A stretch of 64,000 nucleotides of DNA, from contig NC_017946.1 of the NCBI RefSeq assembly GCF_000263735.1, positions 599,348 to 663,347 on the forward strand, in the 5' to 3' direction. This DNA comes from Pyrococcus sp. ST04 (GTDB lineage Archaea; Methanobacteriota_B; Thermococci; Thermococcales; Thermococcaceae). Each line of letters opens with the position of its first letter. The first letter of the stretch is position 1. Under the pieces are notes generated by a model. The model saw nothing but the letters and a program-made list of their open reading frames with translations. It was not told the DNA's origin and did not search any database. Of this stretch, positions 1 to 64,000 are shown in pieces. Both the position numbers and the translations under genes were made by a program.

Positions 1-902
1 TCCTTCCTTAGCCTCTCGTTCTCCTTCTTGAGGTCTTCATTCTCCTTCATGAGGGCTTTTACTGTCTTTGCCAGCTCTTCAACCTTGCTCCTTGGGATGT
101 AGTTCCTCTCTATAATCCTTAGGGCCTCCTTCGGGTCATAGCTACCGGTTATCTTCGCGAGCCTTATCCTTATCTCCTTCATCTCCTCCGCGAGCTTCCC
201 GTACTCCTCAACTTTCTTCTCTATCTCCTCAACCTTCTTCGTTCCCTCCTGGAGCTTGTTGAGCTTCTCCCTAAGCTCCTTTATCACCCTCTCCCTAGCC
301 TCGAGCTTCCTCCTGAGCTCCACGTTCTCCCTGACTATGCTGTCGTACCTCTCTATTATCTCCTTCACTAGCTCTGGACTCGCTGAGTTCATCCTTTCCT
401 CAATTTCCCTAACCTTCTCCCCAACTATCTCCTCGACCCTCTCCTCGATCCTCTCCCTCAACCTCTTCTCAATCCTCTCCGCCACCTCCAGCGGGTAAGA
501 GAGCATCTTCTCCTCCATCTCAGTTAGCCTCGGGAGTATTCTCTCTACGTTAGATATGAGGAGTGTCCTCCTATCGAGCTCGTCTAAGATCCCCTTTATG
601 TCACTAATTTCCTTCTCGATCCTCTTGAAGTTGTTCTCAGTGTCTGTCCTCAACCCATCTAGCTTTGAGAAGAGGGAGTATATCTTCTCCCTGAGGTCAT
701 CTATGTCCTGGCTGAGTTCCCTCTTGGTCGCGACGAGGGCCGCGAGGGCAAGTATTGAATAATCCCCAAGCCTCTCTGAATCGGCCAGGGCACTCTTCAC
801 GCTCTCCCATTCTCTCAGCTCTTTCAGCCCCTCGACCACTTCAGGATAATGTTCCTGAAAGAAGGCCCAAGTGGCCCTCTCCTCCTTTTTGCCGCCGAAC
901 AT
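1..902 (-). CDS. coiled-coil protein, 3'-truncated by window edge
   Basis: The open frame on the minus strand begins MFGGKKEERATW at 902 and runs out of the window without a stop (about 300 residues visible). After about 90 ordinary residues it becomes a long heptad-rich, Lys/Glu/Arg/Leu-dominated coiled coil. No signal peptide or membrane segment is visible. A GGTGG lies directly before the ATG, closer than usual, and a TATA-like CTTAAATAG lies near 940. It is divergent from earA, sharing a 190-bp intergenic region. I do not recognise a function; a structural role near the archaellum is only suggested by position. Confidence 0.8.
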   Translation of the reverse strand, partial: MFGGKKEERATWAFFQEHYPEVVEGLKELREWESVKSALADSERLGDYSILALAALVATKRELSQDIDDLREKIYSLFSKLDGLRTDTENNFKRIEKEISDIKGILDELDRRTLLISNVERILPRLTEMEEKMLSYPLEVAERIEKRLRERIEERVEEIVGEKVREIEERMNSASPELVKEIIERYDSIVRENVELRRKLEARERVIKELREKLNKLQEGTKKVEEIEKKVEEYGKLAEEMKEIRIRLAKITGSYDPKEALRIIERNYIPRSKVEELAKTVKALMKENEDLKKENERLRK

Positions 903-987
903 ACCACCATCCCATAACATAATCAGCATCGTTCTATTTAAGACTTCCTAGGATAGTTGCTAATCCTCCCGCAAATTGGTGATAAAT

Positions 988-1001
988 TTTCCAATTGGAA
1001 A
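988..1001. promoter_or_regulatory. 14-bp perfect palindrome upstream of earA
   Basis: TTTCCAA-TTGGAAA is a perfect palindrome, extendable with one mismatch per side to about 20 bp. A related half-site CAAATTGG lies at 972-979. It sits about 20 bp upstream of the TATA-like CCTTTATTAATTTT (1022-1035) of the earA transcript and between divergent genes, where an archaeal regulator of the Lrp/FFRP kind could bind. The regulator is not identified. Confidence 0.5.
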
Positions 1002-1092
1002 TTTCACAACACTGTTGCGAAACCTTTATTAATTTTGCAGTCGTTATAATAATTCGGTAGAGATACTACAACAACGGGCACGGTGATGCCCA

Positions 1093-1419
1093 GTGCCGCC
1101 AGTGATAGATCCCCACGTTCTCAGGTCTTTGCACAGGAGCGAGTTGAGGAGGAGGATACTCCAGTATCTTTATGAGATTTACCCTTCTGCAACTTACCTT
1201 AGCGAGATAGCTAGGGTTGTTGGTTCTGATCCCTCAAATGTGAGGGGTGCGTTAGTTGGTTTGGGGAACCGTTACAATGGCGAGAGCTCCCTCGTTTATC
1301 TCGGCTTAGTTGAGGAGATAGTTAATAACGGCTTCAAGTATTACCGCCTCACGGAGTATGGAAAGAAGGTCGTTGAGATGCTTAAGGACTACCAAGCCTA
1401 CTACAGGAAGTTCATGTGA
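1093..1419 (+). CDS. earA: EarA-like transcriptional activator of archaellum genes (winged HTH)
   Basis: This 108-residue protein has a winged helix-turn-helix fold signature, with a recognition-helix region around residues 38-58 (EIARVVGSDPSNVRGALVG) and a wing ending in KYYRLTEYGKKVVEML. Euryarchaeal EarA proteins activate the archaellum operon by binding TACATA boxes near its promoter, and in Thermococcales the gene is next to the operon. Two TACATA boxes lie downstream before the first archaellin, which supports the call. The start is GTG 1093 with GGTGA six bases upstream; ATG 1086 is out of frame. It is followed after 9 bp by the methyltransferase gene. Confidence 0.8.
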   Translation: MPPVIDPHVLRSLHRSELRRRILQYLYEIYPSATYLSEIARVVGSDPSNVRGALVGLGNRYNGESSLVYLGLVEEIVNNGFKYYRLTEYGKKVVEMLKDYQAYYRKFM

Positions 1420-1428
1420 GGTGAGAGC

Positions 1429-2394
1429 ATGGGGAGAACCGAGGACCTAATAAGGATCATCGACACGAACATAAAGCACATGATAAGCCTAAGCGTGCTC
1501 AACCTAGCCCAGCTCGGGATAAAGTACGGGATATTCAAGACCGTGGCCTCGAGGCCGAGTTACTCCGAGTTGCTCTCGAGGATATCAGTCCCAAACAAGC
1601 CCCTTCTCAAGAAGTTGATAGATCATCTTAAGGCCCTCGGGATAATTGAAGAAACTCCAACTAGCCTAATCCTCAACGGCTTCTCCTACGAGCTGAAGTT
1701 CCCCAAGGAGGATTACATGTTACTACTCCCCGACTGGATTCCAATGTTCGAGGAAATGTACAAGATGGTTGACTTCGCCCTGATATCTCCAGACCACCCC
1801 TATGTACTCATGGACTTCGACAAGGATGCCGACTTCTGGGACATGAGGCTTTCAACATCGTTCCACGAGGCGTACAGAGAACTCATAATAAGGCTGGCGG
1901 GACTAGGGAATGGAACCTACGTCCTCGACCTCGGCTGTGGCTCCGTTTCGCCCGCGTACTTCGGAAAGTTCGTGGGTGAAGATGGAAAATATGTAGGCGT
2001 CGACTACTCCCCTGCCCTGCTCGAGATAGCCAAGGCAAGGGTAAGCAAGATGAACTTTCCTGTTGAGCTTAAGGAGCTAGATATAGGCCTGATAAAGCCC
2101 AGAACCATGTATGACGTTGCGATCATGAGCTTCATCCTCGAGTACGTGACGAACAGGAGGGAGGTTTTGAGGAAGGTTCTGGACGGACTGTCCCCTGGAG
2201 GGAAGGTCATAGTCATAGATGCATTCAGGGATGAGTTCGCGAATGTCGAGGCATTGGAGTTCTTCGAGGGGCTTAACGCATCGTTCGTTGGTTATCCATC
2301 AAAGGCGGAGATAAGGGAGATTCTACTTGGGGAAGGCTTCGACGTCAAGTTCGAGGACTACGGGAAGTCAATACTCTTGATACAGAAGCTCTGA
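1429..2394 (+). CDS. fam: archaellum-associated SAM-dependent methyltransferase (Fam)
   Basis: A 321-residue protein. Residues about 15-90 resemble the winged-helix dimerisation part of O-methyltransferase-type enzymes. A Rossmann methyltransferase domain follows, with motif I VLDLGCG at residues 165-171 and the acidic strand-2 end in YVGVDYSP. In Pyrococcus a gene of this kind, fam, lies at the head of the fla cluster; its substrate is not known to me. Archaellins or their glycans are possible targets, by inference. RBS GAGGTGA precedes ATG 1429. A T-rich tract (2399-2412) after the stop suggests that this transcript ends before the archaellins. Confidence 0.8.
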
Positions 2395-2423
2395 GCCTTT
2401 TTCTTCTTTTTGTATTATGCACC

Positions 2424-2492
2424 TACATATGCACCTACATAAGCACTTCAATTTTTACAAGCACTTCCACACGCAAAAAATCGCTTTATATC
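2424..2492 (+). promoter_or_regulatory. archaellin promoter with two TACATA (EarA) boxes
   Basis: Two exact TACATA hexamers at 2424-2429 and 2436-2441 lie in a 12-bp direct repeat CACCTACAT. Two further related words follow, AAGCACTTC at 2441-2449 and at 2459-2467, the second preceded by TACAAG. A TATA box (CTTTATATCC, about 2483-2492) lies roughly 45 bp downstream of the boxes and about 50 bp before the first archaellin start. TACATA is the hexamer reported for EarA binding in Methanococcus, and EarA is encoded just upstream. Confidence 0.75.
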
Positions 2493-2540
2493 CAACTATT
2501 TTTAGAAGATATTGAAAAAGCTCCAAGGGGGTGGCCAGAG

Positions 2541-3173
2541 GTGGCCAGGCGCGGTGCGGTTGGTATTGGTACCTTGATAGTGTTCATCGCTATGGTGTTA
2601 GTGGCTGCAGTCGCTGCAGCAGTACTAATCAACACCAGCGGCTTCCTCCAGCAGAAGGCTTCAAGCACTGGCAGGGAGAGCACTGAGCAAGTCGCCAGCG
2701 GAATACAGGTAATACAGGTTACTGGATACTACAACAACACAACCACTCCTAAGGGAATAACTAAGCTCGCTATATACGTCACTCCGAATGCCGGAAGTGC
2801 GGGAATAGACCTTAGCAACACCAAGATAATAATTAGCAACGGAAGTGCCCAGGCAATACTCAAGTACAACAGTGACTACTACGACAACACGGGTAACGAC
2901 GTGTTCTCATCGTCCGCTTGGCCTAGTGGGACGGACAAAACTACCTTCGGAATTATAGTCGTTCAGGATTATGACAATAGTGTGCAGCAGGAATCACCTA
3001 CCATAAACGCTGGAGACATTGTTATACTTACAGTCAACGTTGAGGCTCTCTTCGGCCCAATACCGGTCAGGACTCACATCACGGGAGAGGTGGTGCCAGA
3101 GTTTGGTGCTCCCGGTGTCATAGACTTTACCACCCCGAGCACTTACACATCTGCAATAGTTAACCTGCAGTGA
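2541..3173 (+). CDS. flaB: archaellin FlaB (first copy)
   Basis: A 210-residue preflagellin with class III leader MARRG, predicted to be cut by the FlaK-type peptidase before [10 protein letters not shown], followed by the hydrophobic assembly helix and a beta-rich domain with several N-glycosylation sequons (such as NNTT). The start is GTG 2541, about 9 bases after a G-rich site (AAGGGGG). As first archaellin after the regulated promoter it is positionally equivalent to flaB0, which encodes the major archaellin of P. furiosus. Its 5' part is identical at DNA level to the next gene (2553-2715 versus 3209-3371). The C-terminus [11 protein letters not shown] is shared by all four copies with small changes. 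Confidence 0.93.
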
Positions 3174-3187
3174 GGAGGTGATTGAAA

Positions 3188-3820
3188 ATGAGGCCCATTA
3201 AGAGGAGGGGTGCGGTTGGTATTGGTACCTTGATAGTGTTCATCGCTATGGTGTTAGTGGCTGCAGTCGCTGCAGCAGTACTAATCAACACCAGCGGCTT
3301 CCTCCAGCAGAAGGCTTCAAGCACTGGCAGGGAGAGCACTGAGCAAGTCGCCAGCGGAATACAGGTAATACGGGTCACTGGACACGTCTCAGGGGACTAT
3401 ATTGACAAGCTCGTTATATACGTCACTCCGAATGCCGGAAGTGCAGGAATAGACCTCACCAACACCAAGGTCCTGATCGCCAATGACAAAAAGCAGGTCT
3501 ACCTTGAGTATAGCGGCAGCCTTGATGGAAGGAATGTTACTGATGTTTTCAGCGTTAACTGGACAAAAGCTACTGCTACCACGTATGTTGCACTTGTCGT
3601 GCAGGATTATGACGAGTCTGCCATTAAGGGTAGCACACTCAACAAGGGCGACATAGCCGCGCTCTTGGTCGATGTCAAGGCCGCCCTCTACGAGAATAAT
3701 GGGGGTATTCCCCCCAGGACTCACATAACCGGGAAGGTTATTCCTGAGTTCGGTGCTCCTGGTGTCATAGACTTTACCACCCCGAGCACTTACACAACAA
3801 CGATCATTAATCTCCAGTGA
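3188..3820 (+). CDS. flaB: archaellin FlaB (second copy)
   Basis: A 210-residue preflagellin with a slightly longer leader, MRPIKRRG, then the same [10 protein letters not shown] assembly helix. ATG 3188 is preferred over TTG 3182 because the GGAGGTG site (3174-3180) is 7 bases from the ATG. Residues about 9-62 are essentially identical to the first archaellin at protein and DNA level, while the central surface domain differs. That pattern fits gene conversion or recent duplication of the filament core with divergence of the exposed part. Confidence 0.93.
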
Positions 3821-3837
3821 CTTCTAAGCTTCTCCAA

Positions 3838-3870
3838 ATTTTCCCCTTTTGCTCTTTGGCTATTTTTTAG
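3838..3870 (+). terminator. T-rich tract between second and third archaellins
   Basis: The 63-bp gap after the second archaellin holds TTTTCCCCTTTT and a later TATTTTTT. Oligo-T runs are the usual archaeal intrinsic termination signal, so partial termination here would make the first two archaellins more abundant than the genes that follow. No hairpin is evident. Confidence 0.5.
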
Positions 3871-3883
3871 GAGGTGAGCAAGG

Positions 3884-4543
3884 GTGAAAAAGGGTGCAAT
3901 AGGCATTGGCACGCTCATAGTATTTATTGCAATGGTCCTGGTTGCGGCAGTAGCGGCAGGTGTAATTATAGGAACAGCAGGATACCTTCAGCAGAAGGCC
4001 CAAGCTGCTGGAAGGCAGACAACCCAGGAAGTTGCCAGTGGCATCAGGATAGTAAACATCTACGGTTACATAAACACAACCCCACCAAGCAACGGAACCA
4101 TAGTGAAGATGGCCATAATCATAACCCCGAATGCGGGTTCGGCAGGCATTGACCTTAGCAACGTCAAGATAGTGCTCAGCGATGGTGTGAAGCTAGCGGT
4201 TTACAACTACAGTGGCACCCTTTACACAGGAAAAATACTCGACCTCTTCAACGGAAGCAACGAAGTTAAGAACATCTGGGATAAACTTCAGAACGGAACG
4301 TTCGCGATAGCGGTGATAAACGACATAGGTGCCAAGATGGAGGACAACCATCCAACACTGGAATGGGGTGACACGGTGGCATTGTTGTTGAGGACTGACG
4401 ATGTGTTCAAGTACGAGGGTAGGGATGGAATTGGGCCTTCAACGAAGATCATCGGTAAGGTCATTCCCGACGCTGGTGCCGCGGGAGTCATAGACTTCAC
4501 GACACCCCCAACGTTCGGGTATAATGTGTTAGAACTGCAGTGA
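3884..4543 (+). CDS. flaB: archaellin FlaB (third copy)
   Basis: A 219-residue preflagellin with short leader MKKG and [10 protein letters not shown] after the cleavage site. The start is GTG 3884, with GGAGGTG about 8 bases upstream. It is closer to the fourth archaellin than to the first two (shared [19 protein letters not shown] and PNAGS-GIDL blocks). Several NxT/S sequons are present (NTTP, NGT, NGS). It probably provides a minor or junctional archaellin; which part of the filament is unknown. Confidence 0.93.
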
Positions 4544-4554
4544 GGTGGTGAAAG

Positions 4555-5334
4555 ATGAGGAGGGGCGCGATAGGTATTGGAACGCTCATAGTGTTCATCG
4601 CTATGGTTTTAGTTGCTGCAGTTGCAGCTGGTGTCCTGATAAGCACCAGCGGTTACCTCCAGCAAAAGGCCATGGCCACAGGTAGGCAGACCACCCAAGA
4701 AGTAGCAAGTGGAATCAAGGTGCTCAACGTCTATGGGTACATAAACGGAACTCCTCCTGGTGCCCACAACATTACCAGGCTTGTTATCTATGTTTCGCCA
4801 AATGCCGGGAGTGGGGGGATAGATCTAGCTCATGTGAAGATAGTCTTAAGCAACGGGAAGCAAATGGCAGTTTACAGGTACTATGATCCAAATGAGGATT
4901 CAAACTTAAGTGCAACGTACTTCCACTATGATGGAGATATCCAGAATATATTTGCATATGATACATCAAAGGAACCATATGGATCAGGATCAATAACAAC
5001 ATGGAACAATTCCTCCTCAGTTGCTGCAGTCTGGGAGAACCTGTACCTAGCGTACAAAAACTACAGTAAGATACTATTCGGTATCGCAGTAGTCCAGGAT
5101 TCAGATGGATCGCTAAAGAGTGAAGAGCACCCAACGCTAAGCTGGGGTGACATTGCAGCGCTGATGCTGTGGTTGATGCCATTCGACAACGATAACACTT
5201 TCAGTGATGGAAGCTTTGGCTTTGAACCAGGTACGAAGGTCGTTGGAAAGGTAATCCCAGAGAACGGTGCGGCTGGAGTTATAGACTTCACCACACCATC
5301 GACGTACACCAACAATATAATGGAACTTCAGTGA
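4555..5334 (+). CDS. flaB: archaellin FlaB (fourth, longest copy)
   Basis: A 259-residue preflagellin with leader MRRG and [10 protein letters not shown]. It is about 40-50 residues longer than the others because of an insertion in the surface domain around residues 105-165, rich in Asn, Ser, Tyr and Asp. RBS GAGGTGGTGA precedes ATG 4555. The C-terminal block [14 protein letters not shown] matches the paralogues. Minor archaellin specialised by a larger exposed domain is an inference. Confidence 0.93.
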
Positions 5335-5344
5335 GGTGGGGCCT

Positions 5345-5827
5345 ATGGCCCTTGAGTTCCTTTCATCTTTGTTCAAGAAAAAGAAGAAGGAGGAAACCCC
5401 TGCTGAGGAGACATTTGAGGAAGTCACTGTTGAAGAACTCGAGGAGAGGGTTGAGAACAGGGAGCAGGAGGAGCAGATAAGTCAGATAATGGAGAGACTC
5501 AACGAGATAGAGAACGACCTCCCAAGGGTGAAGATCAGTATTGACAACATAAAGAAGCAGATTCAAGAGCTCAGGGAAGAGATCGAGAGGCTTGACAAGA
5601 CGATAAAGGACATAATGATGCTCTACGAGGTTGTCTCCCAAGAGATAAACCCGTTCAAGGAGCAGTTAAGTCAAGAGTCCTCATTGAGCAGTGAGATACA
5701 AGAGCTCAAGAAGCAGATAGACGAGCTGAAGATGGAGCTCGCGAAGGTCAAGAACGATATTAAGGTGCTCGCGGGTTATGGTGTTGATATAGACTCCATA
5801 CTTTACGAAGTGCTCGCGGAGGTGTGA
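5345..5827 (+). CDS. flaC: archaellum accessory protein FlaC (ArlC)
   Basis: A 160-residue cytoplasmic protein beginning MALEFLSSLFKKKKK, followed by an acidic segment and a coiled coil (residues about 35-145). FlaC with FlaD/E forms the cytoplasmic collar that links the archaellum motor to the chemotaxis machinery in euryarchaea. ATG 5345 is chosen over GTG 5336 because GAGGTG (5334-5338) gives normal spacing to it. It lies between the last archaellin and flaD, with a 3-bp gap to flaD. Confidence 0.85.
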   Translation: MALEFLSSLFKKKKKEETPAEETFEEVTVEELEERVENREQEEQISQIMERLNEIENDLPRVKISIDNIKKQIQELREEIERLDKTIKDIMMLYEVVSQEINPFKEQLSQESSLSSEIQELKKQIDELKMELAKVKNDIKVLAGYGVDIDSILYEVLAEV

Positions 5828-5830
5828 GGC

Positions 5831-7087
5831 ATGGAGGTCGGCTACGTCACCGATGCAGAGATCAATGCCAAGCTCTCAGAGCTCAAGGGCAAGGTGCCAA
5901 GCGTTGTCATAGAGGAGCTCAGGGAAAAGCTCATGGCAAAGAAAGACTCTCTAACGCCCCAGCAGCTTGACGAGATAATAAAGAGGGTGCTCGATGCCTA
6001 TGGAAGTCAAGCAGCAAAATACGAGCAGATAAGCAAGAGGGTCGATGAGCTCGGTAAGAAGCTTAGTGACCTAAGCGCTCAGCTTGCTAGGCTCGTTGAG
6101 GCCCTCGAGGAAAAGAAGTTTACCGTTCATGAGAAGAAGGCTGAGGCCGTAGCTGAAAAAGCTGCCGAGGTTAGTGAGAAGATAGAGAAGATTGAGGAGT
6201 TGCTTGAAGAGAAGCCTAGGGAGAAAGTTCCGAGGGAGATAACCGAAAAGATCGAGGAGTTACATGAGAAGCTTGAGAAGCTTGAGGAGAAGATAGCTGG
6301 GGAGAAGGTGGAGGAAGCTAAAGCTAAGATTGAGGAGCTTGAGGAGAAGCTGGAGAAGGGTGAGGAAATTACTACCGAAGAGGTTGCAGAAGTTGCAGAG
6401 AAGGTTGAGGAGCTAGAGGCTGAGGCTGCTAAGCCTGAGGAAGTTGTCGAGGAAAAAGTTGAAGAAGTGGTTGAGGAGAAGCCCGAGGAAGTTGAAGTTG
6501 TTGAGGAGGTTAAGCCCGAGATTGAGGAGGTAACTCCCGAGGTTGTTGAGGAGGAAGTTAAGCCTGAAGAAGTTGAGGTTGTTGAGGAGAAGCCTGAGGA
6601 AGTTGTTGAAGAAGTTCCCGCTCATGTTGAAGAAGAAAAGGTTGAGGAGGGTGGTGTTATGGCTGAAAAGATGAAAATACCAGAGGACATCGCGAGCATC
6701 CTGTTCGAGGAAGAGCCCAAGAAGGCAAGGCTTGAAGAAATACCAGAAGACGTTGTTTCCATAATGATTGCCTTAAAGTGGCTTGGCTTCCTAATTGACA
6801 GGGTCGGTATGCAGAACCTCGAGAAGGTTCTTGAGTTTTACTACGAGATAGGGTGGATAAGCGAGAAGGTTCTCAACCAGCTACTAAGGTTTGCTAGGGG
6901 AACGAGGCCACACCACAGGGATCCCGAGTGGAAGCCTGCTGAAAAGTTGACTGTTCAAGACCACTTGATAAGCTTACTCTTCATCGAGAGGCTTAGGGGC
7001 CTTAGGATAACAAGGGATGTCCTCGACAAGCTGGAAAGGGAAGTCAAGATGCTAGAGAAGACATTAGACGAGTTCTACGGTGTCTAG
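5831..7087 (+). CDS. flaD: archaellum accessory protein FlaD (ArlD)
   Basis: A 418-residue protein with three parts: an N-terminal coiled coil (1-195), a very acidic Glu/Val/Pro low-complexity linker built from EEVVEEKPEEVE-like units (about 200-272), and the conserved C-terminal FlaD/E domain (about 293-418, IPEDVVSIMIALKWLGFLID). With FlaC it is expected in the archaellum cytoplasmic collar. No separate flaE follows. ATG 5831 follows GGAGGTGTGAGGC. An internal ribosome site and ATG at 6659 may give a short FlaE-like form. Confidence 0.88.
   Translation: MEVGYVTDAEINAKLSELKGKVPSVVIEELREKLMAKKDSLTPQQLDEIIKRVLDAYGSQAAKYEQISKRVDELGKKLSDLSAQLARLVEALEEKKFTVHEKKAEAVAEKAAEVSEKIEKIEELLEEKPREKVPREITEKIEELHEKLEKLEEKIAGEKVEEAKAKIEELEEKLEKGEEITTEEVAEVAEKVEELEAEAAKPEEVVEEKVEEVVEEKPEEVEVVEEVKPEIEEVTPEVVEEEVKPEEVEVVEEKPEEVVEEVPAHVEEEKVEEGGVMAEKMKIPEDIASILFEEEPKKARLEEIPEDVVSIMIALKWLGFLIDRVGMQNLEKVLEFYYEIGWISEKVLNQLLRFARGTRPHHRDPEWKPAEKLTVQDHLISLLFIERLRGLRITRDVLDKLEREVKMLEKTLDEFYGV
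6659..7087 (+). CDS. possible internal translation product of flaD (FlaE-like domain)
   Basis: Inside flaD, GAGGAGGGTGGTG ends three bases before an in-frame ATG at 6659 (MAEKMKIPEDIAS). Translation from here would yield a 142-residue protein comprising only the conserved C-terminal domain, placed right where the acidic linker ends. Methanococcus FlaD is known to be made in two forms through an internal start, so this is a plausible second product. It remains an inference from the ribosome-site sequence. Confidence 0.45.
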   Translation: MAEKMKIPEDIASILFEEEPKKARLEEIPEDVVSIMIALKWLGFLIDRVGMQNLEKVLEFYYEIGWISEKVLNQLLRFARGTRPHHRDPEWKPAEKLTVQDHLISLLFIERLRGLRITRDVLDKLEREVKMLEKTLDEFYGV

Positions 7088-7105
7088 TGATGGAGGGGAC
7101 CTTCA

Positions 7106-7588
7106 TTGGGGTTCAGCGTTTCAGCGAGCGCAGCGATAATCTTTATATCCTTTTTAGTGGCAGCAGCAACGCTTTATTCAGCGTGGGACAGTAGTTACAG
7201 CGATGTCCAAGATGCTAGAGATTTTTGGTTTTCTTTGCGGATTTCTCAGGCTCATTTTAATATTGGCCAAGTTTCGATTTCCCCTGTCTCGGGTTCAACT
7301 ACTAATATCACATTAACGTTCCAATATTTGGGCCAAACTCTCTACGGTAACATTGATATCATCCATAATGGGACGTATGTATCATTCCTAAATCTGGGTT
7401 GGTTAGTTCCAAATAATAATTACACCGTTACAATAACTAACGGAGCTGACACTAGCGGTAGCTTAAATAATGTCGTTTTGGCATTTGCAAACGGTTGTCA
7501 GTTAATTGTTACATATCATTACGACACGACTAATGAAGTTTATGTTGTTGATGGAAAGTCGGTTCAATGTCCAGCGGAGGTGAGCTGA
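7106..7588 (+). CDS. flaF: archaellum protein FlaF (ArlF)
   Basis: A 160-residue protein with one N-terminal membrane segment (ASAAIIFISFLVAAATLYSA) and a beta-sandwich ectodomain. FlaF anchors the archaellum stator in the S-layer. The start is TTG 7106 with GGAGGGGA six bases upstream; ATG 7090 is out of frame. The gene is visibly more AT-rich and less biased in codon use than flaC-flaD or flaG-flaI around it, which may reflect fast divergence of an S-layer-contacting protein. It abuts flaG (TGAATG). Confidence 0.85.
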   Translation: MGFSVSASAAIIFISFLVAAATLYSAWDSSYSDVQDARDFWFSLRISQAHFNIGQVSISPVSGSTTNITLTFQYLGQTLYGNIDIIHNGTYVSFLNLGWLVPNNNYTVTITNGADTSGSLNNVVLAFANGCQLIVTYHYDTTNEVYVVDGKSVQCPAEVS

Positions 7589-8065
7589 ATGGCAGCAGGG
7601 GGTCCAGCGAGCGAGCTCATAATGTTCATAGTGGCAGTAATAGTTGCAGGTAGTGTTGCAGGGGCTTTAGCTTATGTCACCAATGACATTGCCAACGGTA
7701 TGAAGGCCAGGGGGGCTATCCTCGCTGATAACCTTAGAATAGACTTCGCTATCATAAACGATCCAAACAACATTCCAGTTGCTGGAGCTGGACCATATAA
7801 CTATACATTTTACGTAAAGAACATAGGAAAGGAGGCATTTGCCTTCGATGCGAATTCGGTTCAGGTTTTCATAGACGGTAACCTGATTCCTTCAGCAAAT
7901 CTAACATTCACTGATGTTAACGGGAATCCAATATCCTCCCTTGACCCTTACGAGGTTGGGGTGATAAAGGTCACCCTTGGAACTCAGTTGAGTGCAGGCA
8001 CTCACAGGATACAGGTAGTCCTAGAGAATGGGAAGAGAAGGAGCCTCGTGTTTAGGATAAGCTGA
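7589..8065 (+). CDS. flaG: archaellum stator protein FlaG (ArlG)
   Basis: A 158-residue protein with an N-terminal membrane helix (ELIMFIVAVIVAGSVAGALAY), then a short helical linker and an immunoglobulin-like ectodomain. FlaG forms a filament capped by FlaF and acts as the stator. ATG 7589 directly follows the flaF stop, indicating translational coupling. Confidence 0.88.
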   Translation: MAAGGPASELIMFIVAVIVAGSVAGALAYVTNDIANGMKARGAILADNLRIDFAIINDPNNIPVAGAGPYNYTFYVKNIGKEAFAFDANSVQVFIDGNLIPSANLTFTDVNGNPISSLDPYEVGVIKVTLGTQLSAGTHRIQVVLENGKRRSLVFRIS

Positions 8066-8089
8066 AATCAGTTCCAGGGGGTGATCATC

Positions 8090-8788
8090 TTGGTCGAGGA
8101 GCTGCTTAGGATTGACCTAAAGGGCGATGAGCTTCACAGGAGGCTTGGTGGCGGTATTCCCGCTGGGACAATAATGCTCATAGAGGGTGACAGGGGTACA
8201 GGGAAGTCAATCCTATCTCAAAGGTTGCTCTATGGTTTTCTGATGAATGGGTACACCGCAAGCTATATTTCATCCCAATACACGACCGTTGAGTACGTTA
8301 AGCAGATGATGTCTATTAGTTACGATGTCATCCCTTTCCTAATAAGGAAGAAGCTCGTGTTTGTATCTCTTTACCCTTTACTTAGCGGTGTTAGTGAGGA
8401 GAGAAAGTTCCTTAGTAGGTTGCTTGGTGAGCCCCGTCTATGGGAGCAGGATGTTGTTGTTATAGATTCATTCTCATCCGTGCTCTCGCGAGAGCAGGAA
8501 GTTAGGAGCGTGAGGAACTTCCTGATGTATATTAAGAGGTTATCGAGCCTTGGCAAGGTTGTGATCCTTACCGCAAACCCTGAAGAGCTTCCTAGGGACA
8601 TACTGTTCCTCCTCGAGGAAGCCTCAACCTTACTTATGAGGCTCAACGTTAGGGTGTTCGGTGGCGATCTGAAGAATTCCGCGACAATAGTCAAGTACAA
8701 CAACGCTAAGGGCGTGTTTCAGAAGATAATACCCTTCAGGGTAGAGCCGAAGGTTGGATTGGTAGTTGAGATTGCGGCTGTAGTATGA
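8090..8788 (+). CDS. flaH: archaellum KaiC-like ATPase FlaH (ArlH)
   Basis: A 232-residue RecA/KaiC-like ATP-binding protein with Walker A GDRGTGKS at residues 33-40 and a Walker B-like strand VVVIDSFSSVL. FlaH binds FlaI and FlaJ and controls motor assembly or switching through ATP binding. TTG 8090 is preferred to GTG 8081 because the GGGGGTGA ribosome site covers the GTG and spaces well to the TTG. It lies between flaG and flaI in the conserved order. Confidence 0.88.
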   Translation: MVEELLRIDLKGDELHRRLGGGIPAGTIMLIEGDRGTGKSILSQRLLYGFLMNGYTASYISSQYTTVEYVKQMMSISYDVIPFLIRKKLVFVSLYPLLSGVSEERKFLSRLLGEPRLWEQDVVVIDSFSSVLSREQEVRSVRNFLMYIKRLSSLGKVVILTANPEELPRDILFLLEEASTLLMRLNVRVFGGDLKNSATIVKYNNAKGVFQKIIPFRVEPKVGLVVEIAAVV

Positions 8789-8810
8789 AGGCGAGAGGGG
8801 GTGGTTGGGA

Positions 8811-10424
8811 ATGGCGGAGGCCGTATCCCAAACTCTTGAAGATGCAATGAGAAGAAATCCCCACCTTAGAAAGTACGTTGAGCAGTTTAGGAAGAAGTAT
8901 GGTAAAATCCCAGAGTTCCATGTTCAGCTAAGTAGAGATATGAAAGACATCCCTTATCCAAATATAATCTACCCAGTGGGGGATCCGATATTCATCCATA
9001 TTTATGGGGACCCTCAAACGGAGAGACAGTATATAGTGATAGAGCCGAGGATAGAGACGAGAGAAGAGGAAGAGAAGTACAAAATGATAAAGGATAGAAT
9101 ACTTGAGCTTGCCCCGACAAGGGATATTCCAGAGGAGCAAGAGGAGTTTGAAAGGTTTCTTGACTCTCTCTTTGAAGAGGCTGTTCTCTCTCTTGTTAAG
9201 GGGAGGAAGGGGATAACTATAACCAAGGAAGAGATGGAGAAGTTTAGGTATTTGATAAAGAGAGACATCATTGGAATTGGTCCCCTCGAGCCCCTTGCTA
9301 GAGACCCCTACATCGAGGATATTCACATCATAGGAGCTCACTACGTTTCCCTCGTCCATAAGATATTCGAGCACCTTCCAACGAACATAAAGTGGAAGGA
9401 CAATGTTGAGCTTGCCGATTACTTCAAGAACCTTTCAGAGAGAATTGGAAGGCCTGTGAGTGACAGAAACCCAATAGTCGATGGTTCCCTCCCAGATGGC
9501 TCTCGTATAAACATAATCTACTCCCCCGACATCTCGCTCAAGGGACCAAGTGCTACGATAAGAAAGTTCGCCGCTACTCCACTTAGCATAACTCAACTTG
9601 TAGCATGGGGAACGATGAGCGCTGAGGTGGCAGCATATCTCTGGCTAGCGATAGAGTACGGTATGAGTATTTTCGTATGCGGTGAAACTGCATCTGGAAA
9701 GACAACCACACTTAACGCTATAATTCCCTTCATAAAGCCCGGTTCTAAAGTCTTTACCGCCGAGGATACTCCTGAAGTCCAAGTTCCCCATCCAACATGG
9801 CAGAGGCTCGTTACAAGAGAGAGGGGCCCCGAGGAGAGCAGAGTTACCCTGTTCGACCTGCTTAAGGCGGCCTTGAGATCGAGACCTAACTACATCATAG
9901 TCGGTGAGATCAGAGGTGCCGAGGGTGCTATAGCGTTCCAGGCAATGCAGACAGGTCACCCCGTTATGAGCACCTTCCACGCGGGTGACGTTAAGAAGAT
10001 GATCCAGCGTTTCACGGGTTCTCCAATAAACGTTCCGATAACCTTCATCGACAACCTCAACATAGCTCTCTTCCAGCAAGCCGTTTACGTTAGGGGCAAG
10101 TTCCTGAGAAGAGTCGTCACCGTCGTTGAGATCGAGGGCTACTATGAAGAACTTGGTGGCGTTGCAACTAGGAACGTTTTTGAGTGGGATCCAGTGAGTG
10201 ACAAGCACATATTCAGAGGTATGAACAACTCGTACATCCTCGAGAGGAAGATAGCTGAGATAGCTGGGTATGAGGATCCCAAAGACATTTATGATGAGCT
10301 GTTCCTGAGGGCTAGAATAATCCAAAGAATGATTGAGCTTAAGATATTCAACTACTGGGACGTTTACAGGGAGATTAAGGCCTTCTACCAGAGGGGTATC
10401 GAAGGCCTCAGCTTCAGGCTCTGA
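8811..10424 (+). CDS. flaI: archaellum motor ATPase FlaI (ArlI)
   Basis: A 537-residue type II/IV secretion-like ATPase. An N-terminal domain is followed by the RecA-like core with Walker A GETASGKT at residues 291-298, an Asp box FTAEDTPEVQ, Walker B IIVGEIRGAEG and a His box MSTFHAGD. It powers archaellum assembly and rotation at the inner face of the membrane with FlaJ. ATG 8811 with AGGGGGTGG upstream is preferred to TTG 8805. It is 11 bp upstream of flaJ. Confidence 0.95.
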   Translation: MAEAVSQTLEDAMRRNPHLRKYVEQFRKKYGKIPEFHVQLSRDMKDIPYPNIIYPVGDPIFIHIYGDPQTERQYIVIEPRIETREEEEKYKMIKDRILELAPTRDIPEEQEEFERFLDSLFEEAVLSLVKGRKGITITKEEMEKFRYLIKRDIIGIGPLEPLARDPYIEDIHIIGAHYVSLVHKIFEHLPTNIKWKDNVELADYFKNLSERIGRPVSDRNPIVDGSLPDGSRINIIYSPDISLKGPSATIRKFAATPLSITQLVAWGTMSAEVAAYLWLAIEYGMSIFVCGETASGKTTTLNAIIPFIKPGSKVFTAEDTPEVQVPHPTWQRLVTRERGPEESRVTLFDLLKAALRSRPNYIIVGEIRGAEGAIAFQAMQTGHPVMSTFHAGDVKKMIQRFTGSPINVPITFIDNLNIALFQQAVYVRGKFLRRVVTVVEIEGYYEELGGVATRNVFEWDPVSDKHIFRGMNNSYILERKIAEIAGYEDPKDIYDELFLRARIIQRMIELKIFNYWDVYREIKAFYQRGIEGLSFRL

Positions 10425-10435
10425 GGTGGTTTTCA

Positions 10436-12145
10436 ATGCCAGAAGAGAAGATCAGCATCTTCGTCAAGGCAGACCTGGATCCAAAGGAGTACATAAGGAA
10501 AACCTTGATTCCTGGCCTTATAGGGTCGGGTGTGATCTTCATAGTTGTTAATATATTCAGCAGGATTGTTGCCCTTCCAACTGGACTTAGGCTTTTCATG
10601 TACTTAATCCCAATAATCCTCGCCATATATGTCACTGCATACCCTTACCTTATGGCCGATTCAAAGAGGATAAGCATAAACTCAAAGCTCCCCTACTTCA
10701 TAACATACTTCGCCGTTCTCTCCACGAGTGAGATCGGGAGGAGTGATCTGCTTAAAGTTTTGGCCAGCGACCCAAAGCTAGGGGCCATAGCAACTGAGCT
10801 TAAGAAGGTTTACATAATAGTTGACAAGCTCCACAGATCAATGCCGGAAGCCTTCAGGTTCCTGGCTAGAAGAACTCCGAGTAGGGTTTTTGCAGATTTC
10901 CTAGACAGGCTTGCTTATTCCCTCGACAGCGGTGTCGAGTTGAAGGATTACCTCTTCCAAGAGCAACAGACGGTTATGGATGACTATCAAACATTCTACG
11001 AGGGAGCCCTCTATGATCTCGACATATTCAAGGAGATATACGAGTCCATCATAATCTCAGTCGTGTTCGCGGCAGCATTCATAATTATAGGGCCATTAAT
11101 TACAGGTCAGAATATAGGGAGGCTCGCCCTCTACCTTATCTTCCTAATCCTCGCCGCTGAAATAGGAACCCTCTTCGTGATAAAGTACAGGATGCCCGAG
11201 GATCCAATATGGGCTGAGGCAAAGGTAAAGACTCCAAGGTATGAAAAGATTAGGAAAGCATTGATAATTTCGATAGCATTGATTCCCGTTGTCTTTTTGG
11301 CTTACTTAACGCTGATAAGGCCAAGATTCTCAATTCCAACACCCTTCGTTATAGCCCTCGTCTTAACCCCCCTTATATACGTGGGAAATGTCGTCAGGAA
11401 GGAGGAAGCATCGATATTTAGGAAAGATGAGAACTTTCCGGCCTTCATAAGAAGCCTTGCATCTTCTCTAGCTGCGAGTGGTGCCTCTTTGCTCCTCGTG
11501 CTCAAGTACCTGAGCGCTCACGACTTTGGAACCCTAACTGAGGATATAAGAGCCCTCTATAGGAGGCTCGCCGTTAGGGTTGATACCCAGAGAGCGTGGG
11601 ACTTCTTCATAGCGGAAACCGGAAGCTGGCTAATTGGTATATTTTCCGAGATATTCAGGGAAAGCCTGAGGCTCGGTGCGGAGCCCGACTATGTTGGAAA
11701 GGTCATAAGCAGAAACTTCGAGAGGCTGGTGAGACTTAGGAGGAAAAGACAGCAGAGCGTTTCAAACTTCATAGGTATAATCCTCGGACTCACCGGTGCA
11801 TTCGCGTTTTCATTGGCAGCCTCGTTCCAAGTAGCGGTCTCGATAAACGACCTCTTCAGCAGACTACAGATACCCACCGAGTACATTGGTGACATAATTC
11901 ACGTAATTCCCCCAAGTGGAATGCAGCTACTAACGATTTCAATGCTCGTTATGATGGTTGCCCACTCGCTTCTCTCTGCAATGGCGATAAAGATAGCCGA
12001 CGGTGGCCACATCTTAGGATCACTCTACTACTTCGTGATACTACTCTGGGTCTTTGCCGCTGGAATGTACGTGGGTCAATCGCTCATGGCGAGGTTCATG
12101 AGCCTTGGTGGGGGAGAGATGATAATACACCTCCTAGGAGGGTGA
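10436..12145 (+). CDS. flaJ: archaellum platform membrane protein FlaJ (ArlJ)
   Basis: A 569-residue polytopic membrane protein with two blocks of membrane helices (near 25-75 and 190-250) separated by cytoplasmic regions, and a further set near the C-terminus (about 275-320 and 435-560). It is the platform that receives archaellins and couples to FlaI. RBS GAGGTGG precedes ATG 10436. Its stop overlaps the upstream start region of the next surface-protein gene, so that gene is probably co-transcribed with the archaellum set. Confidence 0.93.
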   Translation: MPEEKISIFVKADLDPKEYIRKTLIPGLIGSGVIFIVVNIFSRIVALPTGLRLFMYLIPIILAIYVTAYPYLMADSKRISINSKLPYFITYFAVLSTSEIGRSDLLKVLASDPKLGAIATELKKVYIIVDKLHRSMPEAFRFLARRTPSRVFADFLDRLAYSLDSGVELKDYLFQEQQTVMDDYQTFYEGALYDLDIFKEIYESIIISVVFAAAFIIIGPLITGQNIGRLALYLIFLILAAEIGTLFVIKYRMPEDPIWAEAKVKTPRYEKIRKALIISIALIPVVFLAYLTLIRPRFSIPTPFVIALVLTPLIYVGNVVRKEEASIFRKDENFPAFIRSLASSLAASGASLLLVLKYLSAHDFGTLTEDIRALYRRLAVRVDTQRAWDFFIAETGSWLIGIFSEIFRESLRLGAEPDYVGKVISRNFERLVRLRRKRQQSVSNFIGIILGLTGAFAFSLAASFQVAVSINDLFSRLQIPTEYIGDIIHVIPPSGMQLLTISMLVMMVAHSLLSAMAIKIADGGHILGSLYYFVILLWVFAAGMYVGQSLMARFMSLGGGEMIIHLLGG

Positions 12146-12150
12146 GGGTT

Positions 12151-14124
12151 ATGAGGAAGGCAATGCTGCTCCTCGTACTCCTCTTAATGGTTCCCTGGGT
12201 CAGCGCATCATCTTACGTTGGCTGGGTGGGGTTAGGTGATTCGATAACGTTTGGAAACTATACTCTTACTATAATGGACTTTGATCCATCCACAAGGAGC
12301 GTGTACCTACAGCTAAGCACGGGGGAGGGAACATCTTACTATTCCATACCCCTGGGTGATACACTTACTGTGAAGAACGCCTCCATTAAGGTTGAGAGGG
12401 TGTTCTCGGGAAGTGTGGCTAGATTCTACATTAATGCAATGTTCCCCGGGGTTATGGTTGGTGGGGAGGTTAAGGTTGAGAACCTAACCCTTAAAGTTAA
12501 GAGCGTTGAGTGGGACTCCTTTGAAGTGCTAGCCACTTATGAAGGAGAGGAGAAGAGCATAAAGGAATCAAAGGCTGTAATAGGCAACTATTCCGTTTTG
12601 ATAGGCTCAAAGCCCCTAATCTTCAACGGTGAGCTCAAGATAGGTGACAACGTCACCTATGGAGATTACCTTCTCCACATAGATGGGCTAAATATGACGG
12701 TGGTTAATAATGAGACATCCAGCGTTCTAGTTGTATCCTACAATGGAAGTAAATATGAAATTGGGGAGGGAGAGGTTGCGGATATTGGGGTTTTCTTAGT
12801 GAAGTACAACGGGTTCAGGTGTGTAATGGTCAACAACCTTTGTGATCCAAGGATTTCCCTAACGGTTTACCTAAAGGCCCTAAACATAGCCATCTCTTAC
12901 AACCCTGCAACAACTTTCACGGTTTATGAGGGCAAAGATCACGCCATTGGTGATTTCATAGTGAGGGTTAATGGAATTAGCGATAATTACGTTTACCTGT
13001 CTATCTTGAACTCTTGTGGAGACGTCTTATACTCTCAAGTTCTAAGGGCCAATCCTGTTGTAATTCCATCGATTACGTACGACGGAATATCTATAGGTGT
13101 TGCCAACGTATCTGAGGACTCCAATGGAGAGAAGGCTACATTCATAACCTTCTACAACCCAGAAGAAAGGCCGAGGTATCTAGCTCTATTAAACGTGACA
13201 CTGATGCCAATCAACGTTACTGAGCTCGTTCCCAAGGAAATTCAGGTCAGGATAAAGAACATTGGAAACTGGAAAGTGTATGGAATGGTTGCGAAATTTG
13301 AGCCGGGAGATGGTATTGAGGTTCTCGGGGAGGACATGAAGATAATTAAGGAACTTGACGCTGGAAAGGAGGTTACCCTTAAGTTCAAGATCGTCCCCCT
13401 CAAAGCCGGAAACACGACATTGGGGAGGGTAGTTATTGAAGGCCCAGTTCCCTATCCCCTGGCCTGTGGTGGATTAAAGGCCCTCAAGTTCTATTCAAAT
13501 GAGCCGAAAGTGTACGTATCTCCCCTAAACGTCTCTGTTAGTGTGGGATCACCTAAGGAAGTCGTTGTTGGTTCACCCTTTGACATTAACTTCACGATCG
13601 ATGCTCCGAAGGGCTTCGCGGGGATCTTGATGCTTAAGCTTCCCCCAGGAGTTGGAGTTCTTTCGGAGGGAGAAGTGAGGAGTGGAACGTACATTCTACA
13701 GGTGTCTAATGGCACTCATCCTGTGAAGTTAGTTGCCGTAACACCAGGCAACTACACGGTCTCTCTGAGTCTGCAGGCGTTTGGAAAGGAAGTGTACAAG
13801 AGTTCGCTTGAAATCCCGGTTGTGAAATCAAATGGTGGAGTCCAAGTTGTGACTGTAACTAAGACCCTAACCATTGGAAATGGAACTGTGATAACGAAGA
13901 CGGAAACTGTGACAAAGGAAACTACCGTTACTGAAACTAAGAGCGAAGTAAAGACAACCACAAAGACCAGCGTGAGAACACAGGTACTAACGAGGACCGT
14001 AACCCAGACGGTAACTGTAAGTGAGAGAAGCTTTGTTGGTACACTACTAACGTTCCTTATTGGAGCTGGGGTTGGGGCGGGCCTTATAATCCTCATTGCC
14101 TGGATTCAGGCCCGTCGCGCATAG
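12151..14124 (+). CDS. large secreted, C-terminally anchored surface protein at the end of the fla operon
   Basis: A 657-residue protein with an N-terminal signal peptide (MRKAMLLLVLLLMVPWVSA), then about 300 residues of recurring beta units of the type GDxxxFGNYTLxI (visible near the N-terminus and at GDNVTYGDYLLHI and AIGDFIVRV). CARDB/S-layer-like Ig modules follow. A Thr/Val stalk (about 565-625, VTKTLTIG to RTVTQTVTV) leads to a final membrane helix with a short basic tail. Many NxT/S sequons are present. ATG 12151 is preferred to GTG 12142 because GGAGGGTGAGGG is its ribosome site. The tight junction with flaJ suggests an archaellum-related or S-layer role, by context only. Its end overlaps the convergent gene by 32 bp. 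Confidence 0.85.
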   Translation: MRKAMLLLVLLLMVPWVSASSYVGWVGLGDSITFGNYTLTIMDFDPSTRSVYLQLSTGEGTSYYSIPLGDTLTVKNASIKVERVFSGSVARFYINAMFPGVMVGGEVKVENLTLKVKSVEWDSFEVLATYEGEEKSIKESKAVIGNYSVLIGSKPLIFNGELKIGDNVTYGDYLLHIDGLNMTVVNNETSSVLVVSYNGSKYEIGEGEVADIGVFLVKYNGFRCVMVNNLCDPRISLTVYLKALNIAISYNPATTFTVYEGKDHAIGDFIVRVNGISDNYVYLSILNSCGDVLYSQVLRANPVVIPSITYDGISIGVANVSEDSNGEKATFITFYNPEERPRYLALLNVTLMPINVTELVPKEIQVRIKNIGNWKVYGMVAKFEPGDGIEVLGEDMKIIKELDAGKEVTLKFKIVPLKAGNTTLGRVVIEGPVPYPLACGGLKALKFYSNEPKVYVSPLNVSVSVGSPKEVVVGSPFDINFTIDAPKGFAGILMLKLPPGVGVLSEGEVRSGTYILQVSNGTHPVKLVAVTPGNYTVSLSLQAFGKEVYKSSLEIPVVKSNGGVQVVTVTKTLTIGNGTVITKTETVTKETTVTETKSEVKTTTKTSVRTQVLTRTVTQTVTVSERSFVGTLLTFLIGAGVGAGLIILIAWIQARRA

Positions 14125-15025
14125 CCCACCACTCATAAATAACCTGGCCATCTATGACTCCATATATGTCGGCCCCATCTATACGGTAGTGAATTATAGG
14201 GACTCCTAGAATCTTTGATATCTTTTTTAAGCTCTTGTCACTATTCACGACGACCCTAGCACTTATCCCCTTTGGCACTCCTTCAATGGCGCTTATCCTT
14301 CTTCTGGGCTTTGGCTTCCATAGCACTAGTGCAAGTACTCCTGATATTAAGGCTAATATCGGGAACACCAGCCTTGCAGTTGAGACGCTCATGCCAAGTA
14401 GCGTATTGTTTATTGTTATCTTTCTCACGTCGTTGTGCTTCTTCTCTATATCCGTCCCTTTTATGTAGGTAAGTCCACTTACCGGATCGTTCACTATTGG
14501 CATCTCTTGCTTGAACTCTCCAAGGGATGTTCTAACCTTGCTTATTACTTTGATATCGTAGGAAATCCGCGGAAGGCTGAGTGCTTCGGCGAGCCTCTTT
14601 TTCTCTTCCTCGATCTTTGTTAAGTTAACCTCGAACTTCCTTGAAAATGCCCCATCGGATAGCTTGCCCTTGTAGTTGAATATTGTTTCATTTATTAAGT
14701 AAACTTTCTCTTTCCCTTTCGTGACATAATATGAGACCTCACCATAAATCCAGTAGGAGCCTTCCTTTGCTGGAGTTATTGAGTACGAGTAGTTACCATA
14801 AATTGCCTCCGTTATCTTTGTAGGATAGTACCTTAAACTAGCAACCCTCCCAAAGACAGTGTCGTTCTTCAAATAGGCCGAGTGCTCTAAGTGCCCTTCC
14901 TGTACTACCTGGGAAACTAGTTCTTGCTTTTCATAGCTAGGGCTTTCGGTGTATGCAAATACTGTTAAAACGAAAAACAGAACGAAAAAACCTGCAAATA
15001 TGTATTCCTTCCTAACATTTTTCAT
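14093..15025 (-). CDS. DUF5305-like membrane protein of the TasA/SipW module
   Basis: A 310-residue protein with an N-terminal membrane helix (YIFAGFFVLFFVLTVFAY), an ectodomain of about 190 residues, a second helix (TARLVFPILALISGVLALVLW) and a basic cytoplasmic tail of about 90 residues. This layout matches DUF5305 proteins, which occur beside SipW-type peptidases and TasA-like proteins in archaea; I make that match from memory. ATG 15025 is preferred because ATG 15070 would overlap the upstream gene by 59 bp. Last gene of the minus-strand cluster. Confidence 0.7.
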   Translation of the reverse strand: MKNVRKEYIFAGFFVLFFVLTVFAYTESPSYEKQELVSQVVQEGHLEHSAYLKNDTVFGRVASLRYYPTKITEAIYGNYSYSITPAKEGSYWIYGEVSYYVTKGKEKVYLINETIFNYKGKLSDGAFSRKFEVNLTKIEEEKKRLAEALSLPRISYDIKVISKVRTSLGEFKQEMPIVNDPVSGLTYIKGTDIEKKHNDVRKITINNTLLGMSVSTARLVFPILALISGVLALVLWKPKPRRRISAIEGVPKGISARVVVNSDKSLKKISKILGVPIIHYRIDGADIYGVIDGQVIYEWWAMRDGPESRQ

Positions 15026-15458
15026 TATGTCCACAACCACAACTTTTAACAATCCTCGCGCTTCCTCCATTCCATTTGGCAGTTACTATGAAAGTGGAAC
15101 TCCTGCACCCTCTCCTCTTTAAGACAACCTCACTCTCTCCGGGTTGCAGGAAGAAGGTAGTCGTAAAGTTCCCCTTGCTACAGTCCACCTCAACCTTTAT
15201 TGTTTCATCTAGATTGTTTGTTACCCTTATCCCTCTCCCATGCCTATGCTTATCCTTGCACGTAGAGTTGAGAGTAAAGTTGAGATGGCAGGGGCAATGG
15301 TGATAGTTAATGCACTCCACATCTATGAAAGGATCATCCGAAAATCCAACGACAATGCTCCTCGTTGCGCTGTACTCTCTGAAGTGAGAGCTCACGGATA
15401 CTGAAGCAAATATAAATCCGATGACTATGAATATTATGCCTAAAGCTTTCCTAATCAA
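15012..15458 (-). CDS. small Cys/His-rich secreted protein of the TasA/SipW module
   Basis: A 148-residue protein with a hydrophobic N-terminal signal segment (ALGIIFIVIGFIFASVSVSS) followed by HFREYSATRSIVV. That motif resembles the post-signal region of the two DUF1102-like subunits upstream (NFRYFEASRDVNV and NFRDYNASRSVHW). It carries nine cysteines, four near residues 49-67 and three at the extreme C-terminus (CGCGHNEKC), plus His clusters. The start is TTG 15458, seven bases after GGGAGGT, overlapping the SipW stop as TTGA. Likely a disulfide- or metal-stabilised minor subunit or adaptor of the same fibre, by inference. Confidence 0.75.
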   Translation of the reverse strand: MIRKALGIIFIVIGFIFASVSVSSHFREYSATRSIVVGFSDDPFIDVECINYHHCPCHLNFTLNSTCKDKHRHGRGIRVTNNLDETIKVEVDCSKGNFTTTFFLQPGESEVVLKRRGCRSSTFIVTAKWNGGSARIVKSCGCGHNEKC

Positions 15459-16429
15459 ATTCTAAACCTCCCTATAACTTCTGGCTCTCCCAGGAGTGGT
15501 TTCAGCAGTAGTAGGGCGAAGAACACTATGAGCCCCTCGACAAGCAGGGGTAGGTAAGGGTTTATGTTGTACATGGAGAGGACGAGGTCTTTGGGTAGTA
15601 TTGGGTAGTAAGAGTGGACGTTAACTGCTTCCGTATATACTCTAGTCTCGAGGGGAACATCTATATTTGCCTTTACGTTTACCTCCTCTCTACCCTTGAG
15701 AATCATTACATCCTTGCTCACAATCTTCCCATCCACTACTAGGACCATTGGAATAAGTGCATTGTTCCTTATCGTGATATTCCTCTCAATGATACTACCG
15801 GGTAAATACCAACCTTCTCTCTGTCCCCCTGCCATCGTTGAGGCGTATGTTATCTCCACCTTTCCCCAGTTCATTGAACCTACGAATATCATTGAGAGCA
15901 CTAGGAGAGCGGATAATGCTGTATAAAGATTCGCGCTATCAATGACGATAACTTTTCTCCTCTTTTTCCTCCTCTGCTCTCCACTTGCAAGGAGTAACCC
16001 CCCAACAAGTGTGAGGGCTATTGCTCCTATCGGGGAATTTAGGTGCTTTCCAAGTTCAGGTATCTTAAGTGGCTTCCCTCCTATGGTTATTACCTTCCCA
16101 ATTATTTGATCCTCCTTAATGGGTGGGTTTTTGCCACCTTGCTGATCTGTGGCAACATTGTTGTCTCCCTTGGTTATGTAGCCTTCGCTAGTTATCGCAT
16201 AAACTCTATGAACCGTCCACTTTCCCGAGAGGTTGAAGACTATTATATCTCCAACGTCCCCCTTGGCTAGCGGGTTTATGAAGAAAACATCCCACCTCTT
16301 TAATGTGGGATACATGCTGTCCGAGTAAACATATGACACGAAGACGGGCCTTCCCACAATGAATCCAATTACAGAAGGAATCAACACCGCCATAACGAAT
16401 GACATCATAATAACTTCGGAGGCCCGCAT
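15455..16429 (-). CDS. SipW-like signal peptidase I with C-terminal extracytoplasmic domain
   Basis: A 324-residue protein. Residues 1-125 are an S26 signal peptidase of the SipW/Sec11 (Ser-His) type: membrane helix, catalytic Ser38 in SDSMYP, His74 in WTVHRV, and KGDNN. A membrane helix (IGAIALTLVGGLLLASG), a basic linker, another helix, an external beta domain of about 130 residues and a terminal helix follow. Bacterial SipW processes TasA-type fibre proteins, so this is probably the dedicated peptidase for the two subunits just upstream. ATG 16429 follows GGTGA. A hairpin-plus-U signal separates it from the subunit genes. Confidence 0.88.
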   Translation of the reverse strand: MRASEVIMMSFVMAVLIPSVIGFIVGRPVFVSYVYSDSMYPTLKRWDVFFINPLAKGDVGDIIVFNLSGKWTVHRVYAITSEGYITKGDNNVATDQQGGKNPPIKEDQIIGKVITIGGKPLKIPELGKHLNSPIGAIALTLVGGLLLASGEQRRKKRRKVIVIDSANLYTALSALLVLSMIFVGSMNWGKVEITYASTMAGGQREGWYLPGSIIERNITIRNNALIPMVLVVDGKIVSKDVMILKGREEVNVKANIDVPLETRVYTEAVNVHSYYPILPKDLVLSMYNINPYLPLLVEGLIVFFALLLLKPLLGEPEVIGRFRI

Positions 16430-16451
16430 CTCAATTCACCAAGAAGGAATA

Positions 16452-16472
16452 TAAAAAGGAGCCGAAGCTCCT
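16452..16472 (-). terminator. hairpin with T tract after the second fibre-subunit gene
   Basis: On the minus strand AGGAGC-TTCG-GCTCCT, a perfect 6-bp stem with a stable TTCG tetraloop, is followed by TTTTTA. It begins at the last bases of the subunit stop codon (16472-16474) and lies 22 bp before the SipW start. It could act as a partial terminator or 3' stabiliser that sets subunit-to-peptidase ratio. Confidence 0.75.
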
Positions 16473-17002
16473 CACTGCTGGCATGCACCTGCTTCTGCAT
16501 TTATGTCTATCTGGATTTGTTCTGAGCCCAGATCCATCCCTGTCGTGTTGAAGATCATTCCAACTTTAACCGGATCGTTGTGGTATACTGTAAACTTGAT
16601 CTGGTCACTTGGTCCTGCAGTTGGGTTGTCGTAGCTTCCAGTAAATAGCTTAACTCCCTCATCGGCCTTAATAGTAACACAGATTGGGTAATCTCCGCCC
16701 TCATTTTCCCAAAGCTCGTTGCTTACCTCAAACATTTCCTCAAACACGTAGATCGTGTCAGGGCTGAGGCCAGCTCCATATCCTGGGTAGTCTGGATGGT
16801 TGCTTGAGATCTCGACGGTCATCTTTCCATTGTTCAAGTACACATAGGGTTGCAGTGGGGTTAGGTCTATTAACTCGTTGTCATCCGCCACTATGGCGAC
16901 GTTAACATCTCTACTTGCCTCAAAATACCTGAAGTTGGCTCCAGCGCCAACTGCCAACATAAGCCCTGCAAGGAACAGGGCAATTCCAAACAACTTATTC
17001 AT
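16472..17002 (-). CDS. DUF1102/TasA-like secreted fibre subunit (second)
   Basis: A 176-residue protein with a signal peptide (GIALFLAGLMLAVGAGA) and the characteristic NFRYFEASRDVNVAIV immediately after it, then a beta-sandwich domain. It is a clear paralogue of the protein encoded just upstream (shared DDxELIDL, LQPYxY, PxYPGYGxGxSP and SNxLWE blocks). DUF1102 proteins are secreted archaeal proteins related to TasA/camelysin, and archaeal bundling pilins belong to the same fold group. ATG 17002 follows AGGAGGTATGAGAA. Confidence 0.83.
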   Translation of the reverse strand: MNKLFGIALFLAGLMLAVGAGANFRYFEASRDVNVAIVADDNELIDLTPLQPYVYLNNGKMTVEISSNHPDYPGYGAGLSPDTIYVFEEMFEVSNELWENEGGDYPICVTIKADEGVKLFTGSYDNPTAGPSDQIKFTVYHNDPVKVGMIFNTTGMDLGSEQIQIDINAEAGACQQ

Positions 17003-17016
17003 TTCTCATACCTCCT

Positions 17017-17622
17017 TCACGGCTGTCCGCACTTGCCTGCTAGCTCAGCAGGCTCAGTGCCCAGCCTATATGCTTTAATCTCTAAACTTCCAGTCCAGAA
17101 GTCTCCTGGACTGTCTCCATTTGCTGAAAGATCAACACCAATCTTCACTGTCTGTCCGTGTGACACCACAAAGCATACCCAATCTCTAGCTGAGTCGCTT
17201 GCTGATGCTAGGGTACCATCATATGCTGAATATACGTCTCCATCTGCTCCATACAGCTCTACGTGTGAGTTGGTGGACTTTATCTCAACGACAATGTCCA
17301 TATCTTCTTCCCAAAGGTGGTTGCTGACTCCAAAAACTTCGTCAAAGTTGTATTCCGCTGCGGGGCTTATTCCGTTCCCGTAGCCTGGGTAGTTGGGGTT
17401 GCTTGGAGAGAAGTCTATGACAAGCTTTCCTGTAGTTGTATTTATGTATGCATATGGCTGAAGTGCTACTAGGTCTATTAACTCAGTATCATCACTCACG
17501 ATATCCCAATGGACACTTCTGCTTGCGTTGTAGTCCCTAAAGTTGGCCCCAGCCCCTAAAACGAGACCAAAGACGGCCAACAAGCCAAGTATGGCAATTC
17601 CAAATCTATTCACTTTTTCCAT
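17017..17622 (-). CDS. DUF1102/TasA-like secreted fibre subunit (first)
   Basis: A 201-residue protein with signal peptide (FGIAILGLLAVFGLVLGAGA) and mature start NFRDYNASRSVHWDIV. It is about 25 residues longer than its paralogue, mainly through a segment around residues 125-150 (DGDVYSAYDG). As promoter-proximal gene with its own 5' hairpin it is probably the most abundant product of the cluster. The paired paralogues could form a donor-strand-exchanged heteropolymer like TasA fibres; that is inference. ATG 17622 follows GGTTAGGAG. Confidence 0.83.
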   Translation of the reverse strand: MEKVNRFGIAILGLLAVFGLVLGAGANFRDYNASRSVHWDIVSDDTELIDLVALQPYAYINTTTGKLVIDFSPSNPNYPGYGNGISPAAEYNFDEVFGVSNHLWEEDMDIVVEIKSTNSHVELYGADGDVYSAYDGTLASASDSARDWVCFVVSHGQTVKIGVDLSANGDSPGDFWTGSLEIKAYRLGTEPAELAGKCGQP

Positions 17623-17635
17623 CTCCTAACCTTCG

Positions 17636-17735
17636 AGGTCCCACGGTTGTGGAACCTAACATGTGTTTGAACCTTCAAGTATATAGGTAGTTTCAAATTA
17701 ATTCCCAGGGCACTTCTGGTAACCAGTAGTTACCA
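17636..17735 (-). promoter_or_regulatory. promoter, operator-like palindrome and 5'-terminal hairpin of fibre operon
   Basis: Reading the minus strand, an inverted repeat TGGTAAC-TACTG-GTTACCA (17735-17717) lies about 30 bp upstream of a TATA box CTATATAC (17686-17679) with a BRE-like GAAACTAC. The expected transcription start about 25 bases on (near 17657) coincides with AGGTTCCAC-AACC-GTGGGACCT (17657-17636). This 9-bp stem has a single G/T wobble and a 4-base loop, so the mRNA would begin with a hairpin just upstream of the ribosome site. Confidence 0.65.
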
Positions 17736-17788
17736 TAGATAAGAAGCAACGTTAAGGAACAAAATTAAGAAACTGAGGTAGCTGAGCC

Positions 17789-18247
17789 TTATCTTCTTTC
17801 AACAATCTTGCTCCAGTGGGCGAGGGCTAGTCCGAGTAATATGAGGGATATTATAACCCCCTCTCCACTCCCCCTAAGTAGGGAGAATATTAGTCCAATA
17901 CAGGAGAAGCATGCATATATTATTGGCCACATGCTTGATGACTTCTCAATGTCAATGTACTTGTCAACCTCCTTAGGAACATTTACTAGCATTATCCTTC
18001 CCCTTTCAACCTTAATTATCCCTTCTCTCTCCATCTTAGGGAGATGAGTTTGGACAAGGCTTACATATATGCTCTTTCTATGTCTCCTGCTTTCATTCCC
18101 TTCCATCTTTGCGATGTAATCAACGAGTTGACTTATTTCGGCTGTATTATTGTTTTTTCTTAAAAATTCAACAACCATAAACCTTCTATCGTTGCCAAGA
18201 ATGATTGAAGATGAGGAATTCTCTAAGAAAAAATGGGGAATTATCAA
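17789..18247 (-). CDS. membrane-anchored winged-HTH protein (DUF7344-like), candidate regulator of fibre genes
   Basis: A 152-residue protein starting MIIPHFF from TTG 18247 (GGTGA five bases upstream); GTG 18256 is an alternative adding three residues. Residues about 20-90 form a winged HTH (LGNDRRFMVVEFLRKNN, HRKSIYVSLVQTHLPKMEREGIIKVE) resembling archaeal DUF7344. Two membrane helices follow near residues 105-145. It lies at the head of the minus-strand fibre cluster, separated by 166 bp containing the operator-like palindrome. Membrane-linked control of the fibre operon is an inference. Confidence 0.72.
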   Translation of the reverse strand: MIIPHFFLENSSSSIILGNDRRFMVVEFLRKNNNTAEISQLVDYIAKMEGNESRRHRKSIYVSLVQTHLPKMEREGIIKVERGRIMLVNVPKEVDKYIDIEKSSSMWPIIYACFSCIGLIFSLLRGSGEGVIISLILLGLALAHWSKIVERR

Positions 18248-18406
18248 GTTTATCACCTTAGTTCTTCTTTGTGTTCCTAAACTATATTAAGGTTTTGGAG
18301 TCACTTTCAGTTTTTAAAAATTCTCTAATTCCGTTATTTTCATTGAAATTTTTCAAAATAACCGTAAAGCTTAAAAATTCACTCTCTTGACTAAAAATTG
18401 AGCCAT

Positions 18407-18479
18407 AGCCCCGTGGTGTAGCGGCCAAGCATGCGGGACTCTGGATCCCGCGACCGGGGTTCGAATCCCCGCGGGGCTA
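18407..18479 (+). tRNA. tRNA-Gln (CTG)
   Basis: Acceptor AGCCCCG pairs with CGGGGCT, the D arm begins GGTGTAGC, the anticodon stem CGGGA/TCCCG closes loop CTCTGGA (anticodon CTG), and the T arm CGGGG-TTCGAAT-CCCCG is perfect. Discriminator A is followed by encoded CCA (18480-18482). A TATA-like GCTTAAAAATTC lies near 18369-18380. Confidence 0.97.
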
Positions 18480-18648
18480 CCAAACCCCTAGGTTTCGGCC
18501 TTTAATTTCCTTTCTAACACTCTTTAAAAAGTGAACCTACATTTTCTCCTGAAGTTTTTCCATTTGAAACAGATTGGTGGTTAACTATCAGCACATGTTC
18601 GGATAAACTTTATAAGCCGGCATTTAGTGTAAAGTCTAATGAACTGAA

Positions 18649-18733
18649 GCGGGGGTTGCCGAGCCTGGTCAAAGGCGGGGGACTCAAGATCCCCTCCCGT
18701 AGGGGTTCCGGGGTTCAAATCCCCGCCCCCGCA
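18649..18733 (+). tRNA. tRNA-Leu (CAA)
   Basis: Acceptor GCGGGGG pairs with CCCCCGC. The anticodon stem GGGGA/TCCCC closes loop CTCAAGA (anticodon CAA). A long variable arm typical of tRNA-Leu is present, and the T arm is CGGGG-TTCAAAT-CCCCG. Discriminator A is followed by encoded CCA (18734-18736). TATA-like ACTTTATAAGC lies at about 18607-18617. Confidence 0.97.
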
Positions 18734-18779
18734 CCAATTAATTATTTAACTCTTCTGTGGAGTATATTTTGGTGGTTGC

Positions 18780-19196
18780 ATGAACGTTGTCAGGTTTGGT
18801 GTTTCCATTCCAGAGGAGCTTCTTGAAAAGTTCGACAAGATAATTGAGGAGAAGGGTTACACGAACAGGAGTGAGGCTATAAGAGATCTGATCAGGGATT
18901 TTATTGTTAGGTACGAGTGGGAAGTTGGGAATGAGGAGGTAGCTGGGACGATAACAATGGTTTACAACCACGACGAGGCAGACGTTGTTAAGGAGCTACT
19001 AGACCTCCAGCACGAGTACCTCAACGAGATCGTTGCAAGCCTTCACGTTCACATGGATGAGCATAACTGTTTAGAAGTTGTCGTTGTTAAGGGAGAAGCC
19101 AGGAAGATAAAGAAGATCGCCGACAGGCTTCTAAGCCTCAAGGGAGTGAAGCACGGCAAACTAGTCATGACGACCACGGGAAGGGAACTCGTTTAG
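18780..19196 (+). CDS. nikR: nickel-responsive transcriptional regulator NikR
   Basis: A 138-residue protein: ribbon-helix-helix DNA-binding domain (residues 1-48, [18 protein letters not shown] and [13 protein letters not shown]) plus an ACT-like metal-binding domain. The high-affinity nickel ligands align as His78, His89, His91 and Cys97 ([12 protein letters not shown]), matching the His/His/His/Cys set of NikR. It represses nickel uptake genes in other species; no target is in this window. ATG 18780 follows GGTGG. Confidence 0.93.
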
Positions 19197-19295
19197 CGAA
19201 ACTTTTATTAACCTTTTCTTACTAAAATCTGATTGAAGTCAATAGGTTTAAATTAGCCAAAAACCAAAATAATAATTGTCAGGAGGTGGCAAGGA

Positions 19296-20474
19296 ATGGT
19301 CGGAATACAAGTGCAGGAAGTTATGACCGACAAGTACGCCAAGATCGATATAAATGCGCCTCTTTCTGAGGCCATTGGAATTATTGAAAAGGAGGATCCC
19401 GATTTAATTCTCGTGTTTGATAGGAATGTGTACAAAGGCGTGCTTACTCAGGACTTGATTATAAGGTCCCACCTAAAATGGGATCCCACAAAGGCCAAGG
19501 TTAGGGATGTTTACAAGCCCGCTCCGGTTATTAAACCTAACGATGATCTAAGCCATGCTGCTAAGTTAATGCTCGAGACAGATTTGAGATCCCTTCCCGT
19601 CGGTGAAAGCAAGGCTGAGATAATAGGTGTAATAAGTGATATGGCCTTGCTTGAGAGGGTAGTTGCGGAGGAGTTTGGTAAGAGGAAGGTCGAGGAGTTC
19701 ATGACAAAGGATGTCATAACCTTGACACCAGATGACACTGTTGCGAAGGCCCTGGCCACAATGAGAGATCATGCAATTTCAAGGATTCCGGTTGTTGATG
19801 AAGAAGGAAAGCTGGAAGGGCTTGTAACACTTCACGACCTGATAATAAGGTTCATCAAGCCAAGGTTCAAGGCACAGAAAGGAGAGGTCGTTGGAGAAAA
19901 AATACCTCCATTCAGCATGAAGCTCAGGGAGGCTATGCTTAAGGGAGTTATCACAATCCTTCCAGACGCCACTGTTAGGGAAGCCGTTTCCACAATGAAG
20001 GACAACAACATTGATGGCTTGGTTGTAGTTGATGAAAACAACAAAGTCGTTGGGGTTCTCACGGTTAAAGATCTCCTACTGCCAATATCAAGGATGGTAG
20101 AGAAGGAGGCGAGGTTCTACCTCCAGCTTGGAGGCGATGCAACTGCCCTCAGTGAGTTCACCAGGGAAAGGATAATAAATGACATCAAGAGGTTCGTTGA
20201 TGGCTATTCAGATCTCCTCGGAAACGAGGGAATAATATACCTATACATAAGGAGGTTCAACGAGAAATTCAGGGGAGTTCACCTTTACCAGGCCAGGATG
20301 AGGGTTGTAACTGACAGAGGAGTTTTCGTGGCAAAAGGTGAAACTTGGGGAGCAATCCAAGCTGTACATGATGCTATCAGGGCAATTGAGAGGCAACTAC
20401 TTCAGAAAGCTGAACTCGAAAGGGACATACGCTATGCCAAGAGGTTCATTGAGAAACTTGAGCTATGGCGCTGA
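19296..20474 (+). CDS. four-CBS-domain protein with C-terminal HPF/S30AE-like domain
   Basis: A 392-residue protein. Four CBS repeats (about 7-60, 68-122, 133-188, 207-262) form two Bateman modules that normally sense adenine nucleotides. The C-terminal region (about 285-375) reads RRFNEKFRGVHLYQARMRV and FVAKGETWGAIQAVHDAI, resembling the ribosome hibernation factor (HPF/RaiA, S30AE) fold. CBS proteins that bind idle archaeal ribosomes are known, so a role in energy-dependent ribosome storage is a reasonable inference. ATG 19296 follows GGAGGTGG. The 3' end overlaps a convergent gene by 43 bp. Confidence 0.75.
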   Translation: MVGIQVQEVMTDKYAKIDINAPLSEAIGIIEKEDPDLILVFDRNVYKGVLTQDLIIRSHLKWDPTKAKVRDVYKPAPVIKPNDDLSHAAKLMLETDLRSLPVGESKAEIIGVISDMALLERVVAEEFGKRKVEEFMTKDVITLTPDDTVAKALATMRDHAISRIPVVDEEGKLEGLVTLHDLIIRFIKPRFKAQKGEVVGEKIPPFSMKLREAMLKGVITILPDATVREAVSTMKDNNIDGLVVVDENNKVVGVLTVKDLLLPISRMVEKEARFYLQLGGDATALSEFTRERIINDIKRFVDGYSDLLGNEGIIYLYIRRFNEKFRGVHLYQARMRVVTDRGVFVAKGETWGAIQAVHDAIRAIERQLLQKAELERDIRYAKRFIEKLELWR

Positions 20475-21445
20475 GCTCTCTCAAACAACTCCTTTGACTT
20501 CGCTATTAGCTCCTTATTTCCAATTTTCTTCCCTTCTTCAAGAAGCTCAAATGACAAGAACTTAAGTATCCTTGAAAACTTCTGGGGGTTTGCTTTCTTA
20601 ACGTCTTCAAAGATATGTTCGACGATCGGAATGGCATCTTCCCTAGGGAGCAAAAGGAGTATTCTGTACGCTAGGAGTACCTTATCTATCGGTCTAATCA
20701 CCCTTTCAATATCCTGATTCCTTCCGATAAAGAATAGCAACCTTGGCAGAGGGCCACCTTTTCCAATAATCTTTAAGATTTCAACGGCCTTGTCAACCTC
20801 CCCTTTCTCAAGGTAGTCTAGGGCCATATGCTCCAAGAAGGACGATTTGAGGGGCTCGGGTAAGTCCTCGGGGGAAATATTCTCAAAGTCGAGCTCTCCA
20901 ACGTCTGGACTTTTAACCTCCTCAGGTCTTTCCGTTACATCTACAACCTCATTCTTGAAATCCTCAGTTGTCTTAACTATGTTAGCATCTATGAGGAACT
21001 TTCCGTCCTCGTACTTAACCCCCTCTGGAAGGGGCTTCAACAACTCAACGTCCGCCTCCTCTAGCCCGAGATCACTCAGCTTAACTTCGAGAATGTTCTT
21101 ACTTTTTAAAGCCTCAGCAATCGCATTACTTATCCTTCTAAGGGCCTTTTTCTTCGTGTACGAGTCGGGAATCAGCTTTGCACTCTCCACGGCATCTTTG
21201 AATCTTTCTCTCTTCGAGAACTCGTAAGATAAATACAGAAGAGCATCACTCTTTAGAGATGTTATCGGAATTGAGCCTGCTATCTTCCTAGCCCTCTCTG
21301 GGTTAATAGGAACAAGCTCTTGAGCTATCCATTTGAGGGCATAGGATCTCCAATAATTATCCTGTATTCCATTGGCTATCTTGAGGGCCTTTTCTATGTC
21401 CCCATCTTCAAGTGCTTTCCTTACTCTCAAGAGTTCTTCTATCAT
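20432..21445 (-). CDS. helical-repeat (TPR-like) protein
   Basis: A 337-residue, almost entirely helical protein with TPR-like repeats (EKALKIANGIQDNYWRSYAL, EKGEVDKAVEILKIIG and similar) and a central acidic linker near 165-205. No signal or membrane segment. It resembles in style the other repeat protein at 25350-26387. ATG 21445 has no strong ribosome site; a T-rich TATA-like element about 30 bp upstream suggests a short leader. The function is not recognised; Thermococcales encode many such proteins. Confidence 0.8.
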   Translation of the reverse strand: MIEELLRVRKALEDGDIEKALKIANGIQDNYWRSYALKWIAQELVPINPERARKIAGSIPITSLKSDALLYLSYEFSKRERFKDAVESAKLIPDSYTKKKALRRISNAIAEALKSKNILEVKLSDLGLEEADVELLKPLPEGVKYEDGKFLIDANIVKTTEDFKNEVVDVTERPEEVKSPDVGELDFENISPEDLPEPLKSSFLEHMALDYLEKGEVDKAVEILKIIGKGGPLPRLLFFIGRNQDIERVIRPIDKVLLAYRILLLLPREDAIPIVEHIFEDVKKANPQKFSRILKFLSFELLEEGKKIGNKELIAKSKELFERAQRHSSSFSMNLLA

Positions 21446-21540
21446 CGGGATTATTTATCCCCAGAAAGATAAAAATGTTTCACAATCCTGCCCGCAGATG
21501 ATTTAAAGCTTTCAGTGAAATGGTAACCTGGGGAGGTTGC

Positions 21541-22554
21541 ATGAGGCCGAGGGTGTTCATAACAAGGGAGATACCCGAAAATGGGATAAGGATGCTCGAA
21601 AAGGAGTTCGATGTAGAAGTTTGGGGAGAGGAGAAGGAAATTCCTAGGGAAGTTCTCCTTGAGAAGGTTAAGGACGTAGACGCCTTGGTCACGATGCTTA
21701 GTGAGAGGATAGATAGGGAAATCTTTGAGAATGCTCCAAGGCTGAGAATAGTAGCTAACTATGCGGTTGGTTATGACAACATAGATGTTGAAGAGGCCAC
21801 TAGGAGGGGAATATACGTAACCAACACTCCAGATGTTTTAACTGACGCAACGGCGGATTTGGCATTTGCCCTTTTGCTGGCGACGGCGAGACATTTGATT
21901 AAGGGTGACAAATTCGTGAGGAGTGGAGAGTGGAAGAGAAAGGGAATAGCCTGGCATCCGAAGTGGTTTCTGGGATTTGACGTGTATGGAAAGACAATAG
22001 GGATCATAGGGTTTGGAAGAATAGGACAGGCAATAGCGAGAAGGGCTAGAGGATTTAACATGAGAATCCTGTACTATTCTAGAACGAGAAAGCTTGATGC
22101 TGAAAGAGAGTTAAACGCTGAATTCAAGCCTCTAGAAGAGTTGTTAAGGAAAAGCGATTTCGTTGTTCTCGCAGTTCCCCTAACGAAGGAAACTATGTAT
22201 ATGATTAATGAGGACAGGTTGAGGATTATGAAGAGGAGCGCAATCCTAATCAACGTGGCGAGGGGAAAGGTCGTTGATACGAAGGCCCTCATAAAGGCCT
22301 TGAAGGAAGGGTGGATAGCAGGGGCGGGGTTGGATGTTTTTGAGGAAGAGCCCTACTATGATGAGGAGCTCTTTTCCCTCGAGAATGTCGTGTTAACTCC
22401 GCACATAGGCAGTGCAACGTTTGGTGCCAGGGAGGGAATGGCCGAGCTTGTGGCGAGAAACCTAATAGCATTTAAGAAAGGTGAAATTCCCCCAACTTTG
22501 GTTAACAGAGAGGTAATAAAAATAAGGAAGCCAGGGTTTGAAGAGGGGCGATGA
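21541..22554 (+). CDS. gyaR: glyoxylate/hydroxypyruvate reductase (D-2-hydroxyacid dehydrogenase family)
   Basis: A 337-residue NAD(P)-dependent D-2-hydroxyacid dehydrogenase with the Rossmann motif [14 protein letters not shown], Arg in NVARG, Glu in DVFEEEP and catalytic His in LTPHIGSAT. It is very like the characterised Thermococcales GyaR enzymes. ATG 21541 is preferred because GGGAGGT lies just upstream. The last codons and stop (22552-22554) overlap the C box of a guide RNA. Confidence 0.92.
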
Positions 22555-22600
22555 TGAGCTCCATCCCTGCCTGAGGTGTGATGAATGTAGCGCGCTCTGA
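22551..22600 (+). ncRNA. C/D box guide sRNA (1)
   Basis: Box C ATGATGA (22551-22557), 13-nt guide GCTCCATCCCTGC, box D' CTGA (22571-22574), 3-nt spacer, box C' GTGATGA (22578-22584), 12-nt guide ATGTAGCGCGCT, box D CTGA (22597-22600). All boxes match consensus and spacing is typical of archaeal 2'-O-methylation guides. Box C overlaps the gyaR stop codon. The targets were not determined. Confidence 0.88.
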
Positions 22601-22601
22601 G

Positions 22602-24476
22602 CTACTCTTTCTTTCCTTCTTTTAGTATCTCCTCTATGTTAAAGCCCTCTTCATATCTCTTGAGCTTCCTTTCGAAGAACTCCATGAACAGCTTGTACCT
22701 CTTCATTCTGTGCTTTGGACTTCCCGTAATACTATGTCCGTGTGGCCCCCTCTTGAAGATTGCTATATAGACTTCCTTCCCGAGATCCTTGAGGACATGG
22801 TAGAACATGAGGCTTTGGTCTAACGGACAGCGGTAGTCTTCTAGGGAATGGATTAGGAGGAGTGGTGCCTTAACATTCTTTGCATAGAATAGCGGACTCA
22901 GCTTCTTGTAGTTCTCGTTTTCAAGTGGATTTGGCCCTATAACTTCCTTGTCAAACCATAACCCTATGTCTGAGAACGCATAGCTTGTAAGCCAGTAGCT
23001 TATTCCGTTTTCGCTAATTCCAGCCTTAAATAAATCGCTCTGTGTTAGGGCCCAGTTTGTCATATACCCTCCATAACTTATGCCCGTTATCCCTATCCTC
23101 TCCCTATCTGCCTGAGGTTCCAGTTTCAAGAACTCTTCTACACCGTTCAGAATGTCTTGGAAGTCCTCAAGTCCCGTTCTCTCCAGTACTCTAAGTGCGA
23201 AGTCCTCACTGTAGCCATTACTTCCCCTTGGGTTAACGAACACTATGTAATATCCCTTGTTGGCCATTAGCTGCATCTCGTACTTGAAGTAGTACCCATA
23301 CATTCCCTTTGGTCCTCCGTGGACGAACACTATAACGGGAGCCTTTTCTCCCTCCTTAATATCTGGTTTTATGTACCATCCGTCAATCTCCAGGTCGATG
23401 CTCTTATAGCGGAAGTGTTTGGGTTCATAAGTTTTTAACTTCTTGAAGATCAGGCCGTTGTAGTCTGTCAGTTGCTTCTCCTCGCCATCCCAAACGTAAA
23501 GCTCCCTAAGCCTAGTTGCAGTCTCTTTCAGATAAACTACAACTTCATCAACGTCAAATCCCATTATCCAGTGCTTCCCCTTTGAAATTTCCTTGACTTC
23601 TCCATTCCACATGTAAAGGTTGACGCTTCCTTCCTCGTAAAGTGTGAAGTAGACATTCCCGTCTTTTATTTTAGCTTGGCCAGCTTCCCTATCTATTTTG
23701 TCCATTATAGGAGTAACCTCTTTTCCGTCGTAAATGTAAAGCTTATCATGCTCACTTATGAACTTCTTTTCTGGCTTCCCGTAGAGTAGTATGCTCCTAC
23801 CATCTGAGTCTATTGCCGAATATGAAACTTTTTCAAACAACCTCTCCTCTTCCCCATCCTTCCAGATGTAAATATCCCAGAATTTGAAGTACTGAGGTAT
23901 GCCTTCTCTGTGGGGGACGTTGACGACTATTGAGTCACCATGCCATATACCCGATGAAAACCTTGGCTTCTCGAACTGGTCTATAACCTCTTCTGCTTCG
24001 CTGTCAACTATCCAGAAGGTTGTTTTTTCTCCGTCGAAGAAGCCTAGCCTGTCAAACCAGGCGGGGACATCATCTTCAAATATGAAGTCCTCATCATCTC
24101 TCCTTTTGAAGCCAACTACGAGAAGTCTTCTGGAGTCTTCGTTCCATTCTATTGATCTTATGTTCTTTGCTTCCAAAACTTTCTTTGCGGAGAGAGTTTC
24201 TACCTCTGCAATCCAGATTTCGGAAGTTTTTCTCTCTTCATTAGCTCTCATAAATGCTATCTTTCTTTCATCTGGGGAAAGTCTTGGCATTGTTGCGTTT
24301 TCTATGTACTTCTTCCACCTCTTTTCCAAGTCCTCGATAACTATGGTGCTTTCATACTTATTTTTCTCGAGATTGGCCTTTGTTAAGGTGTATGCAACGA
24401 GCTTTCCCCTTGTTCTAGGATCCCCAATGTATGCGAATTTTGTAAAGGTTTTCTCGTTCCATTCGATATTGCTCAT
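22602..24476 (-). CDS. acylaminoacyl-peptidase-like serine peptidase (S9 family)
   Basis: A 624-residue S9 prolyl-oligopeptidase-family protein: an N-terminal beta-propeller (about 1-350) and a C-terminal alpha/beta hydrolase domain. The nucleophile is in GISYGGY, the acid likely in HSLEDYRCP and the histidine in RGPHGHS. It is cytoplasmic, with no signal, and probably trims acylated or short peptides. ATG 24476 is preferred to 24503 because GGTGAT is correctly spaced to it and the longer form would overlap the upstream gene. Confidence 0.9.
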   Translation of the reverse strand: MSNIEWNEKTFTKFAYIGDPRTRGKLVAYTLTKANLEKNKYESTIVIEDLEKRWKKYIENATMPRLSPDERKIAFMRANEERKTSEIWIAEVETLSAKKVLEAKNIRSIEWNEDSRRLLVVGFKRRDDEDFIFEDDVPAWFDRLGFFDGEKTTFWIVDSEAEEVIDQFEKPRFSSGIWHGDSIVVNVPHREGIPQYFKFWDIYIWKDGEEERLFEKVSYSAIDSDGRSILLYGKPEKKFISEHDKLYIYDGKEVTPIMDKIDREAGQAKIKDGNVYFTLYEEGSVNLYMWNGEVKEISKGKHWIMGFDVDEVVVYLKETATRLRELYVWDGEEKQLTDYNGLIFKKLKTYEPKHFRYKSIDLEIDGWYIKPDIKEGEKAPVIVFVHGGPKGMYGYYFKYEMQLMANKGYYIVFVNPRGSNGYSEDFALRVLERTGLEDFQDILNGVEEFLKLEPQADRERIGITGISYGGYMTNWALTQSDLFKAGISENGISYWLTSYAFSDIGLWFDKEVIGPNPLENENYKKLSPLFYAKNVKAPLLLIHSLEDYRCPLDQSLMFYHVLKDLGKEVYIAIFKRGPHGHSITGSPKHRMKRYKLFMEFFERKLKRYEEGFNIEEILKEGKKE

Positions 24477-24502
24477 AACGGTATCACCAATACTTAATTG
24501 CA

Positions 24503-25348
24503 TCAGTCCTTATTAACTTTTTCTTTGTACAGCTCTATCCATATCGCTGAGAGGATCAAGAGCGCTCCGATGTATCCCTTTGGGGAAAGAATCTCATGCA
24601 GGGTTATTAAGGAAAATAAATGGCCAAATACTGGCTCTGCAGAGTAAAGTATTGCCGCTCTGTAGGACTCTACCTTTGGCTGATACTTAACCTGGGCAAA
24701 GAATGCCAGTGCAGTTGCGAACACTCCAGTGTATAGGATGGCCAACATTACATCTGGCTTGCCCGGTAATGGTAACCCTTCCTTAAGTAGGGCATAAATG
24801 GTGGAGAATACGCTATTCCAAAATACTTGCCAAAAAGCTATTCCTATTCCATATTTGCTGAAATACTCGACTAGAACTATTTGAAACGCAAAGCTTAGTG
24901 CTGAGATTACTGTGAGCATATCCCCGTAATTTAACCTCAAAGATGCGCCAGAGATCAGATAGAGCCCAATGACCGCTAAGACAAGGGCTATGGAATCTTC
25001 CCTTGTTATGAATCTTTTTAGGATTAGATACGCTGCGAAGGGCGTGAAGACTACGTAGAGAGAAGTTATGAATGCCGAGTTTGAGGCGGTCGTGTATTTT
25101 AGGCCAACTATTTGAAACCCATGACCTAAGAAGAGTGTAAATCCAAGCATCATCCCTGGGATTATTTGATCTTTCGTAAGTTTCTTCCTTAGGAAAATCA
25201 ACATTATTGCAGAAGCTATGAAAAATCTTAGAGCTATGAATGTTATTGGAGGAAAATCTCCAACTGCAGTCTTCATTACTGGAAAAGTTGATCCCCAAAT
25301 TACCGAGAGTCCCAATAAGATTAGAGAGGCTTTCGTTTTTTCCTCCAT
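24503..25348 (-). CDS. DMT/EamA-family transporter
   Basis: A 281-residue protein with ten predicted membrane helices in two EamA halves (first half 1-140 with IWGSTFPVMK, second 145-275 with AEPVFGHLFSLITL). DMT permeases export amino acids or drugs; the substrate is unknown. It lies 26 bp upstream of the S9 peptidase on the same strand and 1 bp after the helical-repeat gene, suggesting an operon. A peptide or amino-acid export link is inference. Confidence 0.88.
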   Translation of the reverse strand: MEEKTKASLILLGLSVIWGSTFPVMKTAVGDFPPITFIALRFFIASAIMLIFLRKKLTKDQIIPGMMLGFTLFLGHGFQIVGLKYTTASNSAFITSLYVVFTPFAAYLILKRFITREDSIALVLAVIGLYLISGASLRLNYGDMLTVISALSFAFQIVLVEYFSKYGIGIAFWQVFWNSVFSTIYALLKEGLPLPGKPDVMLAILYTGVFATALAFFAQVKYQPKVESYRAAILYSAEPVFGHLFSLITLHEILSPKGYIGALLILSAIWIELYKEKVNKD

Positions 25349-25349
25349 T

Positions 25350-26387
25350 TCACTCCCTAAGCTGTGATACTAATTCTTTCTTAAATTCTTCCCCTTTTAT
25401 CTTGGGGAGAATAATCTCAGTAACAGCGTCGATCTCTCCAATTTCCAGAAGTCTTTTTCCAATTTTCACCAATCCCATGTCCCTAATCTTTTGATCTTCT
25501 ATTTTCTCCGCAACTTCGAGGGCTTTGTCAAACATAGCTAAATCAATGAATATCTCAACGACTCTTAGCTTTTCTTTATCGGATAGACTATCAATGCTTA
25601 TCTCTCCTAGGGCTTTCTCCAATAGCTCAACCTTTTCAGGCATGTTGTTCTTCTTTGCCCATAGGCTTATCTCTAGGAGTCCAATTCCAACGCTCTTTCT
25701 TGGGAATTTGGTGTATATCCGGTAGATTGCTTGGTTGAATCTTCCTTCATATACAAGCTTCCTTATTTCTGGATCCTTTAAAAACTTCAGAGTTCTTGCA
25801 AGCTCTATCTTCTTCTCAACTATTCCAGCCCTGTGCCCAATTTTCAACTTATCGAATATGTCATGGGCCCTTTCATAAAAGGGGATCGCGACATCTGAAG
25901 GTAAATCGTCTCCAGTTCTCTCCATAACGTCTGCGAGCTGGAGTATCAGGTCTGTTTTCTTTGAGATCTCAAGCTCTAGATCCATTATTGTGTCAAAGGC
26001 GTACTCAAAGGTTTCCATTGCTACATCATAGAAGCCTGCCTTTGCAAGCTTATTCGCGAGGAACATCGCTGATATTCCAGAGTTAAGGGGGTCTACTTTA
26101 TCCAACAATGACAATGCTTTGTCAAAATACTCACTCCCCTCGTTCGGAAAGCCAAGATCCATTAAGGCTGATGCTATTTCCCCGTACCCTAGAATCTTCT
26201 CAACATTATCCTCAACATACTTTTCGAGGATATACAAAGCGTCATCAATGAAGTCAACATTACCAACTATCTTTCCGATTTCAGCTAGAGCGAGAACCTT
26301 GTCGATGGTACTAAGTTTTTCTATTTGCCTTAAGGCTTCATCAATCATGCCCTTTTTCGCAAGGAGAATAATTTCCCTCACGTCCAT
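25350..26387 (-). CDS. helical-repeat (TPR-like) protein
   Basis: A 345-residue helical protein of TPR-like units (MDVREIILLAKKGMIDEAL, FDKALEVAEKIEDQKIRDM). ATG 26387 is preferred: the shared TATA element at 26417-26433 places the transcript start near 26399, so ATG 26438 would lie upstream of transcription. It heads an operon with the EamA transporter and S9 peptidase and is divergent from the DUF531 gene. No specific function is recognised. Confidence 0.8.
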   Translation of the reverse strand: MDVREIILLAKKGMIDEALRQIEKLSTIDKVLALAEIGKIVGNVDFIDDALYILEKYVEDNVEKILGYGEIASALMDLGFPNEGSEYFDKALSLLDKVDPLNSGISAMFLANKLAKAGFYDVAMETFEYAFDTIMDLELEISKKTDLILQLADVMERTGDDLPSDVAIPFYERAHDIFDKLKIGHRAGIVEKKIELARTLKFLKDPEIRKLVYEGRFNQAIYRIYTKFPRKSVGIGLLEISLWAKKNNMPEKVELLEKALGEISIDSLSDKEKLRVVEIFIDLAMFDKALEVAEKIEDQKIRDMGLVKIGKRLLEIGEIDAVTEIILPKIKGEEFKKELVSQLRE

Positions 26388-26416
26388 ACGTATCACAAAA
26401 GAATAGTGAGGCTTAA

Positions 26417-26433
26417 TGTTTATTAAATAATTT
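26417..26433. promoter_or_regulatory. shared bidirectional TATA element
   Basis: TGTTTATTAAATAATTT is nearly symmetrical. Read rightwards it lies about 26 bp from the DUF531 ATG (26449), implying a leaderless mRNA. Read leftwards it lies about 37 bp from the repeat-protein ATG (26387). One AT element appears to serve both divergent genes. Confidence 0.6.
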
Positions 26434-26448
26434 GGCATTCATTCATCG

Positions 26449-27003
26449 ATGCTAACGATAGCCCTCTACAACACTTACGATGTAAGGAGGTTGCACGAGG
26501 CACATATAAGGGCAATAGCCAGAGCTGCTCCCGTGGCTTACGCCTTTAATTTTCACCTAGCATTAGTTGGATTTCCATTTGAGAGTGATGATCCCAATGA
26601 AGTTGCTACCGATGTTGCCTCAACAACTACTGTTGGGGAAGGGGGGAAGTATCTGCTTGAACTAGCGAAAACGAATAAGTTTCACCTCCTGGACTTTCCT
26701 GAGAGAGGTTTTCCTCCACAATTCGGCATTCCTATAGCTACAACCTCAAGGCCTTCCAAGGATAAGGTCATAAAAACGTTGGATGTTGCTGAGATGGCGC
26801 TCTCGGGAAGGAGTGTGCTGTTGATAATAGGTCTTGGTAGGCACGGTCTACCCAAGGAAGTACTTAAAATTTCTAAGTACCATTTGGACATAACGGACGG
26901 TATGGGAGTTAGCCTTGAAACATGCACAGCAATCGGCATAATTCCCGTGAAAATTAGAACCTTAATGGAGGCGCTAAAATGGATGAAAAGGTCAAGGAAA
27001 TAG
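26449..27003 (+). CDS. DUF531-family protein, SPOUT-like
   Basis: A 184-residue archaeal protein resembling DUF531. Its C-terminal half (LLIIGLGRHGLPKEVL, then DITDGMGVSLETCTAIGIIP) looks like the knotted SAM-binding region of SPOUT RNA methyltransferases. The substrate is unknown. ATG 26449 appears leaderless. The last 25 bp overlap the signal peptidase gene. Confidence 0.72.
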   Translation: MLTIALYNTYDVRRLHEAHIRAIARAAPVAYAFNFHLALVGFPFESDDPNEVATDVASTTTVGEGGKYLLELAKTNKFHLLDFPERGFPPQFGIPIATTSRPSKDKVIKTLDVAEMALSGRSVLLIIGLGRHGLPKEVLKISKYHLDITDGMGVSLETCTAIGIIPVKIRTLMEALKWMKRSRK

Positions 27004-27433
27004 TATCAACCCTGCTAGTGATCATAGTAACGCTCTCGATTTACTTTGGACTCAAAGTTGTTCTCCATACAAGTAGCCCATTGGTAGTCGTGGTGAGTGG
27101 CTCCATGGAGCCCGTATTCTACAGGGGCGATATCGTAGTCTTAAAAGGGGTAAGGCCCGAGGAAGTTAAAGTTGGTGACGTTGTGGTTTATAAGAGCCCA
27201 ATAGCTAGGTATCCGATAATTCATAGGGTGAGGAAGATAGAGGTTGTTAATATCAATGGAAGGAACGAGCTCTGCTTTGTGACGTGGGGTGATCATAATC
27301 CTGTTCCTGACATATATCCAACCCCCTACGGAATCCTCGACTGCGTTCCGGCAGATGCCATAGAGGCAAAAGCTTTGCTGGTAATTCCAAAGATAGGGAT
27401 AATATCCATAAAAGTTAGGGAGCTCTTTGGCGG

Positions 27434-27440
<7 letters not shown>
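26979..27440 (+). CDS. signal peptidase I, Sec11/archaeal type
   Basis: A 153-residue membrane peptidase: N-terminal helix (IVSTLLVIIVTLSIYFGLKVV), catalytic Ser42 in VSGSMEP, His82 in IIHRV and Asp105 in WGDHN. It has a short C-terminal hydrophobic stretch. This is the likely housekeeping peptidase for Sec-exported proteins, unlike the cluster-specific SipW type at 15455-16429. The start lies inside the preceding gene. Its stop codon forms part of the box C of a guide RNA. Confidence 0.9.
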
Positions 27441-28905
<1,465 letters not shown>

Positions 28906-29000
28906 TTTTTTATTTTTGCTAAATGAATACTTTTGAAAGCTTTCACCCTTTAGAGCGGGGAGGAGATCAGTCTTTAAAAGAGCCCTGTGTGAGGGTGCAA

Positions 29001-29045
29001 TTCTACGGTAGAAAAGTTTATAAAGGAAGAAATTCTACAGTATAG
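29001..29045 (+). promoter_or_regulatory. TATA box flanked by repeated palindromic operator
   Basis: TTCTAC-G-GTAGAA (29001-29013) is a perfect 13-bp palindrome. A second, imperfect copy TTCTAC-A-GTATAG lies at 29033-29045. The TATA box GTTTATAAA (about 29017-29025) sits exactly between them, 12 bp before the AbrB-like gene. Binding to both copies would block promoter access. Confidence 0.65.
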
Positions 29046-29056
29046 TGGGGAGAGCA

Positions 29057-29257
29057 ATGCTCAGGGTTAAGGTTCATAAGCACATCAAAAGGCAGAAGAA
29101 GAAGGGCAAGATCTACAACGTCGAGCAGAGGGTGATTTACATACCCTCAAAGGCAAATGTTGGTGAGGAAGTTTATATCCTAACCAAAGAAGAGCTCAAA
29201 GAACTCATCGAGATAATTCCGCCAGAGAAGAGGCCAAACTGGCTGGTGAGGGAATGA
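29057..29257 (+). CDS. small AbrB/MazE-like DNA-binding protein
   Basis: A 66-residue basic protein, MLRVKVHKHIKRQKKKGK, then a beta-rich segment QRVIYIPSKANVGEEVYIL reminiscent of the swapped-hairpin AbrB/MazE fold, and a Glu-rich tail. Autoregulation through the palindromes flanking its TATA box is plausible. ATG 29057 is chosen (GGGGAGAG upstream) over GTG 29045. It is joined as ATGA to a broken transposase-like frame, so it may be part of a mobile element or an orphan antitoxin. No certain family. Confidence 0.6.
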   Translation: MLRVKVHKHIKRQKKKGKIYNVEQRVIYIPSKANVGEEVYILTKEELKELIEIIPPEKRPNWLVRE

Positions 29258-29741
29258 AAAACATAATCATGGCACTTGATAGGAGCATAGGAAAGCGTAA
29301 AATGTACTCTCTCGTGATAATAAACGAGATTAATCTTCTTCAATTTAACCAAAAAGCCTCTTGGCTCAAACACATTTCAGAACTGCCAAAAAGAGAACGT
29401 GCATCATATCTTCGAAAGTTTCCTGAACGATACCAATACCTCAAACCACTTCTCCATAAAGTTGAGCTAACTCCTTTTTCAGCGATATTGCCCCCACTAT
29501 TGAAAGTTCAATCCATTCAGTAGGCCTTGTGATCATAGATGATGCAGTACTCAACAAGCAATTGAAAGTGTACTCCAACCGGAAGAATATTTTAAGAGAA
29601 AGTATTGCAAAGAACAGGAGGAAATTCCGGTTGCTCGTTTTATTAGCTGATAATCTCGCCTATTATGGGAGAGAAGTCTTTGAGAACACAAAAACTCTCA
29701 CTACATTTAAAAGGGAACTTAGAAGACGAGGCATACTATGA
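29254..29741 (+). pseudogene. transposase remnant in two frames
   Basis: Two adjacent frames (29254-29523 and 29529-29741) read as parts of one protein if a -1 shift occurs near the T5 run in CCTTTTTCAGCG (about 29470-29481). The second frame then continues as FSDIAPTIESS and GLVIIDDAVLNK. The IDDxxLNK motif resembles the first catalytic Asp of DDE transposases, and the ending KTLTTFKRELRRRGIL looks like a transposase C-terminus. The total length is far below a full transposase, so an internal deletion is also likely. No terminal inverted repeats were found by eye. Confidence 0.55.
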
Positions 29742-29744
29742 AAA

Positions 29745-29822
29745 AGACGTCTTGCACGGGCCCCTCTCACGGTGAGTCCCTGGCTTCATGAGCGTCTGCC
29801 AGGGCCACCACTCGAAGGGCCC
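29745..29822 (-). ncRNA. GC-rich structured ncRNA candidate
   Basis: In an AT-rich gap, about 65 bases are strongly GC-rich and fold well. An outer stem GGGCCC/GGGCCC (29758-29763, 29817-29822) encloses GGTG/CACC and a perfect CCCTGGC/GCCAGGG hairpin (29778-29784, 29798-29804). On the minus strand a TATA box ATTTATATATGG lies about 25 bp upstream of the first G of the structure. The RNA would end with AAGACGTCTTTTT, a hairpin-like palindrome plus T5 (29753-29741). No ACA box or C/D boxes were found. It may be one of the GC-rich ncRNAs known from Pyrococcus or new. Confidence 0.65.
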
Positions 29823-30010
29823 ATTTAATACTAGAATAATAACCATATATAAATATTGCCACTAACTTGGCACTACAACACCCTCCAAAACTCTAGCTTT
29901 GTTCATTTACCAGTCGTTTTATAAATAACCTGTTAAGAGTTGTTCTCTTTGGAGAGGAGCCTTCTGTAACTGTGAAGCTAATTCTAGAAAAGCGAATAAA
30001 GAAGTTTTGG

Positions 30011-30085
30011 TGCCCCGGCCGGGATTTGAACCCGGGGCGCGGGCTCGAAAGGCCCGCATGTTTGACCGGGCTACACCACCGGGGC
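30011..30085 (-). tRNA. tRNA-Glu (TTC)
   Basis: On the minus strand, acceptor GCCCCGG pairs with CCGGGGC. The anticodon stem CGGGC/GCCCG closes loop CTTTCGA (anticodon TTC), and the T loop TTCAAAT is present. Discriminator A is followed by encoded CCA at 30010-30008. TATA-like ACTTTTTAAATC lies upstream near 30112-30124. The gap 29823-30010 otherwise holds no recognisable gene. Confidence 0.97.
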
Positions 30086-30223
30086 AGACCCATTAGCATG
30101 TCCCTAAGATCAGATTTAAAAAGTTTTCGAATATACTCCAAAACTTGAGCTGAAAAATGATATTATAATGTGCGTAAGTTGATGTTTGAGACTTTCCAGA
30201 AAGAAAATACAAGTGTTAGCGTT

Positions 30224-31336
30224 TCAAATCAATGCCCTCAGTATCCAAGGAGCTACTCTAATAAGCTTCGCCAATAGCTTTGGGCTCTTTAAGAGGGCTT
30301 TTATAGTTCTCACGTGATCATCAAACTCGGCTCTTTCCTCAATTATTCTCCTCGCCTCTTCTGTGGACAGTATCCCAAAAATCTCCTCTATCTTTTCCTG
30401 GGAAAGATCCTTGAACACTTTTCTAACCCTGAGGCCAAAGCTTATCTGTTCTCTCACCCAAGAGCAGCCCTTCTCATACATCTGCAGGTTACCTGTGAGT
30501 ATCGCCTTTGCAAGAACCCTTGCGCAGTATGCTCCGAATACTATCCCCCCTGCTGTTGTGGGTTTTATTTGAAGGGCGGCATCACCAAGTAAAGCAATGT
30601 TCCCCTTTACCCATGGTTTCCTCCATCCAAGGATCACTGCTCCACTTTTGAACTCTAGGATGTTGCCTCCCTTAATCCTCCTCAGCTTTAAGAACTTGGC
30701 TAGAGCATCTATAGATCCAAAGGTTCCCACCCTTGCCTCTTCTTCGTTTATTGGGGCCACCCAAAAGAAGAACTCTGGGTTGATGTCTTTATTTACCCAT
30801 ACCTCTACCCTTTCTCTTTTGAAGTTCCCGAGAACTTCGAGCTCCCATCCCTTCAACACTTCCCCTTCGGTTTTTGTTCCTATGTTCCGGGCGACTGCGC
30901 TGTTAACTCCATCAGCACCCACATATACCTCTGCCTCTATCTCGAACTGAGAATCCAAATGCTGGACGAGTGCTTTTCCATTCTTGAATCTTAGAAAGTT
31001 TGTTGCCAGATAATATTCTGCTCCTCTTCTAATTGCTCTTTTGGCAAGTTCCCTTTCTAGAATTTTCCTGTCTACCAAGTAGGCTTGTGGATTTTTTCTA
31101 CTTATTTCAAACACACTGCCCTTCGATATAAAATACGCTCCATTGTATGCATTCAGAACTGCTTTCTCTGGAAGTCCAAGTGCCTCATACATTTCCGCCC
31201 CGATTATTCCCGTGCAGGCTTTTCCGCCGAATGAGCCTTTCCTTTCAACTACGGCGACATCTAGCTTTCCTGAGAGGAGAGAAGCAAGATAATTCCCTAC
31301 CGGTCCTCCTCCGATTATTAAGACATCGTACTTCAT
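30224..31336 (-). CDS. geranylgeranyl-reductase-family flavoprotein
   Basis: A 370-residue FAD-dependent oxidoreductase with N-terminal dinucleotide motif VLIIGGGPVGNYLA (residues 5-18), a C-terminal FAD motif LLGDAALQIKPTTAGGI and the fold of archaeal GGR enzymes that saturate isoprenoid chains. Whether it reduces membrane lipids or another substrate is unknown. ATG 31336 is preferred to 31399 because GAGGGGGCGAG is its ribosome site. Confidence 0.85.
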   Translation of the reverse strand: MKYDVLIIGGGPVGNYLASLLSGKLDVAVVERKGSFGGKACTGIIGAEMYEALGLPEKAVLNAYNGAYFISKGSVFEISRKNPQAYLVDRKILERELAKRAIRRGAEYYLATNFLRFKNGKALVQHLDSQFEIEAEVYVGADGVNSAVARNIGTKTEGEVLKGWELEVLGNFKRERVEVWVNKDINPEFFFWVAPINEEEARVGTFGSIDALAKFLKLRRIKGGNILEFKSGAVILGWRKPWVKGNIALLGDAALQIKPTTAGGIVFGAYCARVLAKAILTGNLQMYEKGCSWVREQISFGLRVRKVFKDLSQEKIEEIFGILSTEEARRIIEERAEFDDHVRTIKALLKSPKLLAKLIRVAPWILRALI

Positions 31337-31446
31337 TCTCGCCCCCTCTTTAGTAGTTTTGTCTGTACACACTCCAAGGTTTATTCTGATTATTAACATA
31401 AACTATTTTAGCTTTAAACGAGGAAACTAGTAGTCGGGGGAAAATA

Positions 31447-33036
31447 ATGAAGAAGGCTTGTCCCTTACTTGTACTATTAGTCCTGATGATGCCTTTTGCA
31501 ATGGCTCAAACTGGAGAATTTGAGGTCTCGGGAAAGATAATCGGTTTAACGAATGCCACGACATCTGGAGAGATAAGCTTAGTTAACACGCTTCCTGTTA
31601 AATTCTCATATGTCACGATAAAAGATCTGAAGTTTTTTGATGAGAGTGGAGAGGAAGTTAATGGTTTCAAGATAGAGTTCCAAGAGAGTATAATCAAGAG
31701 TTGGTCTCCCGGCGAGAAAAAGGTTTTGATGTATACCTTGTCTTCTGGAAACGTAACTCCAGGTTTATACACATTGTACCTCTTTATGTGGGGTTTTACC
31801 GAAGACAATAAGCTCTACTTGCTCAGAGCTTATGTCCCCGTTGAGGTTATGGATAGACCAATAATATTCAAAGAGGCTATTTCCTTGATAAAGGATAGAC
31901 CACACTCAAAAATAGCACTAACTGGGGATTCAATAGTTGTTTATTCACATGTTGTGAACATAGCCAATGAGAAAATAAAGCTTCAGGCTAAGGCTGAACT
32001 CATAGATCCAACTGGGGAAACGGTAGTGAGCAGGCAGGAAACAGTGTTCTTGAACCCTGGAGATAACTTAGTGAGGTTTGAGCTTCAAATTCCAGATCCG
32101 GCCCCTCAGGGGAGGTATGAAGTGAAGTACACTCTTACGTATGATAGAGGCACATACGAGTATTCTGAATCATATTGGGTTGAACTGGGGATTGGATTAG
32201 CAGATTTATCTGTGGAAAAAACAAATGCTTTGCAGGGAGAAAAGAACAAGGCCTATTTGATAGTCTCGTCAGAAAGAGATACCATTCTTAATGTTTCGTG
32301 GAAAGTCTACGATGTTAAGGGCGCTTTACTCTCAGAGAACGAAACAGAGGTTAGTGTTGTTCCTGGATCTAATATAATAGGAATTCCCCTTCCAACGGCA
32401 TATCCAGGCACGAACAAATTCATCGTTAAAGTTTTCTACAAGGGTGTTTTGATAGGAGAAAAGTCTGGTGAGTATTTGGTAGTTGGTTATCCCTCTCTTC
32501 TTGCAAGGGCAGAAAACTCAACCCTACATATAACCGTCTTAAATCCGAATTCCTTCCAGCTTCAGGGTTTATTGATCTATAGAATCTCCTGGGAGAATGG
32601 GAACCTCGTAAAGGAAACTAGGGAGCTAAAGATTCCCCCAGGGAATATGAGCCTTAAAATAAACCTTAAGGGGGAGGGCAGGTATTCTTATGATATTGTG
32701 CTTCAAATTTTAAATAGAGAGTTCCGGGTGAGTGGAGAGGGGTTTGTTCAGCCAAAACCTTCATCTCCTACCCTCACTCAGGAAAAAACTACCACAACAC
32801 TAACAACGAGCAAGACAGAGGAGCAGCACTGGACTACAACATCAACATTCTCACCAACCACTACTACGTTTAAAGCTGGAACGTTAGGGACAAAGTGGCT
32901 GGTTATTGTAGCGATTTTGGCAGTTGTAGTTTTAGCTGGAGTCTCTGTGTACTATGCTTTAGAGAGAAGTCCGAAGAGAAGGAGGAGAGCTAGAAAGAAA
33001 CCAAAGAGAAAGTCACCTTTAGGGAGGGTGAAGTAG
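31447..33036 (+). CDS. secreted, C-terminally anchored Thr-rich surface protein
   Basis: A 529-residue protein with signal peptide (LLVLLVLMMPFAMAQ), several Ig/CARDB-like beta modules, a Thr-rich stalk (about residues 443-478) and a membrane helix (WLVIVAILAVVVLAGVSVYY), then a strongly basic tail of about 25 residues. The architecture resembles the protein after flaJ, with an N-glycosylated external region and an inner basic anchor. Ligand unknown. It is followed closely by a UPF0216 gene. Confidence 0.85.
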   Translation: MKKACPLLVLLVLMMPFAMAQTGEFEVSGKIIGLTNATTSGEISLVNTLPVKFSYVTIKDLKFFDESGEEVNGFKIEFQESIIKSWSPGEKKVLMYTLSSGNVTPGLYTLYLFMWGFTEDNKLYLLRAYVPVEVMDRPIIFKEAISLIKDRPHSKIALTGDSIVVYSHVVNIANEKIKLQAKAELIDPTGETVVSRQETVFLNPGDNLVRFELQIPDPAPQGRYEVKYTLTYDRGTYEYSESYWVELGIGLADLSVEKTNALQGEKNKAYLIVSSERDTILNVSWKVYDVKGALLSENETEVSVVPGSNIIGIPLPTAYPGTNKFIVKVFYKGVLIGEKSGEYLVVGYPSLLARAENSTLHITVLNPNSFQLQGLLIYRISWENGNLVKETRELKIPPGNMSLKINLKGEGRYSYDIVLQILNREFRVSGEGFVQPKPSSPTLTQEKTTTTLTTSKTEEQHWTTTSTFSPTTTTFKAGTLGTKWLVIVAILAVVVLAGVSVYYALERSPKRRRRARKKPKRKSPLGRVK

Positions 33037-33037
33037 T

Positions 33038-33448
33038 GTGGAAAGGGTTGAGAGAATAATAGAGTTTGAGATTGCTAGGATAAACTCTCACCTCCCAAGA
33101 TCTAGAAAAAGCCTTCGAGAGCTATTATCTATGGATAACCCAAGAATAAAGCTGAGGGACGGAAGTGACCATTACTTCAAAAAGGGAGAGCTTGAGTACT
33201 TAAGATCACTACTTGATGAGGAAGATACTGAAAGGCTGAAGCTTCCGATAGTCCTTGAGATAAGCACGGTGGATAGGGGGCACTTTATCGTTAGGGGAAA
33301 GGTTGAGGTGAAGGTAATTAAGAGGGTTTTAGGTTTTGAGGAAGGTTACGAGGAGGAGAGTATTCTAAAGTTGCCTAGATATTATCTCTCAACTGTGAGA
33401 AGGAAATTGCCAACGACAACGGTACATGCCTTTATAGTGGAGTGGTAA
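33038..33448 (+). CDS. UPF0216 (DUF61) family protein
   Basis: A 136-residue protein beginning MERVERIIEFEIARINSHLP, matching in character the conserved archaeal UPF0216/DUF61 family of unknown function. It has a helical N-terminus and a beta-rich C-terminal part. The start is GTG 33038, after GGAGGGTGAAG. It lies 1 bp after the surface-protein stop. Confidence 0.78.
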   Translation: MERVERIIEFEIARINSHLPRSRKSLRELLSMDNPRIKLRDGSDHYFKKGELEYLRSLLDEEDTERLKLPIVLEISTVDRGHFIVRGKVEVKVIKRVLGFEEGYEEESILKLPRYYLSTVRRKLPTTTVHAFIVEW

Positions 33449-33450
33449 GT

Positions 33451-33726
33451 ATGGACAGGGTTTTGCTTAGATATTATGCCCTCACAATACCCCACGTCAC
33501 GATTTTTGCTGGGGCACTATTCGGGATCCTTCTTCTTATCGGCGTAGACCTTAAGCTGGCCGTTGGGATATTCGCTACTGTCTATGGTTTAATGCTACTG
33601 ATAATTGCCCTCATAGTTAGGCAGCACTTCTGGGATTCTCAGATTTACAAGCTAAGTCTACTTGCCTATCTCGGGCTTCTAATCGTAGGAATTTTAGTCA
33701 TGTTTTCGTCAATATTTGCCCATTAG
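33451..33726 (+). CDS. small three-helix membrane protein
   Basis: A 91-residue protein with three predicted membrane helices (VTIFAGALFGILLLIGV, AVGIFATVYGLMLLIIALIV, LSLLAYLGLLIVGILVMF). No family is recognised. ATG 33451 is chosen with GGAGTGG upstream; GTG 33442 is an alternative overlapping the previous gene. Probably co-transcribed with the UPF0216 gene. Confidence 0.75.
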   Translation: MDRVLLRYYALTIPHVTIFAGALFGILLLIGVDLKLAVGIFATVYGLMLLIIALIVRQHFWDSQIYKLSLLAYLGLLIVGILVMFSSIFAH

Positions 33727-33737
33727 CTAACTATTCT

Positions 33738-33829
33738 TGAACATATTCTTGTTAACTCCAATTTGGATGTCCATGTTTTGTCTATTGTTTAATGTTCATG
33801 GGCAAAGGCTTATATTAGATATATGTTCA
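33738..33829 (+). promoter_or_regulatory. glnA promoter region with three copies of ATGTTCA
   Basis: ATGTTCA occurs at 33792-33798 and 33823-33829 (31 bp apart, about three helical turns) and inverted as TGAACAT at 33738-33744. A TATA-like CTTATATTA (33809-33817) lies between the two direct copies. A second related block, GGCAAATATTAGATA (33839-33853), echoes GGCAAAGGCTTATATTAGATA. This is a good candidate for nitrogen-dependent control. Confidence 0.5.
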
Positions 33830-33877
33830 CTAAATGCAGGCAAATATTAGATAGACATTCAGCGGAGGGTGAAATAA

Positions 33878-35197
33878 ATGAACAGCACTGTAATGATGAA
33901 CAAGTTTGAGAGAAAGCCCAAGTTTGTACAGTTGATATTTGTTGACATAAACGGTGTTCCGAAGGGAATGGAAATCCCAATAAGCAGGTTGGAAGAGGCC
34001 GTTGACACAGGAATATCCTTCGATGGATCCTCGATTCCAGGGTTCCAAGGAATTGAGGACAGTGATTTGATATTCAAGGCAGATCCAGATACTTATGTTG
34101 AGGTTCCCTGGGATAACGTTGCTAGGGTATATGGATACATATACAAAGATGACAAGCCCTATTCAGCTGATCCGAGGGGTGTCCTTAAGAACGTCCTTGA
34201 AGAACTTGCAAAGAAGGGCTTTAAGGCTTACATAGGGCCCGAGCCTGAGTTCTACCTATTCAAGAAGAACGGAACGTGGGAGCTTGAGATCCCTGACGTT
34301 GGAGGATACTTCGACATCCTCACTCTCGACAAGGCCAAGGAGATTAAGAGGGAGATAGCAGAATACATGCCCGCCTTTGGCCTGGTTCCAGAGGTTCTTC
34401 ACCACGAAGTCGGAAAGGCTCAGCATGAGATTGACTTCCGCTACGATGAAGCCCTTAAGACGGCTGACAACATAATAAGCTTCAAATACGTTGTTAAGGC
34501 CGTCGCCGAAATGCACGGCCTTTACGCAACTTTCATGCCAAAGCCAATCTATGGAATGCCAGGGAATGGAATGCACCTTCACATAAGCCTCTGGAAAGGA
34601 GAAGAAAACGCGTTCAAAGGTGAGGAGGGCTTAAGTGAGACGGCCCTCCACTTCATAGGTGGAATACTTAAGCATGCAAAAGCTCTCACTGCAATAACAA
34701 ATCCAACAGTTAACAGCTACAAGAGGCTTGTTCCTGGATATGAGGCGCCAGTCTACATAAGCTGGGGTTACAGGAACAGGAGCGCCCTCATTAGGGTTCC
34801 AGCATTCTGGGGTAACGGGGCTAGGATCGAGTACAGGTGCCCAGACCCAAGTGCAAACCCATACTTTGCATTCGCAGCCATACTCAAGGCGGGCCTTGAT
34901 GGAATCAAGCACAAGATTGAGCCCTTTGCGTACGTCGAGGAGAACGTGTATGAGATGGATGATAAGAAGAGGGAGAATCTTGGCATAGACACTCTCCCAG
35001 AGAGCCTTGGAGAGGCCCTAGATGAGCTTGAGAAGGATAAAGTTGTTAAAGAAGCATTAGGCGGGGCTTACAAGAACTTCATTGAGTACAAGAGGGCCGA
35101 ATGGGAGAGCTATTTAGAGTACTTGGAGAGCAAGCACCTTCCAAAGGACACTAAGAGGGTTACCGAGTGGGAGCTTGAGAGGTACTTCTTCATCTGA
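33878..35197 (+). CDS. glnA: glutamine synthetase
   Basis: A 439-residue type I glutamine synthetase making glutamine from glutamate, ammonia and ATP. Diagnostic segments include DGSSIPGF, the metal-site GPEPEFYLF, the ATP-binding region around GNGMHLHIS, and NRSALIRVP. It lacks an obvious Tyr adenylylation loop, as expected for archaea. ATG 33878 follows GGAGGGTGA; MNKFERKPKF is a later alternative start. Its upstream region carries repeated heptamers. Confidence 0.95.
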   Translation: MNSTVMMNKFERKPKFVQLIFVDINGVPKGMEIPISRLEEAVDTGISFDGSSIPGFQGIEDSDLIFKADPDTYVEVPWDNVARVYGYIYKDDKPYSADPRGVLKNVLEELAKKGFKAYIGPEPEFYLFKKNGTWELEIPDVGGYFDILTLDKAKEIKREIAEYMPAFGLVPEVLHHEVGKAQHEIDFRYDEALKTADNIISFKYVVKAVAEMHGLYATFMPKPIYGMPGNGMHLHISLWKGEENAFKGEEGLSETALHFIGGILKHAKALTAITNPTVNSYKRLVPGYEAPVYISWGYRNRSALIRVPAFWGNGARIEYRCPDPSANPYFAFAAILKAGLDGIKHKIEPFAYVEENVYEMDDKKRENLGIDTLPESLGEALDELEKDKVVKEALGGAYKNFIEYKRAEWESYLEYLESKHLPKDTKRVTEWELERYFFI

Positions 35198-35289
35198 TTT
35201 CCTTATACTTTTAATTTCCTAAGTTCAGGCTAAATCCAGCTACTTTAACTTTTTAACAAACCTCCTTTACAGTACCTATGGTGGAGTAG

Positions 35290-36312
35290 TTGAGAATTCT
35301 CATGGTTGGGCACTACCCCCCACTTAGGGGTGGAGTTGCGAGACACGTAAAGGAGCTTGTAGATTGCCTCAGAGCGAGACACGAAGTTCACGTTTTAACG
35401 TATAAGCTTAGAGGGGAAGAATCTCGTGAAGAAAACGTATACTACGTGAGGGTTCCCAACTTATTCGGCCTCAGAGGATTGTCCTTTTCCCTGTTAGCCT
35501 CCAAGAAAATTGTTGATTTGGACAAGAAAAACGACTATGACATAATTCATGCACATTATGTCGGAACTACAAGCTATTCTGCCATCCTAGCAAAAAAGAG
35601 AATTGGTAAACCAGTAATAGTGACTGCTCACGGAAGCGACCTTGAATTCATGTCAAAGCTACCTCTGGGAGAGTACTTAGTAAAGATGTCACTGAAAAAT
35701 GCCGATGCAGTGATTACAGTTAGTCATTACCTTGCCAGGAAGGCAATAGCGCTTGGAGCTAACTCCGTAAAAGTCATCCCCAACTGGACGAACTTAAGTG
35801 GAGATGCTACGGGGAGGGCTGTGATCTTCATGGGGAGATTAACGAAATACAAGGGCTTAGATGACTTCTTAAAGCTTGCTGAGATGTTTCCTAATGTTGA
35901 CTTCCTGGTTGCTGGGGATGGTCCTTTGTTTAGTCTCTCGAAAGATGCTCCAAAGAACGTTAAGTTTCTGGGATACGTAAAGGCAGAGAATGTCCTAAAA
36001 GAGGCCAAAGTTTTGGTTCTTCCCTCTAAAAGGGAGGGATTCGGGCTCGTCCTTGTTGAGGCGAATTCTTTTGGAGTTCCTGTTTTGGGCAGGAGCGTGG
36101 GAGGGATTGGGGAGATAATTAGGGATGGTAAGAATGGATATCTCTTTAGGGATATCGATGAGGCTGCACGATTCTTGGAAGTTCTCATATCTAACGGTAA
36201 GATTCACAAAAAGATGGGGCTAATAGGGAGAAAAGTTTCTAAGATATACACTTTGGAGAGGGCATGTAGAGAAGTAGAGAGAATTTATGAGGAGTTTGCT
36301 TCTTCACCTTGA
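35290..36312 (+). CDS. GT4-family glycosyltransferase
   Basis: A 340-residue GT-B enzyme: N-terminal GGVARHVKELVD, DIIHAHYVG and TAHGSD, C-terminal donor-site region with LPSKREGFGLVLVEA and the EX7E-type motif. It transfers a sugar from a nucleotide donor in glycolipid, polysaccharide or protein glycosylation; acceptor unknown. The start is TTG 35290 after GGTGGAG. It precedes sua5 by 28 bp. Confidence 0.88.
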   Translation: MRILMVGHYPPLRGGVARHVKELVDCLRARHEVHVLTYKLRGEESREENVYYVRVPNLFGLRGLSFSLLASKKIVDLDKKNDYDIIHAHYVGTTSYSAILAKKRIGKPVIVTAHGSDLEFMSKLPLGEYLVKMSLKNADAVITVSHYLARKAIALGANSVKVIPNWTNLSGDATGRAVIFMGRLTKYKGLDDFLKLAEMFPNVDFLVAGDGPLFSLSKDAPKNVKFLGYVKAENVLKEAKVLVLPSKREGFGLVLVEANSFGVPVLGRSVGGIGEIIRDGKNGYLFRDIDEAARFLEVLISNGKIHKKMGLIGRKVSKIYTLERACREVERIYEEFASSP

Positions 36313-36340
36313 GGGAGGAGACTTCCAAGGAGGTGGTGGC

Positions 36341-37363
36341 ATGACGATAATCATCAATATGAGGGATAAAATCGATATTCGGAAGCTGAGAGTGGCTGCA
36401 AGCTTAATAAGGGAGGGAAAACTTGTTGCATTTCCCACTGAAACTGTGTACGGTCTTGGGGCGGACGCCCTGAATGAAAGAGCAGTTAGGAGGATATTTG
36501 AAGCCAAAGGCAGACCTCCTGACAATCCATTGATAGTTCATATAGCGGACTTTTCACAAGTTTACGAGCTCGCCAAGGAGGTTCCAGAAGAGGCTGAAAT
36601 GCTTGCAAAAAAGTTCTGGCCTGGGCCTTTGACGATTGTCCTGCCTAGAAAAGAGCTTGTTCCAAAAGTTACCACTGGAGGGCTTGAAACAGTTGCCATA
36701 AGGATGCCTGCTCATGAAATAGCCCTGCATCTCATTAAGCTAAGCGGAAGACCTATAGCAGCTCCTTCTGCAAATATAAGCGGAAAACCAAGTCCTACAA
36801 CGGCCGAGCATGTCATAGATGATTTCTATGGAAGGATAGAGTGCATAATCGATGGAGGGGAGACAAGGGTTGGCGTTGAATCGACTGTTATAGATCTAAC
36901 AGAGTGGCCTCCAGTCCTTTTAAGACCCGGAGGACTCCCTGTGGAGGAGATAGAGAAAGTAATTGGGGAAGTTAGAATTCATCCAGCCGTTTACGGTAAG
37001 AAAGTTGACCTGGCAAAGGCACCTGGAATGAAATACAGGCACTATGCTCCAGAGGCGGAGGTTATAGTTGTTGAAGGTCCAAGGGAGAAAGTTAAAGAAA
37101 GGATTAGAGAACTAATAGCTGAGCTAAAGAAGAAAGGAAAGAGGGTGGGTGTTATAGGCTCAGAAAAGTATGAGGCAGATGAGTTCTTCTATCTTGGGAA
37201 TAGTATTGAGGAAGTTGCAAGAAATCTCTTTAAGGCGTTGAGGTATATGGACAGGGCGAACGTTGATGTTGTCCTTGCAGAGGGAGTAGAGGAGAAGGGA
37301 CTTGGCCTGGCGGTCATGAATAGGCTCAGAAAGGCCGCTGGGTACAGGATAATTAAGGTTTGA
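36341..37363 (+). CDS. sua5: threonylcarbamoyl-AMP synthase Sua5
   Basis: A 340-residue protein: YrdC domain (residues about 15-200, with FPTETVYGLGADA and PSANISGKPSPT), a linker, and a C-terminal Sua5 domain. It makes threonylcarbamoyl-AMP from Thr, bicarbonate and ATP for tRNA t6A37. Bud32 of the KEOPS complex, which acts next, is encoded at 43194-43853. ATG 36341 is preferred because AAGGAGGTGG is ideally placed. Confidence 0.93.
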   Translation: MTIIINMRDKIDIRKLRVAASLIREGKLVAFPTETVYGLGADALNERAVRRIFEAKGRPPDNPLIVHIADFSQVYELAKEVPEEAEMLAKKFWPGPLTIVLPRKELVPKVTTGGLETVAIRMPAHEIALHLIKLSGRPIAAPSANISGKPSPTTAEHVIDDFYGRIECIIDGGETRVGVESTVIDLTEWPPVLLRPGGLPVEEIEKVIGEVRIHPAVYGKKVDLAKAPGMKYRHYAPEAEVIVVEGPREKVKERIRELIAELKKKGKRVGVIGSEKYEADEFFYLGNSIEEVARNLFKALRYMDRANVDVVLAEGVEEKGLGLAVMNRLRKAAGYRIIKV

Positions 37364-37432
37364 TTTTAGCTACTTTATGTAAATTACACAACTGTTTTAA
37401 GGGAGCTATTGACTTAGGAATTGGTAAGAGCC

Positions 37433-38452
37433 ATGCCAAGTATTATAGTTGTTGGTGGGCAGTGGGGAGACGAAGGGAAGGGTTCAATAATAGCCTACCT
37501 CGCAATGCATGATGAGCCTGAGATAATAGCGAGGGGTGGCGTTGGAACTAATGCTGGGCACAGCGTTGTCATAAATGGTAAGAAGTATGCAGTTAGGCAA
37601 CTTCCTACCGGCTTCATGCAAAGGAAGGCTAGGCTCCTTGTGGGGGCAGGGGTTTTGGTTGATCCCGAGGTCTTTTTCTATGAGCTTGAGCATCTAAAGG
37701 ATTTTGATGTTGCAGGTAGAGTGGGCATAGACTATCGCTGTGCAATAATTGAGCCAAGGCATAAAGAGCTTGACAGAAGCAATGGCTATCTTCACGGGAA
37801 AATAGGAACAACTGGTTCTGGGTGTGGCCCGGCTAATGCGGATAGAGCTCTCAGGAAGGCCAAACAGGCCAAGGACATTAAAGAGCTTGAGCCCTACCTA
37901 ACAGACGTTGCTGCTGAGGTTAATGATGCTCTTGATGAGGGAGCTTTGGTTCTGGTAGAAGGAACACAGGGCTTTGGATTGAGCCTGTACTTTGGAACGT
38001 ATCCATACGTTACCTCAAAAGACACGAGCGCATCTGCAATAGCGAGCGATGTTGGGATAGGGCCAACAAGGGTCGATGACGTGATAGTCGTCTTTAAGAG
38101 CTTCCCAACTAGGGTTGGGGCGGGGCCTTTCCCAACTGAAATGCCAATGGAAGAAGCTGATAGATTGGGCCTAGTGGAATACGGAACAGTAACTGGAAGA
38201 AGGAGAAGGGTAGGATGGTTCGACTTTGAGATGGCGAGGTATTCAGCAAGAGTTAACGGTGCAACGATGCTCGCCTTAACTATGCTTGATAAATACGACA
38301 AGGAAGCTTATGGGATCACAGATTACGACAAACTTCCGAAGAAGGCGAAAGAGTTCGTTGAAGAAATAGAAGAGAGGGTGGGAGTTCCAGTCGCTTTGAT
38401 AAAAACTGGTCCCGAGCTCGAGCACATAATAGACAGGAGAGACACTATCTGA
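37433..38452 (+). CDS. purA: adenylosuccinate synthetase
   Basis: A 339-residue GTP-dependent enzyme converting IMP and Asp to adenylosuccinate. The P-loop [10 protein letters not shown] is at residues 7-16, with the [10 protein letters not shown] region following. It is about 90 residues shorter than bacterial PurA, as in other Pyrococcus. ATG 37433 is preferred to TTG 37421. A T-rich tract (GATTTTCTTTTCTTTTTAATT) follows the stop, likely a terminator. Confidence 0.94.
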
Positions 38453-38563
38453 TTTTCTTTTCTTTTTAATTGAAGTTCTGGATTGCTCTTTCTTGGGTAT
38501 GCTGTTCTTGTATTTTCGTCTAATTTTTAAGTCTGAACACAGTAAATCAAGGTGGTGTGGGAA

Positions 38564-39322
38564 ATGCTCGCTGAGATAATAACAATCGGAGATGAGCTGC
38601 TAACGGGAAACACCGTCGATAGCAACTCTGCTTTTATAGCAAAGAGCCTTACCGAGAGGGGTTATTGGGTTAGGAGGATAACGACTGTTGGGGATGATGT
38701 TGAGGAAATAAGCTCAGCAATAAGAGAAGCCCTTTCAAGAAGGCCCAACGTTCTTGTAATCTCCGGCGGATTGGGGCCTACACATGATGACGTGACAATG
38801 TTAGCGGTTGCAAATGCTCTAGGGAAAAAGTTGAAGCTGTGTGAAGAGTGTTTGAAAGCAATTGAGGATTTTTATAAGAGATTACATGAAAAAGGCCTAA
38901 TAGATGATCCAACACTGAATGAAGCTAGAAAAAAGATGGCCTATCTACCGGAGGGTTCACTACCCCTTAGGAATACAGAAGGTGCTGCTCCTGGTGCCTA
39001 TATAGAATTTGAAGGAACAAAAATATTCATTCTTCCAGGAATGCCTAGAGAGATGAAGGCAATGCTTCAAAATGAAGTTCTACCTAGGCTGGGGAGTTCT
39101 AAGTTCATTCAGAAGAAGTTTCTAGCTGAGATAACCGATGAGAGCAAGCTCGCTCCAATTCTAAACGAAGCAATTAGAAAGTTTAATATCAAGATTCACT
39201 CCTCTCCTAAAGGGTTTGGAAAGTTTATAGGGATAATACTCTTTGCGGAGTCTGAAGAGAAAATTAATGAGGCAGTAAAGTTCATGGAAGAGAAGGGGAT
39301 AAAATTCAGGGAAGGTTGGTAG
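38564..39322 (+). CDS. CinA/MoCF-domain protein (NMN-deamidase related)
   Basis: A 252-residue protein with the molybdopterin-binding-like (MoCF) fold: IITIGDELLTGNTVDSNS, SGGLGPTHDD and LPGMPREM. This corresponds to the N-terminal domain of CinA; the deamidase domain is absent. Archaeal members are annotated as competence/damage-inducible CinA-like; the reaction is uncertain. ATG 38564 follows GGTGGTGTGG. Confidence 0.85.
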   Translation: MLAEIITIGDELLTGNTVDSNSAFIAKSLTERGYWVRRITTVGDDVEEISSAIREALSRRPNVLVISGGLGPTHDDVTMLAVANALGKKLKLCEECLKAIEDFYKRLHEKGLIDDPTLNEARKKMAYLPEGSLPLRNTEGAAPGAYIEFEGTKIFILPGMPREMKAMLQNEVLPRLGSSKFIQKKFLAEITDESKLAPILNEAIRKFNIKIHSSPKGFGKFIGIILFAESEEKINEAVKFMEEKGIKFREGW

Positions 39323-39324
39323 CT

Positions 39325-40155
39325 ATGATTCCCGACAGCGTTCTGAGGATTCTTAAAGAGATGGAAGAAGAGAAAATTAAGGGGGCCAGTTGGCTGGCTA
39401 AGCGTGGGGCGGAGGCCTTTATAAAGCTGGCAGAGGAAGTTGAAGACTCTCTCCTAGAAGATGCAGTTAGAGAAGTAAGGGAGAGGATAGTTAGAATTAA
39501 TCCGAGTATGGCACCCCTTTACAACCTGGTCCACTTTATTCCAATAACGAATAACCCCGAAAAGGTCAAGCACAGGGCAGAGGAATTCTTGAGGAGAATT
39601 GAAGAATCAAGAAGGGAGCTGGCCTCAATAGGGGCTCAGCTAATAGACTCTGGGGACGTTATTATAACTCACTCTCTCTCCTCGGCCGTCTTAGAGATAT
39701 TTAAAGTCGCCAAAATGCGGGGAAAGAAGTTTAGAGTTATTCTAACAGAATCCTCCCCCGATTATGAAGGATTAAAGCTGGCTGAAGAGCTAAATAAGAT
39801 TGGAATTGAGTTTGAGATAGTAACCGACGCGCAGCTTGGCCTGTTTTGTAAGGAATCTTCCCTGGCATTAGTTGGTGCTGACATGATAACCAAAGATGGC
39901 TGGGTTGTTAACAAAGCAGGAACATATCTTTTAGCTTTAGCGTGTCATGATAACTCTGTCCCCCTATACGTCGCCGCTGAAACATACAAAATACATCCTA
40001 GAGTCACTCATAAAGAAGTTGAGCTTTTTGAAAGACCCCTATATAGGGGAGAAGTAAGAGTTAGAAATGTGCTTTTCGACTTAACACCCTGGAAATTCAT
40101 CAGAGGTATAATAACCGAGCTCGGGGTTATAATTCCGCCGAGGGACATACAATGA
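39325..40155 (+). CDS. aIF2B-alpha-like / ribose-1,5-bisphosphate isomerase-family protein
   Basis: A 276-residue protein of the eIF2B alpha/beta/delta-MtnA-R15Pi superfamily: helical N-terminus, Rossmann-like C-domain with VILTESSPDYEG, VGADMITKDGWVVNKAGT and PLYVAAETYKI. Archaeal relatives have been described as aIF2B-alpha or as sugar-phosphate isomerases, and I cannot separate these. ATG 39325 is preferred to TTG 39316. Overlaps the MutS-like gene as ATGA. Confidence 0.83.
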   Translation: MIPDSVLRILKEMEEEKIKGASWLAKRGAEAFIKLAEEVEDSLLEDAVREVRERIVRINPSMAPLYNLVHFIPITNNPEKVKHRAEEFLRRIEESRRELASIGAQLIDSGDVIITHSLSSAVLEIFKVAKMRGKKFRVILTESSPDYEGLKLAEELNKIGIEFEIVTDAQLGLFCKESSLALVGADMITKDGWVVNKAGTYLLALACHDNSVPLYVAAETYKIHPRVTHKEVELFERPLYRGEVRVRNVLFDLTPWKFIRGIITELGVIIPPRDIQ

Positions 40156-41834
40156 AACTGAGAGGGGATGCCAGGGAAGTTTATAAGAGGATTAGGAGAA
40201 TGATTGAGGATGAAATAAGACTTGAAGAGGCTAAAACTTTTCTTGATAAATTTACCCCCACATCTAACCCTGAAGAAATACTTAAGAGACAGGAATACGT
40301 TAAAACTGGACTTTCGAGGGTAAACGAGGAACTGTCGCCACTCCTCATCAAGATAAGGCCTATTAAATTCAGGAAAGAATTTCTTCACGATAGGGTTTTG
40401 ATAGTCGATGAAAGCGAGGTTGAAGAGGCGGAGAAGTTGAATTTGTGTCTTGTTTCTACCGAGCCCATCGAGGGATACGACCTCATATTAAGCACCGTTG
40501 GATACGGAATTGATGTAGAACTTAAGCCCTCAGAAGTAGCTCCCGAGCTCTATGTTGAACCTCTCTGGGAGTCGAGAGATGTTTTACAGGCATTGGCAAA
40601 GATATTCCCAGGTGGATCTGCTGAAAAAATTTTGACTACCCTAAAGGATTTAGAAGATGTTATGAAAAAGAGAGAGGTCATGGAGAGGCTTGATGAGATA
40701 ATAGCTAAGGAAGAGGCTGAGCTAAATAAGAAAATTGAGGAAAAGCTGGAGAGGTTCAGATTGACGTTGAGTGGTAAAGAACTTGTTGAGTTCCTTAAGG
40801 CCCTAAAGACGGGAGACGTTGAGTTTCTCCTTTCGAGGTTTTCAAGCCTAAATGATGAAATAATAGAAGAGATAAGAAAAGCGGAAGAGAGGATATCAGA
40901 GGAGTTGGGGGTTTACCTGGAAATATTTCCCCGTGATTACCCCATAGAGGTTTCACCAGAAGTTATTGAAAATATAAGGAGAACTTTAGAGAGAGAAATA
41001 AAAATTGAGCTGTATTTAAAGGCGAGAGAAATTGTCAAGGATATTCTTCCTCATCTTCCGGGCTTGAGGGAGGAAATCAAAAAAGCGTACGAACTTGAAT
41101 TCTTTTTAGCTTTAAAGAAGTTCAGCGAAGGATTTACATTTCCCGAAATAACTGTTGGGAGTATTGGGTTCGTCGAGGGTAGGAATCTTTTCATAGACAA
41201 CCCACAGCCAGTTAGCTACTTCGTTGGGGAAGCAAGAGGTAAGTTTAAAGGAGTACAGCCAGCTAGGATTATAATCCTCACGGGAGCCAACAGTGGAGGT
41301 AAAACTTCCCTCCTTGAGTTGACGCTCCAAATAGTAATCCTCGCCCACATGGGTCTTCCAGTTCCAGCAAAGGAAGCCTGGATCGAGCCATTGGATGAAG
41401 TCTTCTTCTTTAAGAGGAAAAAAGCGGTTTATGGGGCTGGAGCCTTTGAAAATTCACTAAAAGCGTTGGTAAGATCCCTTAAAGGAAAAGGCAAGAAACT
41501 GATCCTAATAGATGAGTTTGAAAACATAACCGAACCGGGGGCGGCCGTAAAAATACTGGCGGAACTGTTGAAGATTGCTGAAGAAAAGGGTTTCTATGTT
41601 ATTATAGTCTCTCACTTGGGAGAAGACCTAAAAAAAGAACTTCCTTCTGCTAGGGTTGACGGAATAGAGGCTAGGGGTTTAGATGAGAACCTAAATTTGA
41701 TAGTAGACAGGCAACCGAAGTTTGGAGTCATAGGTAGGAGCACTCCTGAGCTAATCGTTGAGAAGCTTGCGAGAAAAGGTAAGGGTGAGGAACGTAACAT
41801 ACTTCTAAGGGTGCTAACCAAGTTTAAGTCTTGA
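40152..41834 (+). CDS. MutS-like ABC ATPase without mismatch-recognition domain
   Basis: A 560-residue protein: an N-terminal helical lever/clamp-like region with coiled coil (about 170-340) and a C-terminal MutS domain V ATPase. Walker A GANSGGKT is at residues 378-385, and Walker B LILIDEFENITEPGAA and VSHLGEDL follow. The Phe-x-Glu mismatch domain of MutS1 and the Smr endonuclease of MutS2 are absent. A role in recombination or structure-specific DNA handling is likely but unproven. It begins within the previous stop codon (ATGA). Confidence 0.85.
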   Translation: MKLRGDAREVYKRIRRMIEDEIRLEEAKTFLDKFTPTSNPEEILKRQEYVKTGLSRVNEELSPLLIKIRPIKFRKEFLHDRVLIVDESEVEEAEKLNLCLVSTEPIEGYDLILSTVGYGIDVELKPSEVAPELYVEPLWESRDVLQALAKIFPGGSAEKILTTLKDLEDVMKKREVMERLDEIIAKEEAELNKKIEEKLERFRLTLSGKELVEFLKALKTGDVEFLLSRFSSLNDEIIEEIRKAEERISEELGVYLEIFPRDYPIEVSPEVIENIRRTLEREIKIELYLKAREIVKDILPHLPGLREEIKKAYELEFFLALKKFSEGFTFPEITVGSIGFVEGRNLFIDNPQPVSYFVGEARGKFKGVQPARIIILTGANSGGKTSLLELTLQIVILAHMGLPVPAKEAWIEPLDEVFFFKRKKAVYGAGAFENSLKALVRSLKGKGKKLILIDEFENITEPGAAVKILAELLKIAEEKGFYVIIVSHLGEDLKKELPSARVDGIEARGLDENLNLIVDRQPKFGVIGRSTPELIVEKLARKGKGEERNILLRVLTKFKS

Positions 41835-41846
41835 ACCTTTTTAGCA

Positions 41847-41900
41847 TACATAGGTACCTACACAAAACTTACTAATATTTCTACACAGTTTTTAAAATTA
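41847..41900 (+). promoter_or_regulatory. chemoreceptor promoter with EarA-like TACATA box
   Basis: TACATA (41847-41852) is followed by CCTACACA (41857-41864) and, after 17 bp, CTACACA (41881-41887). A TATA-like TTTTTAAAATT (41889-41899) precedes the chemoreceptor ATG by about 15 bp. The spacing and the CCTACAYA words resemble the archaellin promoter at 2424-2492. Confidence 0.6.
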
Positions 41901-41911
41901 GGGGTGAGAGG

Positions 41912-43201
41912 ATGGTTAGGATATCCCTTGTTACTCCTGTAATTCCGTTCATATTAACAATAGGACCAGCGGCGATCGGTAACATAACCGCTGCAGCGAT
42001 AGGAGGAGTAGTGGGGACTGGAATAGCTATCCTATTGAACAAGAGAGAAACAGTGACACCAACAACAGTCACAGAAATTGACGAGTTCAAAAAGAACATA
42101 GAGAAGAGGATAGATGAGATCGTTGTTATACTTGAGAGAATAGCCTCTGGAGATCTAAGCGTTGAGGACACTCAGATTTCTGGAGAATTGGCGAGAGTGA
42201 GAGAGGCCATAGAGAAGTTGAGAACCTCTATTAGTCAACTTGTCCTCAATATAAAGAATGCTGCAATAGACGTGAGGAACCATACAAAGGTCATCAGGGA
42301 GAACATAGAGCAAATAGCAGATGCCATAAACCAGGTTGCAGAAGCAATAAATCAGGTGAGCATAGAGGCGCAGAGAGAGCAGGAGAACATAAACAAAATG
42401 ACGGAAACAATGAGGTACATAGATGAAATCGGTAAGGAGACAGTCTCAACAATGGAAGAGTTCGAGGCCTCAATGAGAGAGATGGCAGGTCTAGCAAAGG
42501 AAGGTGGAGAAAAGGGAAGAGAGGCGGTAACTCAGATCGAAGAAATTAGAACAATGATGGCAAAGATAGAGGAGACAGTGAGAGGAGTTGCTGAAATGGG
42601 TAAGAACATTGAAAACATAACCAACGTCATAAGTAACATTGCAGAGCAAACGAACCTTTTGGCATTGAATGCGGCAATTGAGGCTGCTAGAGCTGGAGAG
42701 GCTGGAAAAGGTTTTGCAGTTGTCGCTGATGAAATTAGAAAGCTTGCGGAGGAGAGTAAAAAGGCTGCAGAAGACATTAGAGACTTGATCAAGCAGATCG
42801 TGGACAAGATCGGGGAGAGCGTTGAGGTAACTCAGCAGGGCGCTGAAGTCGTTGGAACATCAACAGAAGTCATCAAAGAGAGCGTTGCTTACCTAACCCA
42901 AATAGCCGATATGATGGAGGAAATGGAAGCAAAGGCAGCTGAGCTCAAGGAGAAAGTGATCCAAGAAGGAGAGAAGATTGAAGAAGGCCTCAGGTTCCTT
43001 GAGAACCTTGCCGCAAGTGCTGAAGAGACAACGGCTGCAGCTGAAGAAGTTAGTGCGGCTGCAGAAGAGCAGACTGCGGCCCTTAACGAAGTTAGGGAGA
43101 GCGTTAGAGAATTTGAAAGACTTGTCGATATTCTTATGGAGCACATTGGAAAGTTCAAGCTTAGTCGAGAGCACGAAGAGCAGGTTAAAGAACTTACGTG
43201 A
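41912..43201 (+). CDS. methyl-accepting chemotaxis protein lacking an external sensor domain
   Basis: A 429-residue protein with a short N-terminal hydrophobic hairpin ([16 protein letters not shown] and [17 protein letters not shown]), a HAMP-like segment (about 50-115) and a long four-helix signalling bundle. The conserved tip is [18 protein letters not shown], flanked by Glu/Gln-rich methylation helices. No periplasmic ligand domain exists, so it likely senses membrane, redox or cytoplasmic cues or works through a partner. ATG 41912 follows GGGGTGAGAGG. The promoter shares TACATA boxes with the archaellins. The 3' end overlaps bud32 by 8 bp. Confidence 0.92.
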
Positions 43202-43853
43202 TCCAGCTCCTTTCTCTGTATCTACCTCTCAGCTCTATTTCTCTTATCTTCTCTTCAACTTCTCTCCTCTTCCCCTCTCCCCTGACTTCCTCATACCCCT
43301 CTAAAACTGCCTCAAATCCTTTCTCAAACCATGTGTAGTGAGTGCTCTCCATAGCCCTTTTTAACAGGTGAAGATCAACACCTTGAGCTTCGAGCGTGTC
43401 ATCGAAGTCAGCTAAACCGAAGTCGATGAGGTAAATCTTTTCATCCCTCATAATCATATTTGAGGTAGTTAGATCTCCATGAACGATCCCAGCATTGTGT
43501 AGTTTTCCAATTTGTCTCCCTATCTCTCTACAAATCTCAAGCCTCTCTTTCAGGGGAATCCTTTCAAGTAGCTCCTTAATCCTCTCACCCTCGATGAACT
43601 CCATAACTATTATCATATTCTTGGTATCGACTTCAAAAACATAGGGCACATTAACTCCTGCCTCCTTTGCCTTATTGAGTATTCTGGCTTCTCTAACAGT
43701 CCTTTCCTTTCTGAGCTTAATATCTATCTCTGGAATCCTGTATCTCTTGGATATCCTTTCCTTGACAATCACTTTAATTGGATAATCAAAGTACAGCTCA
43801 GAGAAATCAGCCAGGTATATCTTAGCTTCGGCTCCCTGTTTTATCAACCTCAT
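43194..43853 (-). CDS. bud32: KEOPS complex kinase/ATPase Bud32
   Basis: A 219-residue small RIO-like kinase with GAEAKIYLA, catalytic HGDLTTSN and metal-binding [10 protein letters not shown], and a basic C-terminal tail. It acts in the KEOPS complex that transfers threonylcarbamoyl to A37 of tRNA. ATG 43853 is chosen because GGAGAGG lies just upstream and the protein then begins [10 protein letters not shown], like relatives; GTG 43865 would add four residues. Kae1 is not fused here. Confidence 0.92.
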
Positions 43854-43905
43854 CGTCCTCTCCACAATCCTTATATCTGAGTTGCGCTAATAAAACTTGA
43901 GGGAT

Positions 43906-44070
43906 ATGAGGCGGGCTCAAACTGCTATTGAGTATTTGTTCATGCTTGCGGCAACATTGATTCTCGTGGCCCTCGTGTTTAGGGTAGTGATGAGTAGTAT
44001 GCAAAGTTTAAGCACTAATCTTGGAAATTATACGAGGGTTATTAGGCAGAAAGTTCTTGAAAATCTGTAA
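43906..44070 (+). CDS. small class III signal-peptide pilin (54 residues)
   Basis: The short frame reads MRRAQTAIEYLFML, then AATLILVALVFRVV, then a short polar tail ending RQKVLENL. The QTAIEYL box after a basic leader is the class III (QXSXEYL-type) signature of archaeal type IV pilin-like proteins cut before the Gln. It is below usual ORF cut-offs. ATG 43906 follows TTGAGGG. A membrane-embedded prepilin peptidase gene starts 16 bp downstream, so the two probably form an operon. Confidence 0.8.
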   Translation: MRRAQTAIEYLFMLAATLILVALVFRVVMSSMQSLSTNLGNYTRVIRQKVLENL

Positions 44071-44085
44071 TCAGGAGGTGGCTTA

Positions 44086-45282
44086 ATGGAGACAATTCCT
44101 TTGGTCTTCGGGGTTATTGTTGGCTTTCTAACATCATATACTGACATAAGAACAAGCTACATATACGAGGAGCACTTCTTTCCGACGTTTTCCCTCCTTT
44201 CAAAGTGGTGGTGCAAAAGAAGGGGTTGCGAGTACCAAACAAAGGGCCCTTACATCCCAATTGTCGAGATCGCTGTTCTTTACTATTTTGTCCTTGGAGT
44301 GAAGCAGGGTGACATTTCTCTAGCTCTCTCAGGTTTCATAGGACTTTTGGTTGGTCTAGCGTTAGGAGCTTTACTGTACTATACTGGTGGATGGGCGAGT
44401 GGGGATGTTTTAATTCTTGGTGCATTCTCTGCAATCCTTCCATATGCTCCAGCTATAGCCAAATTTAAGGCCCCATATGCCACTTACCTTCCCTTAAATT
44501 CGCTAACAATTCTGTTTGATTCTCTCCTCCTAATGTTTCCTCTCCTGTTTGTATACTCTTTGTTTGGCCTGATTTTTATGGGGAAACTTAGAAAGCTTGG
44601 TGAGCTGTTTTTAAAGGGGATAAAGATGGTTTTTGAGATCACACTCTGGGTAAACTTTTCGATAATTCTCTTTGTCTGGATTGGGATTTATCTGGGAATG
44701 AGCGTGCCAAACTTTGTGAAGTGGATAGTTACCGTGTTGCTCTTAATGATATTTGGAAGGTTTAAGTTGGTAGGGGATGTTTTGGGTGTTGTGGCAACTG
44801 TCTATGGTCTCTACTTTGTAGGCCTGCCTTATTTAGTTGCACTAGCAAAGCTTTTTGCCATAATATATGGATTTAAGCTCCTCTTCTCCTCAGTAAAGCT
44901 TCTCAGGAAAGAGGTGCTCACAGTCAAAAAGAGTGTAGAAGAGCTGAGGGAGGGTGATGTTCTAGGGGAGAGAATAGTGGAGGTTAATGGTGAGATAGTT
45001 AGGGATAGAAAAGATTTCTTTGACAAACTTTCTGAGCTCTTTAAAACTGGAAGTTTGGAAAGGGTTGAGGGAAGAGAAATAGCAGGCTTTAGCGTTGAGG
45101 GTCTAACAAAAGAGCAGATAGAGGAGCTGAAATCTCTGGTTTCCGAGGGTAAGCTTGAAAACGAATTCTTAGTTAGAAAGGCGATGCCATTTGCACCGGC
45201 TCTCTTTGCCGGGTTTTTAGCCAGCTATTTCTTTGGGGATATCTTATGGTGGCTGATCTTGAAAGTGAGTGGATTAGCATAG
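44086..45282 (+). CDS. prepilin/preflagellin peptidase-like aspartic protease (EppA/FlaK type)
   Basis: A 398-residue polytopic A24-family membrane protease. The two catalytic Asp are in TDIRTSYIYE (residues about 19-28) and in GGWASGDVLIL (about 102-112). About eight helices are present, plus a soluble insertion near 285-360 before a final hydrophobic helix. The preceding gene encodes a class III pilin with a QxxxEYL box, favouring EppA-like processing of pili over archaellins. ATG 44086 follows AGGAGGTGG. Confidence 0.82.
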   Translation: METIPLVFGVIVGFLTSYTDIRTSYIYEEHFFPTFSLLSKWWCKRRGCEYQTKGPYIPIVEIAVLYYFVLGVKQGDISLALSGFIGLLVGLALGALLYYTGGWASGDVLILGAFSAILPYAPAIAKFKAPYATYLPLNSLTILFDSLLLMFPLLFVYSLFGLIFMGKLRKLGELFLKGIKMVFEITLWVNFSIILFVWIGIYLGMSVPNFVKWIVTVLLLMIFGRFKLVGDVLGVVATVYGLYFVGLPYLVALAKLFAIIYGFKLLFSSVKLLRKEVLTVKKSVEELREGDVLGERIVEVNGEIVRDRKDFFDKLSELFKTGSLERVEGREIAGFSVEGLTKEQIEELKSLVSEGKLENEFLVRKAMPFAPALFAGFLASYFFGDILWWLILKVSGLA

Positions 45283-45313
45283 TCTTTAAAACTGAAAGCC
45301 TAAGTTAAGGTCG

Positions 45314-45655
45314 ATGAGAGTTTACCGCCTCTACCTTAAGGATGAGTACCTTGAGATGATAAAGAGTGGAAAAAAGAGGATAGAGGTTAGGGTGGCGTAT
45401 CCGCAGCTTAAGGGAATGAAACGAGGAGATAAGATAATATTCAATGATTCTATTCCTGCAGAAGTAATCGAAGTCAAACACTACGAGACCTTTAGACAGG
45501 TTCTCAGAGAAGAGCCCATAGAGAAGATATTTCCAGATGAACCAAGCTTTGAGAGGGCACTTAGAAGATTTCACAATATGTATCCCAAGTGGAAGGAATA
45601 CCGCTACGGAGTTCTTGCAATAAAGTTTAGGTTACTGGGGAGGGATAGAAAGTGA
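45314..45655 (+). CDS. ASCH-domain protein
   Basis: A 113-residue single ASCH domain protein ([36 protein letters not shown]). The ASCH beta-barrel is related to PUA and probably binds RNA or nucleotides. A TATA-like CTTTAAAAC lies about 25 bp upstream. It overlaps the next ASCH gene as GTGA, a two-gene operon. Confidence 0.85.
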
Positions 45656-46224
45656 AAAACCTCAAGTTTGACGGCAGGTACAAGGATGACATTTTGACGG
45701 GGAGAAAAAGAGCTACGATAAGACTTGGAAGGAAAATAAACTTGAGGCCAGGCGAAGAAGTCCTCATACATGCGGGGGGGTATGTCCTAGGAAAGGCTAG
45801 AATAACTAGGGTAGAGACGAAGACTGTTTCTGAGCTTACCGATGAGGATGCAAGAAAGGATGGGTTTAGAAATAGAGATGAGTTGATTGAGGCGTTAAGG
45901 GAGCATTACAAGTTCGTTAAACCGAACTCTCCGGCAACTATAGTTGAATTTGAAATGACTAAAGTGTTGGACAAGCCAATCCTTTCAGCTGATTTTCCCT
46001 ATGAAGGTAATAACCCGATTGAAATTGCTGAAAAGGCTCTGGAGTACCTGGACAATCTGAGCTTTGAGGAAGTAGCCTTACTTAAGCTTTTCCTCAAAGA
46101 AGGAAGCTTGAGAAAGGCGGCTATGAAGCTTGGGGGGCTAAACAAGAGATATAAGATTCGAGAAGTCCTTAGAAAGGCATATGAGGAGCTTAAGAAGAGG
46201 GGAATTATGGAGCCGAAGATTTAG
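45652..46224 (+). CDS. ASCH-domain protein with C-terminal helical extension
   Basis: A 190-residue protein: N-terminal ASCH domain ([35 protein letters not shown]) and, after about residue 120, a helical HTH-like region ([24 protein letters not shown]). This suggests an RNA-binding protein with a second nucleic-acid contact. The start is GTG 45652, overlapping the upstream stop. Its stop overlaps the convergent JAMM gene by 4 bp. Confidence 0.82.
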
Positions 46225-46589
46225 TCAACTATCTCGATGTCGATTTCTTCTCCATTGCTGGTGAAGGCTTTAGTTGTTTCTGGAATGTAGGGGAAGGCTA
46301 TTATGACGTGAACTCCCCCAAACTTTGAAAAGAACATGAGGTCACCTTGGGATGGATATGGGTATGGGGAAGGATGCGAGTGTACCGTTCCTTTTATGCT
46401 TTCGTCGTGAGGAAGGAGAGATAAATCAAAGTACACAGATCTAGTTCCAAAATAACCTTTGGGAACTATTAAAACTTCTTCAAAAACTCCATCTTTTTCT
46501 CTCAAGAGACCTGCAAACTCATTTGGATGAAATGAGCGGGCTAATTCTAGTAGATAGTCAAAGAGCTCTCTTCTAATTTTAACCTTCAT
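46221..46589 (-). CDS. JAMM/MPN+ metalloprotease (JAMM1-like desampylase)
   Basis: A 122-residue single-domain JAMM protease with Glu24 and the zinc motif His70-x-His72, then Asp83 in [15 protein letters not shown]. furiosus JAMM1, of the same size, removes ubiquitin-like SAMP modifiers and is related in sequence as far as I recall. It is divergent from lon with a 62-bp gap. Confidence 0.88.
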
Positions 46590-46651
46590 ATCATACCACT
46601 GTTCTCAAACTTTATAAAATCACATTAAAAAGGTTAAGTGGCGAGAGTGTT

Positions 46652-49600
46652 ATGAGCGAGGAGAGAATGGACCTCGGAATTGAGTTTGAAACCACTGAAG
46701 AAATTCCCGTTCCTGAAAGATTAATTGACCAAGTTATAGGTCAAGATCATGCTGTTGAGGTTATCAAAACTGCCGCAAAGCAGAGAAGACATGTCCTCCT
46801 AATTGGGGAGCCAGGAACAGGTAAATCCATGCTTGGTCAGGCGATGGCAGAGCTTCTGCCAACGGAGAATCTTGAAGATATCCTAGTTTTCCCGAACCCC
46901 GAAGATGAAAACATGCCGAGGATAAGGACTGTCCCTGCATGCCAGGGGAGAAAGATAGTTGAGGAGTACAGGAAAAAAGCTAAGGAGCAGGAGAGTATAA
47001 AATCTTACCTTCTCCTGTTTGTCTTCTTCATAGTTGCAATGGCAATATTTATGAGTAGGGGAGATCCAAATACATTGCTCCTGGGAGTTTTTGTTATCTT
47101 AGTTGCCCTAATGGCAGTCGCTAATATGAGGTTTAAGACGCAGGCTTTAGTTCCAAAGTTACTCGTTGATAACTGCGGAAGGAAGAAGGCACCCTTCGTA
47201 GATGCAACTGGAGCCCATGCAGGTGCATTGCTTGGCGATGTTAGGCATGACCCCTTCCAGTGCTTTAGTGGTAGAGAGACAATTATCATTAGAGAAAACG
47301 GGAAGGTTAGAGCTGTAAGGTTGAAGGATTTTGTAGAGGAGTATTTAAAGCAGCCCTCTGGAGAGGGGCTTGATGGCGATATTAAGGTAGTTTATCGTGA
47401 TTTTAGAGAGGAAAACATAGAAGTATTAACTAAGGGCGGATTTACCAAACTACTCTATGCAAACAAGAGGCTTGGAAAACAAAAACTTAGACGTATTGTG
47501 AATCTCGAAAAGGATTATTGGCTCGCCTTAACTCCCGATCACAAGGTTTATACTGCTGATGGCCTTAAAGAAGTTAGAGAGCTAGGGGAGAGGGATGAAC
47601 TCGTTAAGGTTCCAATCACGGTTCTTGAGGATCAAGAAGTGGAGAATATCCTACAATTGACGAGCGAAGACAGAAGGCTAGAGAAAATTGCCCTAATTAT
47701 GGGAGTTCTGTTTGGTAGCGGGCATATAGATAAGGACACTATTATTGCTACATTAAGCTCTCAGGCCGTTAATTTGATAGTTTCAACTCTTCAAGAGGTT
47801 TTTGGAAAGTTTAAGTATGAGATTCAAGAAGTCGGTGGCGAAAAGGTTATCCTTAAAATATCAGATGCAAGAATAGCAAACTTCCTTACGCTCCTTGGAG
47901 CACCAATTGGTAATGCTAAATTTGAATTACCATGGTGGATCAAACTTAAGCCATCTCTATTCCTGGCGTTTTTGGATGGTCTCTTTGGTACCTCTCAGGG
48001 TCTCGAGATTGTTAAGTTCACTAATAAACCTGAAAAAATTGTTCCATTCTTTGAGGAGATTGCCTGGCATCTTGGTCTCTTTGGAGTTGAAGCTAGGGTT
48101 GAGCATGGAAGAACTGAGGATAAATACAAGGTTAAGCTAATAATTCCCAACTTCATAGAAAACATCTTGGCATTCCTAGAGTTTGTTCCGTTGACAAGTT
48201 CGCCAACAAAGAGGGAAGCCCTCCTTAGAGAGCTATCACTTAAAGCTAACCTCACTGATGACATGGGAAGATGGATTGAGCGCGTGAAGAGAGGAGAGAA
48301 GAGGAAGTTCATTGAGACGTGGGAGGATGTTGAGGTAACGTATAACTTGACTACCGAAAAGGGTAACCTTCTAGCCAACGGCCTCTTCGTGAAGAACTCG
48401 GGTGGTCTTGGTACTCCTGCTCATGAGCGTGTTGAGCCTGGCATGATCCATAGAGCTCATAAGGGAGTTCTGTTCATAGATGAAATAGCAACTCTCAGCC
48501 TAAAGATGCAGCAGAGCCTTCTAACGGCCATGCAGGAGAAAAAGTTCCCCATAACCGGGCAAAGTGAGCTCTCAAGTGGTGCGATGGTTAGAACCGAGCC
48601 TGTCCCTTGTGACTTTATCTTAGTGGCCGCTGGGAATCTTGACACAATAGAAAGAATGCATCCCGCCTTAAGGTCAAGAATTAGGGGATATGGATATGAG
48701 GTTTATATGAGGACAACAATGCCAGATACTCCTGAGAACAGGAGGAAGCTTGTTCAGTTCGTTGCCCAGGAAGTTAAGAAGGATGGAAGAATCCCCCACT
48801 TTACCAGGGATGCTGTTGAGGAAATTGTGAGGGAAGCTCAGAAGAGGGCCGGAAGAAAAGGCCACCTGACATTAAGGCTGAGAGATCTTGGTGGAGTCGT
48901 TAGGGCTGCTGGTGATATAGCAGTGAGGAAGGGCAAGAAGTACGTTACTAGAGAGGATGTTCTAGAGGCTCTTAAGCTTGCAAAGCCATTAGAAAAACAG
49001 CTTGCAGACTGGTATATTGAGAGGAAGAAGGAGTATCAAGTGATTAGGGTAGAAGGTGGTGAAGTCGGCAGAGTCAATGGATTGGCTGTTATTGGTGAGC
49101 AAAGCGGTATAGTTTTGCCAATAGAAGCTATAGTTGCTCCCGCGGCGAGTAGAGAGGAGGGTAAGATAATAGTAACCGGTAAGCTTGGAGAAATAGCGAG
49201 AGAGGCTGTCCAGAATGTCTCTGCAATAATAAAGAGGTATAAAGGTGAGGATATAAGCCGTTATGACATACATGTCCAATTCCTTCAAACTTACGAGGGT
49301 GTTGAGGGAGATTCAGCAAGTATCAGCGTTGCAACGGCTGTTATATCAGCTCTAGAGGAAATACCCGTTAGGCAGGATGTAGCAATGACTGGTTCTTTGA
49401 GTGTGAGGGGCGAGGTTCTTCCAGTTGGAGGGGTAACTCCAAAGATTGAGGCGGCCATAGAGGCTGGCATAAAGACGGTAATAATTCCAAAGGCTAATGA
49501 AAAGGATGTCTTTCTCAGTCCTGACAAGAGGGCTAAGATAAATATAGTTCCAGTTGAGAGGATAGACGAGGTTTTAGAAATTGCTCTTGTTGAGAGCGAG

Positions 49601-49672
49601 AAAAAGAGGAAGCTTATAGAGAAAGTAAGAAAGAGCCTTCCCATGGGGGTTGTTGAAAATGCTGGTAGCTAA
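46652..49672 (+). CDS. lon: membrane-bound archaeal Lon protease (LonB) with intein
   Basis: A 1006-residue precursor; removing residues 204-582 leaves a 627-residue LonB. AAA+ Walker A GEPGTGKS is at residues 52-59, with two membrane helices inserted at about 115-160 and Walker [10 protein letters not shown] after the intein. The C-terminal Ser-Lys protease has Ser888 in EGDSAS and Lys931 in GVTPK (509 and 552 after splicing). It degrades misfolded proteins at the cytoplasmic face. The intein sits between DPFQ and SGGLGT in the conserved ATPase core. Confidence 0.95.
47261..48397 (+). other. intein in Lon (379 residues) with degenerate homing endonuclease
   Basis: N-terminal Cys204 (CFSGRET), block B TPDHKV, and C-terminal [11 protein letters not shown] followed by +1 Ser. 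The usual penultimate His is Lys (K581) and the usual block F His is missing. The LAGLIDADG motifs are recognisable as GVLFGSGH (356 Ser for Asp) and [11 protein letters not shown] (448 Ser for Asp), so both catalytic acids are lost. Splicing is probably intact because the host protein is essential in design; cleavage is probably dead. Confidence 0.88.
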
Positions 49673-49946
49673 GCCATGTACAAGCATGGGTGGGGTTTTA
49701 GTTCAGCTTTACCTCTGGAAGGAGATTAAGTTGGACGTAACTAAGCTTGCTCAGGAGATGAAGAGTAAGGGGTACAAGGTTAAGACCGTAATCCCCGGGA
49801 TAATGGTCGTCGCTGAGTTTGAGGGTTATGAAGTTAGCGTCTATCCAAGTGGGAAAATAATAATTAAAGAGTTAAGGAACGAAAAGAGGGCGGAGGAAAT
49901 AGCAAGGAAAATTTATGAGATGGCGGGGGTAAGTGTTGAAGGTTGA
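49659..49946 (+). CDS. conserved small protein of unknown function
   Basis: A 95-residue soluble protein, [20 protein letters not shown] at the start, then a beta-rich core ([21 protein letters not shown]) and a helical end. I do not recognise a named family. ATG 49659 is chosen after GGGGGTTG; it starts inside lon, suggesting translational coupling, and overlaps the glycosyltransferase start by 14 bp. Confidence 0.72.
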
Positions 49947-50991
49947 GCTGTTCCTCCTTCTGATAATTTTCATCTGGGATGGGTATTTCTTCCTGAGATA
50001 TATTCTCGGCCTTTTAAAAGGCTATAAAACTGTAAGCTGGAATCCAACGGTTAGCGTTGTTATTCCGGCTTATAATGAAGAGGAAAACATTGAGAGAGCA
50101 ATTAAAGCTGTTCTTTCCCAGGATTATCCCGTCGGTGAAGTTATAGTAGTTGATGATGGAAGTGAAGATAGAACGTATGAGAAGGCCAAGTCTGTTAACG
50201 ACCCTAGGGTTAAGGTAATTAGGGTTAGGCATGGAGGAAAGGCGTGGGCCCTTAATCATGGCATAAAAATTGCGAGGGGTGAAGTTATAGTAACGACGGA
50301 TGCCGATTCTTTCATGGCAAGAGATGCTGTGAGAAGGTTGCTGGAGAGGTTTTACTCTGATGAGGTTCTCGCCGTGGGAGGTCAAATAAGGGTTGTTGTT
50401 GAGTCATTCCTGACTTTAGTTCAGGATATAGAGCATCTAAGAATAGCTATGTACAGAAGGGCAAGAGAACTTGATGATCTAACTTTAGCCCCAGGACCTC
50501 TTTCTGCCTTTAGAAAGGAGGCCCTTGAAAAAATCGGCGGAATCATTGAGAGTCAGGTGGAAGATTATGCTACAACAAAGGCTCTCAAGAGATTTGGTAA
50601 GGTTGTATATTCTCCAAAGGCCAAGCTGTTTACAAGGATGCCGATAACTTTGAGGGAGCTGTGGGAGCAAAGGAAAAGGTGGTTCCTTGGGGATTTGAAC
50701 CATCTTGAGTTTAGGGACTATGTGATGCTTCTCCTAGGTGACTTCATAGCAATTCTTGACGTGGTTCTTCCAATAGTTTTCCTAACTAAAGGTGAATTTA
50801 TATTTTTCTTGGTCTTTATAGTATTTGAAGTCATTACAATGCTTCTTCCCATTATATTTGAGGGTGGAAAAGTCATTGAAGCTCTCCTTTTCCCTATAGT
50901 GCTTTGGTTTTTGGCCCTATTCTACTTTACACTGCACATGTATGGCTATTTGGCAAAGTTGAGCACAAAAACTTTTAAACAGTTTCATTAA
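49933..50991 (+). CDS. membrane GT2-family glycosyltransferase
   Basis: A 352-residue protein with an N-terminal membrane helix, a GT-A domain (VSVVIPAYNEEENIERAI, DDGSEDRT, TTDADS) and QRKRW, the QxxRW motif of processive synthases, followed by four or so membrane helices. It could make a polysaccharide or a lipid-linked sugar; product unknown. GTG 49933 after GCGGGGGTAA. Confidence 0.86.
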   Translation: MLKVELFLLLIIFIWDGYFFLRYILGLLKGYKTVSWNPTVSVVIPAYNEEENIERAIKAVLSQDYPVGEVIVVDDGSEDRTYEKAKSVNDPRVKVIRVRHGGKAWALNHGIKIARGEVIVTTDADSFMARDAVRRLLERFYSDEVLAVGGQIRVVVESFLTLVQDIEHLRIAMYRRARELDDLTLAPGPLSAFRKEALEKIGGIIESQVEDYATTKALKRFGKVVYSPKAKLFTRMPITLRELWEQRKRWFLGDLNHLEFRDYVMLLLGDFIAILDVVLPIVFLTKGEFIFFLVFIVFEVITMLLPIIFEGGKVIEALLFPIVLWFLALFYFTLHMYGYLAKLSTKTFKQFH

Positions 50992-51013
50992 AATCTCGTC
51001 ACTGGGAGTGGTA
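50971..51013 (+). promoter_or_regulatory. GAPOR promoter with TGM-like operator
   Basis: A TATA-like ACTTTTAAAC (50971-50980) is followed 17 bp on by CGTCAC-TGGGA-GTGGTA (50997-51013). This keeps 9 of 12 fixed positions of the Thermococcales glycolytic motif TATCAC-N5-GTGATA. Its position downstream of TATA is that of a repressed glycolytic gene. Confidence 0.55.
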
Positions 51014-51032
51014 TAATTCGGGGTGATGCCTC

Positions 51033-52994
51033 ATGAGGTTTTCGGTTCTGAAACTAGATGTGGGTAAGAAGGAAGTAAAGATTGAGGACTTTGAAAGGGA
51101 AGATGTCTATGGTATAATCGACTATGGTATCTACGTTCATAACGAACTAAAAACCTATGAAATCGACCCATATGACCCAAGAAATGTCGTCATATTTGGA
51201 AAGGGTCCATTTGCTGGTTCAGCACTCCCGGGGTCACATAGGTTAATGTTCTTCTTTAGATCCCCGCTCTACGGAGGTCTCTTCCCTTCTGCGATGGGTG
51301 GTGCAGCATATCAATTCCAGCACGTTGGTGTTGATTTCGTTGAAATACATGGGAAGGCTGAGAAGCCTGTCGTTATAATACTTAAGAATGACGGTCAGAA
51401 CCTGAGTGTCGACTTCTATGAGATAGAACTTGAAAAAGTCCTTGAAATATGGAAGGAATACAAGGGAGAAGAGGGAGTTTATGCTCTCACACAGTACCTC
51501 CTGGATAACTTTGCAAATCAATTTGAAGGCATGGAGTTCAGAATTGCCGTTGTTGGTCCAGCGGCATTGAACAGCAACTACGGTGCAATATTCTCCCAAG
51601 CACTTAGAAACGGTAAAAGAATGGTAGGAAGTGAAGATTGGGCAGCGAGAGGCGGTTCCGGAAGCGTTCTCCTGAGGGCTCACAACGTCGTGGCCATAAT
51701 CTTTGGAGGAAAGAAAAGGAAGAAAGAATTCCCGAAGGAGGACATAGGGAACTTCAAGACAGCAAAAGAGATTGTAGAGGGTGTCCATAAGAAGCCGTAT
51801 AATGATGTTGTAACAAATGCCACCGTCAAGTACAGGTTCAATCCAAAGCTAAACACAGGTGGAACGTTTGGTGGAAACTACCCAGCTGAAGGTGATCTAG
51901 TCCCGATACTTAACTGGCAGATGCCGTACATTCCGAAGGAGGATAGGATAAAGATACATGAGCTGATAATGAAACACTACTGGGAGCCATTTAATGAGGA
52001 GTCAATAAAGCCGAAGAACTGGACGATGTGTGGAGAACCGTGTCCAGTCGTTTGTAAGAAGCACAGAAAGGGCCATCATGTCGAGTATGAGCCCTATGAG
52101 GCCAATGGTCCTCTCAGCGGTAGCATTGTCCTCCATGCAAGTGATATAAGCGTTCATGCAGTTGATGCGATGGGATTTGATGCAATAGAGTTCGGTGGGA
52201 CTGCTGCATGGGTTCTGGAACTTGTATATAGAGGACTTCTCAAGCCGGAGGAAGTTGGAATAAGCGCAAAGCCAGAGTTTACAAAAGATGCACTGATTCA
52301 GAATCCAGTTGAAACCAGTGAACTTAATGCCAAGCTGGTTGCCGAGCTTGCTCATGCAGTAGCTTTCGCTAAAACAGAGGTGGCAAAGATAATAGGCCTG
52401 GGTAAGAGAAAGGCCAGCAAAATCCTCGATGAGAAGTTCAAGGACAGGCTTAGCTACGGAGAGTCATTCAAAGATTACGCTGTTTACACTCCCCTAGGTG
52501 AAGACGGTGAGATAAATCCAACGATGTACTGGGCGATAGGAAACTACATTCCGCTTCCAATCCAGGGTAGGTACTGGACATTTTATGAATTTGGAGTGTT
52601 CTTGGAGCCAGAAGAGCTCGCAAGCAAGATAATATCCTCAGCTCTCTGGGAATTCTGGTACGACAATGTTGGATGGTGTAGATTCCACAGAAGGTGGATG
52701 AAGCCAGTCCTCAAGGCATTATTTATGGAAGCCTATGGAGTTAACGTTGATATGGAAGATCACGCAAAGAAGCAACTCAGAAGGCTGATAGAGTTTGCAA
52801 AGAGAGCTGGCTACACTCCAGTATTCTGGGACAGCATGAGGGTCATCGATCTAGTGGCCGCTGGAAGCAAAGAATTCGGAAACGAGAAGTGGGCCGAAAA
52901 GTTCAAGAAAGATAAGATCGGAACGGCCAGGGAGTACCTTAAGAAAGTTCTTGATGCCTACAGCCAGATGTTGGGAGTTGATTGGAGCATTTAA
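51033..52994 (+). CDS. gor: glyceraldehyde-3-phosphate:ferredoxin oxidoreductase (GAPOR)
   Basis: A 653-residue tungstopterin aldehyde oxidoreductase; length and sequence agree with P. furiosus GAPOR as I remember it. It oxidises glyceraldehyde-3-phosphate directly to 3-phosphoglycerate with ferredoxin, replacing GAPDH and PGK in glycolysis. The [4Fe-4S] ligands include Cys333, Cys337 and Cys341 (CGEPCPVVC). The pterin region EYEPYEANGPLSG is intact. ATG 51033. Confidence 0.96.
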   Translation: MRFSVLKLDVGKKEVKIEDFEREDVYGIIDYGIYVHNELKTYEIDPYDPRNVVIFGKGPFAGSALPGSHRLMFFFRSPLYGGLFPSAMGGAAYQFQHVGVDFVEIHGKAEKPVVIILKNDGQNLSVDFYEIELEKVLEIWKEYKGEEGVYALTQYLLDNFANQFEGMEFRIAVVGPAALNSNYGAIFSQALRNGKRMVGSEDWAARGGSGSVLLRAHNVVAIIFGGKKRKKEFPKEDIGNFKTAKEIVEGVHKKPYNDVVTNATVKYRFNPKLNTGGTFGGNYPAEGDLVPILNWQMPYIPKEDRIKIHELIMKHYWEPFNEESIKPKNWTMCGEPCPVVCKKHRKGHHVEYEPYEANGPLSGSIVLHASDISVHAVDAMGFDAIEFGGTAAWVLELVYRGLLKPEEVGISAKPEFTKDALIQNPVETSELNAKLVAELAHAVAFAKTEVAKIIGLGKRKASKILDEKFKDRLSYGESFKDYAVYTPLGEDGEINPTMYWAIGNYIPLPIQGRYWTFYEFGVFLEPEELASKIISSALWEFWYDNVGWCRFHRRWMKPVLKALFMEAYGVNVDMEDHAKKQLRRLIEFAKRAGYTPVFWDSMRVIDLVAAGSKEFGNEKWAEKFKKDKIGTAREYLKKVLDAYSQMLGVDWSI

Positions 52995-53037
52995 TTTAAA
53001 TACTTCTTCTTTTTATCATTTTTCTGGGGGTTAGGAA

Positions 53038-53742
53038 ATGATAAAGGCCGTTTTCTTTGACTTTGTGGGAACTTTGCTGAGTACCGAGGCCGAGGCTGAG
53101 ACGCACCTTAATATAATGAGAGAAGTTCTCAAGGAAGCTAAAGATATATCGCCGGAAGATCTCCTTAAAGAATATGAAAAAATGACTAGGGATGCCTTTT
53201 CAAAGTATGCCGGGAAGCCATTTAGACCAATTAGAGATATTGAAGAAGAGATTATGAAGGAGCTCTCTAAGAAATATGGATTTAAATATCCCGAAAACTT
53301 CTGGGAAATTCACTTGAAAATGCATCAGACCTATGGTAAGCTTTACCCCGAGGCAGTTGACGTCCTTAAACGACTCAGGGAAATGGGATACCATGTTGGC
53401 TTGATTACTGATTCTGACAATGATTATTTGAAGGCTCACCTTGAAGCTTTAGGAATTCTTGACCTTTTTGACTCCATAACTACTAGTGAGGAGGCCGGAT
53501 TCTTCAAGCCCCATCCGAGAGTCTTTGAACTTGCTCTCAAAAAAGCTGGAGTAAAGGGTGAAGAGGCCATATATGTTGGAGACAATCCTATTAAAGATTG
53601 TGGAGGAGCGAGACAACTGGATATACTCTCGGTTCTTGTAGATAGAAAGGGGGAGAAGAGAGAGCTATGGAAAGAGTGTGAATTCATAGTCAGCGACCTT
53701 AGGGAGGTTATAAAAATAGTTGAAGAGCTGAGCGGTCAGTAA
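53038..53742 (+). CDS. HAD-superfamily hydrolase
   Basis: A 234-residue HAD phosphatase: motif I FFDFVGTLL (nucleophile Asp8; the usual second Asp is Val), motif II TDSDND, motif III Lys in FFKPHPRVF and motif IV GDNPIKD. It has a helical cap (about 20-95). In the catalytic DxD pair the acid/base Asp is not conserved (DFVGT), so the substrate and activity are uncertain. The stop codon lies beside guide RNA 3 on the other strand. Confidence 0.87.
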   Translation: MIKAVFFDFVGTLLSTEAEAETHLNIMREVLKEAKDISPEDLLKEYEKMTRDAFSKYAGKPFRPIRDIEEEIMKELSKKYGFKYPENFWEIHLKMHQTYGKLYPEAVDVLKRLREMGYHVGLITDSDNDYLKAHLEALGILDLFDSITTSEEAGFFKPHPRVFELALKKAGVKGEEAIYVGDNPIKDCGGARQLDILSVLVDRKGEKRELWKECEFIVSDLREVIKIVEELSGQ

Positions 53743-53784
53743 CGGCAGGGCTCATCACGCCTCAGTGGTAGCAAATTTCATCAT
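53736..53784 (-). ncRNA. C/D box guide sRNA (3)
   Basis: On the minus strand: box C ATGATGA (53784-53778), 12-nt guide AATTTGCTACCA, box D' CTGA (53765-53762), 3-nt spacer, box C' GTGATGA (53758-53752), 12-nt guide GCCCTGCCGTTA, box D CTGA (53739-53736). All four boxes are consensus and both guides are 12 nt. Box C overlaps the stop of the CDP-alcohol transferase gene on the same strand. Confidence 0.92.
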
Positions 53785-54341
53785 TCCAACCTCTTTTTTG
53801 CTTCACTTATTCTCTGTATAAATGTTATCCATGCCAATACAGTCACGAGATAAACTCCTATTTTAACAAACCCTAGGAGGGCAGAGATTATCAGGATTAT
53901 AAGCCTTTCTCCTCTCTCAGCTATTCCTACAGCTAAACTTCCAGAACCAGCGAGTTCTGCCCTGCATCTGGTGTAACTTACCATGTACGAGCCAATTAAA
54001 GCCATGAAGACTATTCTCCAGTCAGCTAATCCACCAGTAGCTATCCCGAAGAGTATTGCTCCGTCACTTACTCTGTCTAGCGTAGAATCCAAAAATCCTC
54101 CAAATTTGGTAACCTTTCCAGTTAACCTGGCCAAACTACCGTCGAGAGCGTCAAGAAACGCCCCAACTATAAGTATTATACCAGCTAACCTTTGATTGCC
54201 AAGATAAAACTCATATCCTGCAAGGAGGGTTAATAAAAGACCAAAAACTGTCAGCTGATTTGGTGTTAATCCTGCCCTAGCCAGCGGTTTTGCTATCTTT
54301 TCCAATGGTTCTTTCACTATTGGCCTTATCCTGCTCAGCAT
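53781..54341 (-). CDS. archaetidylinositol phosphate synthase-like CDP-alcohol phosphatidyltransferase
   Basis: A 186-residue membrane enzyme with the CDP-alcohol motif Asp64-x-x-Asp67-Gly68-x-x-Ala71-Arg72 and Asp85/Asp89, and five to six helices. It condenses a CDP-archaeol with an alcohol phosphate, most likely inositol-1-phosphate, in ether-lipid synthesis. It overlaps the end of trm56 by 65 bp. The stop overlaps box C of guide RNA 3. Confidence 0.88.
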
Positions 54342-54873
54342 TTTCCTGAACCTCCACGACTTTCTTTCCCCTGGCCTGTGGGATTATCTTGAGCCTCGCG
54401 TTTTTAAACTCCTTCCTAAGACCTTTACCCTCCAACAACCTGTCGAGAAAAACTGCAAGGGCCGCGACTTCACTGTGTGGCTGATTCCCTATTGCAACAT
54501 TATAATCTGAAAGTTCGTAAACCTCTCTAGGAACTTTTTCAGCTCCCACTATTATCATGAAGTCTTTACCTGTCTTGAGCTTCTCTTTGAGTTCGTCGAT
54601 TACATCGTCTATATGAAGACCATACATCGTCAGATGAATTTTTATTCCATTAAATTCTTTGATTTTCTTTTTCCAGCTTTTGTCAAACTCTATAAAAAAC
54701 GGCCCTCCCCACCTTTTCACAACGTCCTCTACGCTAGCTTTAACTTTCTCATCAACATCCTCACTTACTATAATAATACCATCCGCCCCGAATGCCCTTG
54801 CAGTAAGGGCTACGTGGGTTGTTATCCTCTTATCTCTTTCAGGTCTATGTCCAAGCCTAAGCACTACTATCAC
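54277..54873 (-). CDS. trm56: tRNA (cytidine-56-2'-O)-methyltransferase aTrm56
   Basis: A 198-residue SPOUT enzyme: [28 protein letters not shown] at the start (within the family signature), [23 protein letters not shown] and [18 protein letters not shown] in the knot. It methylates C56 of the tRNA T loop in archaea, a modification done in some archaea by a C/D guide RNA. The C-terminal 30 residues are polar and overlap the next gene. Confidence 0.94.
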
Positions 54874-54898
54874 TTTTCCACCTCCTTTTTTAGGCTTT

Positions 54899-56494
54899 CT
54901 AGCTCCTGTATATTTCCATCAGCTTGTTCCAATATACTTTAAAGTCATCTTCCCATGTTATGTCCTTGTAAAACTCGTAGAATGCTTTGATAGTGTTGGC
55001 AAGCTTATCGATACTTGTGTTGGTTAGTATGTCTTGGGCTTCATTCTTATCTCCAACTGAGAATAGGAAAAGTGCGAATATTCTCTCATTTTTGTCATTA
55101 AGCTTTTTAAGTAATAATTTTAGCCTCAAAAAGGATTCACTATCAAGCTTTTTATATAAATATTCGAGAAGTGCCTTCTCCGTTATGTCCAAATAATCAT
55201 TGGTTATGTTTTCATGATTGTGGCCAGCTTCGCTTGGTTTTAGTGCTACTAACTTATTCCCAAAGATTTCAATTTGTTGATATATTCTCGGATACCATGG
55301 GCTTGTTATATACTCTTCCCTAGTCCCAAAGAACATGTGTCTGAAATCTATAACATACCATTTTTCAGATATGTACGCTTCAACAAAGGGTATTTTAGTG
55401 CAATCAAATCCGTCGTAAACGCTAACTATTCTAGCTGGTATATTTAATGATCTAAAGTATCCGACTAACAGAATATCTGCCTCTGTTGGTGAAATTGTCG
55501 TACTTTTCTGGATTGCTTGTGGATCTAAACTTCTTATCATCCTATTCTCGAATGTGTAGTGGGTAATGATATAATTGTATAGGACTTTACCTGCTTCTAA
55601 ATCTGAACTCAAATTCCCCACAAGTGGAAATATTACTTTCCTGAGCTCATTAAAGTTTATATCTGACTTTGAGCCAAACATCCATTCCCAATATCCGTCG
55701 ACTACCTTATCATATTTTATCCACTCTGTTATATTCCCATAAGCATTCTTCAATTCTTCGTCGTTTAATTCCCAAGGTCTCCATACTACGGTTATCTCCT
55801 TTTCTTTTACTATTTTTTCATTCCCAAAAACAGAAGAGTAACTGATTATAACATAGATGCTCCCCTCAAGATATCTTGAAGGCGCTCTAAAGGATATTTC
55901 TCCATACACCTTTCCACTTGGAGGGACATGTTTTGGTATTCTTTCATTTACAAGTTGGAATGGCCCGGGGTTAACATCAACCCCTGTTATATAGATTGCA
56001 GTTGAGAGGTTATTTTCAATTAGCATTGATATATTGAAAATTTTTCCACCATAGGTCACATTTGGCCCGATTAGATCCACTTCGACATTTTCCCGTGTTG
56101 TTTGAATTTTTGTGACTTTTATTGACGTTTCGTATATATTTCCTTTCCACACTCGATGTAACTCGTCTACTATGTCAAGATAAGCCTTGAATGGGTACGT
56201 TCCGGGGACTTTTGGTCCTTGAATTGTCCATACAAGTTTAGTTACATTTCCTACTTTCAAAACTGTTGGAAATTTTGGTGACTGCAGAATTATGAAATCA
56301 TCTCCTTCAATTTCTAAATTTGCTCCTATTATTCCAACCTTCCCAGTATTGTTAATCGTAACTATAAGGTGGAAGACCCCTCCCGGAGGAATAACGTGCG
56401 TGTCAACTTCAAACCTAACATGAGCAGGTGACTTTATGAGACATCCAAGTGAGAGTATTATTAGCATTACTACTACTAGCTTTAAATGTCTCAT
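54899..56494 (-). CDS. lipoprotein with transglutaminase-like domain, catalytic residues not conserved
   Basis: A 531-residue protein with a lipobox-like signal (LIILSLGC), two Ig-like beta modules (about 25-235), a helical linker, then a transglutaminase-core-like region. The [21 protein letters not shown] segment matches the transglutaminase nucleophile region, but no Cys stands at the usual place. [15 protein letters not shown] lacks the usual His. A helical C-terminus follows. Probably an inactive, binding version of the fold, on the outer surface. ATG 56494. Confidence 0.75.
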
Positions 56495-56496
56495 AA

Positions 56497-57333
<837 letters not shown>

Positions 57334-57338
57334 ATGAA

Positions 57339-57905
57339 ATGAAAAGGGGGCTCTTTGTTGGTAGATTCCAACCAGTTCACAATGGGCATATAAAGGCGTT
57401 AGAATTCGTGTTTGAGCAAGTTGATGAGGTGATAATAGGAATAGGCAGTGCTCAGGCGAGTCACACTCTTAAGAACCCTTTTACGACTGGAGAGAGAATG
57501 GAGATGCTTATAAGAGCACTGGATGAATCTGGGCTAAGTGAAAAGAAGAGATACTATCTAATTCCACTACCTGATATAAACTTCAACTCTATATGGGTTC
57601 CTTACGTTGAGGCAATGGTTCCAAAATTCGATGTCGTCTTTACTGGAAATTCATTGGTTGCAGAACTCTTTAGGGAAAGGGGATACGAGGTGATAGTTCA
57701 GCCGATGTTTAGGAAGGACATTTTATCGGCAACCGAAATCAGAAGAAGGATGATAGAGGGAGAACCATGGGAGGAGCTAGTTCCAAAGAGTGTTGCTGAG
57801 TACATAAAAGAAATAAGGGGGGTTGAAAGGATAAGAATGCTGGCAACAAACTTGGAGAGCTCAGAAAAAGAGCTTCAAGCTCCTATCCGGATTCCGGAAT
57901 ATTAG
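57339..57905 (+). CDS. nadM: nicotinamide-nucleotide adenylyltransferase NadM
   Basis: A 188-residue nucleotidyltransferase: GRFQPVHNGH (the HxGH site, residues 8-17), IGIGSAQASHT, and ISSTEIR-type C-motif SATEIRRR. It makes NAD+ from NMN and ATP. ATG 57339 is preferred to GTG 57330 since GAGGTGAA lies at the right distance. Confidence 0.93.
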   Translation: MKRGLFVGRFQPVHNGHIKALEFVFEQVDEVIIGIGSAQASHTLKNPFTTGERMEMLIRALDESGLSEKKRYYLIPLPDINFNSIWVPYVEAMVPKFDVVFTGNSLVAELFRERGYEVIVQPMFRKDILSATEIRRRMIEGEPWEELVPKSVAEYIKEIRGVERIRMLATNLESSEKELQAPIRIPEY

Positions 57906-57915
57906 GTGGTAGGCT

Positions 57916-58104
57916 ATGGACGACATTTATAGAAGACTCAAGGAAATGTTGAGGGTCGATATAATAGAAATCGAGTTTGAAGGAGATAAGATCATAGTTT
58001 ACGTTCCAAAGGATCAGGTGAGGATAGCCGTTGGAACTGGAGGGGCTGCAGTTAAATCCGCTGAATTAGTTCTTGGCAGAAAAATAGAAGTTCGTGCTAG
58101 ATAA
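57916..58104 (+). CDS. 62-residue KH-like (NusA-type) mini-protein
   Basis: MDDIYRRLKEMLRVDIIEIEFEGDKI-type start (first 20 shown in part), then VYVPKDQVRIAVGTGGAAVKSAELVLGRKIEV. The GTGG corresponds to the GxxG loop of KH domains, and the strand-helix pattern fits a minimal type II KH domain such as in NusA. RNA binding is likely. ATG 57916 follows TAGGTGGTAGGCT, 10 bp after nadM, so probably the same operon. The 234 bp after it hold nothing I recognise except the next promoter. Confidence 0.75.
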   Translation: MDDIYRRLKEMLRVDIIEIEFEGDKIIVYVPKDQVRIAVGTGGAAVKSAELVLGRKIEVRAR

Positions 58105-58338
58105 ACAATGAATAAAAGCTCGATCTATCTTCGGTTTAGAATTTTCTTCTTCCTAAGCCCTTTTCCTGAGAAGGAGATAGACCAAGTTTAGAGTGCTTCG
58201 AAGCTGTAGCTTTTATATCACATTACTCCTAATTCTGATTTTCTTTCAAAGTAAAAAGGCTTTTACAGATATTATTTCACTCAGAATCAATGGAAATTAT
58301 TTTAAATCCGTAGTTTAGCCTATCTAGAGGTGAAAAGA

Positions 58339-59835
58339 ATGGAAAACATATTTGAAAACGATATAATCCTAAAAATCTTGGAGAAGTACAGGAGGATATG
58401 GGCAATAGGCCATGCCCAAAGTGTTCTTGGATGGGATCTCGAAGTGAACATGCCTAAAGAGGGAATAATTGAGAGGTCAGTTGCCCAGGGAGAACTCTCT
58501 GTTCTCTCCCAAGAGCTCCTTCTCTCACCAGAGTTCGTCGAATTAGTCGAAAAGGCAAAGAGCAGTGAGGGCTTAAACGAGTATGAAAGGGGAGTAGTCA
58601 GGGTTCTCGATAGATCGATCAGAATTATGAAAGCATTTCCCCCTGAGTTCTTAAGAGAGGTTAGTGAAGTAACAAGCAAGGCAACCAAGGCGTGGGAAGA
58701 AGCTAAAGAGAAAGATGACTACTCAAAATTCGAGCCATGGCTTGATAAAATCATAGAGCTCGCAAAGAGAGCCGCTGAGTACCTGGGATATGAAGAGGAA
58801 CCCTACGATGCTCTTCTTGACCTCTACGAGGAAGGGCTTAGAACAAGGGATGTTGTAAAGATGTTTGACACTTTGGAAAAGGAGCTCAAGCCAATCCTTG
58901 AAAAGATACTTGAGGAAGAAAAGGTTCCAAGAGAGCACCCTCTGGAAAGGGAGAAATATGAGAAGGAGTGGATGGAGAAAGTAAATCTGTGGGTTCTCAA
59001 AAAGTTTGGTTTCCCTCTTGGAGAAAGGGCCAGAATTGACGTTTCTGCTCATCCATTCACAACTGAGTTTGGAATTAGGGATGTTAGAATAACGACTAGA
59101 TATGAAGGCTACGACTTCAGGAGAACTCTCCTCAGTACCATCCATGAATTTGGGCATGCATTGTATGAGTTACAGCAAGATGAAAGGTTCATGTTCACTC
59201 CAATAGCTGGGGGAGTTTCCTTAGGAATTCATGAGAGTCAAAGTAGATTCTGGGAGAATATTATAGGGAGAAGTAGGGAGTTTGTCAGCCTCATATATCC
59301 TGTATTAAGGGAAAACTTACCATTTATGCAGAACTATACAGAGGAAGATGCTTACCTATACTTCAACATTGTTAGGCCGGATTTCATAAGAACCGAGGCT
59401 GATGTTGTAACATACAATTTCCACATACTTCTCCGTTTCAGACTTGAGAGGATGATGCTGAACGAGGGCGTGAAAGCAAAGGATTTACCTGAACTATGGA
59501 ATGAAGAGATGGAGAGGCTCCTAGGGATAAGACCAAGAACTTACAGAGAGGGAATACTTCAAGACATCCACTGGGCCCACGGCTCAATAGGGTACTTCCC
59601 AACCTATAGTATTGGAACTCTGCTCTCGACGCAATTGTATTATCATATGAAGAAAGAAGTAAACGTCGAGGAGCTCGTTAGAGAAGGAAACTTTGAACCA
59701 ATAAAGCAGTGGCTGAGGGAAAAGATACACCGCTGGGGAAGCATTTATCCTCCAAAAGAGCTAATTAGAAGAGCTATTGGAGAAGATCTTGATCCAAGAT
59801 ACTTTATAAGATGGGTTAAAGATAAGTACCTCTAG
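58339..59835 (+). CDS. thermostable carboxypeptidase (M32 family)
   Basis: A 498-residue, mainly helical M32 metallocarboxypeptidase like the P. furiosus enzyme. The zinc site is His269-Glu-Phe-Gly-His273 with a downstream Glu in HESQSRFWEN. The TTRYEGYDFRR, DIHWAHGSIGYFPTY and Y-rich segments of the family are present. It removes C-terminal residues from peptides in the cytoplasm. ATG 58339 with GAGGTGAAAAG is preferred. TATA-like ATTTTAAATC lies about 35 bp upstream. Confidence 0.94.
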   Translation: MENIFENDIILKILEKYRRIWAIGHAQSVLGWDLEVNMPKEGIIERSVAQGELSVLSQELLLSPEFVELVEKAKSSEGLNEYERGVVRVLDRSIRIMKAFPPEFLREVSEVTSKATKAWEEAKEKDDYSKFEPWLDKIIELAKRAAEYLGYEEEPYDALLDLYEEGLRTRDVVKMFDTLEKELKPILEKILEEEKVPREHPLEREKYEKEWMEKVNLWVLKKFGFPLGERARIDVSAHPFTTEFGIRDVRITTRYEGYDFRRTLLSTIHEFGHALYELQQDERFMFTPIAGGVSLGIHESQSRFWENIIGRSREFVSLIYPVLRENLPFMQNYTEEDAYLYFNIVRPDFIRTEADVVTYNFHILLRFRLERMMLNEGVKAKDLPELWNEEMERLLGIRPRTYREGILQDIHWAHGSIGYFPTYSIGTLLSTQLYYHMKKEVNVEELVREGNFEPIKQWLREKIHRWGSIYPPKELIRRAIGEDLDPRYFIRWVKDKYL

Positions 59836-59841
59836 CCCTTC

Positions 59842-62172
<2,331 letters not shown>

Positions 62173-62222
62173 CTGTTTCGTGTAAATTTTAATTTTGTTA
62201 CAATTTCCTAATTATGTTTTGT

Positions 62223-62265
62223 AATTTAAACACAATTTAAACTATTGTCAGTAATATTTATATTC
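62223..62265 (+). promoter_or_regulatory. tandem 9-mers and TATA box before solitary TasA-like gene
   Basis: AATTTAAAC occurs at 62223-62231 and 62234-62242, 11 bp apart, one helical turn. The TATA-like TAATATTTATATTC (about 62252-62265) follows 10 bp later. This is the position of an activator or BRE-competing repressor. The region is very AT-rich, so chance repetition is possible. Confidence 0.4.
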
Positions 62266-62315
62266 TAATCCAACGATGAAGATAGGAAAAATTAAAGTCT
62301 AGGCGGTGAATTAAT

Positions 62316-62900
62316 ATGAAAGAGTTAGAACATAGAAAAGTTCTGGGTGTGCTGATTATTCTTGCTGTACTTGCGGTCTTTAGTTTGGCTCATGTCAGGG
62401 GAAATTTCTCTGACGTAGCAACATCGGAAGGAAATAAAGTATCGAGCGCTGAGTTCGATGTAAGAATAAGCAAGGATGGCAAAAGGTTCTATGACTCAAC
62501 AAAGATATTCTCGATAGATGACATGAAGCCAGGGGAAACTAAAGAGTTCACCTTTTATGTGAAGAACTATGGTGAGATTGAGATATCTAATGTTTCCCTA
62601 TTCCTGAAAGTTAAGGACATAGAAGACGAAATTTCCCCAGCAGAGAAGCCACATGACATGACTGAAGACGTTGGAGAGCTTAGTAGCTGTTTAGTGCTTA
62701 GGATTTATTCGAACGGAACTAAAGTCACCGAGGGGAGGCTATCTGAACTTGCTGGGAAGAAAATATCTCTATTCTCGGGAACTCTAAAGAGCGGGGAAAA
62801 GTTTCTAGTAAGGCTTCATTTGACCTTCGACAAGAACGCTGGGAATGAGTGCATGACTGACAGTGTTGAGGTTTATATTAAGATCGTCGCTGTTCAATAA
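62316..62900 (+). CDS. solitary TasA/camelysin-like secreted protein
   Basis: A 194-residue protein with an N-terminal hydrophobic signal (VLGVLIILAVLAVFSLA) followed by HVRGNFSDVATSEGNKVSSAEFDVRI. This resembles the TasA-family region after SipW-type signals (GTFAYFSDxExSxxNxFxAGxLDL). A beta-sandwich core with FYVKNYGEIEISNVSLFLKV follows, then a Cys pair (CLVL, ECMTDS). It is likely exported and processed by the SipW-like enzyme at 15455-16429. ATG 62316 after CGGTGAATTA. Confidence 0.8.
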   Translation: MKELEHRKVLGVLIILAVLAVFSLAHVRGNFSDVATSEGNKVSSAEFDVRISKDGKRFYDSTKIFSIDDMKPGETKEFTFYVKNYGEIEISNVSLFLKVKDIEDEISPAEKPHDMTEDVGELSSCLVLRIYSNGTKVTEGRLSELAGKKISLFSGTLKSGEKFLVRLHLTFDKNAGNECMTDSVEVYIKIVAVQ

Positions 62901-62944
62901 CCTTCCACCGTTTATTTTATAACCCCTAATTAAAGGCTATATTG

Positions 62945-63934
62945 ATGAAGTTCTATGTAGAGATTCTTGGCACCCTTCCGGAAATGGCAGTTGCTGAAGT
63001 AAATGCACTTGCTGAGTTAGGAAAGGGAACGGTTTTGGATAAGGATTATCTACTTGTCTCTGGAGAAATAGAGAACATGAAGATTTTTGAAAGACTTGGA
63101 ATGGCACACGAGTTTGGAATTCTGCTATTTTCCTCTGAGAACCCTGACGAGATAATCGATTATGTAAAATCTTTCCCGTGGAAGAATGTCATCAATGGAA
63201 CGTTTGCCGTAAGAAGGGAGAGGATGAAAAACTGCACTCATGAAATTGAGGGGTTGGATAAGCTAATTGGTGGGATAATACACTCCCAAGGATTAAAAGT
63301 TAACCTTTCTAGACCGGATGTCGTTGTTAGGGTGTACTGTGGGGAAAATCTGTGGCTAGGCATTAGGATTAGAGAGTTCAAGGGAAAAGAGTTTGAAAAC
63401 AGAAAGGCCGATAGGAGACCTTTCTCAAGACCAATAGCCCTCCCTCCAAGGATAGCTAGGGCAATGGTTAACTTAACTAGGGCAACTAGAGAGTTGCTGG
63501 ATCCTTTTATGGGGACTGGGGGGATGCTCATAGAGGCAGGCCTTATGGGACTTAGGGTGTATGGTCTTGATATTAGGGAAGACATGGTTGAAGGGGCTAA
63601 GCTAAACTTAGAGTACTATGGAGTTAAGGACTACACGGTTAAAGTTGGTGACGCAACTAGAATAAAAGAAGCATTTCCGGGTAAGACATTTGAGGCTATA
63701 GCAACGGATCCTCCGTACGGTTCCTCAACAACCCTTCCCATGAAGAGAGATGAGCTTTACAGGAGGGCTCTTGAGAGTATGTATGAAGTTCTGGATGGGT
63801 ACCTTGCAATAGCTTTTCCCGCAGACTTCGATGCGGTAAGTGTTGCGGAGAACATTGGTTTTAAAGTCATTGAGGAGTTCTATCAAAGAGTTCATTCTTC
63901 ATTGGAAAGATATTTTTACGTGATGAGGATCTAG
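62945..63934 (+). CDS. tRNA (guanine-10-N2) dimethyltransferase, THUMP-containing
   Basis: A 329-residue enzyme: N-terminal THUMP domain (about 45-150) and a C-terminal Rossmann methyltransferase with LLDPFMGTGGMLIEAGL and the catalytic ATDPPYG. It makes m2G/m22G at tRNA position 10, as shown for the P. abyssi homologue. ATG 62945 (TTG 62942 is an alternative) lies about 25 bp from a TATA-like TTATTTTATAAC, implying a leaderless mRNA. Downstream 63935-64000 holds only a TATA-like AACTTAAAAATATC. Confidence 0.93.
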   Translation: MKFYVEILGTLPEMAVAEVNALAELGKGTVLDKDYLLVSGEIENMKIFERLGMAHEFGILLFSSENPDEIIDYVKSFPWKNVINGTFAVRRERMKNCTHEIEGLDKLIGGIIHSQGLKVNLSRPDVVVRVYCGENLWLGIRIREFKGKEFENRKADRRPFSRPIALPPRIARAMVNLTRATRELLDPFMGTGGMLIEAGLMGLRVYGLDIREDMVEGAKLNLEYYGVKDYTVKVGDATRIKEAFPGKTFEAIATDPPYGSSTTLPMKRDELYRRALESMYEVLDGYLAIAFPADFDAVSVAENIGFKVIEEFYQRVHSSLERYFYVMRI

Positions 63935-64000
63935 GTCGCTTCATAAGGAAGGGAGATTCAAGGAAAACTTAAAAATATCCACCAAATCTCATCACGTGTA

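Follow-up and report, generated by a model that had tools for sequence, protein, structure and literature searches.

A conserved DUF1102 gene set in Pyrococcus sp. ST04 likely to encode a TasA/AbpA-type filament with its own SipW-like signal peptidase

The closest described counterparts of the locus considered here are the TasA-type fibres of Bacillus and the bundling pilus of Pyrobaculum. SipW cuts TasA, which carries a phenylalanine at P2' and which the Escherichia coli peptidase LepB processes poorly (PMC10269814); its donor strand makes contacts via F29 and I32 (PMC9674648). In Bacillus cereus, two camelysins occur with one SipW (PMC10151520). The Pyrobaculum subunit AbpA is described, in two papers that cite it, as forming a TasA-related donor-strand filament (PMC9674648, PMC9715654). 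Here, a gene set of Pyrococcus sp. ST04 is compared with these systems. The window, that is the whole stretch of 64,000 nucleotides that was analysed, comprises bases 599348-663347 of the closed 1,736,885-base genome, and its minus strand carries, in order of transcription, genes for a DUF7344 regulator, two DUF1102 subunits (D1 and D2), a signal peptidase I, a small protein called X and a DUF5305 protein:

17789-18256, minus strand: DUF7344 winged-helix regulator of 155 aa, first gene of the cassette (PF24035, 60.5 bits)
17677-17697, minus strand: TATA-like AT-rich stretch upstream of D1, a possible archaeal promoter, read by eye
17017-17622, minus strand: D1, DUF1102 subunit of 201 aa, first of the tandem pair (PF06510, 180.7 bits, E 2.2e-53)
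17518-17544, minus strand: D1 residues 27-35, NFRDYNASR, where the mature protein is predicted to begin, with Phe at P2' followed three positions on by an aromatic residue
16472-17002, minus strand: D2, second DUF1102 subunit, 176 aa (PF06510, 180.4 bits, E 2.8e-53)
16910-16936, minus strand: D2 residues 23-31, NFRYFEASR, post-signal motif
15455-16429, minus strand: SipW-like ER-type signal peptidase of 324 aa (TIGR02228 above cut-off, invariant residues)
15548-15871, minus strand: additional ectodomain, about residues 187-294 of the peptidase, flanked by membrane segments three and four
15012-15458, minus strand: X, Cys-rich minor subunit-like protein of 148 aa (alignment; profile match to the DUF1102 family)
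15360-15386, minus strand: X residues 25-33, HFREYSATR, post-signal motif
14093-15025, minus strand: DUF5305-family membrane protein of 310 aa (PF17231 via orthologues; AlphaFold2 model)

The original prediction, made from the letters of the window, had placed a five-gene minus-strand cluster at 14093-17622, and all five reading frames were found there, although the DUF5305 gene likely starts at 15025 (judged by eye) and not at 15070. It had overlooked the DUF7344 gene on the same strand, 166 bases upstream of D1, which belongs to the gene set as its sixth member. From D1 to the DUF5305 gene the reading frames are separated by gaps of 14 and 42 bases and then by two short overlaps, as expected of a single transcript. 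A scan for bacterial-type promoters and terminators upstream of D1, which is unsuitable for archaea, returned nothing. At the other end, the DUF5305 gene converges, with a 32-base overlap, on a plus-strand gene (12142-14124) for a 660-aa secreted protein whose C-terminal membrane helix follows a Thr-rich stretch; this gene adjoins arlJ, and in the BLAST map and the loci read it stands beside arlJ in Pyrococcus only.

D1 and D2 share 42% identity and both lie far above the 22.2-bit gathering cut-off of PF06510 (DUF1102), so that the two paralogous subunits of the original prediction are borne out. The D1 model obtained with AlphaFold2 and 50 relatives (pLDDT 84, pTM 0.72) consists of a signal helix and a beta-rich domain; in this monomer the pLDDT falls below 50 over residues 27-34, a portion of the presumed donor strand. 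When the model was compared with 350,542 PDB chains, the top match was AbpA of the Pyrobaculum bundling pilus (7UEG_A, E 4.9e-5, probability 1.00); the six matches at E<=0.001 were AbpA and five self-complemented, donor-strand FimA chains, and the ninth match was the cannula subunit 9bab. A relationship of the fold to TasA/AbpA had been set as a check on the original prediction, and the ranking agrees with it. The full-length TM-score of D1 to AbpA is low (0.33-0.36, rmsd 10), possibly because of a differing strand placement between monomer and filament. Beta-sandwich proteins draw loose structural matches. Sequence searches against PDB structures detected no similarity of D1 or D2 to TasA or AbpA, and the link to these proteins thus rests on fold and motif; at E<=10 none of D1, D2 and X matched the TasA/camelysin family PF12389, and a viral fold library searched with the D1 model gave nothing at E<=0.001. 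Taken as a structural prediction, D1 would have a beta-sandwich pilin fold like that of AbpA.

The motif lies immediately after the hydrophobic N-terminus, as GAGA-NFRDYNASR in D1, GAGA-NFRYFEASR in D2 and VSS-HFREYSATR in X. The original prediction had given X the same motif as the subunits; a Phe-x-x-aromatic pattern is indeed common to the three proteins, whereas the string HFREYSATR itself differs from those of D1 and D2. Among the 173 reading frames of at least 60 aa in the window, this pattern after a hydrophobic N-terminus was found in three, which are D1, D2 and X. It is also present in 117 of 138 DUF1102 proteins of Thermococcales and Archaeoglobi, with Tyr or Phe always three residues past the Phe, and most X proteins of both groups likewise carry Phe at P2' and an aromatic residue three positions on; the third-position subunit D3 of relatives usually does without it. 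The spacing agrees with that of F29 and I32 in TasA. Elsewhere in the window (62316-62900, plus strand), a separate secreted protein matching PF12389 at 27.3 bits starts with GNFSDVATSEG, with Phe at a P2'-like place and no adjoining peptidase gene; the operon peptidase may act on this protein as well.

This peptidase exceeds the cut-off of NCBIfam TIGR02228 (68.8 bits) and reaches 29.2 bits on the SipW equivalog NF046067, far below its cut-off of 190; judged by these models, it is SipW-like and not SipW in the strict sense. Ser38, His74, Asp89 and Asp95 do not vary across 20 relatives, an ER-type arrangement in which Ser-His replaces Ser-Lys. Four membrane segments are predicted, and about 105 residues separate the last two, so that the anticipated SipW-like enzyme with an ectodomain of its own is recovered; this stretch would be extracellular if the RRKKRRK sequence between segments 2 and 3 is cytoplasmic. 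Homology of the ectodomain to D, X or DUF5305 was considered and dropped, since profile comparisons with all three gave a probability of at most 21%. The genome holds exactly one other such peptidase, a 160-aa housekeeping-type enzyme (window 26985-27422, plus strand) that scores 147.6 bits on the family model as against 70.4 bits for the operon peptidase. The operon enzyme is the one linked to three proteins with a common motif, and we infer that it cuts D1, D2 and X.

X of the window has 148 aa and 9 Cys, and other Pyrococcus X proteins are similarly short (123-148 aa) and usually Cys-rich; in Thermococcus and Archaeoglobi most have 270-460 aa, with an N-terminal domain besides the motif and a second domain, for which 9 of 25 members have a DUF11 match. 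Compared as profiles, X and DUF1102 gave 98.7% probability over 134 columns and still 82.7% when signal and motif were removed, on which grounds X is probably a divergent subunit. As for the DUF5305 label of the original prediction, the family proved right through the orthologues, 22 of 24 of which match PF17231 (best 2.9e-13), whereas the window copy alone has no match. Its AlphaFold2 model (pLDDT 93.5) shows a membrane helix, a beta-rich ectodomain, a second membrane helix and a small cytoplasmic alpha/beta domain; against the PDB it gave loose Ig/Fn3-like matches, none at E<=0.001. This topology and the constant linkage point to an anchor or assembly base. Two C-terminal membrane helices are predicted for the DUF7344 protein (residues 109-127 and 134-152), and the regulator may thus be membrane-tethered.

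The composition of the cluster had been thought distinctive, but it is not particular to this genome, being conserved in Thermococcales, in many Archaeoglobi and probably in haloarchaea. Of 94 Thermococcaceae genomes, 87 encode DUF1102 proteins (72 of 74 when only good genomes are counted), as do 25 of 59 Archaeoglobi genomes; the 14 control genomes gave none. The order wHTH-D1-D2-(D3)-SipW-X-DUF5305 is kept in all 20 Thermococcaceae loci read, with the peptidase of one (L047) reading as two overlapping frames. All 19 Archaeoglobi loci combine at least two DUF1102 genes with SipW, X and DUF5305, and 14 of them have the regulator; in a few, X precedes SipW or the DUF5305 gene is inverted. In a tree of 91 subunits the paralogues sort by operon position (4 changes as against 40 in shuffles), which indicates that the division between D1 and D2 is old. 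In the D1 and D2 parts of this tree, sequences from Thermococcales and Archaeoglobi intermingle in corresponding patterns, and for this reason the cassette has probably passed between them as one unit. Two Archaeoglobi loci (L094 and L095) nest with a Thermococcales type (L040-L042, L045, L048 and L051) in both the D1 and the D2 trees, a placement that suggests whole-cassette transfer.

Weaker DUF1102 relatives were returned by a search of 394 genomes, in genomes of 2.5-4.4 Mb. Among the 14 such loci read (L123-L136), which are probably haloarchaeal, 11 have SipW and DUF5305 and 11 have the regulator. Their subunits carry Tat-like RR signals followed by GAFSSVEADR-type motifs, and from these signals they may fold before export. 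One Archaeoglobi locus (L091:8958-10526, minus strand), with a near copy in L093, encodes a protein that combines a DUF1102 domain with a vWA domain of the integrin-beta type and an NPCBM-associated domain, resembling an adhesive tip subunit.

The match of the D1 fold to AbpA and FimA, the Phe-P2' motif, the existence of a second, housekeeping peptidase, the fixed gene order and the sorting of paralogues by position, all computed here together with gene content and family membership, lead us to regard it as likely that the operon builds a Sec-exported donor-strand filament of the TasA/AbpA type with its own peptidase, minor subunit and membrane anchor. D1 and D2 (and D3 in relatives) would be its beta-sandwich subunits. 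The ER-type peptidase, acting as a dedicated enzyme, would cut signal peptides with Phe at P2' and thereby free an N-terminal strand, NFR.[YF], which would complete the sandwich of the next subunit by donor-strand exchange. X, which has an N-terminus of the same kind and a related domain, is likely to act as starter, cap or connector, and the DUF5305 protein with its two membrane helices, together with the peptidase ectodomain, likely forms the base at the cell surface. The possibly membrane-tethered DUF7344 protein is likely the regulator. Such a filament might serve in biofilms or in cell-cell contact.

The most substantial rival sees the subunits as secreted beta-sandwich proteins that form no polymer, associated with the S-layer or a matrix, and X and the DUF5305 protein as their envelope partners. 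Beta-sandwich folds are common at archaeal surfaces, the TM-scores of D1 to AbpA are low, and the DUF11 domain of X relatives and the vWA domain of the Archaeoglobi subunit are usual in envelope proteins. Nevertheless, we consider this explanation unlikely, given that every one of the six chains matched in the PDB at E<=0.001 is a donor-strand pilin, and that a fixed set of two or three small conserved subunits, accompanied by an apparently dedicated peptidase and with a constrained N-terminus, is typical of polymers. A polymer of another shape, a tube or cannula-like network of the Pyrodictium/Hyperthermus type in place of a thin bundling pilus, would suit a hyperthermophilic host and would account for the ninth rank of 9bab, but AbpA and FimA both outscore that chain and such a network appears improbable. 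Poorer still are the prospects of the cluster being part of the neighbouring archaellum or type IV pilus machinery, which is suggested by arlJ (10436-12145) ending about 2 kb away: the D1 beta-sandwich has no long pilin helix, the operon peptidase is a signal peptidase I and not a prepilin peptidase, and the BLAST map shows no arlJ beside the cassette outside Pyrococcus. On fold and peptidase type, membership of a type IV pilus was rejected.

Beyond the TasA/AbpA-type filament, a bolder version of it would be a widespread archaeal filament with a build of its own, in which two or three distinct subunits (D1, D2 and D3) are anciently separate, a DUF5305 protein and a peptidase whose ectodomain serves as assembly platform make up the membrane base, and a tethered regulator senses assembly; we offer this tentatively and rather doubt it. 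Were it true, it would be a third route of donor-strand assembly besides chaperone-usher and TapA-TasA. The operon occurs in nearly every Thermococcaceae genome examined and takes its subunits from a family without an assigned function, DUF1102. The analysis offers a likely fold, system and role for this family, and likely roles for DUF5305 and for a group of DUF7344 regulators. If the filament is of the TasA type, a conserved multi-gene cassette would carry the TasA/SipW fibre principle into two or three euryarchaeal groups.

Pfam assigns no function to DUF1102, the family to which D1 and D2 clearly belong, and in the literature searched neither a mention of DUF1102 nor a filament of this family was found. 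Ten of 50 D-family proteins match NCBIfam TafA (NF052520) weakly (best 1.3e-5) and three of 50 match TafE (NF052522). The best TafA score, from a Thermococcus relative, is 25.4 bits against a cut-off of 190, with D2 of the window at 14 bits and D1 without a match, and the best TafE score is 16 bits against a cut-off of 155. These sub-threshold matches to TafA and a 'TafE fimbrial adapter' suggest a related archaeal fimbria named elsewhere; the literature searched did not reveal where the Taf names come from. AbpA of Pyrobaculum is the best PDB fold match of D1 and likewise comes from an archaeal hyperthermophile, although no sequence similarity between it and D1 or D2 was detected in the PDB search. 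Like the tapA-sipW-tasA operon of Bacillus subtilis, the cassette has secreted subunits, predicted to be beta-sandwiches, and an ER-type peptidase, probably a dedicated one, and TasA, D1 and D2 all have Phe at P2' and a hydrophobic residue three positions on. Unlike the Bacillus systems, the cassette has subunits that do not match PF12389, no TapA homologue was identified in it, four membrane segments and an additional ectodomain distinguish its peptidase, and it includes DUF5305 and DUF7344 partners as well as an X related to the subunits. The X gene adjoins the SipW-like gene. The parallel drawn in the original prediction with TapA-SipW-TasA stands for the parts, the apparently dedicated peptidase and the Phe-P2' motif, and does not extend to a homologous TapA or to gene order. 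The sipW-calY1-calY2 locus of B. cereus, like the cassette, has two subunit paralogues (PMC10151520), and by this analogy the arrangement of two subunits with one peptidase is closer to calY1/calY2/sipW than to tapA-sipW-tasA.
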